Source: a virus. From it: a DNA stretch of 36,249 nt. The notes beneath the pieces were generated by a model. The model searched no databases. It had not been told where the DNA came from and was given only the letters and a program-made list of their open reading frames with translations. A program made the position numbers and the translations under genes. Of the stretch, positions 1 to 36,249 are shown piece by piece (positions within the stretch are counted from its first letter, which is position 1; every line of letters starts with the position of its first letter). Location: the IMG/VR virus record IMGVR_UViG_3300020119_000063, positions 1 through 36,249 of that record. The stretch is one strand, 5' to 3'.

Positions 1-127
1 CACAAGCCGAGCAAGTTGTACGGCCATATGTTTACCATGCTCGTGACACACAGAAGATGAAGAACTTTGCCGGGCAATCTCTTTGTAATGAAATCGAAAA
101 CCTTGTGCAGCATAAATGGAAAGCGCC
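1..127. repeat. Left copy of 127-bp terminal duplication
   Basis: These bases are identical to the last 127 of the window (36123-36249). The copy lies inside the portal reading frame and keeps it in phase across the junction. A length of 127 is a common maximum assembly k-mer, so this is best read as the overlap of a circular contig rather than a biological terminal repeat. Confidence 0.95.
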
Positions 128-1181
128 TGTTGAAGGCATACCATCTAACAAAGATTATCAGCTGGCTTATACCAACCCGCAGCAGGCGACAGTTGTTTTG
201 TATAATCAGTTTAAAGACGGCGACCCTAACCAACCATTAAACCCACCGCAAGAAATCATGCGTCAGCCTATACCGCCGGAGTTAACCAATACTTTTACGC
301 TAGCTGACAATACTGTGCAGATTATTTTGGGTTCATACGATGCTGCATTGGGCGCAAATGAAAATGACATTTCAGGCATTGCAATCATGCAAGGTGCTAT
401 GCACTCAAACGCTGCAGCTATGCCATATACAATGGGATTCATTGAAGGCTGGTCGAGGTGCGCGGAGTTTTATCTAAACCTATTGCCAAAATATTACGTT
501 ACACAAAGGACTATCCCGATAGTATTGCCGAACGGCAAACGAGATTTCTATGAGATTAACCGGCGCGATGGCAAAGGCATTAAGTTTGATTACGACGTTT
601 CTGCCCTTGAAGTTAATATCAAGCCGGGCGTGAACTATGAAGTGCAGAAGCAAATCGCGCTCAAGACGATTGAATCCTTGATGGCAGTGAGCGAAAGCTT
701 CAAAGAGTTCATGAACCAGAATGGCCTCGAAGTCTTGTTGGATAATATCGACATTCGTGGCATTGACAAGCTCAAGTACATGGTTCAGGAATGGATGGAT
801 CAACAGAAAGAACTCGCCGCTAAACAGCAACAAGCGCAAGCGAATCAACCTACGCAGGAACAATTGGCCGAACAGCAATTGAAGATCGAAGCAGACCAAG
901 TGCAATCCGAACGCGAAGGGAACCAACTCAAAGCACAAGTTGAAATGGCAAAGGCTAGCGCTTCAGATGCTGTAAAGAATAAAGAAGCCGATATAAAATT
1001 CCTCGAAGTGATGAGTAAAATCCAAGATGCTGATTTGGATAGGACACTCGAACAGGAAAGGCTGGACGCAGAGCAAAGTCGCACTGCAGTTGAGATGGCA
1101 CTGAATGTAAGTAAACATTTTATGGAAGCAGGAGAACAACATGAAAAGCAGAAAGAAACAAGTTCCAATGAAGAAGGGTAA
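3..1181 (+). CDS. Portal protein, C-terminal part (gene continues from 35156 across the circle junction)
   Basis: The frame is open from base 3 with no start of its own. Joined to 35156-36122 it encodes a 715-residue protein, close to the 725 residues of the P22 portal (gp1). Portal forms the dodecameric DNA channel at the packaging vertex and binds terminase. This part carries the wing/stem segment and ends in a long Gln/Glu/Lys-rich stretch (about window residues 240-374) predicted to be helical, consistent with a C-terminal coiled or barrel domain. The ATG at 57 is internal, not a start. The last 41 nt overlap a small gene in another frame. Confidence 0.93.
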   Translation, partial: QAEQVVRPYVYHARDTQKMKNFAGQSLCNEIENLVQHKWKAPVEGIPSNKDYQLAYTNPQQATVVLYNQFKDGDPNQPLNPPQEIMRQPIPPELTNTFTLADNTVQIILGSYDAALGANENDISGIAIMQGAMHSNAAAMPYTMGFIEGWSRCAEFYLNLLPKYYVTQRTIPIVLPNGKRDFYEINRRDGKGIKFDYDVSALEVNIKPGVNYEVQKQIALKTIESLMAVSESFKEFMNQNGLEVLLDNIDIRGIDKLKYMVQEWMDQQKELAAKQQQAQANQPTQEQLAEQQLKIEADQVQSEREGNQLKAQVEMAKASASDAVKNKEADIKFLEVMSKIQDADLDRTLEQERLDAEQSRTAVEMALNVSKHFMEAGEQHEKQKETSSNEEG

Positions 1182-1209
1182 GGGTTACGGCAAGAAGAAG
1201 GGGTGCTAG
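1141..1209 (+). CDS. 22-residue lysine-rich peptide overlapping the portal 3' end
   Basis: The ATG is preceded by a strong AGGAGA ribosome-binding site at ideal spacing. The frame differs from portal and yields MKSRKKQVPMKKGKGYGKKK plus GC before TAG. About half the residues are Lys or Arg and there are Gly/Tyr elements. It stops 2 nt before the next start. No family is recognised; a nucleic-acid-contacting or head-assembly micro-peptide is possible. The case for a real gene rests on the RBS and tight packing. Confidence 0.5.
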   Translation: MKSRKKQVPMKKGKGYGKKKGC

Positions 1210-1211
1210 TG

Positions 1212-1436
1212 ATGGCAGTTCTATCAGCGAAAAAACGAAATTCATTGAAAAAGAAATCATTTGGTTTGCCCGGCGAAAGAAAATATCCAATGCCTGATAA
1301 AGCACACGCTGCAAATGCGAAAGCACGTGCATCACAGATGGTGAAGAAGGGAAAGTTAAGCGCAGCATCAAAAGCAAAGATCGATGCTAAGGCAAACAAA
1401 GTATTAGGAAAAAGTAAGGCGAAGAAAAAAGCCTAG
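1212..1436 (+). CDS. Small basic conserved phage protein
   Basis: 74 residues, very rich in Lys/Ala. The start chosen is the ATG at 1212, preceded by AAGGGG; the upstream GTG at 1203 would overlap the preceding stop. The segment FGLPGERKYPMPDKAHAANA resembles a motif (LPGxRxYPxxDxxHAxNA) seen in small proteins of many phages near the capsid module. The C-terminal half is a Lys/Ala helix. It lies between portal and scaffold. Its function is unknown; a minor DNA-binding virion or assembly role fits the composition. Confidence 0.75.
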   Translation: MAVLSAKKRNSLKKKSFGLPGERKYPMPDKAHAANAKARASQMVKKGKLSAASKAKIDAKANKVLGKSKAKKKA

Positions 1437-1452
1437 TTGTATTAGTAAACTA

Positions 1453-1480
1453 TTGGCTGTAACATATACAGTAATATATT
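1453..1480 (+). promoter_or_regulatory. Possible promoter before scaffold gene
   Basis: TTGGCT, a 16-nt spacer and TATATT lie in the 158-nt gap between the small basic gene and the scaffold. It is the only sizeable gap in the head module. The match to a sigma70-type promoter is moderate and the position is the main support. Confidence 0.25.
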
Positions 1481-1594
1481 TGGCTTACGGAAAGCATATA
1501 ATCCGGCGAACACGCAGCTATGCGGCACAAATAGTAGTTCATGGCACTAAAACCATGCGACCACGTTCACAACGGCAACAGTGAGATTGACAGG

Positions 1595-2308
1595 ATGACT
1601 GAAGAAGTAGCTTTAGAAACGGAAAATGATTCGATCCCTGTTGAAAGTTCTGATGCACAGCAAGATGAAATGATTTCAAAACGTCGTGCTGAAGAACTGG
1701 TTAAAAAAGCTAAACTCAAAGGGAGAGATTCAATGCAGGCAGAGTTGGATGCGTTAAAAGCTGAAAATGCGCAGCTGAAAACTAACGCTGGATCTATGGG
1801 CGGTATGGCCGCACCGATTGACCCAGAAGTTATTAAACAGCAAATCATGAATGATATTCGTGAACAAATGCAGCAAGCCAGCGAAAAACGTGCCCAAGAA
1901 GAACTGGATAAAGAAGCCCAGAAAATTGCCCAGACATATCATGCAAGGATGTCTACAGGCAAAGATCAATTCGAAGATTTCGATGAAGTCATGGCCGACT
2001 TTAACCCTGCAGCTTTTCCTAACCTTGTCTATTTGGCCTCGCAGGTTGAAAACACGCCTGCAGTAATGCGTGAGCTGATGCAGAATCCTACTAAGCTTGC
2101 AGCCGTCACAGTGATGTCTGAACGTGACCCCGCAGCCGCTGAAAAGATGATTCAGAAAATCAGCGCATCCATTGTTGCCAATCAGCAAGCTAAAGCCGAG
2201 GAAAAAGAAATCGCTCCTCCTCTCAGCCGAATGTCGTCTTCGCCTACAGGGAAAGACAACGGCACACCGAATAGCGTACGCGACTATAAGCGTATGTTTA
2301 AGGGATAA
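1595..2308 (+). CDS. Scaffolding protein
   Basis: 237 residues, highly charged and almost wholly helical, with Glu/Lys/Gln repeats and coiled-coil stretches (about 30-70 and 85-120). The basic C-terminal end (SVRDYKRMFKG) is like the coat-binding end of P22 gp8. It sits directly before coat, as scaffold does in P22. The start at 1595 has GTGAG upstream; an in-frame ATG at 1541 would add 18 residues but has no ribosome-binding site. The protein would direct procapsid assembly and leave before DNA packaging. Confidence 0.82.
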   Translation: MTEEVALETENDSIPVESSDAQQDEMISKRRAEELVKKAKLKGRDSMQAELDALKAENAQLKTNAGSMGGMAAPIDPEVIKQQIMNDIREQMQQASEKRAQEELDKEAQKIAQTYHARMSTGKDQFEDFDEVMADFNPAAFPNLVYLASQVENTPAVMRELMQNPTKLAAVTVMSERDPAAAEKMIQKISASIVANQQAKAEEKEIAPPLSRMSSSPTGKDNGTPNSVRDYKRMFKG

Positions 2309-2365
2309 AAACCTTAAAGGCGATGCCTTGATCTGTCTCTATGTTTTTCTAACGGAGAGATTGAC

Positions 2366-3616
2366 ATGCCATTGCCAAATAATATTTTGCAAAATGTCCA
2401 AACATACAATAAAGCCGACTTAGCTTATTTACAGAACATTAACTGTTTCGTATCGACCGCTAATACCAAATACCGGGACTTCCAAAAAGCAAACCCAGCC
2501 AACTTGGGCGACACGATTACTTTTGACAAACCACCCCGTTTTTATGCTAACGATGGCTTAGTCGTAAACTTCCAAGGCGTTGAACAAAGAGTTCAAAGCT
2601 TGGTAGTCGATCAAGCTAAAAACATTGGTATCGACATTTCAGCCCAACAATTAATCTTTAACTTAGAAGATTATATGGATCGTTTTGGCCGCGCTGCCAT
2701 TAACGAACTTGGCGCTGTAATCGAAGCCGACATCGCTGGCATTTGCGAAACTTCACCCTATCGTTTCTACGGTAACGGTGTAACGCCAATCAATTCCTTC
2801 AACCAATTAGCCCAAATGTTAGCTTTCTTCCGCAACTTCGGCGCAGCCAAGAATGATACCAAGTGCTACCTGTCAGATATCATCATTCCTGACATCGTAG
2901 GCTCTGGCTTGAACCAGTTCGTACCGCAAGGCAACGAAGAACTGCGTAACAGTTGGGAACTCGGCGCGTTCGCAAAGTGCATGTGGTACTCATCCAACTT
3001 GCTGCCTGAACATATTGCAGGTTCTGAAGGCCAAGCCGGTTCCACACTGACCGTTGTTAGCGTAACAACCAACACTGATGGCGCTGTCATTACGATTACC
3101 TTTAGTGGTACATCAGCAGCTAATGATGCGGATTCCGTCAAGATTTATGATCGTTTCCAATTCCAAGACAACGTTTCTGGTCATCCAAACCTGCGCTTCC
3201 GTACTTTCGAAGGCCATTTCCCGTCTGCTTGCCCCGTGCAGTTTAAAGCAACTGCTAATGCAGGTAGCACCGCTGGCTCACAAGTTACAGTAAGCATTGA
3301 TCCTCCATTGCAAGCAGTCGTTGGCAAAAACCAAAACATCACTCAGCAGATTGTTGCTGGTATGCAAGTTAAGGTATTGCCTTCTCACCGTGTTGGTATG
3401 GTTCAATCAGGCAACCAGTTCTATGTGGCGATTCCGCCTCTGCCAGATTGCGATCCCTTCATGACTTCCGTTGAACAAGATCCTGACACCGCTGTTGCAT
3501 TACGTATGTACACTGGTGCTCAGTTCGGCCAAAACCTTTACGGTACAGTGCACGACGCAATTTGGGGTAAAACTCAGGTTAGCGACAACGCAATGGCCGT
3601 GATATTCCCATTATAA
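2366..3616 (+). CDS. Major capsid (coat) protein, P22 gp5-like
   Basis: 416 residues against 430 in P22 coat. The protein follows scaffold and has the HK97-fold P22-coat pattern: an N-terminal arm (MPLPNNILQNVQTYNKADLA), a central helical part, and from about 230 to 345 a Thr/Val/Gly-rich beta segment where P22 has its inserted Ig-like I-domain. A good GGAG ribosome-binding site precedes the ATG. Synonymous use is biased toward C-ending codons compared with neighbours, as expected for a very highly expressed protein. Confidence 0.93.
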   Translation: MPLPNNILQNVQTYNKADLAYLQNINCFVSTANTKYRDFQKANPANLGDTITFDKPPRFYANDGLVVNFQGVEQRVQSLVVDQAKNIGIDISAQQLIFNLEDYMDRFGRAAINELGAVIEADIAGICETSPYRFYGNGVTPINSFNQLAQMLAFFRNFGAAKNDTKCYLSDIIIPDIVGSGLNQFVPQGNEELRNSWELGAFAKCMWYSSNLLPEHIAGSEGQAGSTLTVVSVTTNTDGAVITITFSGTSAANDADSVKIYDRFQFQDNVSGHPNLRFRTFEGHFPSACPVQFKATANAGSTAGSQVTVSIDPPLQAVVGKNQNITQQIVAGMQVKVLPSHRVGMVQSGNQFYVAIPPLPDCDPFMTSVEQDPDTAVALRMYTGAQFGQNLYGTVHDAIWGKTQVSDNAMAVIFPL

Positions 3617-3632
3617 TTAAGGAGCTAATTTA

Positions 3633-4379
3633 ATGACTCAAGTTAATTTACCAGTAGTAAATGCCCCTTACTTATCCGTAAATGGGCTACAAATCGCGGT
3701 TGCTTCTACCACTACGATGACCGTTCAGGCTGGACGCGCACGAAACAGTTCGAATGAAAATGACATTATTCTGGCTGCAGCAGTAACATTGAATGCCGCA
3801 ACCACCGGGATTAATGCACTTGATACTGGCTCGCTCGCTGCCTCAAGTCTTTATGCTTTGTATGTTGTTGGTGATTCAACCTTCAATAATGACCCCGGCG
3901 TAGTGTTGTCAACCAGTGCTAGTGCTCCTTTACTGCCCGTTGGTTATGACATGTATCGTCTGATTGGCTATGTCAGAACAGATGGCTCATCTCATTTCTT
4001 GGCAGGTTACTGGAGTGGTAGCGCAAACAACCGTCTGTTTATTTATGACGTGCCGGTTGCAACCGCTGTCACCGCAGGCAACTCTGCGACCTATGCAGCT
4101 GTTACTCTGACCACGTTTGTTCCTGCAGTGGAAAACACCCCAGTGCTAATCGAAACGAACTGGACAGCGAATGCTGCTGCTGACACCTTGGCACTGCAAC
4201 CTTTGAATGCCGTTGGTGATACCGTTAAGTATATTGCTCCTGTTGCAGGCGCGACGGCTCATACCCTTGTTAGAGAATTCGTGCAAGCCCAGTTAGCTTC
4301 AGGCGCACCGAAGATCAATTACAAGGTATCAGCTGGTACGGTTGCTATTAACGTAGCAGGCTATCAATACACCATCTAA
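3633..4379 (+). CDS. Putative capsid decoration or head fibre protein
   Basis: 248 residues, Ala/Thr/Val rich, beta-type, no Cys. The region GDSTFNNDPGVVLSTSASAP followed by LLPVGYDMYRLIGYVRTDGS matches a motif found in virion proteins of diverse podoviruses, placed next to coat or fibre genes. It starts after an AAGGAG site and lies between coat and the head-completion gene, where P22 has no counterpart. A surface decoration or minor structural protein is the best inference; the exact role is unknown. Confidence 0.6.
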   Translation: MTQVNLPVVNAPYLSVNGLQIAVASTTTMTVQAGRARNSSNENDIILAAAVTLNAATTGINALDTGSLAASSLYALYVVGDSTFNNDPGVVLSTSASAPLLPVGYDMYRLIGYVRTDGSSHFLAGYWSGSANNRLFIYDVPVATAVTAGNSATYAAVTLTTFVPAVENTPVLIETNWTANAAADTLALQPLNAVGDTVKYIAPVAGATAHTLVREFVQAQLASGAPKINYKVSAGTVAINVAGYQYTI

Positions 4380-4400
4380 TTTGGATGGATAGGAGAGGCC

Positions 4401-5117
4401 ATGACTTATCTTGCAAGCAATCTTATTGCAGATTCGTATTATTTGAGTGGGATTGTCAGCCGGGAATTTGAAACACCGACCGGCGCGCAGATGAAGGATG
4501 GCCTTCGCCTTTTAAATAACGTATTGGCAGACAGGACTGTTGATGAAGGGACGATTCCCTATACTGACAAATTAATATTGACGGCGAGTGCTGGGGTTTC
4601 CGAATACTTTTTGGAAAACTGTATAGACGTTGATGTATTTGTATTCTATATCCAGTCATTGAGATACCAGACTAGGAACGAACAGCGCCAAGAATTCTTT
4701 GGCAGCTTCCGTCCTACCAATATCCAAAGCTTGCCTTGGAACTGGCACGTTGAGCGCGAATTTGGCGGTTGCCGATTGTTCCTGTATTTTGTCCCAGACA
4801 CTAACTATCCGTTAGAGATTCACGGTAGTTTCAGGCTGGTTTCAGTAACTGAATTCCAAGACTTGTCGCTAACACTCGACGAGTTCTATACGAATTTCCT
4901 GCAATACTTACTGGCTGAACGCCTTTGCCAGTTTAACTCATACAAAGTGCCAATGGATGTCGCTAACCAGCTGCAGAAATATTACAAATGGATTGGCAAC
5001 AACACCAACATCATGGACTTAAGGATGCAAAAATTAAGTTCCTTGAACAATGGCACAGCTATTAATTACGGGCTTGTTAATCTCGGGACAAGTGGATTCT
5101 TGCCGGTAGACTGGTAA
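4401..5117 (+). CDS. Head completion/tail accessory factor, P22 gp4-like
   Basis: 238 residues, after the coat region and before gp10. N-terminal YLASNLIADSYYLSGIVSRE and the following GLRLLNNVLADR segment fit the P22 tail accessory factor family, whose members bind below the portal and retain packaged DNA. It is longer than P22 gp4 (166 residues), as are many distant relatives. I see no lysozyme-like catalytic motif. AGGAG precedes the start. Confidence 0.75.
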   Translation: MTYLASNLIADSYYLSGIVSREFETPTGAQMKDGLRLLNNVLADRTVDEGTIPYTDKLILTASAGVSEYFLENCIDVDVFVFYIQSLRYQTRNEQRQEFFGSFRPTNIQSLPWNWHVEREFGGCRLFLYFVPDTNYPLEIHGSFRLVSVTEFQDLSLTLDEFYTNFLQYLLAERLCQFNSYKVPMDVANQLQKYYKWIGNNTNIMDLRMQKLSSLNNGTAINYGLVNLGTSGFLPVDW

Positions 5118-5127
5118 GGATCTGATA

Positions 5128-6750
5128 ATGCCATTTACTACTGATAGCGAAGAAGTACCAGTCCGAATCGTTGGAAGCTCGGTTTTCGGGCGTTATCCGA
5201 CCATTTCTGTTGAACGCACTTTCAATATGTTCATTACTTCAGATGGTACGGGCGAAGAAGAATGGCTTGCTAACTTTCCCGGCTATAGCGCTATCCTTGA
5301 TTTAATTGGTACAGGCGCTGAAGGTCGCGGGGTTTTCCATTCAGTGCGCGGTGGTTTTCTTTTGGCGGTGGTTTCAGGTGATGTTTACCTTATTAACCAA
5401 GTTGATGCCGTACCAACATTATTAGGTACAATCAGCAGCAGTACAGGTGAAGTTTACTTTGATGAAAACTTATCGTCTCAAATAGCATTCGTCGATGGTT
5501 CACTTGCTTATATTTACAATTATGCTTCCGCGCCATCAGCAATAAGCGCTGCTGTTTATGATTCACATGGTTCAGACTTCCAGCCTAATTATGTTACTTA
5601 CCAGAATACTTATTTCATCTTCGGTAATGCGTTAACGACAAATGCAGGGTCAAATTGGGTCGTCTATGAAGCTGATACCGGGTCTGGTGCATACAACCTT
5701 AAATGGGTTCAGACGCTCGCACTACAGACAAAACCAGACTTTGCCAAAGCAGTTCTTCGCATACCCGGAAAAGGCAATAACGTTTTAGTATTTGGCACAA
5801 CAGTTGCAGAGATTTGGAGCAACGTTGGTGGCCAGCTTGTTTATCAGCGTAATTCAACAATCAATATTGATTATGGCGCGGCTTCCGTTGCGACAATTGC
5901 CGCAAATGATGATGTCGTCGCTTGGCTTGGCATCAATGAAAAATCATCCCCTGCGCTAATGGTTTCGCAAGGTGGCGCTGCCCAAAGGATTTCAACTGAC
6001 GGTCTAGATCATTTATTAGAAACAGTCCAGCACCCATCATCGTCAACAGCCGTGCTTTATCGTCAAGGTGGCCATGTCTTTTATATCCTGTCGTTTTTCC
6101 ATGAAGACGATAATTTCAGCATTATGTATGATTTCACGACTAAACGAATTTATGACATAACTGATTGGGATTTTACGGCATTTCCTGCGCGGCAAATTGT
6201 TTACTTCAATAACAAAAACTATTTCTTAAGCTTTAAAGACGGCACGTTATATGAGATAAATAGTGACTTAACGACCTATGATACTTTCGTTAATGATGCT
6301 GGCGAAACAGTTGATAGGATCTATGACATTCCTCGTGTGCGGTTGACTAACACTTATCGTATTCCCAACAGGCCGGAAAAATTCAAAGTTAAGATGTTCA
6401 CTTTCGTTATTGAAAGCGGAACAACTTTAGATGCCTATGACCAAGATGTTTGTGTCGGATACATTTTGACAGAGGATGGAAATATCATTTACACCGAAGA
6501 CGGTATTCCACTGCTTGTCGAAGGTGGTTATTGTTATACAAATAAGCCTCGCGTTGATCTTACGATTTCTAAAAACGGTGGCATCACATTTAGCAACGTA
6601 GTCAGTTATCAATTAAAAGCAACCGGCCAGTATAAGAACCAGCCACGGTTTAATAACCTTGGTTATGCTCAGCAGATTACTTATCAATTACGATTCTGGG
6701 GCAGCGGTCGTTTCGTTGTTAAAAATGGTACGATGGAAATAGGCGCTTAA
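5128..6750 (+). CDS. Packaged DNA stabilisation protein, P22 gp10-like
   Basis: 540 residues (P22 gp10 is 472). The N-terminus (VPVRIVGSSVFGRYPTISVE then RTFNMFITSDG) is typical of the Phage_stabilise family. The rest has repeated beta-blade-like segments such as GNNVLVFGTTVAEIWSNVGG and GGHVFYILSF, consistent with a beta-propeller hub. It would form the hexameric tail hub under gp4 and seal the head after packaging. The order gp4 then gp10 is as in P22. Confidence 0.88.
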   Translation: MPFTTDSEEVPVRIVGSSVFGRYPTISVERTFNMFITSDGTGEEEWLANFPGYSAILDLIGTGAEGRGVFHSVRGGFLLAVVSGDVYLINQVDAVPTLLGTISSSTGEVYFDENLSSQIAFVDGSLAYIYNYASAPSAISAAVYDSHGSDFQPNYVTYQNTYFIFGNALTTNAGSNWVVYEADTGSGAYNLKWVQTLALQTKPDFAKAVLRIPGKGNNVLVFGTTVAEIWSNVGGQLVYQRNSTINIDYGAASVATIAANDDVVAWLGINEKSSPALMVSQGGAAQRISTDGLDHLLETVQHPSSSTAVLYRQGGHVFYILSFFHEDDNFSIMYDFTTKRIYDITDWDFTAFPARQIVYFNNKNYFLSFKDGTLYEINSDLTTYDTFVNDAGETVDRIYDIPRVRLTNTYRIPNRPEKFKVKMFTFVIESGTTLDAYDQDVCVGYILTEDGNIIYTEDGIPLLVEGGYCYTNKPRVDLTISKNGGITFSNVVSYQLKATGQYKNQPRFNNLGYAQQITYQLRFWGSGRFVVKNGTMEIGA

Positions 6751-6753
6751 TAT

Positions 6754-7032
6754 ATGATGATACCTGTATTCTCAGAAGTTCAATTTGTTAGAGAAAATGG
6801 TTTTCTTACTTCTGAAATGCAATTGTTTTTAGACCAGTTGATCCAAGCGCTACAAGGTGCTTTGAGCGACAATGGATGGACAATACCGCCCATATCAGCT
6901 GCAAACCTTGTACTGCTAGAAGCAAACAAGCCTATGCCGAACGGCACTATTTGGTATGAAAGCACCGCGAATGAATGGGTTGGAAAGCAAAACGGTTCTT
7001 TAGTTAAATTTACAACAACGCCTTATCCATAG
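6754..7032 (+). CDS. Small neck or tail protein in the gp26 position
   Basis: 92 residues. The N-terminal helix (MIPVFSEVQFVRENGFLTSE) is followed by a short C-terminal beta part with GTIWYESTANEWVGKQNGS, a motif common in phage fibre-associated proteins. P22 encodes its tail needle gp26 here, but this product is less than half that length and lacks a trimeric coiled-coil shaft. It begins 3 nt after gp10. A plug or adaptor role is inferred from position only. Confidence 0.6.
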   Translation: MMIPVFSEVQFVRENGFLTSEMQLFLDQLIQALQGALSDNGWTIPPISAANLVLLEANKPMPNGTIWYESTANEWVGKQNGSLVKFTTTPYP

Positions 7033-7043
7033 GGAGATTTAAA

Positions 7044-7712
7044 ATGTCATGGTATGACGCATTTAACCCGGTCAACGTTGCCAAGCAAGGTATCAATTTT
7101 ATAACGGGTGGTGGCGACCAAGAAGACCCTATGGCTGCTGCCAATCAATATTTGAAGCAAATCCCCGGTATTGGCCAGAAATACTATAACCCATTTATTG
7201 AAAGCGGCAAGAATGCTGGGAATCTCCTCCAAGGTGAATACGGCAAGTTATTAAACCCGACTTCATTCATTGACGAAATAATGAAACATTACAATGAATC
7301 AGAGGGTTCTAAATACGAACGAAACGAATTAGGCCGAGGGATCGGCGCCACTGCTGCGGCAGGTGGAATAGCAGGGACGCCAGAACATCAGAAAGAATAC
7401 GGAGACATGGCGCAGAAATTAATGTCCCGTGACATGCAAACATTTCTTCAAAATGCGCTTGGTGTTTATGGGACTGGCTTGACTGGCGAGCAAGACATTT
7501 ATGGGAAAGGTTATGAAGCCAGCGGAAATTTGGCTGACATGCTTGGTGGAACATTAGGATCACAAGCTGGCCTTGCATTCCAGTCTGCAAGCCAACGTAA
7601 CGCAAACAAAAATGCCTTGTTCAATGCAATTGCCAAAGCTTTATCTACCGGAGCAGGGGCATATCTTGGCGGTGTTCCCGGTGCAAAAGTGGGTTCTAGT
7701 TTATTTGGATAA
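7044..7712 (+). CDS. DNA ejection protein, P22 gp7-like
   Basis: 222 residues (P22 gp7: 229). Segment IPGIGQKYYNPFIESGKNAG is the classic signature of phage DNA transfer proteins, followed by an Ala/Gly-rich region with FQSASQRNANKNALFNAIAK and a Gly-rich hydrophobic C-terminus (GAYLGGVPGAKVG). The protein is packed in the head and ejected first, helping to build a channel through the envelope. It is first of three ejection genes, and AGGGAG precedes its start. Confidence 0.8.
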   Translation: MSWYDAFNPVNVAKQGINFITGGGDQEDPMAAANQYLKQIPGIGQKYYNPFIESGKNAGNLLQGEYGKLLNPTSFIDEIMKHYNESEGSKYERNELGRGIGATAAAGGIAGTPEHQKEYGDMAQKLMSRDMQTFLQNALGVYGTGLTGEQDIYGKGYEASGNLADMLGGTLGSQAGLAFQSASQRNANKNALFNAIAKALSTGAGAYLGGVPGAKVGSSLFG

Positions 7713-7723
7713 AGGGATAAATT

Positions 7724-9061
7724 ATGGCTGTTCAATTTCCTAATTTCTTACAAGTGCCCATTCAGCGGCCTGATTATTCGGGTATTGGTGATGCCGTTAA
7801 TAATTATTATGCTGGCAAGATGATGCCAAAGGATGACCTTATTAAGGCCGTTCAGGCACAATTTGCGCAGCCTAACGCTGAAGAAACTTTGAAAGGATCG
7901 AGGCTAACTAATGCTCAGACCGCGCTGAATAACAGAAAATTACAGCTAGAAATCCAAAAATATGCTTATGACTTGGCTCAGCAAAGGGCGTTAGAGGCAC
8001 AATTGAAGCAGGCATTGTCTGGTGGTGGCGCGACGCAAACAAATGCACCAATTGCACCAACAGGGGGGGCTATTGCACCAAATGCACCAGCAACAATGGG
8101 AACGCCTGCTCCTATCCAATATCCCGCTGGAATGCCACAAATGCCGCCCAGCGCCGTTCCAACTTTGAATCCAAAGTTAGGTCAGGCCGTCGCGCAGGTA
8201 ATGCAACCAGCAATGCAAAATATGGCAATTCCCAATATGCCGCAAGGGATGCCACAAGCAATGCAACAACCAGCTGCAGCTGCACAGGGTGGAGCGCCAG
8301 CCGGTCTTCCTGAACAATTGGCACTACAGCAACAACCAGAACAGCCGCATGAAGTTGTTATTAAGAAAGGATCACCCCAGCTTGTTGGTGTAGATAAGCT
8401 ATACGAAAATGGCGATCCAAACGTTCGTAAATTCCTTGAAGGTAAAGGATTTAAGAAAACCCAGCAGATAAAATTTGATAACAAAACTGGTAAAACAAGT
8501 GTTATTACGACCTATCCAAGTGGGACTGTCACGGTTCAAAGTACCTCAGCAACCGGCGGTGAAGAAGGCATTCCACTAACCAATAAAATGATTAGTAAGC
8601 ATCAGAACATTGTTTCTTCTATTGATAATGCAATGCCAATTATTAAAGAAATTCAAGATTTGTATGACAAAGGCAGCAAATTCCAATGGGAAGCTTATCC
8701 AAGATCTTCCGGTATAACCACTGGATTAGGATTAGGTTCTGTTCCCGGATTTCAAAGTGCATCAAATAAATATGAAGCCCTTGTCAGTTCAGTATTAGAT
8801 TCATTAGCTGGCGCTTATGGATTACCTGCTACTAATGAAGGTATCGAAACAGTCAAGAAACAATTATTAATAGGGCATGGAGAAACTGATGCGGCTTATA
8901 GAAGAAGGCTTACAAACCTTGTCAAAGATTTAGAAAGAAGAAAGAATTATTCATTAAATGAAGTGAAAAGATCTAACAAAATCCAGCCGATTGGCAGAAT
9001 GGGTGGCGGCGATAATGAGTATTCTTCAAATGATTGGGAGCCAGTAGATGCCCAACAATGA
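7724..9061 (+). CDS. DNA ejection protein, P22 gp20-like
   Basis: 445 residues (P22 gp20: 471). An N-terminal helical region rich in Gln/Ala (about 30-90) leads to a low-complexity Pro/Met/Gln/Ala linker (about 105-205), then a mixed C-terminal domain. The middle position among the ejection genes matches P22. The linker DNA contains a run of seven G and repeated gcacca units. No enzyme motif is visible. The gene overlaps the next start by 14 nt. Confidence 0.7.
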   Translation: MAVQFPNFLQVPIQRPDYSGIGDAVNNYYAGKMMPKDDLIKAVQAQFAQPNAEETLKGSRLTNAQTALNNRKLQLEIQKYAYDLAQQRALEAQLKQALSGGGATQTNAPIAPTGGAIAPNAPATMGTPAPIQYPAGMPQMPPSAVPTLNPKLGQAVAQVMQPAMQNMAIPNMPQGMPQAMQQPAAAAQGGAPAGLPEQLALQQQPEQPHEVVIKKGSPQLVGVDKLYENGDPNVRKFLEGKGFKKTQQIKFDNKTGKTSVITTYPSGTVTVQSTSATGGEEGIPLTNKMISKHQNIVSSIDNAMPIIKEIQDLYDKGSKFQWEAYPRSSGITTGLGLGSVPGFQSASNKYEALVSSVLDSLAGAYGLPATNEGIETVKKQLLIGHGETDAAYRRRLTNLVKDLERRKNYSLNEVKRSNKIQPIGRMGGGDNEYSSNDWEPVDAQQ

Positions 9062-10862
9062 CACGATTACTTTAAGAAATAAGACAACTGGCGAACTGGT
9101 CACTGTCCCGCGCTCACAGTACATTCAGGCAGAACCAACCAATGGCTTTGGTGGCATAGGACAGGATATAACGAATAGCTTCTTAAATACGCCAGAAGCT
9201 GCATTGAGCATGATCCCGCAAATTATATCTGGCGCTGGTGCTTCAGTTAAACGTGCTGCAACAAACCCTGCAGCTGCAGCTTTAGATCGGCCAGCTGGCG
9301 TTATTGAAGGCGCTGCAGCTATTCATGACATACCACGCAATATTGCTGATTATCTGGCGCAAAAAGGTCTTATTTCGCAAAAGACAGCCGAAAGATTGCC
9401 GCGCTCAGCTATGCCAACTATCAAGGGCATGGAAGGGGCTTTGGGTATTGGCGACCAGAACGAAGGCGATCGTTTCATGAAGATGATTTCATCTTTTCTC
9501 GTACCCGGTAAAGCTGCTGAAATGGCAGGCGGTGGAATGCTTCCTATAGCCGGTGCAAATGCAGCTTTAGCAACTGGAGAAAATCAAGATCCAGTGCAGG
9601 CCGCTTTAATGACGATGATTGGTCATAAGGCTGGACAGGTATTGAATAAATCTGGCGTTGCAGGAAAGACTGCTGACGTTGTTAAGAATATTCCAGAAGC
9701 TGTAAGAAACATCCCACAGACGGCCACGAACGCTATAGGCCAAATTCCTGAAATGGTTGGTTCTACTGCTGGATCCGTTTTAGAAACTGCTGCTGATTAC
9801 GGTTCAAAAATTCCCGGCGCAGGCGCTATTTTACAGCCCACAATAGGTGCTCTTGCCTCGTACTTAAAGCATATTTCTGTCGCGCCAGAAGAAATGGCCA
9901 GACGTAAATTATTTGCTGATATTACCCCGGCTGATCTACCAAAGATGCAAGAAAGGATGGACGCAGCTAAAAGATTGGGTATTAGCTTTTTAACACCCGG
10001 TGAAGCTTTGCTCTCGCCATTCCAAACCGCAAAAGAAGCTAATGTTGGCCGCACTTCAGGCGGTGCTAGATTGCTTTATGAAAAAGGCAAGGAACGAGTA
10101 GGTACAGAGGCAAAAGCAATTGATAACCTGCTTGATACTATTTATGACGAAAAGCAATTAGATCCGCAGAAAAAAGCAGAATATGAGAATGCAATGGCCT
10201 CAACAGTTCCACCTGAATTTATAGAAAAGTGGAAACAAGACCCTGTCGTTGAAGATGCTATCAAGCTATTAAAAAATAAATCTACCTATAAACGTGCTGT
10301 GAGAAACATGCCAGAAGACAGTTTTAAATACTGGAATGTAGTTAAGCGTGTAATCGGTGACATGGAAAAAGGCGATGTTTCCGGGATGCAGAAGTTTAGT
10401 TCTGACCAAGCAACACAAGCTCGTAATGAAATGGTCGATGAAATGGATGCAATTAATCCACGTTATGAAACAGCAAGGAATATTGCCGAAAGAGAATTTA
10501 CCAGAAAAGATTTAGAAGATGTCTTTGATAAAAAAGAAATGACATTAAACAACTTTTGGAGCTTTCTCAAAAGCGACAAACAGTTTAATAAGGTAATTAA
10601 AAAACTTGATGCTTTCCCCGAAGCTCAACAGAAATTAAAAGATATTCGTCTATTATCTAATGAAATGATTCCGTTTGATGATTCAATCAGGACTGCTTAC
10701 AAACTTGAAAAAACTGGCATGACAAAAGACAGGAATAAACTTGATGCTCTAAAGCGCGATTTAGATGAACGCTTTGGCCAAGAACACGATGTGGCAGCTG
10801 TTAAATTAATGACTGATCCAGATTTAATGGCTAAACTAACCGAATATTTAAGGAAGAAGTAA
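9048..10862 (+). CDS. DNA ejection protein, P22 gp16-like
   Basis: 604 residues (P22 gp16: 609). The N-terminal part alternates Ala/Gly-rich hydrophobic stretches (around 50-75 and 155-195), plausibly membrane-interacting, while the C-terminal 300 residues are charged and helical. Third position of the gp7-gp20-gp16 trio supports the call. The start lies inside the end of the preceding gene, after GGGAG. Sequence similarity alone would be weak; the assignment rests on order and length. Confidence 0.72.
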   Translation: MPNNDTITLRNKTTGELVTVPRSQYIQAEPTNGFGGIGQDITNSFLNTPEAALSMIPQIISGAGASVKRAATNPAAAALDRPAGVIEGAAAIHDIPRNIADYLAQKGLISQKTAERLPRSAMPTIKGMEGALGIGDQNEGDRFMKMISSFLVPGKAAEMAGGGMLPIAGANAALATGENQDPVQAALMTMIGHKAGQVLNKSGVAGKTADVVKNIPEAVRNIPQTATNAIGQIPEMVGSTAGSVLETAADYGSKIPGAGAILQPTIGALASYLKHISVAPEEMARRKLFADITPADLPKMQERMDAAKRLGISFLTPGEALLSPFQTAKEANVGRTSGGARLLYEKGKERVGTEAKAIDNLLDTIYDEKQLDPQKKAEYENAMASTVPPEFIEKWKQDPVVEDAIKLLKNKSTYKRAVRNMPEDSFKYWNVVKRVIGDMEKGDVSGMQKFSSDQATQARNEMVDEMDAINPRYETARNIAEREFTRKDLEDVFDKKEMTLNNFWSFLKSDKQFNKVIKKLDAFPEAQQKLKDIRLLSNEMIPFDDSIRTAYKLEKTGMTKDRNKLDALKRDLDERFGQEHDVAAVKLMTDPDLMAKLTEYLRKK

Positions 10863-10880
10863 ATTTAACTAGGAAATAAC

Positions 10881-12965
10881 ATGTCCATTAATCCATTATA
10901 TGTTCCGTTATTTACCATTGAAGAAGTGATCCTTGATAAGGATTCTGGACTGCCATTGTCTGGTGGTGTTGTTACGTTTTATCGTGATTCCCAAAGGTTA
11001 AGCCCGAAGGTTGTTTACAAGATTTCAGGCTCCAGTCCGAATTATACTTTTGTTTCTGTTGGTAACGAACTTACATTAGGTATTGCTGGCGATTTCGTTG
11101 ATGAAAATGGTGATCCATTTGTTCCTTACGCATACCCTTATGATGCTGATGGAAATTTAGATCTTTATTTTGTTAGGGTTGTAAGCTCAGGCGCCGTTCC
11201 TCAGTTTGTACGCGAGGCAGTTCCTTATGTAGACACTGGTACTGTTCCGCCTGCAGAGCGAACCAATACTGAAAACGAATTATCGAATGCCCAATTTGTT
11301 GAAGTGCTATTTCCTTCGTCTGGTACTACGACATTAAGCCTTTCTGGATCAAATACAGTAACACCAATCGCGCCGAGCTGGGATTTAGTAACATCAGGCA
11401 CAGGAACCGTCGATATTGAAAGGCTCCAACCAACTGCTGCTGGTGTTCCGACAAATCCGCCATACACGCTCAGGATTTCTGCTTCCGCAGGTTTGGGCGC
11501 GTCCGTTCAATTAAGACAGCGTTTAAATAACTCGCCAAGCTTGTTACGGGCAAATTATATAAGCGGCACTTTTGCAGCTGCGGTTCTTAGTGGCGGCGCA
11601 TCAGCTATTAGCATGACCTATACGCCAAGCACCGGATCCTCGACCACAATTATTCCAAGCACTACTATCCCCACGGATGGCGCTTACCACGTAATAGAAG
11701 CTAATAACGTTACACCTGACCAAGTTAATACGGCAGCAGCTACAGGTTATGTCGATATAATCCTGACAATACCAACATCGCGCAGCATCGCTATTACAAG
11801 TATTCAGATTGTCGGTTTGTCTTACTCAGTCGATATTCCATTTGACGAACAATCAGCAGACCGTCAGAAAGACCACCTGTTCCATTATTATGAAGATGCA
11901 ACTGTGCATCAGCCAAAGGCCGATCTTTTGACTGGCTGGAATTTCGGGCTTAATCCTTGGCAGTTCTATTCGACCTCGCATGGTAATGTCGCAGCGAATG
12001 AATATACAGCTGACCAAACGATTATGATTCAGCAAAACTATGTTGCGAGTGCTACGGGAAATAATGTCAGCGTCTCTCAGGCTTCATTTACCCAGAACCA
12101 AGCCTACAAAGTCACTGCTGTGACAGCGACCAACAAATTCGCATTGCTGCAGTATATTGACCCAAAGACTATCCGTCCTTATTGGGGAGAAAAACTTTCT
12201 GTTCGCGTCCGGGCTTATATAACCACGACGCACTCGACATCGGCGCGGTTCAAGGTTCGCTTGATGTACAAAGCTGGATTGCCAAATACGACCTCCCAAA
12301 CAGTCCCTGTAGCAAGCTGGGCTGCAGGCGATGATACATTACCAGACGTTAGTGGTGATGGCTGGACTTATGTAACTGCATTAAACGACCCGACTTATAC
12401 ATTAACAACTGCTGCTGCTAGTTATGACTTTAACCAGTTCCAGTTGCCTGCTTCGTCAAATGCCAATATGACGCTAGGAATCATGTTTATTATGATGAAT
12501 AACATGGATTCCACAGCAACGGCTGATTTCATTAACTTTGAAAGAATTTCATTGGTTAGGAATGATTTTGCAATTGATTGCGCACCTGAAACATTTGATT
12601 TGTCATTGCGTAAATGCCAGTTTTACTTTGCAAAGACTTTCAATCAAGGCGTACTTGCTGCTTCAAACGCAGGCCAAGAAGGTGCACTCGCATATCGTTG
12701 CAGCGTGGCAGGTGCTACTGCGAACGGTGTGTTATGGCAATTCCCAACGGTTATGCGTACCACTGCGCCAACGCTTACGGCTTTTAATCCATCAGCAGCA
12801 GGAACTGCTTGGTATAATGATAATGCTGGTGCAAATTCAGGTGCATCAAGCTTTGTTAAAACAGGTGATAGAAGCGTTTTTGCAAGCAATGCACAAGCTG
12901 CCGGTGATGGAACTGGTGCAATTATTCTTTTACACGCAACTGCTGATGCAAGATTAGGTAAATAA
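10881..12965 (+). CDS. Tail fibre/adhesin with N-terminal attachment domain
   Basis: 694 residues. The N-terminus (NPLYVPLFTIEEVILDKDSG then LPLSGGVVTFYRD) is a conserved virion-attachment module seen at the head of tail fibres in many podoviruses. Middle beta-sandwich-like segments (about 150-310 and 350-570) resemble carbohydrate-binding modules. The C-terminal 110 residues, starting DLSLRKCQFYFAKTF, match a terminal domain shared by unrelated tail fibres. No tailspike endoglycosidase motif is obvious. It probably recognises surface polysaccharide. Confidence 0.78.
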   Translation: MSINPLYVPLFTIEEVILDKDSGLPLSGGVVTFYRDSQRLSPKVVYKISGSSPNYTFVSVGNELTLGIAGDFVDENGDPFVPYAYPYDADGNLDLYFVRVVSSGAVPQFVREAVPYVDTGTVPPAERTNTENELSNAQFVEVLFPSSGTTTLSLSGSNTVTPIAPSWDLVTSGTGTVDIERLQPTAAGVPTNPPYTLRISASAGLGASVQLRQRLNNSPSLLRANYISGTFAAAVLSGGASAISMTYTPSTGSSTTIIPSTTIPTDGAYHVIEANNVTPDQVNTAAATGYVDIILTIPTSRSIAITSIQIVGLSYSVDIPFDEQSADRQKDHLFHYYEDATVHQPKADLLTGWNFGLNPWQFYSTSHGNVAANEYTADQTIMIQQNYVASATGNNVSVSQASFTQNQAYKVTAVTATNKFALLQYIDPKTIRPYWGEKLSVRVRAYITTTHSTSARFKVRLMYKAGLPNTTSQTVPVASWAAGDDTLPDVSGDGWTYVTALNDPTYTLTTAAASYDFNQFQLPASSNANMTLGIMFIMMNNMDSTATADFINFERISLVRNDFAIDCAPETFDLSLRKCQFYFAKTFNQGVLAASNAGQEGALAYRCSVAGATANGVLWQFPTVMRTTAPTLTAFNPSAAGTAWYNDNAGANSGASSFVKTGDRSVFASNAQAAGDGTGAIILLHATADARLGK

Positions 12966-12977
12966 TAGGAGTTAATG

Positions 12978-13376
12978 ATGACGACGCAATTCAGGACGAT
13001 ACAGGAATCAAAATCTTATAATGATTTCGGTCAGCAGTTTTCAGACCAGATTTATAATGCCACATTGGTAGCTGCTACTGACACGACTTTGACAGTTCCC
13101 GGCGGCGGACTTATGGGAAATATGACTTCAGAGGCTAGCAGCATATCTAAAAATAAAGTGATTGCGGTAATCAGGACTACAGGTGATGTCTGGGTTGCAC
13201 TTAACGCAGTTGCTGATGTCCCTAACGGCGGAACATTTGCACAAGATACTTCTGAACTTGTTACCAATGCTTCGGATAAAGGATATTTGGTTAAAGTCGG
13301 TGATGTTCTACACTTTTTCGCAAAAACTGCCACGACTCCAAGTGTTAGCGTTGCATTTTACGCATTGCCTAGTTAA
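12978..13376 (+). CDS. Small fibre-associated structural protein
   Basis: 132 residues, Thr/Ala/Val rich, predicted beta. The second of two adjacent ATGs is chosen because it lies 6 nt from GGAG. Segments such as ATLVAATDTTLTVPGGG and YLVKVGDVLHFFAKTATTPS look like a jelly-roll-type virion protein. It lies between two fibre genes, so a fibre connector or cap is plausible. No family is named with confidence. Confidence 0.65.
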   Translation: MTTQFRTIQESKSYNDFGQQFSDQIYNATLVAATDTTLTVPGGGLMGNMTSEASSISKNKVIAVIRTTGDVWVALNAVADVPNGGTFAQDTSELVTNASDKGYLVKVGDVLHFFAKTATTPSVSVAFYALPS

Positions 13377-13394
13377 GGATAAGGGAATTTAACG

Positions 13395-15593
13395 ATGCCA
13401 GTAACTGACGCAAAGTTTAGTAATTTTAATGACGGCGGCGACCTTCAAACCGACGATATAGTTGTTGGGTTACGTGATGGTGTTAATACAAGGTTTGTAT
13501 TTACGGAGCCAGTCGTTCCCGTTACCAGCATCGGCGCAGGCGCTGGCATTGAATGTACACCTGATCCGATTGTATCTACTGGTACAGTGGCTTTAGCGAC
13601 GATTGCCGATGATAGAGTAATGGCTAATATAACTGGTAGCACAGCAGTTCCAAGCCCTAACACTCTCACCGCTATTATTGATGCCTGCATCGGTAGCACC
13701 CAAGGCGATTTGCTTTATCGTAATGGCGCAGCATGGGTTGTGCTTGCGCCCGGTACAGCTGGACAATTCCTGCAGACAGGGGGTGCAGCAGCGAATCCCT
13801 CATGGAGCACAAGCACCTTCCCGACAACTGCAGGGACAGCCGGTAATATCCTGATTTCGAACGGCACAAATTACGTTGCTTCGACATCTTTATGGCCAAA
13901 CACGGTTGGTGCTGCTGGCAAGATATTACGTTCTGACGGCACAACAAATGCTTATACGACCGCGACCTTTGCCGATACTTACGGCGCAAGCACCATACTT
14001 TATTCAAACGGCGCAAATACGGTTACGGGACTTGCTACGGCAAATAGTTCCGTGCTGGTTACGACTTCCGCTGGTGTTCCCGTTCAAAGCGGAACAATGA
14101 CTAATGGTCAGTTAATTATCGGTAGTACAGGCGCGACCCCGGTTGTTGCCAGCTTGGGCGCGGGCACTGGTATTGCTACGACTACTGGCGCTGGAACTTT
14201 ATCGGTCGCATTGGCAGCCATTGCAGACCATACACTATTGGCAAATACATCAGGTGGCTCAGCAGCCCCGGTCTCTACCACGCTCACTGCCTTAATTGAC
14301 AATGCGATTGGCTCAACGCAAGGGCAAATCCTTTATCGCAATGCAACCTCTTGGACTGTCCTTAATCCCGGTACTGCAGGCCAGTTTTTACAGACTGGTG
14401 GCGCTGCTGCTAACCCTTCGTGGGCTTCTGAATCAGGAACAGGGACGGTCACTTCATTAACTGAAGGGACAGGTATTGATTTAACCCCCAATACGATTAC
14501 AACGACTGGCTCAATTGCCTTGGCTGCTATCGCTGACCATACTGTCCTTGCGAATATCAGCGGCGGTTCTGCTGCCCCTTCAAGCACAACATTAACAGCG
14601 CTTATCGATAATGCTATTGGCAGTGTGCAAGGTGATATTCTATATAGGAATGCAACTTCATGGGTTGTATTGCCTCCGGGAACGTCAGGAAAATTCCTTC
14701 GTACTAATGGCGCGGGCGCAGATCCTTCATGGGAAGCTGAAGCTGGGACTGGTACGGTAACGAGCGTTGCAACTGGAACAGGATTGACAGGCGGTACGAT
14801 TACAACTACGGGTACGTTAAGCTTTGCTTCCATTGGCGCCCATAAACTTTGGGCTAACATCACAGGAAGTAGCGCAGTTCCTACTGAAGTTTCGACAAGC
14901 ACATTCTTACAACAAGTTGTACGTCAAGTTATTAGCGCATCCGGTACTTATACTCCAACAACAGGGATGGTATTTGCTGATGTTGAGGTTTTAGGTGGTG
15001 GTGGTGGCGGCGGTGGTGTTGCAAACTGTGCTGCTGCAAATTACCGATTAGCAGCAGGTGGTGGTGCTGGTGGCTATGCGCGCAAACTTTATACAGCAGC
15101 GGAAATCGGTGCAAACGCTAGTGTAACCATTGGTGCGCTTGGCGCAGGTGGTGCTAACACTGGTGCGAATGGTGGAACCGGTGGGGCAACATCTTTTGAC
15201 CCTGCTGGAAGTGGTGCAACAATTACGGGTAATGGTGGTGTTGGAGGTACTTACGATAGTATTGACCGGACTACACTTGGCTGGGGTGGTGGTGAATCAC
15301 CGGGTGCTGGTGGGTCAGCCTCTAATGGCGATATAAACGTTACAGGCCAATATGGGCAACTTTCAATTGTTGTTGGATTGACCAATATCGTAAACTTAAT
15401 TACCGGTATTGGCGGTAGCTCAATTTATGGTTCTGGTGGTACTCAAAACGTAGATGGTACTCGCGATGGTAGAGGTGCAACCGGTAAAGGTGCTGGTGGC
15501 TCAGGTGCGGCAACGGTGAATGCAGCGGGTGCGGGTACAGGTGGTGACGGTACAGCCGGAATTGTAATTGTTACTGAATATATCGCTATTTAA
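13395..15593 (+). CDS. Repeat-containing tail fibre with glycine-rich tip
   Basis: 732 residues. An N-terminal domain (1-45) is followed by about 95-residue repeats at 46-137, 254-343, 356-446 and a partial one at 459-505, each built around ADHTxLANxxGGSAAP, LTALIDNAIGSTQG and LYRNATSW elements. Shorter G-x-x-G-x-x-L-x-S-NGT repeats lie between (145-250). The last 200 residues begin with VEVLGGGGGGGGV and are dominated by Gly runs, like the polyglycine sandwich receptor-binding tips of T-even type adhesins (Gly_rich_2-like). The tip probably determines host range. Confidence 0.82.
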   Translation: MPVTDAKFSNFNDGGDLQTDDIVVGLRDGVNTRFVFTEPVVPVTSIGAGAGIECTPDPIVSTGTVALATIADDRVMANITGSTAVPSPNTLTAIIDACIGSTQGDLLYRNGAAWVVLAPGTAGQFLQTGGAAANPSWSTSTFPTTAGTAGNILISNGTNYVASTSLWPNTVGAAGKILRSDGTTNAYTTATFADTYGASTILYSNGANTVTGLATANSSVLVTTSAGVPVQSGTMTNGQLIIGSTGATPVVASLGAGTGIATTTGAGTLSVALAAIADHTLLANTSGGSAAPVSTTLTALIDNAIGSTQGQILYRNATSWTVLNPGTAGQFLQTGGAAANPSWASESGTGTVTSLTEGTGIDLTPNTITTTGSIALAAIADHTVLANISGGSAAPSSTTLTALIDNAIGSVQGDILYRNATSWVVLPPGTSGKFLRTNGAGADPSWEAEAGTGTVTSVATGTGLTGGTITTTGTLSFASIGAHKLWANITGSSAVPTEVSTSTFLQQVVRQVISASGTYTPTTGMVFADVEVLGGGGGGGGVANCAAANYRLAAGGGAGGYARKLYTAAEIGANASVTIGALGAGGANTGANGGTGGATSFDPAGSGATITGNGGVGGTYDSIDRTTLGWGGGESPGAGGSASNGDINVTGQYGQLSIVVGLTNIVNLITGIGGSSIYGSGGTQNVDGTRDGRGATGKGAGGSGAATVNAAGAGTGGDGTAGIVIVTEYIAI
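13530..14909 (+). repeat. Diverged tandem repeats in the tail fibre gene
   Basis: Protein-level repeat units map to 13530-13805, 14154-14423, 14460-14732 and a partial unit at 14769-14909. The second and third are most alike, and the DNA is clearly related (for example the shared gctggacaattcctgcag-type stretches of units one and two). The pattern suggests growth by unequal recombination, as is common in fibre shafts. Confidence 0.75.
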
Positions 15594-15606
15594 AAAGGAT
15601 TAATCT

Positions 15607-15939
15607 ATGTGGGCATTAGTTGATAGTAATAATATTGTCGTAAACAAAATCGTTTATGATAAGCAAAGCAATTATATCCCACCTAAAGGATTAAAACTTC
15701 GTGAGATTGAAAGGTGGGTTGAAATTGGAATGGATGCTGACATTTCTGAAAATGATGTTCCGAAACCACCAGTTGAAGATCCTGAAATTGCGAAAAAACG
15801 TGAACTCAATTCCTGCATGGCGAATTTAGCAATAATTGCCTGCTTTTATATGGAAAAAGAAAAAAATTCAGATTTAACTTTTGAAAAGTACATAGAAAAT
15901 CTAAAAGTTATACGCGATAAATTATTAACGGATTATTAA
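15607..15939 (+). CDS. Small tail-region protein, possibly fibre assembly
   Basis: 110 residues. The N-terminus MWALVDSNNIVVNKIVYDKQ is a short beta module like those opening many fibre-assembly or baseplate-associated proteins, and the C-terminal half is helical and charged. It lies after the Gly-rich fibre, the usual place for a fibre chaperone. The role is inferred from position and the N-terminus, not from a full family match. Confidence 0.6.
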   Translation: MWALVDSNNIVVNKIVYDKQSNYIPPKGLKLREIERWVEIGMDADISENDVPKPPVEDPEIAKKRELNSCMANLAIIACFYMEKEKNSDLTFEKYIENLKVIRDKLLTDY

Positions 15940-15953
15940 TAGGGAGATACAAA

Positions 15954-16769
15954 ATGTCATTATTGCAATTAACAAGGATTCAAGTAGGCGAAGTCGGAGT
16001 TAAACCCGGCTCTGTCAAGATGATTGATACGGGAAGCTTAGCGACTATTACTGCTGCTGGATACCTTAATGGAATTGGGAATCAGTTGCACGAAGTTCAA
16101 TTATCACCTGACGATGTTATCGAATGCTTATATTCATTTAACGTTTCTACTGGCACAGGCACACTTGGATGGTTCCAGCCTAACTTCAGCAATGGCGTTA
16201 TCACGTTAAATATCTGGGAAAACCCGGGTAACGTATTGCTGCCAGTTGTTGATGGTGATTTTGCAGTATTTAATGGAACTGCTGGCCAGATTAAAGATGC
16301 AGGTTATTTGCCAACTAATGCCGCAAAAACAAAAGTTGTGATGTTAGATGCAGCTCCTACAATTAACCATATTGCAAAATTTACTGCTGCTGACGGTACG
16401 ATTGGTGATGGTGGCGTATTGGGAACAGCTGCTGCTAAAGCTGCTTCTGATAATACAAAAGCAAACGTGGCTTCTGTTTCTGCAGCGACTGTGACTGGCA
16501 ACCTTGCAAATTTCGCAGATACTTCTGGAACGGTAGCAGACCAAGGCGTAGCGTTTAAATCAGTAGCTGGTGCGGCTGCTGCTGGTGGCGCTGCAGCGCA
16601 ATCCTTTACTGATGCTTTTTGCACAAGCGCAAGCTGTGTAGTCGGTAATTGGAACACACAGGCAAACGATGCTTCTGTATTAAAGATCGTTCCCGGAAAT
16701 GGTAGCTTTGTCGTTACCAGTTCAGCAGATGCTGGTGTAGGAACTTTTAATTACATCATTACCAAATAA
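15954..16769 (+). CDS. Virion-associated fibre-like protein, last late gene
   Basis: 271 residues. The N-terminal part (DTGSLATITAAGYLNGIGNQ then a SPDDVIECLYSF segment) matches a module found in structural proteins of many aquatic phages. Residues 95-190 are Ala/Thr-rich with repeated FNGTAGQIKDAGYL, FTAADGTIGDGGVL and FADTSGTVADQGV units of about 40 residues. The last 40 residues read like a compact beta tip. A terminator follows 15 nt after the stop. Confidence 0.7.
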   Translation: MSLLQLTRIQVGEVGVKPGSVKMIDTGSLATITAAGYLNGIGNQLHEVQLSPDDVIECLYSFNVSTGTGTLGWFQPNFSNGVITLNIWENPGNVLLPVVDGDFAVFNGTAGQIKDAGYLPTNAAKTKVVMLDAAPTINHIAKFTAADGTIGDGGVLGTAAAKAASDNTKANVASVSAATVTGNLANFADTSGTVADQGVAFKSVAGAAAAGGAAAQSFTDAFCTSASCVVGNWNTQANDASVLKIVPGNGSFVVTSSADAGVGTFNYIITK

Positions 16770-16783
16770 TCTGGTTAGTTGAT

Positions 16784-16823
16784 CCTCTCCTGCCAATCAG
16801 GGGGAGAGGTTTTCTTTTTCTTT
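16784..16823 (+). terminator. Rho-independent terminator of the late operon
   Basis: CCTCTCC pairs perfectly with GGAGAGG across a 12-nt loop and is followed on the plus strand by a T-rich tail (ttttctttttcttt). The minus side has no T-tract, so it stops plus-strand transcription where the convergent minus-strand operon ends. The stop codon of the last minus-strand gene (tca at 16797-16799) lies in the loop. Confidence 0.85.
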
Positions 16824-16970
16824 AATGTAACCCTCCATTTCTTCTAAAACTTCTCTAAACGTCTTTACTAATTCTTTAACTGCGTTAATTTCGCCATCAT
16901 CATAACCTTTGTCATACGATGGCTGGTGAATATCGCCTTTTTTTACTACGTCAAAATCGTCATTGTTCAT
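16797..16970 (-). CDS. 57-residue acidic helical protein, last gene of the leftward operon
   Basis: Reads MNNDDFDVVKKGDIHQPSYD then KGYDDGEINAVKELVKTF and a charged helical C-terminus. Its start overlaps the upstream stop as ATGA. The YDKGYDDG motif resembles the GHDEGYAKGYQ segment of the small protein at 19644. The coding region ends inside the convergent terminator. Unknown function. Confidence 0.65.
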   Translation of the reverse strand: MNNDDFDVVKKGDIHQPSYDKGYDDGEINAVKELVKTFREVLEEMEGYIKEKENLSP

Positions 16971-17182
16971 ACAATCATTTCATCCAGATCAATGTTGTTA
17001 TCTTTTAATAACTCGTAAAATTCTTCACGAGTAAATTTCTTGTCTTCGTCGTGCTTTTCTATTGTGCGAAGTCTGTCGCCAATATTCCATAATGCTAATG
17101 CCATATCAATCGATTTAACTGCGCGCAAATGCGCCCTTTTGTCGTCAAAATCATCTAGGTTGAATTCTAGGGTGGCTTTCAT
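16967..17182 (-). CDS. Small conserved phage protein of unknown function
   Basis: 71 residues. The pattern MKATLEFNLDDFDDKRAHLR followed by SIDMALALWNIGDRLRTIEK is a small cytoplasmic family common in phage accessory regions (MKAxLEFxL near the start, then ALWxxxxxLR). It is predicted beta then helix. Its last bases overlap the next start by 4 nt, which suggests translational coupling. No biochemical role is known to me. Confidence 0.75.
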   Translation of the reverse strand: MKATLEFNLDDFDDKRAHLRAVKSIDMALALWNIGDRLRTIEKHDEDKKFTREEFYELLKDNNIDLDEMIV

Positions 17183-17184
17183 TA

Positions 17185-17400
17185 TTATCTTACTTTAAAT
17201 TCTATCGGCATATCTTCATATCCGAAATGATATTCTTCTAGTGAACATGTATCACATTTAAAATTATGAATAAAGCCATCTTCAATAGTGTCATCAATAA
17301 CTCTCATGTGCCAGTAACCACCACAATCTTCATGCCTATGTTGATGGCAACAACATTCAGGACACTTACTGCCTTCAATATGCTTGGATGAGTCATCCAT
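17185..17400 (-). CDS. Cys/His-rich small protein (zinc-binding candidate)
   Basis: 71 residues. CPECCCHQHRHEDCGGYWH near the N-terminus and a later CDTC give clustered Cys and His ligands typical of a zinc ribbon. The ATG at 17400 is used rather than the GTG at 17403 because it follows GAGG by 7 nt and overlaps the previous stop as TGATG. Unknown function. Confidence 0.7.
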   Translation of the reverse strand: MDDSSKHIEGSKCPECCCHQHRHEDCGGYWHMRVIDDTIEDGFIHNFKCDTCSLEEYHFGYEDMPIEFKVR

Positions 17401-17567
17401 CACTTAACCTCGCTGGCGGTGTTTTGTTTTGTTGTTCCCTTGTAATCATCCCATGATTTCTTTATACAAGATTCGCACTTTTTCCAGTAAACGGGTTTGC
17501 CGTTGGAATAATAAGCCAGATATTTAAGTTCATCACTAATGTACTTTTTACACTGGGTGCATTTCAT
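17400..17567 (-). CDS. 55-residue zinc-ribbon protein
   Basis: Opens with MKCTQCKKYI and has a second CESC pair 25 residues on (C3, C6, C31, C34), the spacing of a four-cysteine zinc ribbon. It is coupled at both ends: the start overlaps the upstream stop by 4 nt and the stop shares one base with the next ATG. Unknown target. Confidence 0.65.
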   Translation of the reverse strand: MKCTQCKKYISDELKYLAYYSNGKPVYWKKCESCIKKSWDDYKGTTKQNTASEVK

Positions 17568-17692
17568 TTGGATGGATGCTCACTTACATTGATTTTTGTC
17601 GAGATTAAATGTATATCTTTTTGCATATCTATTATATGAGTAGTTAAAAAAAGCATACACATAGCTATTAAAAATAAAGATATCTCATTCAT
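17564..17692 (-). CDS. 42-residue single-helix membrane protein
   Basis: Residues 3-21 (EISLFLIAMCMLFLTTHII) form one hydrophobic helix, followed by a short charged tail. Both ends overlap neighbours by 4 nt (ATGA). A micro membrane protein; a role at the inner membrane is inferred only from the helix. Confidence 0.55.
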   Translation of the reverse strand: MNEISLFLIAMCMLFLTTHIIDMQKDIHLISTKINVSEHPSK

Positions 17693-17904
17693 TTCTGTGA
17701 ATCCTGCGGTGATAGTTCAGTCCAATGAGTTATTCCAGTTACGTTACACCCGCAGCACACCGAATAAGTCCACACAATATTGCTTAAATTATCAGGATGG
17801 ATATTATCTAAATCGTGACTAGCTACATAGAAATATTCTTGTTTCCTAACAAGAACATCTTGTCCTTTATTTGGAAGTTTCTCTTTAACACTTATCCATT
17901 CCAT
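17689..17904 (-). CDS. DUF551 family protein
   Basis: 71 residues. WISVKEKLPNKGQDVLVRKQ at the N-terminus and GITHWTEL at the C-terminus are the two hallmark ends of DUF551, a small beta-rich domain common in phage accessory regions. A CCGC cluster lies in the middle. A related protein lies at 26516 in the same operon. The biochemical function is not known. Confidence 0.8.
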   Translation of the reverse strand: MEWISVKEKLPNKGQDVLVRKQEYFYVASHDLDNIHPDNLSNIVWTYSVCCGCNVTGITHWTELSPQDSQK

Positions 17905-17915
17905 ATCACTTCTCT

Positions 17916-18086
17916 TTATTTAATTGTCTTTTTAGCTATCATTCCACATTTATGGCATTGCCAGTGATTTTCTCTGCTTTCTATATAACCATCGTGCATA
18001 CATTTAGGCGCAGGCTTTAATCTTTCAAGTAAGGCTAATTCATCTTTGGTTAAACCTCTAGCGCGTTCAAAGTCTATGATATTCAT
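17916..18086 (-). CDS. 56-residue protein with zinc-finger-like C-terminus
   Basis: The N-terminal half is a helix (MNIIDFERARGLTKDELALL) and the C-terminal half holds CMHDGY then CHKCG, giving three Cys and several His as possible metal ligands. The start follows the upstream stop directly, in a chain of closely spaced genes. Unknown function. Confidence 0.55.
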   Translation of the reverse strand: MNIIDFERARGLTKDELALLERLKPAPKCMHDGYIESRENHWQCHKCGMIAKKTIK

Positions 18087-18542
18087 TCACTTCTCGCTTA
18101 TGTCGATGAGTTTGTTTTCGATGAGATGGATTACCAGTTCGGCTAAACAGTTTGCAAAATTGTCATCATAAAAGTGATCATCATGTGGATAATCTGCTAA
18201 ATCTGAAACAGCATAATATTTACCTAACTCTTTTCCTAATTCTGGAAATTCAATGCCGAATGAAATACGTTTGCCCGTGTTAGGGTCATTATTAGGCAAA
18301 ATCTCCAGCAATTCTGCGACTGTGAATGCTGAATAAGATTGAGTTAGTGGATCATGTTGTAAACACTGACCGAAAATCTCATCTGGCTTTAACCACATTG
18401 TAATGCCAGTATTACTTATAAAAACTATTTCCTGACCATCTTGAATTTGTACTTGCCAGTGAAAAATAGATTCTTGCTTCACACCCAACTCTTTCAGCCG
18501 CTTGGCTAACTCAAGCGAGACAACCTGTTGCTCTAATTGCAT
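18087..18542 (-). CDS. Accessory protein, LELAK family, copy 1
   Basis: 151 residues from the ATG at 18542, which follows GGAG at 9 nt; upstream in-frame codons have no ribosome-binding site. SLELAKRLKELGVKQESIFH and SAFTVAELLEILP are repeated with changes in the protein at 25420 (LELAKKIEGLGIKQNGFF, SAFNATELGELLP), so the two are paralogues. The family is common in phages; function unknown. It is probably a small cytoplasmic alpha/beta protein. Confidence 0.72.
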   Translation of the reverse strand: MQLEQQVVSLELAKRLKELGVKQESIFHWQVQIQDGQEIVFISNTGITMWLKPDEIFGQCLQHDPLTQSYSAFTVAELLEILPNNDPNTGKRISFGIEFPELGKELGKYYAVSDLADYPHDDHFYDDNFANCLAELVIHLIENKLIDISEK

Positions 18543-18646
18543 TTGTGATGACTCCATAATCGCATGAGATACCATGATATTTGCATAAGTGCCACTGTTA
18601 TCATCGGCAAACAAACAATTAATTCAAATTCTAATACTGGTGACAT
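18533..18646 (-). CDS. 37-residue membrane peptide
   Basis: MSPVLEFELIVCLPMITVAL then MQISWYLMRLWSHHKCN: one hydrophobic helix and a basic His/Cys tail. GAGG lies 8 nt before the ATG, and the start is 2 nt past the upstream stop. It overlaps the next gene by 10 nt in another frame and explains why that gene begins at 18542. Confidence 0.5.
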   Translation of the reverse strand: MSPVLEFELIVCLPMITVALMQISWYLMRLWSHHKCN

Positions 18647-18648
18647 TG

Positions 18649-19044
18649 TTATTCCTCAGTGATTTCGATGGGAAAGGTGCCGATATAACCATTGTCATCA
18701 CTTGGTATATCTTGATAACCTTTCATAATTAATTGCGCTCGTTCAGCTTCTTCTTTAGTTAACCATGTTCCTTTTACTAAAGGCCAATTTTCAATTGCAT
18801 TGTTTTTGTATAAATTCACCCAATACGTTTTCTTGGTCGGTGCGAGGAAAAGGTCGAAAGTGCTTTCTGATGATTCATGCTTTTTTCCATCCATCGTATA
18901 TGAATTTAAACATTCATCTGCTACAGCTACCACTGGGTATGAATCAATAGCAGTCTTAAAATAATGTATCTCCGTCACTTCTCTGCCGTCACGGGTACAG
19001 ACAGGACTTCCCGATAAGGCTTTGTCGAGGCAAAATGGCTTCAT
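18649..19044 (-). CDS. Conserved phage accessory protein of unknown function
   Basis: 131 residues. KPFCLDKALSGSPVCTRDGR is the conserved opening of a widespread small phage family (KPFxLxxAxxGxPVxTRDGR). The family is often annotated only as hypothetical. A Trp/Leu-rich segment follows (WLTKEEAERA). Its start overlaps the upstream stop by 4 nt. No catalytic motif is visible. Confidence 0.72.
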   Translation of the reverse strand: MKPFCLDKALSGSPVCTRDGREVTEIHYFKTAIDSYPVVAVADECLNSYTMDGKKHESSESTFDLFLAPTKKTYWVNLYKNNAIENWPLVKGTWLTKEEAERAQLIMKGYQDIPSDDNGYIGTFPIEITEE

Positions 19045-19277
19045 TTATTCATCCTTTCTAATTCACTCAATATAGCTTCTGCATGATTAGGGTCGCATTC
19101 CCAATCTTTAATAATCTTTCTTACAAAGTTATGTAGCAGATCAAATCTTTCTGATAACTTTCCGTATTCTCTATTAGCTTTTGAAAGTTCCATTATTAAC
19201 TGAATGCTTGGTTTAAAATTATTACAATTAGGACATGACATTTCTTCTGAGCAATTTAAACATATTTGTATTGCCAT
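19041..19277 (-). CDS. Small protein with N-terminal zinc ribbon
   Basis: 78 residues from the ATG at 19277, preceded by AAGGG; the longer frame upstream has no ribosome-binding site and would overlap the Lar-like gene. CLNCSEEMSCPNC gives two CxxC pairs within 13 residues; the rest is helical and charged. Unknown function. Confidence 0.62.
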   Translation of the reverse strand: MAIQICLNCSEEMSCPNCNNFKPSIQLIMELSKANREYGKLSERFDLLHNFVRKIIKDWECDPNHAEAILSELERMNK

Positions 19278-19281
19278 CCCA

Positions 19282-19482
19282 TCACCCTTGATTCGTGTTG
19301 TTTGTGCGTGTGTTCCATGCTGTAACGCAACTATCCTGATCGCAATATTCAGGTGTATGAACCATACAATCTCTGTTATTGCACCTAGCTGTATATTTTT
19401 CAAATTGAAAAGCTGTTACGTTAAATATGATTGAGGCACTAAAATCACAGAATGGGCATGGCAATAATAGATTATCTGTCAT
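19282..19482 (-). CDS. Lar-like restriction alleviation protein
   Basis: 66 residues. LLLPCPFCDFSASI opens with the CPFC knuckle, ARCNNRDCMVHT supplies the second pair, and the C-terminus has VTAWNTR, all in the order of the Lar restriction-alleviation family (consensus PCPFCG, then C-x-x-C, then AxxAWNxR). Lar of Rac modulates type I EcoKI modification and restriction. Start ATG 19482 uses an AAAGAGAAACAAA leader that is repeated at the next gene upstream. Confidence 0.75.
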   Translation of the reverse strand: MTDNLLLPCPFCDFSASIIFNVTAFQFEKYTARCNNRDCMVHTPEYCDQDSCVTAWNTRTNNTNQG

Positions 19483-19654
19483 TTTGTTTCTCTTTGTCTG
19501 TGCCAATTCCGCCACCGCCTACTGCGCCATTACCATTAAAATACTTACATTTAATGATTCGGCCATCTTGTAACTTCAACTCAATGTATGGAATGCCAGC
19601 GGAAATTTCTTCTTCGCTGACTGGTATATAATTTATGGTTAATTCATCTGTCAT
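19472..19654 (-). CDS. 60-residue protein of unknown function
   Basis: MTDELTINYIPVSEEEISAG followed by IPYIELKLQDGRIIKCKYFN and a Gly-rich part. Short beta strands are likely. The C-terminal end KEKQNDR overlaps the next start by 11 nt, and the identical overlap arrangement occurs at its own start, so the junction sequence is duplicated. Confidence 0.6.
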   Translation of the reverse strand: MTDELTINYIPVSEEEISAGIPYIELKLQDGRIIKCKYFNGNGAVGGGGIGTDKEKQNDR

Positions 19655-19667
19655 TTTGTTTCTCTTT
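19474..19667 (-). repeat. Duplicated 22-nt gene-junction cassette (19474-19495 and 19646-19667)
   Basis: The 22 bases at 19474-19495 recur exactly at 19646-19667. On the coding strand each holds an AAAGAGAAACAAA leader, an ATG and the first codons (MTD), while also encoding KEKQNDR and the stop of the preceding gene. It is a copied translation-coupling unit. Confidence 0.85.
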
Positions 19668-19811
19668 CAGTTCTTGGATTTTATCTACAACCCATTGTTT
19701 ATATGATAAGGAAATAATCTTTCCTGAAGGGATCTTCATTATATTTTGCATATCATCCAGCGCAGCCTGATACCCTTTCGCGTAGCCTTCATCGTGGCCT
19801 AGTTTTCTCAT
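19644..19811 (-). CDS. 55-residue protein of unknown function
   Basis: MRKLGHDEGYAKGYQAALDD is a charged helix with a GYxxGYxxxLDD pattern like that of small phage proteins adjacent to regulators; the C-terminus is KEKQNDR. The start shares one base with the lipoprotein stop (TAATG). The 11-nt overlap with the next gene is the duplicated cassette. Confidence 0.6.
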   Translation of the reverse strand: MRKLGHDEGYAKGYQAALDDMQNIMKIPSGKIISLSYKQWVVDKIQELKEKQNDR

Positions 19812-20035
19812 TATGGTTTCCACTCATGTTTTTCGTCTGGGACAAAAGCCATTCCTGATCCTGAAGATAATCTGGCTAAAACTAACCAACCATGCGGAAC
19901 GGCCATACGGTAAGAATCAATCATATGACGCGTACTAGTAATTGTTTGCCAAGGTGATTTGGCATAATCTTCGGGCTGAACCTCACAAGATGCTAATAAT
20001 AAACAACAGCTAATTAATAATAGTTTTTTAAACAT
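19811..20035 (-). CDS. Small lipoprotein with C-terminal FVPDxxHEW domain
   Basis: 74 residues. MFKKLLLISCCLLLASC is a lipoprotein signal peptide with lipobox LLASC (Cys17). The mature part ends GMAFVPDEKHEW, the same domain as the cytoplasmic protein at 26334 (SMAFVPDPDHEW). AGTGAGG precedes the start. An envelope lipoprotein expressed early by a phage may act in superinfection exclusion; that is inference. The union of an export signal with an otherwise cytosolic phage domain is unusual. Confidence 0.75.
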   Translation of the reverse strand: MFKKLLLISCCLLLASCEVQPEDYAKSPWQTITSTRHMIDSYRMAVPHGWLVLARLSSGSGMAFVPDEKHEWKP

Positions 20036-20052
20036 AACATCCTCACTTAATT

Positions 20053-20165
20053 TGGTGGGCGTACCGAATCGAACGGCATTCCCAACTGCTCACTATTGGC
20101 TGTACGCGCGAAACCAATAGCCCCTTGTTGGTACAATTGCTTGGATATACCAAGCCCTCTCGCCC
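20053..20165 (-). ncRNA. tRNA-like structured RNA candidate with T-arm and CCA end
   Basis: On the minus strand GGGCG at the 5' side pairs with CGCCC at the 3' side, followed by A and CCA. Just before lies a T-arm (TGCCG, loop TTCGATT, CGGTA) with a consensus T-loop. Between are hairpins GCTTGG/CCAAGC, TTGT/ACAA and CTATTGG/CCAATAG. At 113 nt with a 5-bp acceptor and no normal anticodon arm it is not a standard tRNA. A degenerate tRNA or tRNA mimic is possible. Confidence 0.4.
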
Positions 20166-20224
20166 AATAATGCTCAACAGGTTAACCAATAACCCATGTT
20201 AATGGTCATTGGGTTAACCATTAT
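20166..20224. repeat. Large imperfect inverted repeat next to the tRNA-like element
   Basis: AATAATG (20166-20172) pairs with CATTATT (20218-20224), and GTTAACC followed by an AATAAC pairs with GTCATT then GGGTTAAC inside it, with an 8-nt one-sided bulge. No T-tract follows on either strand, so it does not look like a terminator. It may be a processing or replication structure. Confidence 0.5.
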
Positions 20225-20276
20225 TCTTTGGTGAGAAAAGGAAAGTACCTGTGATAACTAACACTGATGCAGTCAT
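20214..20276 (-). CDS. Possible 20-residue hydrophobic peptide
   Basis: MTASVLVITGTFLFSPKNNG has a very strong GAGGAAGGA site 5-6 nt before its ATG. It is the only candidate gene between 20041 and 20366; apart from it and the two structured elements I see nothing coding in that stretch. Its length makes it uncertain. Confidence 0.3.
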   Translation of the reverse strand: MTASVLVITGTFLFSPKNNG

Positions 20277-20366
20277 GTTAATCCTTCCTCTTTGTTAAGC
20301 ATCACTCACCTTACCCCGTTTTTAGATGCGCTACTGGCTAGCCCTCACGCACGCAGAGAGTCGGGG

Positions 20367-20513
20367 TCACACACCTTCTTTTGGCAATCGGCATGAATTG
20401 CACATGCTGGCTACTGCTTTACGTGAGTAGTGCGAGCAGTCCGCCATCTCACTGTAGTAGAGAATTTTGCCATTTTCTCGGTTGCGTTTCACTGTCAACG
20501 CCGCGACTGCCAC
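20367..20513 (-). CDS. 48-residue Cys-containing protein, GTG start
   Basis: A GTG start sharing one base with the previous TAG (TAGTG), preceded by AGAGG. It encodes VAVAALTVKRNRENGKILYY then SEMADCSHYS and CNSCRLPKEGV. CxxC plus Cys/His upstream suggests a metal site. An in-frame ATG at residue 23 is an alternative start. Unknown function. Confidence 0.5.
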   Translation of the reverse strand: MAVAALTVKRNRENGKILYYSEMADCSHYSRKAVASMCNSCRLPKEGV

Positions 20514-20659
20514 TAAACCTCTTTCACACAAATATTAATGCCCCGGACGGTATCGTTAAGCTTGTCCAGCCGCAGGTCTATGCTCATTGTTATGTACATG
20601 CAAAAAATCATAAAGGCTATTGCGCCGCCGTAAAACATCGCCTGCAAGTTATCTAACAT
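20513..20659 (-). CDS. 48-residue single-helix membrane protein
   Basis: Reads MLDNLQAMFYGGAIAFMIFC then MYITMSIDLRLDKLNDTV. A hydrophobic helix (about 9-26) is followed by a charged amphipathic tail. GGAG lies 9 nt before the ATG, just after the cold-shock gene. Position suggests coexpression with it. Confidence 0.6.
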   Translation of the reverse strand: MLDNLQAMFYGGAIAFMIFCMYITMSIDLRLDKLNDTVRGINICVKEV

Positions 20660-20672
20660 TGAATCTTACTCC

Positions 20673-20882
20673 TTAGATAACTTTAACATCACTGGCCTGC
20701 AGCCCTTTCTGTCCTTGTACTACGCTGAATTCTACCCGGTCGCCTTCGTTAAGCGTTCTATAACCATCGGCTAAAATCGCACGGTGATGAACGAAGACAT
20801 CTTTGCCTGTATCGCACAGGATAAAACCAAAACCTTTTTTGTTATCAAACCATTTTACAGTCCCTTCTTCGATCTTGTTCAT
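20673..20882 (-). CDS. Cold-shock domain protein
   Basis: 69 residues, the normal length for a CspA-family protein. [15 protein letters not shown] holds RNP1 (KGFGFI, 16-21) and VFVHH (29-33) is RNP2, so the nucleic-acid-binding face is intact. These proteins bind single-stranded RNA/DNA and melt structure in mRNA. AAAGGGAAA precedes the ATG; there is no long cold-responsive leader, so expression is likely tied to the phage operon. It probably aids translation of phage transcripts or interferes with host Csp. Confidence 0.93.
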
Positions 20883-20908
20883 TTCAATTTCCCTTTTTAT
20901 GTAAAATA

Positions 20909-21121
20909 TTAATCTTTAATTGCCATGTGGCGTCTGTGTGCCGCACGGTTAATGTAATTCGGTGCAAATACGGCTCTTGGTTTTGATTGCAATTCCTTAA
21001 TCAATGTATCTGCCGTTCGCATTCTCACCCGATATTCAGGTAAGTGTCGCATCTTTCGGTAATTCTTGCGCAGGATTTTAAGCCCGCGCAGTGGAATTTT
21101 GTTATCTGTTGTCCCTGTCAT
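20909..21121 (-). CDS. 70-residue basic protein of unknown function
   Basis: About one quarter of the residues are Arg or Lys ([20 protein letters not shown], then [16 protein letters not shown]). Predicted mostly helical. GAGAGAG precedes the ATG. The charge suggests binding to nucleic acid or ribosomes; no family is recognised. It lies directly upstream of the cold-shock gene. Confidence 0.65.
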
Positions 21122-21130
21122 TTTCTCTCT

Positions 21131-21610
21131 CTATTTGATTATTTCACTTAAATCGCAAATAATATGGTCGCCTTGAACGTCGAAGACTGCATCAATGGTT
21201 TTATCGGCAATATTTTTATCAGAGTAATCAATTCTAAATTTTAAATAGTGTTTTGATTTTGCAGCTGATGTGTGACTTAGTTTATAGCCATCAGTATGCG
21301 AATCTGTTTTAATTAACTTTATAATATGCTTATCAATACGATGAACCAATATTTGTATTGTATCACTTTTTTTCCAGCCAAGCATTTCACATAAAACTGA
21401 ACCGATTCCAATAGCTAAACTGGATGATAATTCTCTATTAGATAAGCTTCTAAGCTGGATTCGGGCACTAATTGTATCAGCCGAATCAGTATTATAAGGT
21501 GCACGTTTCTTGTTTATTGATTGCCACTCGTCAACTACGATTTTTTTAGCCATCTTTGTTACGGGTGAAAAACCATTATTACTAAACTTTACATTTGTAC
21601 CGTTCATCAT
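21131..21610 (-). CDS. 159-residue protein of unknown function
   Basis: A central segment SLSNRELSSSLAIGIGSVLC then EMLGWKKSDTIQILVHRIDK has the L-GW-x-x-x-D-x-I-x-V shape of small swapped-hairpin-like DNA-binding domains, but the match is loose. The C-terminal 60 residues form alternating strands (YLKFRIDYSD, AVFDVQGDHIICDL). The second Met is an alternative start. No family is assigned. Confidence 0.65.
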   Translation of the reverse strand: MMNGTNVKFSNNGFSPVTKMAKKIVVDEWQSINKKRAPYNTDSADTISARIQLRSLSNRELSSSLAIGIGSVLCEMLGWKKSDTIQILVHRIDKHIIKLIKTDSHTDGYKLSHTSAAKSKHYLKFRIDYSDKNIADKTIDAVFDVQGDHIICDLSEIIK

Positions 21611-21636
21611 CGCATTTCCTCGAATGTTAATAAAAA

Positions 21637-21789
21637 CTATTTTGCTTTCTTTTTACGCCTTTTTGCTTTTAGCTTATCCAATTCTTTCTCTACTTTTGCA
21701 AGGCGCTTACTTAAGTGTTTAACTTCTTTTTGAATTACTTTTAAAAGTGCACCTGTAAATACATTTTCAATTTTCTTTGGCCTTGGCAT
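21637..21789 (-). CDS. 50-residue basic coiled-coil protein
   Basis: MPRPKKIENVFTGALLKVIQ leads into a heptad-like helix (VKHLSKRLAKVEKELDKLKA) and a very basic tail (KRRKKKAK). AGGA precedes the start. A short dimeric DNA- or RNA-binding accessory protein is plausible. Not assigned to a family. Confidence 0.6.
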   Translation of the reverse strand: MPRPKKIENVFTGALLKVIQKEVKHLSKRLAKVEKELDKLKAKRRKKKAK

Positions 21790-21810
21790 TACTGTGTTTC
21801 CTATTTAAGT

Positions 21811-22065
21811 TTATAATTCGGTTATTCTAGTGTATTTTATGCCGTGGCATAAATGTCCGTTTGCTTTGTAACAGGAGCAAATATTGCACCAACCGTAATT
21901 CTCTTTAGGCGCTATAGGCGCTATATAAGGCGCAATAAAAGGGTTAGCTGGAATAGTGCCAATCGTCTGGGTCAAACGCTGGCTATTACAACCATTGCAT
22001 TCCACAACAGCCGGTGAATATATCTTGTGACAGCGTGGGCAGCTCCAGCCATTATTATTAGACAT
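21811..22065 (-). CDS. Double zinc-ribbon small protein
   Basis: 84 residues from the ATG at 22065, preceded by a GGGGG-containing site; the longer frame lies within the AdoMetDC-like gene. SCPRCHKIYSPAVVECNGC is a clear CxxC-x(n)-CxxC ribbon, and CNICSCYKANGHLCHG supplies a second cluster. A Pro/Ile linker (IPANPFIAPYIAPIAP) separates them. It overlaps the upstream gene by 8 nt. Unknown function. Confidence 0.68.
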   Translation of the reverse strand: MSNNNGWSCPRCHKIYSPAVVECNGCNSQRLTQTIGTIPANPFIAPYIAPIAPKENYGWCNICSCYKANGHLCHGIKYTRITEL

Positions 22066-22423
22066 GATCGAACCCCCTGATGATGTAATGAACCCGGTGG
22101 CTATTAGCATTAAAGAAATCAACGGTAAAATCTGTAACGGCTTTAATGTCAAATTCCTTGCAGCTGAATAAGTCTATGAAGGCAGAATTAATATCATTTG
22201 CAAAATGCCCGCAGATGTTTGAAGTCTCAATAAGCTGCAGCATTGTGTAACCTTCTTTATTGCCTTCGCCAAAATGGACAATCTGGCAATCACCGAACCG
22301 CTTCATGTCAATCAGCTTACAAAGCTGGATAACATAATCTTGAATTTTTTCTTTCGATCTAATAATTGCTGGATCGCATTGTTTGAGATCCATTGCTAAG
22401 CTATAGCCCCATGCTCCTGACAT
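22058..22423 (-). CDS. S-adenosylmethionine decarboxylase-like protein (SpeD family)
   Basis: 121 residues, the size of class 1B AdoMet decarboxylases. WGYSLAMDLKQCD opens the fold, and LIETSNICGHF followed by AFIDLFSC keeps the order of the self-cleaving Ser (S68), His (H73) and Cys (C88) of the SpeD active site; the canonical ESH is changed to TSN. Cleavage at S68 would make the pyruvoyl group. The enzyme could supply aminopropyl donor for spermidine, or act on another amino acid as some diverged SpeD homologues do. AGGAG precedes the start. Confidence 0.78.
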   Translation of the reverse strand: MSGAWGYSLAMDLKQCDPAIIRSKEKIQDYVIQLCKLIDMKRFGDCQIVHFGEGNKEGYTMLQLIETSNICGHFANDINSAFIDLFSCKEFDIKAVTDFTVDFFNANSHRVHYIIRGFDHV

Positions 22424-22435
22424 CTATCTAATCTC

Positions 22436-22612
22436 CTATTGAGTTATACACTTCCTTCGGCGGCGTTTTAATTTCTTAATGTCTTTCTCGTCAATTACAT
22501 AATAACTGCCTAATAGTGTAGCTTTAATTAATCCTTGGCTGATTAGCCTCCTAATTTGGGAAGCAGAAAAACCATATTTCTGTGCGACCTGTTTAGGGCT
22601 TAGTAACGCCAT
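22436..22612 (-). CDS. Excisionase/MerR-like HTH protein
   Basis: 58 residues. SPKQVAQKYGFSASQIRRLI is a winged helix-turn-helix of the Xis/MerR type, followed by a short wing (LLGSYYVIDEKDI) and an Arg/Lys tail (KLKRRRRKC). With no integrase in sight it is more likely a transcription regulator or DNA-bending protein than an excisionase. Confidence 0.72.
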   Translation of the reverse strand: MALLSPKQVAQKYGFSASQIRRLISQGLIKATLLGSYYVIDEKDIKKLKRRRRKCITQ

Positions 22613-22707
22613 ATATTACTCCCGTATACACGCATAATAATATACAAACTACGCGCTAGAAACAAAGTGATATTTATGTTTAAATAAAATGTCGATATCT
22701 GTCGCAT
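22600..22707 (-). CDS. 35-residue hydrophobic peptide
   Basis: An almost ideal AAGGAGAT site lies before the ATG (6-nt spacing). It encodes MRQISTFYLNINITLFLARS and a short Tyr/Trp-containing end, overlapping the HTH gene by 11 nt. It may be a leader peptide coupling translation of the HTH gene, or a membrane peptide. Confidence 0.45.
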   Translation of the reverse strand: MRQISTFYLNINITLFLARSLYIIMRVYGSNIWRY

Positions 22708-22738
22708 ACATATCTCCTTGTAAGAGTAATCAAAGACG

Positions 22739-22762
22739 AAGCCATCCCCGGACGGATGGCTT
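22739..22762 (-). terminator. Hairpin terminator after the recombination genes
   Basis: AAGCCATCC pairs with GGATGGCTT around a 6-nt loop (9 bp). On the minus strand it is followed by a moderately T-rich tail. It lies just beyond the stop of the annealing-protein gene and splits the leftward operon in two; read-through or a new promoter must serve the genes beyond. Confidence 0.6.
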
Positions 22763-22768
22763 TTGTCA

Positions 22769-23635
22769 TTAAGATTGATAATGGCCTTCCACTTCGCCAG
22801 TCTCAGCGTTGACCGATTCTTGCAATCTCGGTGCTTTCTTGGCGTTAATTAAATCATTCAATTTGTCTGATGCAGATTCTTCTGAAAGTTTTTCATCCGC
22901 AAACACTTCTTCTGGTTTAATTAAACCTTCCTTCAAAGCTGTGCCAATGCCGATTAATGCTTGGAAATCTTCAGCAGTGAAGTCGTTTAAATGCTGATGA
23001 CCAAAATAGGAAAGCATTTCTTCTTTGTTGACACCCATTTTAACGAGCTTATCGACGACAGCCGTTACCTTCGCGCTTAGCTTCTTAACGTCCCCAATTA
23101 CAAATTTCTTTGCGGCATTGCCAACGATTTTGGGAATGGCCTTTGGGATTACTTGGAAGATAGCGTTTCGCAATGCCTTAGCCTGCGAAGCCTTGGCCAG
23201 AACAATCTGCATGTCGTTATTCGCCCGGTATCCGCCTTTGCCATTTCTCTCGCCGAACCAAATAGAAATCCTATCAGTGGCAATGTGCTTGTTATTGTTC
23301 TGAAGATCCCACGCTACTGCTTCCGTCGTAATGTATTTTTCTGCGACTTCAACAATTCTTGTCTGCGTGTGCATGTGTTTCCAAGCGCAGCGGAGAATCT
23401 CAGCCAAGCGAATTGAATCGCCTTCAATAGCAATTTTGTTACCGTCTTTGTCCTTGCGTGGCAGCGAGTAAAAGCAGCTCTGCGCGGTTTCTTCGTCGAG
23501 TGTTGCCATTGTTATGGCTTTCTCAATGGATTTTAATTCATCACGGGGATAAGCATTCGCTGTAGAAATCTGCGTGTCCAGCTCAGCCTTGACAATATAA
23601 CTATTGTTTTCTTGTACTATTAGTTCATTTGACAT
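22769..23635 (-). CDS. Probable single-strand annealing recombination protein
   Basis: 288 residues. ATLDEETAQSCFYSLPRKDK then GDSIRLAEILRCAW and KASQAKALRNAIFQVIPKAI is a pattern of a widely distributed phage protein found next to RecE/lambda-exo type nucleases and often annotated as recombinase or annealing protein. Its place three genes downstream of the exonuclease supports this. The C-terminal VNKEEMLSYFGHQHLNDFTA segment is helical and acidic. Fold membership is not certain from sequence alone. Confidence 0.65.
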   Translation of the reverse strand: MSNELIVQENNSYIVKAELDTQISTANAYPRDELKSIEKAITMATLDEETAQSCFYSLPRKDKDGNKIAIEGDSIRLAEILRCAWKHMHTQTRIVEVAEKYITTEAVAWDLQNNNKHIATDRISIWFGERNGKGGYRANNDMQIVLAKASQAKALRNAIFQVIPKAIPKIVGNAAKKFVIGDVKKLSAKVTAVVDKLVKMGVNKEEMLSYFGHQHLNDFTAEDFQALIGIGTALKEGLIKPEEVFADEKLSEESASDKLNDLINAKKAPRLQESVNAETGEVEGHYQS

Positions 23636-23801
23636 TTTGAACCTTATCCTTTAATTGATTATTCATTACTTCTTCTGGGAGAGTTTCAATTGATTCGATT
23701 GCACTTTTAATAGCACTTAGAGCGCCTTTCCATCCTAATTCAAAACCAATTTTAATCATGTTTTTATTTACAATTGCATCATAATCATTATCACTAGACA
23801 T
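23625..23801 (-). CDS. 58-residue helical protein between recombination genes
   Basis: MSSDNDYDAIVNKNMIKIGF then ELGWKGALSAIKSAIESIE: an acidic N-terminus and amphipathic helices. It overlaps the annealing-protein start by 11 nt and the preceding gene by 8 nt, so the three are coupled. Unknown, possibly an accessory of recombination. Confidence 0.6.
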   Translation of the reverse strand: MSSDNDYDAIVNKNMIKIGFELGWKGALSAIKSAIESIETLPEEVMNNQLKDKVQNVK

Positions 23802-23970
23802 TTTCGATAATCTCCAAAAATTTAGCTAAGGCGAAGCGCGGCACATTTATATGGGCAGTCTCTTTATTGATAAAGGTTTGTTTGATGCAAATACTTTCGT
23901 TTCCCATATAAGAAAACAACAAATCACCTTCTTCATTGCTAAGACATAATTGATATTCGTCAACTTTCAT
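23794..23970 (-). CDS. 58-residue protein between recombination genes
   Basis: MKVDEYQLCLSNEEGDLLFS then YMGNESICIKQTFINKETAH: short alternating strands and one C-terminal helix. It starts 4 nt past the exonuclease stop and overlaps the next gene. Unknown function; conserved placement would suggest a partner of the exonuclease. Confidence 0.6.
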   Translation of the reverse strand: MKVDEYQLCLSNEEGDLLFSYMGNESICIKQTFINKETAHINVPRFALAKFLEIIENV

Positions 23971-23973
23971 TTT

Positions 23974-24873
23974 CTATTCCGCCCAAGCAGGAAGTGAAAT
24001 CTCTTTAGTTATATAACTCGGCCATTTGTTTTCGTCTCTACACTTTTTAAAATCTTGCAGTGTATTCTTAAACATTTTATGCGCGGAGTCAAGCGCATTA
24101 ATATCTAATATGTAAACGGCTACGAGATGCGGCCATTTCTTTTCGACGCATAAAAACGCATGTTTTTTTATGTCGTTGTGGCCTGTGTGAAATATTCCTT
24201 CCCGGTTCATTGCCGACTGTAAAGAATACCCGTACTTGACGCATGAACCAATAAACGAACGCTCATCCGCCGATTCAATCGTTTTTAAATCGACAGTCAT
24301 GTTATCAAACCAAATGTCGGGACGAGTTTTGCATTTAACTCCCGTGTGCGGGTCTTCCCAAAATAGCGAATGCTCAACCGCACCCCCGCTAATTAACTGC
24401 GATGCCTCGGGATGATTAAGCACACTTTGCTTCATCAGCTGCAAAGTCGCCATTTGATCGACCGTTATTAGCTCCGTTCCTTCCGACTTTGTAGCGAATT
24501 CAGCGATTAATCGATTTCTCAATTCTTTTTGTTGAAACTCTAAACGCTTTGCTTCTTCATATAATTCGTGGCCTCGCTCTTTGCCATACTTAAGCTGTAA
24601 GTCCCCTTTTAATGGTTTCTTCTCGATTTCAGGCAACACTAGATCTTGGACACAGTAATGGTCATCAAATAAATGCGGCTCCAGTACAAACGTATGAAAG
24701 GCGCGCCCGAAAGCCATATCAGGCGTGTCTTTCTTGGGTGGGCAATCTGGGTTTAAATATGAATTCCAATACTTCGCCGGAGCTTTACGGAACTCCCATA
24801 GGCCAGTGCGGCTGATTGCAGAGCGGTCTGCGTGATAATCTTCGTTTGATAGGTTTTTAAATACGCCAAGCAT
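23974..24873 (-). CDS. RecE-like exonuclease (exodeoxyribonuclease VIII family)
   Basis: 299 residues. YHADRSAISRTGLWEFRKAP and GRAFHTFVLEP (H60) open the PD-(D/E)XK fold; E167 in VEHSLFW, D186 in CKTRPDIW and VDLKT (D195, K197) give the catalytic set. The family digests double-stranded DNA 5' to 3', leaving single strands for an annealing protein. GAGGAT precedes the start. With the downstream annealing candidate it forms a RecET-like recombination module, useful for circularisation and for making concatemers for headful packaging. Confidence 0.88.
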   Translation of the reverse strand: MLGVFKNLSNEDYHADRSAISRTGLWEFRKAPAKYWNSYLNPDCPPKKDTPDMAFGRAFHTFVLEPHLFDDHYCVQDLVLPEIEKKPLKGDLQLKYGKERGHELYEEAKRLEFQQKELRNRLIAEFATKSEGTELITVDQMATLQLMKQSVLNHPEASQLISGGAVEHSLFWEDPHTGVKCKTRPDIWFDNMTVDLKTIESADERSFIGSCVKYGYSLQSAMNREGIFHTGHNDIKKHAFLCVEKKWPHLVAVYILDINALDSAHKMFKNTLQDFKKCRDENKWPSYITKEISLPAWAE

Positions 24874-24875
24874 TA

Positions 24876-25130
24876 CTACTTATCCTCGTTCAAATCTTCT
24901 GGTTTATAATATTTTTTAACGGACAAAATTATATTTTTCTGTTTATCGTAATTATTCAAGTCTTCCCAATATTTCATATTATCTAATATTTCCTTTTTTG
25001 CCTGTTTATTATCATTGCAAGTTGACCAATATCGCCAAGCGCAAATCAATCCTAATAAGCCGCCAGCTGGTTTTCTATATATACGATGACTGCCAACCCC
25101 ATTTAATACGACTTTATATTTGTATTTCAT
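24876..25130 (-). CDS. 84-residue basic protein of unknown function
   Basis: KYKYKVVLNGVGSHRIYRKP then LLGLICAWRYWSTCNDNKQA: a short N-terminal strand region, one moderately hydrophobic stretch and a charged helical C-terminus. It ends 2 nt before the exonuclease. No recognised family. Confidence 0.6.
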   Translation of the reverse strand: MKYKYKVVLNGVGSHRIYRKPAGGLLGLICAWRYWSTCNDNKQAKKEILDNMKYWEDLNNYDKQKNIILSVKKYYKPEDLNEDK

Positions 25131-25131
25131 C

Positions 25132-25221
25132 CTACCCCCATATCATCGAAGCAATCATAAAAGCCGTTATGCAAATTACAACAACTGAAAACGCGAAGGC
25201 TTCAGGCCAGTTCATGTTCAT
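25132..25221 (-). CDS. 29-residue single-helix membrane peptide
   Basis: MNMNWPEAFAFSVVVICITA followed by FMIASMIWG. The NWPEA opening and one hydrophobic helix are a recurring theme of tiny phage membrane proteins. The second ATG (25215) is an alternative start. It overlaps the gene upstream by up to 20 nt. Confidence 0.5.
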   Translation of the reverse strand: MNMNWPEAFAFSVVVICITAFMIASMIWG

Positions 25222-25423
25222 GCGCAACATTACCTTTTGTTAAATGATCTATTAATTCTTCAATATGTTTTTCGGCTTCTTCTTTAGTGGGAAAAATGGT
25301 GGTAACGGTAAAGCCACTATTTAGTAATATGTATGTCCTGAAACTTCCAAGTTCTTCACGTATATAAGCGCCTTCAATACAGTCACTAATAACAAAACCG
25401 TCTTGCGTTTTGTAGATTGTCAT
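25202..25423 (-). CDS. 73-residue protein of unknown function
   Basis: TIYKTQDGFVISDCIEGAYI with alternating strands, then a helix (TKEEAEKHIEELIDHL). The size and beta-beta-alpha shape resemble small toxin-antitoxin or RNA-binding folds, but no family is recognised. The start overlaps the upstream stop by 4 nt. Confidence 0.62.
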   Translation of the reverse strand: MTIYKTQDGFVISDCIEGAYIREELGSFRTYILLNSGFTVTTIFPTKEEAEKHIEELIDHLTKGNVAHEHELA

Positions 25424-25812
25424 GGTTTTAACTTCCCAGATTCAATTAAATAAATTAAAGCCTCCGCGCGGGCGTTTGCTTCGGTGTCTGCAAATACTTT
25501 GTGAACTTCTTGGCCGTCTTCACATATACGGCAACCCCAGCCAGCATGACGCAACCCGGACGCGCCGTCAGTTACTTTGAATGAAGCAACGTTTGCCGGG
25601 AGTAATTCGCCGAGTTCGGTAGCGTTAAAGGCAGAAAACTTTTCTGTTGAGCCAAAATCCCCGACTATGAAAACATCAGATGAAACTAAATCGATTGAGT
25701 GAAAATCTTTAATTTTAGTAACAAAGTACGAAAAGAAACCATTCTGTTTGATGCCTAAACCTTCTATTTTTTTTGCTAGCTCGAGATCGCACACTTGATT
25801 TTGCTTATCCAT
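25420..25812 (-). CDS. Accessory protein, LELAK family, copy 2
   Basis: 130 residues from ATG 25812, which shares a base with the preceding stop (TGATG). LELAKKIEGLGIKQNGFF and SAFNATELGELLP match the paralogue at 18087. Unique to this copy is a CRICEDGQEVHKVFADTEAN segment and a helix rich in Ala/Glu (ARAEALIYLIES) near the end, typical of this family. Unknown function. Confidence 0.74.
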   Translation of the reverse strand: MDKQNQVCDLELAKKIEGLGIKQNGFFSYFVTKIKDFHSIDLVSSDVFIVGDFGSTEKFSAFNATELGELLPANVASFKVTDGASGLRHAGWGCRICEDGQEVHKVFADTEANARAEALIYLIESGKLKP

Positions 25813-25982
25813 CACTTATCCACCCATTTCCAATGTGTTTTACCGCAGTATTCACAATCTACAGGTTTTAAATATTGCCCGGCTTTACCACTCAAGCAGC
25901 TTTTAATTTCAGGTTCTTTCATGCCTACCTCATCAAAAAACTTAACTGCTTTTTTAATGTCTTCATAAGTTGGTTTATTCAT
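25812..25982 (-). CDS. 56-residue protein with CxxC C-terminus
   Basis: MNKPTYEDIKKAVKFFDEVG leads to a loop with CLSGKAGQYLKP and then DCEYCGKTHWKW, a CxxCGKTH knuckle. Overlaps: ATGA at its start, TGATG at its stop. Possible half zinc ribbon; unknown function. Confidence 0.6.
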   Translation of the reverse strand: MNKPTYEDIKKAVKFFDEVGMKEPEIKSCLSGKAGQYLKPVDCEYCGKTHWKWVDK

Positions 25983-26182
25983 CCGATAGCCTCGAATTTT
26001 GGATTAGGCAAAAGATAGGTGTAAGTGTCGCCGGGGCGGTACAATATCCCACGCGTGAAAAGTACTAATTCTTTTGTTCTAAGATCGAATTTATAATCAT
26101 TTTTAACTAAAAGATTATCTATTAACTCTCTGGCACTTTCTAATGTGCCGTCATAAACTTTAGCTTGGTATTTGTCTAACAT
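25979..26182 (-). CDS. 67-residue protein of unknown function
   Basis: MLDKYQAKVYDGTLESAREL followed by IDNLLVKNDYKFDLRTKELV and a Tyr/Pro-rich end. The ATG at 26182 has GGGGGAAG upstream; an earlier TTG is not credible. Helix then strands. No recognised family. Confidence 0.6.
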   Translation of the reverse strand: MLDKYQAKVYDGTLESARELIDNLLVKNDYKFDLRTKELVLFTRGILYRPGDTYTYLLPNPKFEAIG

Positions 26183-26334
26183 CACTTCCCCCCAAATAAG
26201 CAATAAGCCGTTTTATGACCGACAGCTACACAATCTTTGTATTTGTACACTTCCCACCAGATAGTAAAGCCGATTAAGATGGGTATTAGAGTTACAAATA
26301 AAAGTGTGGCTATTAAATCGTTATCGAGTTTCAT
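26182..26334 (-). CDS. 50-residue membrane protein
   Basis: KLDNDLIATLLFVTLIPILI then GFTIWWEVYKYKDC: one strong hydrophobic helix (6-27) and a short cytoplasmic or periplasmic tail with two Cys. Linked to its neighbours by TAATG and TGATG overlaps. Confidence 0.6.
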   Translation of the reverse strand: MKLDNDLIATLLFVTLIPILIGFTIWWEVYKYKDCVAVGHKTAYCLFGGK

Positions 26335-26519
26335 TATTCAATCGTCCATTCGTGGTCTGGGTCTGGAACAAAAGCCATGCTTGATGCAATCGAACTATGT
26401 ATATCGCATAGTGAGTCTCTTACAATCCATCCCCCTATAACTTTTGCTCTCACCGTTACAAATTGACATGAACTATTATTTCGTTCAAAAATTTCTTCCC
26501 ATCTAAATTCAATTTTCAT
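26334..26519 (-). CDS. Small phage protein with FVPDPDHEW motif
   Basis: 61 residues: KIEFRWEEIFERNNSSCQFV then VIGGWIVRDSL and a C-terminal SMAFVPDPDHEWTIE. The pattern (GGWxVR, then FVPDPxHEW) is a small family frequent in phages. The lipoprotein at 19811 carries the same C-terminal half behind an export signal. Function unknown. Confidence 0.72.
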   Translation of the reverse strand: MKIEFRWEEIFERNNSSCQFVTVRAKVIGGWIVRDSLCDIHSSIASSMAFVPDPDHEWTIE

Positions 26520-26770
26520 TTTTTGTATCTTCCTATATCGTTTAACTTTATTGGGTTACACCAGTGCGTGACTTGCATTCTGTCATTATATTTGTCATCA
26601 AAAAATTCCCATTCACCATCTCGATATAAAGCCATAAAATAAAAATCCGAGCATTCATCTTTGTTGATACATCTGACTGGCATGTAATCTTTTATTCCCG
26701 GCAAGAAATCATTCACATCAAACCAAGTTCTAACATGTGGTGCATTTGCAATCCGATAAGGATTATCCAT
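26516..26770 (-). CDS. DUF551-like protein
   Basis: 84 residues from ATG 26770, directly after the previous TAG and near GAGAAG; the upstream ATG at 26782 adds four residues. TWFDVNDFLPGIKDYMPVRC, DGEWEFFD and VTHWCNP follow the DUF551 order (W-x-x-V-LP, a central EW, terminal THW-x-x-P), more diverged than the copy at 17689. Unknown function. Confidence 0.65.
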   Translation of the reverse strand: MDNPYRIANAPHVRTWFDVNDFLPGIKDYMPVRCINKDECSDFYFMALYRDGEWEFFDDKYNDRMQVTHWCNPIKLNDIGRYKK

Positions 26771-26771
26771 T

Positions 26772-26939
26772 CTACTTCTCATCCCTTTGCTTATTTAAAA
26801 AGAACCGTGCGCTACAGGCAATCAATTTAACCACGTCAAAGTCGTTAATGTCGTGGAATAGCTCAGTCCATTGGTCGTCGGTGTAGGTTTTAAACTTTTG
26901 CAGCATTTCTTTGTAGGGGTCGAATATTTCTTTATTCAT
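26772..26939 (-). CDS. 55-residue helical protein of unknown function
   Basis: MNKEIFDPYKEMLQKFKTYT then DDQWTELFHDINDFDVVKLI, with a basic C-terminus. All-helical, charged. It is spaced 3 nt from the upstream stop and 1 nt from the next start. No recognised family. Confidence 0.58.
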   Translation of the reverse strand: MNKEIFDPYKEMLQKFKTYTDDQWTELFHDINDFDVVKLIACSARFFLNKQRDEK

Positions 26940-26942
26940 TTT

Positions 26943-27203
26943 TCAAACCTCATAATATTCTTTAGTTGGGATATTCCACTTTTCACAGTATGGATTGAAT
27001 ACGTTATTTCGTAATAATGGATGCAGTCCCCACTCTGATTCTGGACGTGTTGATAATACATATCTTAAATACTTTTCGATAATATAATCTGGTGGGAATT
27101 TCATTATTTCATCATGCCAGATTTTAGATTCCCCAAATAATATGCTAAGAAAAGCCATTATGTTTTTTATCTGGTCGTGGACTGATAAAGATTGATCTAC
27201 CAT
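26943..27203 (-). CDS. 86-residue protein of unknown function
   Basis: IKNIMAFLSILFGESKIWHD then FPPDYIIEKYLRYVLSTRPE: helical with several aromatic residues and no transmembrane segment long enough to be certain. Similar SKIWHDxxxxFPPDYIxEKYxRY strings occur in phage hypothetical proteins. Function unknown. Confidence 0.68.
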   Translation of the reverse strand: MVDQSLSVHDQIKNIMAFLSILFGESKIWHDEIMKFPPDYIIEKYLRYVLSTRPESEWGLHPLLRNNVFNPYCEKWNIPTKEYYEV

Positions 27204-27289
27204 TTGCTAAACCTCATAAAATAAATCAGTACCAAAAAAAATATAAGCACTAGCCATGTTTCTGACAAACAATCAATGAGTATTTCCAC
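27197..27289 (-). CDS. 30-residue membrane peptide, GTG start
   Basis: GTG start 8 nt after AAGGTG, inside the end of the upstream gene. The product (VEILIDCLSETWLVLIFFLV then LIYFMRFSKW) is one hydrophobic helix with a basic end and overlaps the next gene by 7 nt. Confidence 0.42.
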   Translation of the reverse strand: MEILIDCLSETWLVLIFFLVLIYFMRFSKW

Positions 27290-27575
27290 TGGTGTGCACC
27301 TTTGATTTTAAATCAAGAAAACGCATTAAGCTGACTTCATTCATCTTTGTCAAAAACTTTTCAGGGTCGAAGTTTTTAAATAGTTCATCGTGCAGCATCA
27401 TCATGTTTGTTATAACCATTGTAATGGTTGAAACAGTTATTGATAGGCAAACCAAAGGATCTGGATGCAAGCTCATCAGTTTTTCATTCATTAATTCAGT
27501 AATTTCTCCCGAAACCTCTCCCATCGTGGGAAAGGTTTTGTCACTTAAATCTCCCACTTCTTTCAATCCTGTCAT
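27273..27575 (-). CDS. 100-residue protein with a hydrophobic segment
   Basis: The N-terminal half is acidic (SGEITELMNEKLMSLHPDPL), followed by VCLSITVSTITMVITNMMML, long enough for one membrane helix, and a charged helix. AAGGAT precedes the start. It may be a membrane-anchored phage factor; no family is recognised. Confidence 0.62.
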   Translation of the reverse strand: MTGLKEVGDLSDKTFPTMGEVSGEITELMNEKLMSLHPDPLVCLSITVSTITMVITNMMMLHDELFKNFDPEKFLTKMNEVSLMRFLDLKSKVHTSGNTH

Positions 27576-27584
27576 TTTCGATCC

Positions 27585-27680
27585 TTATTTTCCGAGAATT
27601 TTCAAAATTACCCAGCAGATAGCTGATAAAACGAATATAGTGCAGTAAAGAATAACTATAAATCCAATGATAGCGCCCAT
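27585..27680 (-). CDS. 31-residue membrane peptide
   Basis: MGAIIGFIVILYCTIFVLSA then ICWVILKILGK: a single hydrophobic helix with a Lys-tipped end. The gap between neighbours is otherwise empty and exactly accommodates it. The ribosome-binding site is weak (AGAAGTAAAG). Confidence 0.48.
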   Translation of the reverse strand: MGAIIGFIVILYCTIFVLSAICWVILKILGK

Positions 27681-27686
27681 TATTCT

Positions 27687-27920
27687 TTACTTCTCATGTA
27701 ATTTATTTAGCTTAGTTTGCTCATTAAGCTTAATTCTTTCGAATTCAACCCAATCAAATAAAGCTTGATCCGAAATTAATTCAAGTACTTTTTCAATCAA
27801 TTCATCATTGTCGCATTCATGCAGTATATGCAAAATATTATCTATAGCTTCTCTATCAGGGTGATTGTCGATCCTTTCGTTATTCCACTTTTGTGATGCG
27901 TAATGAAGTTCATGTGTCAT
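27687..27920 (-). CDS. 77-residue acidic helical protein
   Basis: EAIDNILHILHECDNDELIE then KVLELISDQALFDWVEFERI: all-helical, net acidic. AAGGTAG precedes the ATG. The charge and fold could suit a protein-binding inhibitor or DNA mimic, but nothing specific supports that. Unknown family. Confidence 0.62.
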   Translation of the reverse strand: MTHELHYASQKWNNERIDNHPDREAIDNILHILHECDNDELIEKVLELISDQALFDWVEFERIKLNEQTKLNKLHEK

Positions 27921-27925
27921 GTTTA

Positions 27926-28144
27926 CTACCTTTTAATAAGTCGCGGCTTGAATTCTTTTTTAACCCATTGTTCGCGCGGTATGACTTCAAAGGTTAAATC
28001 AGGATTTTTGAGATTTAGTTTATCTTTCCAGAACTCAGCATCAGCTCTATTTAAAAAAGTATCGCAATAATGCTGGCTTAAGTAATTGTCTCTTACATAC
28101 CAAGCTTCGCCGTCAATATCGGTTTTTATGGTGAACATTTCCAC
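27926..28144 (-). CDS. 72-residue protein of unknown function
   Basis: GTG at 28144 is chosen because GAGGAGTGATTG lies 8 nt upstream, in exactly the arrangement used by the next gene (28248). ATG 28138 or GTG 28153 are alternatives. The sequence FTIKTDIDGEAWYVRDNYLS then ADAEFWKDKLNLKNPDLTFE looks like a small alpha/beta protein ending in basic residues. Confidence 0.6.
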   Translation of the reverse strand: MEMFTIKTDIDGEAWYVRDNYLSQHYCDTFLNRADAEFWKDKLNLKNPDLTFEVIPREQWVKKEFKPRLIKR

Positions 28145-28149
28145 TTCAA

Positions 28150-28248
28150 TCACTCCTCAAATTCGCATTGGCAATCTTCAGCGTCGGATTTGCAACGTCT
28201 GCATGTTTCTACCATCTCGCCTTTGTCTTCGTCGTAATATTCGCTCAT
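28150..28248 (-). CDS. 32-residue Cys-rich acidic peptide
   Basis: MSEYYDEDKGEMVETCRRCK then SDAEDCQCEFEE. Four Cys (CxxC and CxC) could bind one zinc. The GAGGAGTGATTG leader is a 12-nt repeat of the one before the downstream gene. It lies just after the hairpin at 28284 in the direction of transcription. Confidence 0.55.
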   Translation of the reverse strand: MSEYYDEDKGEMVETCRRCKSDAEDCQCEFEE

Positions 28249-28283
28249 TACAATCACTCCTCGTTATGCGTGTCATAGTTAAA

Positions 28284-28299
28284 GCCCCTTTCGGGGGTC
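28284..28299 (-). terminator. GAAA-tetraloop hairpin, possible attenuator
   Basis: On the minus strand CCCC, a GAAA tetraloop and GGGG are followed by CTTTAAC. The stem is short but GC-only with a very stable loop. It separates the first gene of the leftward operon from the rest, so it may act as a weak terminator, attenuator or processing point. Confidence 0.5.
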
Positions 28300-28304
28300 T
28301 GTTA

Positions 28305-28565
28305 TTAATTAATAATTGCCTGCGTAACATAATTTGTTCGGTTTACGTCTTCTTGATAAAGGCTGATAATCTTTTTTTGTTGAAGCTGACTTAAATAGCC
28401 CTCAACTTGCTTGGGGCTTAAGCCTTCCACTTCCAAGAATTTTGTTTGTTTTCTTGGGCGCATTGTCCCGTAGCAAACTATCGCGAATTCGCCGCCTGTT
28501 TCATCGATGGCATTTTGCTTGATAGCGTCTAAAACCTTTTGTTCGTTTGCGTTTAATGCTGTCAT
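28305..28565 (-). CDS. Winged-helix-like regulator candidate, first leftward gene
   Basis: 86 residues. LNANEQKVLDAIKQNAIDET then LSPKQVEGYLSQLQQKKIIS reads as a helix followed by a helix-turn-helix with QLQQKKII as recognition helix and wing start, like small MarR- or replication-type wHTH proteins. It is the first gene after the 28.6 kb promoter and the nearest candidate for an autoregulator that would bind the palindrome there. Confidence 0.65.
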   Translation of the reverse strand: MTALNANEQKVLDAIKQNAIDETGGEFAIVCYGTMRPRKQTKFLEVEGLSPKQVEGYLSQLQQKKIISLYQEDVNRTNYVTQAIIN

Positions 28566-28580
28566 GTTATTACCCTTAGT

Positions 28581-28601
28581 TATGCGTCAATATGCGCATA
28601 T
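28581..28601. promoter_or_regulatory. Operator-like palindrome at the leftward promoter
   Basis: ATATGCGCATAT (28590-28601) is a perfect 12-bp palindrome that touches the -10 element. TATGCG at 28581-28586 adds a further inverted half site to CGCATA. The placement fits repression by a dimeric DNA-binding protein. Confidence 0.5.
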
Positions 28602-28628
28602 CCTAAAGATTATTAAGCGCGAGGTCAA
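28600..28628 (-). promoter_or_regulatory. Leftward early promoter
   Basis: On the minus strand TTGACC, a 17-nt spacer and TAGGAT form a sigma70-type promoter 35 nt before the first gene of the 12-kb leftward operon. The -35 box is near-consensus and the spacing is optimal. Confidence 0.65.
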
Positions 28629-28780
28629 GCGTTAAATTAAATTAATTTCATCGAAATCGAGAGTTTTAGATTGGCCATTAATAAGGCAGGAGTGGGGCTT
28701 GTGTGCATAAAATAAGATCATGTTGCAGTTTACAAAATAAAGGCGGAAGCGTATCGTTGATGGACTTGATTTAAGGTTTA

Positions 28781-28862
28781 TTAGGTAGGTCGGCGCTGAA
28801 TGCTATCAACGCCGTCTAAAAAACAAGGAAATACGATAAGCGATGTCGTAAATCCTACCTAA
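28781..28862 (+). ncRNA. Three-way-junction RNA candidate in the rightward leader
   Basis: P1 pairs TTAGGTAGG (28781-28789) with CCTACCTAA (28854-28862). P2 pairs CGGCG with CGCCG plus an inner TGA/TCA. P3 pairs TACGATA with TGTCGTA around an AGCGA loop. A 17-nt A-rich strand joins P2 and P3. It ends 85 nt before the replication gene. A weak promoter (TTGATG-16-TATTAG, 28757-28784) overlaps its 5' side. The 382-nt interval 28566-28947 holds no gene; it contains this element and the leftward promoter. Confidence 0.5.
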
Positions 28863-28947
28863 GTAATCTTCGGAAATCAATAGAATTGAACAAGGCTGGC
28901 GAAAGTCGGTTTTGTTTACCCTTACAAAGCATTAAAAGGAATTAACT

Positions 28948-29658
28948 ATGGAATCGTTTTCTGACAACGTTAACCTGAAATTTACACTTGAACAATATTT
29001 TCGCAGTACAGAATCATTTGAGCATGAATGGATCACAGCATCTTTTATAGCCGTAGTAATTGAAATTGCATCATTAATAACCATGAATAGCAGCCGTAAC
29101 GATGACCCAATGTGTGATTTATCGTGTTCAAAAATTGGCAAGACGGTCAGGTTATCCGAAAGAACGGTCAGACGAGAATTGAATAAAGCTTGTTCAGTTG
29201 GGATGTTTGAAAAGACAGGCACGACATGGGATGGCAGATTGATAATTGAAGCGGGCAAATGGTTTAAAGATAGACAGTCTGCGGGCAAAGTGGTTAATAA
29301 ACGCAGGGCTGTGGATAAGTGCGGGACTGTTAGTAACCCTGTGTATAACTCACCCCCCCCCGGACACAGTGACCTACCCCCCCCGGACATGGTGACCGCA
29401 CCCCCCGGACACAATGGCCGACATATAACTAATGCTTTAACTAATTCTTTTACTAAACCTCTAGTAGCGCAACAAGGTGTGAATAATATGAACAAACTTG
29501 AAAAGCAAAGCGAACCGCCAGAACCAAAACCAGAACCGCAGCCATATTCAGGCTTATTAAAAAAACCGAGTTATTTGACTAACAGCAATGAGCATTGTAA
29601 GACCGCTATGCAAATAATGAGTGAAAAATTAGGCAGACCTTTAAATTACAGGACATAG
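28948..29658 (+). CDS. Replication initiation-like protein with HTH
   Basis: 236 residues. Residues 60-90 (SCSKIGKTVRLSERTVRREL) form a helix-turn-helix of the kind in phage O-type replication proteins, followed by a wing. A Pro/Gly linker (about 134-157) is encoded by three C-tracts. The C-terminal part is Pro/Glu-rich with a short helix at the end that might contact a helicase or loader. AAGGA precedes the start. As with lambda O, the origin may lie inside this gene. Confidence 0.72.
   Translation: MESFSDNVNLKFTLEQYFRSTESFEHEWITASFIAVVIEIASLITMNSSRNDDPMCDLSCSKIGKTVRLSERTVRRELNKACSVGMFEKTGTTWDGRLIIEAGKWFKDRQSAGKVVNKRRAVDKCGTVSNPVYNSPPPGHSDLPPPDMVTAPPGHNGRHITNALTNSFTKPLVAQQGVNNMNKLEKQSEPPEPKPEPQPYSGLLKKPSYLTNSNEHCKTAMQIMSEKLGRPLNYRT
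29353..29420 (+). repeat. Three GC-rich iterons inside the replication gene
   Basis: Runs of nine, eight and six C, each followed by GGACA, then a GTGACC or related segment, recur with periods of 23 and 22 bp (GGACA at 29362, 29385 and 29407). The unit CCCCGGACA-N-N-GTGACC is well kept in the first two and changed in the third. Iterons in the O gene form the origin of lambdoid phages, so an origin is a reasonable inference. Confidence 0.6.
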
Positions 29659-29662
29659 ACCA

Positions 29663-29902
29663 GTGAACAATGATGAAGATGATGAAATTGCATACGACAT
29701 TCCCCTTTCTGGGAACGTTAGAGCGGGATTTGTACGATGTATAGACAGCAGTAAAGAAAAGCGGTGGGTGAGGATTACTGAAATTAAGACGATAGCACCG
29801 ATGAACGATAATGCTTGCATGATATCGACTTACAAAGACACGTACTATGTCGCTTTGATTTCTGACGATGAACTTTTGGATCTGATTGAAGGGGGCTGTT
29901 GA
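29663..29902 (+). CDS. 79-residue protein of unknown function, GTG start
   Basis: NNDEDDEIAYDIPLSGNVRA opens an acidic N-terminus, then VRITEIKTIAPMNDNACMIS and TYKDTYYVALISDDELLDLI give a small beta-rich domain similar in outline to LytTR-like or FlbD-like strands, not a firm match. It lies between replication genes and ends 1 nt before the next ATG. Confidence 0.6.
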   Translation: MNNDEDDEIAYDIPLSGNVRAGFVRCIDSSKEKRWVRITEIKTIAPMNDNACMISTYKDTYYVALISDDELLDLIEGGC

Positions 29903-29903
29903 G

Positions 29904-30446
29904 ATGGTTTGGGATGATACACCGATGTATGAACGAAACCGTGAACCCAAGGCGGAGAATTTAACCGTGGTTAAACGAGGCGTCCCTTGGGCATATGAAG
30001 TGCTGGGTAAGTCGCGTGGCATTCCTACGGGCGCTCCTAGCCCGATATACGCATGGTTTCACCGGGAAGCTGCCAAGCGGGCTAAAGGCCAAGACAATGA
30101 AATCGACCGGGCAGAGATAATCCAAGCTGCAAAAGGTGTCAGAAACAAGTGGTCTGATCGATATAAGGCCAATCCAGCCAAGTTTAAGCCTATTGTCAAT
30201 CCGATGAAAGACGAATCGAAGGTCGATTGGGCGGATGTTTTGGCGGATATCCCTAGCACAAAGCCCAAAGAAGAAATTGCAACTGCAAAATCTAATTTGC
30301 AATTGCAAAAAGCAGCCGAGCCTGAAATACCAATTTGGTGTGAATCGGTAGCAAATCAGGAAGAAGTGGAATTTCTGCCTGAATTTGGGCAAAATGAGGA
30401 CAGTAGTTGGATAGATGCTGAAATGGCTGACCTGTCTTGGGGTTAA
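29904..30446 (+). CDS. Replication-region protein of unknown function
   Basis: 180 residues from ATG 29904, preceded by GAAGGGGG. VVKRGVPWAYEVLGKSRGIP then SPIYAWFHREAAKRAKGQDN is a basic helical domain; the C-terminal half is acidic with Trp-containing motifs (VDWADVLADIP, SSWIDAEMADLSWG). The position after an O-like protein suggests a helicase-loader or partner, as lambda P follows O, but there is no P-loop and no sequence proof. Confidence 0.6.
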   Translation: MVWDDTPMYERNREPKAENLTVVKRGVPWAYEVLGKSRGIPTGAPSPIYAWFHREAAKRAKGQDNEIDRAEIIQAAKGVRNKWSDRYKANPAKFKPIVNPMKDESKVDWADVLADIPSTKPKEEIATAKSNLQLQKAAEPEIPIWCESVANQEEVEFLPEFGQNEDSSWIDAEMADLSWG

Positions 30447-30452
30447 CCCTAG

Positions 30453-30487
30453 TTATCCAAAGACTTATCCACAGAATCTGGGGATAA
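30453..30487. promoter_or_regulatory. DnaA box cluster
   Basis: TTATCCAAA (30453-30461), the perfect box TTATCCACA (30465-30473) and, inverted, TGGGGATAA (30479-30487) occupy 35 bp in the 119-nt gap before the 30566 gene. This points to host DnaA binding, either for replication start or transcription control. Confidence 0.7.
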
Positions 30488-30490
30488 CTT

Positions 30491-30517
30491 GTGAAACAAT
30501 AGTACATTATGTTTCAC
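30491..30517. promoter_or_regulatory. Inverted repeat of parS-like half sites
   Basis: GTGAAACA (30491-30498) and TGTTTCAC (30510-30517) form a perfect 8-bp inverted repeat with an 11-nt spacer. The chromosomal parS consensus is TGTTTCACGTGAAACA, so these are both half sites in the opposite order. It lies 3 nt from the DnaA boxes. Confidence 0.55.
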
Positions 30518-30565
30518 GGACAAAATTTAAGTAATACGGCCATTTAACGGCCAAAAGGAATTGAC

Positions 30566-30772
30566 ATGACCACCAAACGCAAAGCCTACGTTGCCCACAG
30601 CCTATCTGAGCTACGGCGGCTGTACGCTTCAGGAATCGACGCAACACTTGCCCCTGCTGCTGAGCCGTTTCTCAAGGAAAAGGGCTGCAACGACCAACCA
30701 CTTAAACCCACGGACGGGTCAAATGAAAAAACGAATAGTGACGCTGCCGCCGATAGTTCCGACGGAGTATGA
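30566..30772 (+). CDS. 68-residue protein of unknown function
   Basis: KRKAYVAHSLSELRRLYASG is a basic helix; the rest is low-complexity Ala/Asp/Ser. AAAAGGAATTGAC precedes the ATG. The gene runs 50 nt into the VRR-NUC gene in another frame. The composition suggests a disordered tail. No family is recognised. Confidence 0.55.
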   Translation: MTTKRKAYVAHSLSELRRLYASGIDATLAPAAEPFLKEKGCNDQPLKPTDGSNEKTNSDAAADSSDGV

Positions 30773-31115
30773 AGAACAGGCAAAGCTGTGCGATTATTTG
30801 ACATATAAGGGGCTTTTGTACTTCGCTATTCCTAACGGCGAGAAACGTCATTTAGGCACAGCGATGAAGCTAAAGCGCACGGGGGTGAAGGCAGGTGTAC
30901 CAGATATTTTTATCCCGATGCCGAACAATGGCTATCACGGTTTGTTTATTGAGCTTAAGCGCTGCAAGGGTGGCACTGTTAGCCTCACCCAACGCCAGTG
31001 GATCGAGGCGCTAAAGGTTCAGGGGTATTGCGCGAAGGTCTGCAAGGGCGCAGAAGATGCAATAAAACTAGTTAATGATTATTTTTACAAGGCAAAAGAT
31101 AATGCCCAAATTTAG
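30723..31115 (+). CDS. VRR-NUC domain endonuclease
   Basis: 130 residues from ATG 30723; the longer frame upstream lacks family residues. EEQAKLCDYLTYKG, IPNGEKRHLGTAMKLKRTGV, AGVPDIFIP (D61) and LFIELKR (E77, K79) then GGTVSLTQRQW are the ordered motifs of the VRR-NUC PD-(D/E)XK family, usual length for stand-alone phage versions. These nucleases probably cut branched or flap DNA and may resolve replication or packaging intermediates. Confidence 0.9.
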   Translation: MKKRIVTLPPIVPTEYEEQAKLCDYLTYKGLLYFAIPNGEKRHLGTAMKLKRTGVKAGVPDIFIPMPNNGYHGLFIELKRCKGGTVSLTQRQWIEALKVQGYCAKVCKGAEDAIKLVNDYFYKAKDNAQI

Positions 31116-31524
31116 TGACCTATCAATCCAACGACTAGCCACTTGTCATTCTGACCTGCAGCTGTTGTTTAACGTGGTCATCCAGACAATCGACTGTACC
31201 ATCATCGAAGGGCATCGCGGCCAAGCAGCGCAAGAAGTCGCCTTCTTAAACGGCAATTCAAAGCTGCCATTTCCCTACGGCAAGCACAACAAGCTTCCCA
31301 GTATGGCGGTAGATGTCGCGCCTTTTCCAGTCCCTGCGTGGGAGAGAATCGCCGACTTCGTGTATTTTGGCGGCCTAGTCATGGGAATTGCCATGCGTTT
31401 GAAGGCAGAAGGCAAAATGACTTATGATCTAAGGTACGGGGGTGATTTTAACGAGAACTTCAGGATCTCAGATAGCAAGCTGACTGATTGCGTTCACTTT
31501 GAACTTAAGGAGCTGAAGCCATGA
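31102..31524 (+). CDS. Endolysin, M15 (VanY-like) peptidase
   Basis: 140 residues from ATG 31102. IIEGHRGQAAQEVAFLNGNS, then KHNKLPSMAVDVAP (H62, D71) and DCVHFEL (H132), give the H-D-H zinc ligand set of M15 peptidases that cut the L-Ala-D-Glu or crosslink peptides of peptidoglycan. No signal peptide is present, so export needs a holin. Overlap with the next membrane protein (ATGA) forms a lysis pair. Confidence 0.88.
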   Translation: MPKFSDLSIQRLATCHSDLQLLFNVVIQTIDCTIIEGHRGQAAQEVAFLNGNSKLPFPYGKHNKLPSMAVDVAPFPVPAWERIADFVYFGGLVMGIAMRLKAEGKMTYDLRYGGDFNENFRISDSKLTDCVHFELKELKP

Positions 31525-31769
31525 ATTTAATGGAGATGCTGAAGAAAGTCTTCCCAAAGCCCAATATTCCCCAAAAACGTTATCTGGCTTTAATCGGCAT
31601 GGTCATTTACATGGCTGCCAAAGTTTATGTCACGATGACGCCTAACCCGGTTGATGATGCCTACCCAGACGCAGCCCGTGATCTGGTCGTGAAGTATTTC
31701 GCAAATGCTGCAGATGACCCGGACAATCACGAAGACAGTGACAATCGCAATTTTGGCGAAACGTCATAA
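31521..31769 (+). CDS. Holin-like small membrane protein
   Basis: 82 residues with one hydrophobic helix at about 22-40 (LALIGMVIYMAAKVYVTM) after a basic N-terminus, and an acidic tail (NAADDPDNHEDSDN). It follows the endolysin with a 4-nt overlap. A single helix and placement fit a class III holin or pinholin-type protein, but a spanin or other membrane protein is possible. Confidence 0.6.
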   Translation: MNLMEMLKKVFPKPNIPQKRYLALIGMVIYMAAKVYVTMTPNPVDDAYPDAARDLVVKYFANAADDPDNHEDSDNRNFGETS

Positions 31770-31771
31770 TT

Positions 31772-31799
31772 TTGTACTGGTGAGAAAGTACGCTATACT
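31772..31799 (+). promoter_or_regulatory. Probable late promoter
   Basis: TTGTAC, a 16-nt spacer and TATACT lie 40 nt before the next gene, in the 69-nt gap between the lysis genes and the terminase-proximal genes. The -10 is one base from consensus. It could drive the entire late block round to the terminator at 16.8 kb. Confidence 0.55.
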
Positions 31800-31838
31800 T
31801 ATGCGCGTGTTCCACAAAGAACAATTTAAGGAATTAAA

Positions 31839-32000
31839 ATGAAACGCTGCAGGACGTGCTTCGGACAGAAATATATTAACGGCATGGGCAACATGCGCGA
31901 GAAATGCCATGACTGTAAAGGTAAAGGATTTGTAAGCGAAGAAGAACCCCTCAAAGTAAATGCAAAAGAAAAAACCAAAAAGAGCGCTTATGAAGAATAA
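31839..32000 (+). CDS. 53-residue DnaJ-type zinc finger protein
   Basis: MKRCRTCFGQKYINGMGNMR then EKCHDCKGKGFVSEEE: two CxxC pairs 16 residues apart, the second in the CxxCxGxG form of DnaJ cysteine-rich repeats. A Lys-rich tail follows. AAGGAA precedes the start. Such minimal proteins recur in phages; function unknown. Confidence 0.7.
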   Translation: MKRCRTCFGQKYINGMGNMREKCHDCKGKGFVSEEEPLKVNAKEKTKKSAYEE

Positions 32001-33276
32001 CTTGGCAGAAATTGAACAAATGCCTAAATTATTTCGAGAATATAAAATCCAAGATGTCGATTTAATTGAAAATTTTGCACAGAATTCTCGTACGCATAGT
32101 GAAGAACAAATACAGGAAGTAGTCAAGAGTATTGATGAGTTTGGGTTTACTAATCCATTACTGGTCGATGAAAATAATATATTGATTGCTGGTCATTGCA
32201 GGCTTGAGGCCGCAAAGCGTATCGGCTTGAAGCAAATTCCGACAGTTATAATTAATGATTTGACTGAAGTTCAAAAAGCGGCGCTGGTTATTGCTGATAA
32301 TAAAATGGCGCTTAACGCTGGCTGGGATTTCACTAAACTTTCAGAACAAATAACCTTCCTGCAAGATAATGACTTTGATATTGCGCTCACTGGCTTTCAT
32401 GCCGATGAACTCACATTCATGCCGCAAGAAGTGCCAGCATTTATTGGTGATGAAGATGATGTGCCTGAAGCACCTGTTGAACCGATTACTAAGCGTGGGA
32501 ATGTTTGGCTGTTAGGCGAGCATAGATTGATGTGCGGCGACTCGACCATGATTGATGATGTTGAGAAGCTGATGAATGGGCAAAAGGCACAAATTTGTTT
32601 TACGTCACCTCCTTATAATCTTGGCGATAATGCAAAAATGCGCGGCAATAATGCAAGCGGTAAAGATAGTGCTTATAATGAAAGATCAGATCATAAAACA
32701 CAGCAAGAATATTTAGATTTTCTCTATTCATTTACAAATAATGTTCTACTTGTTAGTGATATTGCTTTCATCAACATACAATGTTTAGCCGGAAATAAAC
32801 TTATATTCCCTGAATACTTGCACCAATACAAAGATAATATCGTTGATATAATGGTTTGGGATAAAGAATATGGCGCACCAGCAATGCCGAAAAAAGTTCT
32901 AAATTCAGCTTTTGAATTTATTATAATAATTTCAGCCAGTAAAAATCCAAATCGTACTATTTTCACAGCACCAGATTTCAGAGGTACTATAAGCAATATC
33001 TACAGGCTTAATCCGCAAGGAAAGAAAGAAGAAATACAAAAAGACCATGGCGCGGTATTTCCTGTAAAGTTTGCAGAGGATCATATAAAACAGTTTTCAA
33101 CTGGTAATGTATATGAACCATTTGGTGGTACTGGAACAACAGTCATAGCATCAGAAAAACTTAACCGAAAATGCTATATGATGGAACTATCACCAAATTA
33201 TTGCGACGTTATAATAAAACGTTACGAACAATTCACAGGCAAAAAAGCAGAGTTGGAGAAAAACAATGTCACATAA
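31990..33276 (+). CDS. ParB-nuclease domain fused to DNA methyltransferase
   Basis: 428 residues from ATG 31990 (31960 is an alternative). Residues 20-110 are a ParB/sulfiredoxin-type domain (IENFAQNSRTHSEEQIQEV, ILIAGHCRLEAAKRIG with GHCR at 68-71). From 165 comes a beta-class methyltransferase: motif IV TSPPY (205-209) precedes motif I EPFGGTG (376-382). N6-adenine or N4-cytosine methylation is expected. Many phages carry this fusion beside terminase. It could protect phage DNA from restriction or mark pac sites. Confidence 0.9.
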   Translation: MKNNLAEIEQMPKLFREYKIQDVDLIENFAQNSRTHSEEQIQEVVKSIDEFGFTNPLLVDENNILIAGHCRLEAAKRIGLKQIPTVIINDLTEVQKAALVIADNKMALNAGWDFTKLSEQITFLQDNDFDIALTGFHADELTFMPQEVPAFIGDEDDVPEAPVEPITKRGNVWLLGEHRLMCGDSTMIDDVEKLMNGQKAQICFTSPPYNLGDNAKMRGNNASGKDSAYNERSDHKTQQEYLDFLYSFTNNVLLVSDIAFINIQCLAGNKLIFPEYLHQYKDNIVDIMVWDKEYGAPAMPKKVLNSAFEFIIIISASKNPNRTIFTAPDFRGTISNIYRLNPQGKKEEIQKDHGAVFPVKFAEDHIKQFSTGNVYEPFGGTGTTVIASEKLNRKCYMMELSPNYCDVIIKRYEQFTGKKAELEKNNVT

Positions 33277-33619
33277 TCCAACATCAGAAACTCGCGCACA
33301 AGTTGCTGCATTAAAAAGCTATGGACATACGCACGATGAGATAGCTAAATATCTAGATATTCATACTGAAACATTGGCGTTTCATTATTCTCGCGAACTT
33401 GCTACTGCACAGATAACTGCAAATGCTGAAGTAGCCCGCAGGCTTTATAACAAAGCCACAAAAAGCAATGATCTGTCAGCACAGATTTTCTGGCTTAAGA
33501 CTCGTGCTAGATGGCGTACACAGGATGAAAGAACTTTAGAAGAAGAAAACGCAGACCTTAAAAAAGAGATGATTGCGCTGCGCGAACAGTTGGACGCTAA
33601 AAACAAGAAAGAGTATTGA
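33266..33619 (+). CDS. Terminase small subunit
   Basis: 117 residues. AALKSYGHTHDEIAKYLDIH then TETLAFHYSRELATAQI is a helix-turn-helix, followed by ARRLYNKATKSNDLSAQIFW and LKTRARW, a pattern of small terminases of P22-like and related phages. A coiled-coil tail ends the protein. It recognises packaging sites and activates TerL. It overlaps the methyltransferase by 11 nt and shares a base with TerL (TGATG). Confidence 0.85.
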   Translation: MSHNPTSETRAQVAALKSYGHTHDEIAKYLDIHTETLAFHYSRELATAQITANAEVARRLYNKATKSNDLSAQIFWLKTRARWRTQDERTLEEENADLKKEMIALREQLDAKNKKEY

Positions 33620-35169
33620 TGTCAAAAATTGATCTTGAAAAAGAACAAATGGCCTCGCGCCTTCGCGGTTCGCTTCAAGAATTCACAAAGTTTTTTACTA
33701 AGCACATTACTAATCGTGATTATATTGAATCCCAGCCAGTAGGCAGAGAATCACACCAGATAAGCATTTGTCGTGAACTCACATCATTTACTCGTATGGA
33801 ACATCCAAACGAGAATTTGATGATTAACGTAGAGCCGGGATCCGGAAAGTCCTTGCAGATTTGTATGTGGGTTGCTTGGTGCTATACGTGGAATGACCAA
33901 TGCAACTTCATTTACATATCGCACAGCCAAACGCTCGCTGCAGAGCAAACAGCTTTTATCAAAATGATAATGTCCTCTGCGATGTTCGGGTATTTGTTTG
34001 ATGTTTATATTGCCAAAGACACGAAAGCCAAAGACCACTTTGCAACAACTGCAGGCGGCCATGTGGCAGCGTTCGGTTCTGAAGGCGCAATCGTTGGTCG
34101 TAATGCTGGCTTGCCCGGCCAAGATATATTTTCGGGCGCAGTTGTCATCGATGACGCTCACAAACCTGATGAAGCTTTTAGTGACACGATGCGCGAAAAG
34201 GTTATTCGAAATTATGAAACAACAATACGGCAACGTCCTCGCGGCGAAAACGTTCCAATCATATTTATTGGCCAGCGCGTACATGAAGCAGACCTTGCTG
34301 CGTTCCTGATTGAAGGCAATGACATCAAGCCTTGGCGCAAAGTTATCTTGAAGGCTTTGGACGATGCCGGTAATGCTTTATATCCTGAAGTCCATTCGAA
34401 AGAATATTTGCTGGAGCTGCAAGATAAATCGCCATACGTTTTTGCCAGTCAATTTCAGCAGGAACCAACGCCAGCAGGCGGTGCGGTCTTCAGACCAGAA
34501 TGGTTTATTGAATTAGATCGTGAACCTGAAATGATCCTGACGTTCCTGACAGCTGACACCGCAGAAACGGCAAAGAATTATAACGACCCGACGGCTGTAA
34601 GTTTCTGGGGACTGTATGAGATTGAAGTGTTCGGGAAAAAGACCGGCCAGCTAGCATTGCATTGGCTAGACGCTATTGAAGAATGGCTTGAACCGAAAGA
34701 CCTTGAAGAACGCTTCATAGACTTTTGGCGCGAATGTTCTAGGTTTAAAGTGCCGCCGTTGATGGCTGCCATCGAAAAGAAATCAACAGGTGTGACGCTA
34801 ATCAGTACCCTAAACCAAATCCAAGGCATTAAGATTAAAGACGTGCAGAGAACGGTTGTTTCAGGAACAAAGGCAAAGCGCTATGTTGAGATGCAACCAT
34901 TCATTGCCAGTAAGCGCGTGACCTTCAGTCGTGGCGCTCGGCATGTCCAGTTATGCAAAAAGCACATGAGTAAAATTACCCTGAACGATTCCCACCGCCA
35001 TGATGACTTGGCAGATACATGCTACGATGCGGTTAAAATTGCCCTTATTGACAAGTCGTTGCATAATCTTAGAGCGAACGAAAGCCCAGCAAATGACGTA
35101 ATGAACAGCATAGCCCAGCAGATGCGCCGCCAACAGGCATTAAGGATGAATAGAGATGGCATACGTTAA
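33619..35169 (+). CDS. Terminase large subunit
   Basis: 516 residues from ATG 33619. The Walker A-like EPGSGKS (72-78), Walker B VVIDDA (175-180) and RNase-H nuclease motif LTADTAET (D313) are in order, and DDLADTCYDAVKIAL near the C-terminus supplies a nuclease Asp pair. It translocates DNA and makes the headful cut; the nearest architecture is a P22 gp2-type terminase. The end overlaps portal by 14 nt. Confidence 0.95.
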   Translation: MSKIDLEKEQMASRLRGSLQEFTKFFTKHITNRDYIESQPVGRESHQISICRELTSFTRMEHPNENLMINVEPGSGKSLQICMWVAWCYTWNDQCNFIYISHSQTLAAEQTAFIKMIMSSAMFGYLFDVYIAKDTKAKDHFATTAGGHVAAFGSEGAIVGRNAGLPGQDIFSGAVVIDDAHKPDEAFSDTMREKVIRNYETTIRQRPRGENVPIIFIGQRVHEADLAAFLIEGNDIKPWRKVILKALDDAGNALYPEVHSKEYLLELQDKSPYVFASQFQQEPTPAGGAVFRPEWFIELDREPEMILTFLTADTAETAKNYNDPTAVSFWGLYEIEVFGKKTGQLALHWLDAIEEWLEPKDLEERFIDFWRECSRFKVPPLMAAIEKKSTGVTLISTLNQIQGIKIKDVQRTVVSGTKAKRYVEMQPFIASKRVTFSRGARHVQLCKKHMSKITLNDSHRHDDLADTCYDAVKIALIDKSLHNLRANESPANDVMNSIAQQMRRQQALRMNRDGIR

Positions 35170-36249
35170 AAAGGAAGCGCGAGACAATTTTGACATTATC
35201 AAAGGCGACATCGAGAAAGGCTACCTGTACTTTAAAAAGAATTATCGAACTTACAATGAGTTCATGCGCTTTGTCTTTAAAACGTCCCTGACAAATGCGG
35301 ATAGATCGGTAAACAATGAAATCCAAAAGCCTAACATGGAGTTTAATATCCTAGAGGCGTTCATTAGTCGGTTGTGCGGTGAGTTTTCCAAGATGGATCC
35401 AGCGTTTACCGTTCGCGCCAAAGAAGGCGTCAACCTGATTAATCCTGACATCATTGAACTGGTCGAAGCGCACTTGATGGCCGCATTCTCTGGCGGTGAT
35501 AAGAATTCCCTTAGCTATCAGCTTTATCGCCGTATTCTGTCTGGCGGTTATGCTGTGGCAAAACTCTTTACTGAATACTCTGGTGAAATGGCATTTGAGC
35601 AGCGTATTTGTGTTGAGCCTGTATTTGATGACACTCTGACCGTTTTTGATCCTTTAGCACGTAAATCGCACAAGGGTGACGGCCGCTTTGCTTGCGAACT
35701 CTTTCCGAAAGCTGCGGATGAAGCCGTTGAAACGTATGGGTCTGACATCCTGAAAAACGTCAAGTTTACTCGCAATAGTAACGTTGCAGGGTTTAATTGG
35801 TCTTATCGAAACCAGAAAGAAGACATCTTGCTGTTTGCTGAATACTTCAAAAAGAAGATGAAGAAGACCAAGATTTTAAAACTTGCCAATGGCCATTCAG
35901 TTACTGAAAAGCAATACGAAGAATTTTTGCAACGTTGGGAAAAGGCAGGCTATATCGAGCAAGCGCCTATTGTTATCAAATCTCGTGAAACCGAAATCAC
36001 AATGATTGACATGTATACGATCACTGGCAATAAGATTGTTGACCATAAAGAAACAAATTTCTCTATGCTGCCGCTGGTGTTCTTTGACGGGAACAGCGTA
36101 ATTATTCGTGATAGTAACGATGCACAAGCCGAGCAAGTTGTACGGCCATATGTTTACCATGCTCGTGACACACAGAAGATGAAGAACTTTGCCGGGCAAT
36201 CTCTTTGTAATGAAATCGAAAACCTTGTGCAGCATAAATGGAAAGCGCC
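35156..36249 (+). CDS. Portal protein, N-terminal part (continues at base 3)
   Basis: Starts MAYVKKEARDNFDIIKGDIE and includes NKxNxEFNILEAFISRLCGE-type portal core (FNILEAFISRLCGEFSKMDP), then DTLTVFDPLARKSHKGDGRF and QKEDILLFAEYFKKKMKKTK. The frame is open to the end of the window and matches the left-end part in sequence and phase, giving 715 residues in total. It is a P22-type portal, larger than HK97-type portals. It overlaps TerL by 14 nt. Confidence 0.93.
   Translation, partial: MAYVKKEARDNFDIIKGDIEKGYLYFKKNYRTYNEFMRFVFKTSLTNADRSVNNEIQKPNMEFNILEAFISRLCGEFSKMDPAFTVRAKEGVNLINPDIIELVEAHLMAAFSGGDKNSLSYQLYRRILSGGYAVAKLFTEYSGEMAFEQRICVEPVFDDTLTVFDPLARKSHKGDGRFACELFPKAADEAVETYGSDILKNVKFTRNSNVAGFNWSYRNQKEDILLFAEYFKKKMKKTKILKLANGHSVTEKQYEEFLQRWEKAGYIEQAPIVIKSRETEITMIDMYTITGNKIVDHKETNFSMLPLVFFDGNSVIIRDSNDAQAEQVVRPYVYHARDTQKMKNFAGQSLCNEIENLVQHKWKA
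36123..36249. repeat. Right copy of 127-bp terminal duplication
   Basis: Identical to bases 1-127. Removing one copy closes the circle at 36,122 bp within the portal gene. Confidence 0.95.

Follow-up and report, generated by a model that had tools for sequence, protein, structure and literature searches.

A structured RNA with retained pairing in the untranslated leader of a phage replication operon

The stretch of viral DNA analysed here, a record of 36,249 bases (hereafter the window), carries a 127-nt terminal repeat of its own start, and contig L017 crosses the record join with 99.96-99.97% identity. The record is therefore a circular assembly of about 36,122 bp. It comes from a tailed phage with a gene layout resembling that of epsilon15/phiV10. 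Two operons diverge from an intergenic gap of 382 nt (28566-28947). The leftward operon carries an exonuclease VIII-like gene, together with genes for an S-adenosylmethionine decarboxylase (22058-22423, minus strand) and a cold shock protein (20673-20882, minus strand). The first gene of the rightward operon is an O-like replication initiation gene (28948-29658, plus strand; phrog_391, E 8e-4), and its ribosome-binding site (AAGGAA) and start codon can be read in the sequence at 28936-28950 (plus strand). It is followed by a VRR nuclease, an endolysin-like protein, a ParB-methyltransferase fusion (31960-33276, an N6/N4 DNA methylase with a fused ParB N-terminal domain), the terminase, the portal and head genes. 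All genes from O through the terminase (28948-36249), and onward to 16766, are read rightward. They form a one-way unit of about 24 kb with replication, lysis, packaging and structural genes, within which a scan found no strong internal terminator. Searches with PF00589 (tyrosine integrase) and PF01381 (HTH_3, CI-type repressor) gave nothing above cut-off in the window or in 11 relatives, several of which are fragments. We take the phage to be virulent, on an integrase search that covered the tyrosine type.

Other features were recorded around the gap. Inside the O-like gene, three C-rich direct repeats CCCCCCGGACAYRRTGRCC at 29354-29421, spaced by about 24 nt, resemble the iterons of the lambda ori. 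At the other side of the gap, a block at 28580-28605 with the palindrome ATATGCGCATAT adjoins a predicted leftward promoter (TTGACC-17-TAGGAT, minus strand) and is probably an operator. Relatives were gathered by terminase alignment (80 loci). In the nearest of them that has this region, L087, the palindrome block is conserved and the O-like gene has repeats of its own (GAGCTGCACCC, near 7596-7663). Contig L165, whose terminase is 77% identical, is filed under a Peregrinibacteria MAG, which probably reflects a binning error and not the host.

Inside the divergent region, 85 nt upstream of the O-like gene, the plus strand folds into a compact three-way junction at 28781-28862. Its closing helix P1 is made of TTAGGTAGG (28781-28789) and CCTACCTAA (28854-28862), which pair perfectly through nine Watson-Crick pairs. 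Hairpin P2 (28791-28814) has five base pairs (CGGCG/CGCCG), a C.A mismatch, three base pairs (TGA/TCA) and a loop of 6 nt (ATGCTA). Hairpin P3 (28832-28850) has seven base pairs (TACGATA/TGTCGTA), one of them U.G, and a 5-nt loop. The motif AAAAAACAAGGAAATACGATA (28818-28838) lies between the two hairpins and reaches into the 5′ strand of P3. An earlier note, made from the sequence, had described a nine-pair P1 enclosing two hairpins in 82 nt, outside any gene, in the 5′ region of the rightward operon. This description proved exact: all helices are where it placed them, no ORF of at least 40 aa crosses the element (only chance frames of 20-25 codons do), and the region ahead of the O-like gene is a structured non-coding leader. 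The minimum free energy of the element is -26.8 kcal/mol (z -4.1), a value that none of 200 dinucleotide shuffles equals. By z, it ranks second among 1764 segments of 82 nt scanned along the plus strand of the genome, with the caveat that the segment was framed on the element. The top-ranked fold of the genome scan is at 2290-2380, immediately ahead of the major head gene, and its hairpin takes in the ribosome-binding site of that gene (GGAGAG; z -4.5). No tRNA-like structure was found.

The best promoter-like pair of the region, TTTACA-17 nt-TATCGT at 28729-28757 (plus strand), lies upstream of the element. It matches the consensus at 9 of 12 positions, where chance alone yields one or two such sites per 700 nt, and it is conserved in L087. 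This candidate early promoter would place the transcription start at 28763-28764, 6-7 nt past the -10 hexamer, and not downstream of 28,862, the outcome that the earlier note had named as fatal to its proposal. Folding of the predicted transcript from 28764 extends P1 outward, in both minimum-energy and centroid folds, through two strands at 28766-28778 and 28865-28880. Positions 28766-28772 (TTGATTT) pair with 28874-28880 (AAATCAA) and 28773-28778 (AAGGTT) with 28865-28870 (AATCTT), with a 2x2 internal loop. The 82-nt box is thus too small, being the tip of a longer helix. The folded leader runs from about 28766 to 28880, with the helix setting in about 2 nt past the predicted start. Past the junction, and still ahead of the O-like gene, a further hairpin at 28887-28918 (plus strand) has 14 base pairs, a GAAA loop, a U-rich 3′ arm and an energy of -18 kcal/mol; because five of its pairs are G.U, it is an RNA-sense structure. 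P1, P2 and P3 stand as first described, whereas the outward extension and this downstream hairpin had been missed. Over the 190 nt ahead of the O-like gene, the z value is -5.2 in the sense orientation versus -1.7 in antisense, and several G.U pairs of the leader would become A.C on the opposite strand. For the bare 82-nt core, folding of the minus strand is marginally more favourable (-28.9 versus -26.8 kcal/mol). The leftward operon has a short leader only, without comparable structure.

The inter-operon region of L087, whose terminase and exonuclease are 81% and 74% identical to those of the window, is colinear with the region described above. It contains a three-way junction of 80 nt (7099-7178), 76 nt ahead of its own O-like gene (phrog_391 match at 9e-9). 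In P1 and P2 taken together, 8 of the 16 comparable pairs are changed on both sides and none is broken, a covariation that is partly built in since the L087 helix was located through a helix search. P1 accounts for five changes in nine pairs and P2 for three in seven, with the C.A mismatch and the three pairs above it retained. P3 is the weak point of this conservation: it is poorly kept, and at its position in L087 there is only a stem of 5 bp that closes a 22-nt loop. A comparable outward extension of P1 folds in L087, and no counterpart of the 28887-28918 hairpin was seen there. The promoter-like pair of L087 (TTTACA-17-TAGCGT, 7038-7066) is colinear with that of the window and lies in a block conserved between both phages. 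L087 carries AAAAAACAGAAATCCGATA where the window has AAAAAACAAGGAAATACGATA, and the primary motif AAAAAACA(n)GAAATnCGATA between P2 and P3 is common to both. A covariance model built from the window element alone (R1) ranked 7099-7178 first in the L087 intergenic region, on the plus strand and with exact P1 boundaries, at 11.6 bits versus 5.0 for the next best match. Over 1.07 Mb of relatives, R1 gave no confident member beyond itself, L087 being recovered in the small search only. In these two sequences, pairing is retained while the letters change, through changes on both sides of the helices; this answers the objection, raised in the earlier note, that no homologues might keep the pairs.

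Smaller junctions, of 60-62 nt and with a P1 of 10 bp, were found in the replication-gene leader of two further relatives, L098 and L099, which form a second lineage. They lie 155 and 147 nt, respectively, ahead of the next rightward gene, which in L099 encodes a primase-like protein. Between these two sequences, 6 of the 20 pairs are changed on both sides and none is broken, with P1 and P2 read from a sequence-based alignment. That alignment of the element already gives two two-sided changes in P1 with no broken pair. P3 needs an alignment shift of one column, after which four of its five pairs are compensatory. In L099, a rightward gene apparently ends just ahead of the junction, and promoter proximity is therefore not universal. 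These junctions may be homologous to the window element or merely alike in plan. A covariance model of this pair (R2) matched nothing but its two founders, and the covariation as a whole comes from two lineages with four sequences between them, a number too small for statistics of the R-scape type. About 210 nt of the leader (L098 3182-3388, L099 55-260) are 74% conserved between the two phages and show several more hairpins beyond the junction; this is possibly a larger structured RNA. In another relative, L093, the region upstream of the O-like gene (4567-4657) has mutually exclusive long stems, TTGATTAT... versus TTGATTATAGCTACTAGGT, both pairing with ...CTATAATCAA, which look like an attenuator or a switch.

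The fair control for chance is a count in shuffled regions rather than the L087 covariation. We counted junctions with a P1 of at least nine Watson-Crick pairs and two hairpins within at most 90 nt in 388 intergenic regions of the phage group (108 kb). On the plus strand, five were observed, the window included, versus 0.175 expected from shuffles. Divergent intergenic regions alone gave two versus 0.05 expected, a count that leaves out the window's own region, whose left neighbour is masked by a spurious ORF. L099 is an additional case of this architecture, clipped by the contig start. Sequence searches were less productive. Protein searches of viral contigs with the O-like, winged-helix and VRR-NUC proteins gave no close relatives. 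Exact P1 and 15-mer patterns in viral contigs matched coding sequence or unrelated repeats, none with the element interior, and blastn of the region or of the leaders against phage and plasmid records returned nothing meaningful. No additional phage with such a leader was seen among the exonuclease relatives examined, and a sequence match in L088 was rejected, being coding-like and without such a fold. As structure outlives sequence here, sequence-based family searches will miss relatives.

Overall, the data show that the untranslated leader of the rightward operon, which carries the replication genes, contains a structured RNA whose pairing is under selection. Since no Rfam family matches it, this RNA probably represents a new control element. 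For its function, we tentatively put first, though short of even likelihood, a cis-acting leader RNA that would be put-like in position and role without being a member of put. The promoter, the start site and the action in cis are inferred. Once RNA polymerase has moved a few nucleotides past the early right promoter, the nascent transcript would fold into a long interrupted P1 that ends in the three-way junction and its two hairpins. The leader would then act in cis on its own transcript or on its polymerase, securing expression of the operon. Once folded, it may bind the elongating RNA polymerase or recruit a factor to it, and the outcome would be less pausing and termination across the rightward unit of about 24 kb. 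Put-like action is ranked first because of the position, the size and the long one-way unit ahead. The conserved pairing, the enrichment over shuffles, the sense bias and the predicted promoter proximity argue for it. We hold it no more firmly because a closing helix is absent from put and the leftward leader has no such structure; the position in L099 and the weak P3 in L087 also count against it.

Two other functions for the RNA are nearly as likely as put-like action. One is a binding leader, a possibility of lesser weight, in which the junction would be bound by the O-like protein, another phage protein, an RNA-binding protein of the host or a small molecule. Binding would set how the O-like gene is transcribed or translated, and the 28887-28918 hairpin would be the expression platform. 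It would fit a compact junction followed by a hairpin with a U-rich arm just ahead of the ribosome-binding site, and a conserved sequence motif within the junction. However, the downstream hairpin was not seen in L087, the junction loops have no significant pairing to the downstream leader and no Rfam riboswitch matches. The other, somewhat doubtful, is a 5′ stabiliser: a helix that begins about 2 nt into the transcript would shield the operon mRNA from 5′-end-dependent decay without any specific partner. The predicted 5′ end just ahead of a long helix points this way, as does the conservation of pairing in P1 and P2 with little conservation of their sequence. A plain hairpin would suffice for such a role, however, and the conserved junction, the C.A mismatch and the AAAAAACA...GAAAT.CGATA motif suggest greater specificity.

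Three further explanations are improbable. In the DNA-level one, which is unlikely, the inverted repeats would form an operator or a cruciform or would belong to a replication origin, and RNA pairing would be incidental. The repeats do fold on both strands, with the core slightly favouring the minus strand, and the GC skew turns near the leader. Against this, the complete leader is much more strongly folded in the sense orientation, with G.U pairs, and the O-like gene itself contains the iteron-like repeats to which O probably binds (about 29354-29421); the iteron-like repeats and the sense-biased fold together make a DNA origin at the element unlikely. Also with little in its favour is an antisense or immunity RNA that would be cut out of the leader, in the style of P4 CI or P1/P7 C4, and would pair with flanking sequences. 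Leader position, size and multi-stem shape are like those of these systems (PMC4825925, PMC5320573), but a duplex search against shuffled flanks found no significant complementarity of the loops to the leader on either side (best p 0.09), neither an integrase nor a CI-type repressor was detected in the phage or its 11 relatives (several of them fragments), and Rfam gave no C4 match. The earlier note had proposed a riboregulator, a copy-control RNA or a protein-binding leader, which are three different mechanisms; the structured leader holds, and the same results on loop pairing and lysogeny genes speak against a copy-control or immunity RNA that acts by base pairing. A functionless chance fold is very improbable. 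The exact version occurs in only two close sequences, and the L087 covariation came from a helix search; yet five junctions were observed where 0.175 were expected, the blind alignment of L098 and L099 gives two compensatory P1 pairs with none broken, and the element ranks second of 1764 segments.

Returning to put-like action, few self-acting structured leader RNAs over phage early operons are known (put, P4 CI, C4). The element shares a compact junction in a 5′ leader with riboswitch and leader families, whereas none of the Rfam 15 families reaches its gathering score on it. Permissive matches were at chance level, the top one being PreQ1 with 16 bits versus 39, which bears out the earlier remark that no riboswitch could be recognised. 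The C4 antisense RNA of P1/P7 is a multi-stem phage RNA of about 77 nt (PMC5320573). The element is similar in size and multi-stem shape; it differs in that the C4 covariance model (RF01695) did not match it even at E 10, and in having neither target pairing nor evidence of RNase P processing. In satellite phage P4, the CI RNA is likewise structured and lies in the untranslated leader ahead of replication genes (PMC4825925), but the present leader has no seqA/seqC-like complementary sites and no detected lysogeny genes. The closest parallel is HK022, where putL, about 70 nt with two stem-loops, lies just downstream of the early promoter and acts over at least 10 kb with no dedicated protein, and where put is found at both early promoters (PMC9378689). 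R1 did not match HK022 26500-33500 (the O-gene region, which may hold putR), nor did blastn return a phage record. The likeness to putL and putR is one of size (about 70-80 nt), two stem-loops, proximity to an early promoter (here predicted) and a long operon ahead. The differences are that the leftward leader here has no such element, and that put has no closing helix whereas the 9-bp P1 and its extension, which close the three-way junction, are here the most prominent part. With some hesitation, we consider a new class of leader RNA, kept in structure rather than in sequence in two or more lineages of a small podovirus-like group of uncultured phages. It would control how the replication operon is entered, possibly by antitermination that needs no protein and differs from that of put. 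If so, a structure-conserved leader in lytic phages that have no CI-type repressor would enlarge the set formed by put, P4 CI and C4, and would offer a small RNA for direct tests of transcription and translation control.
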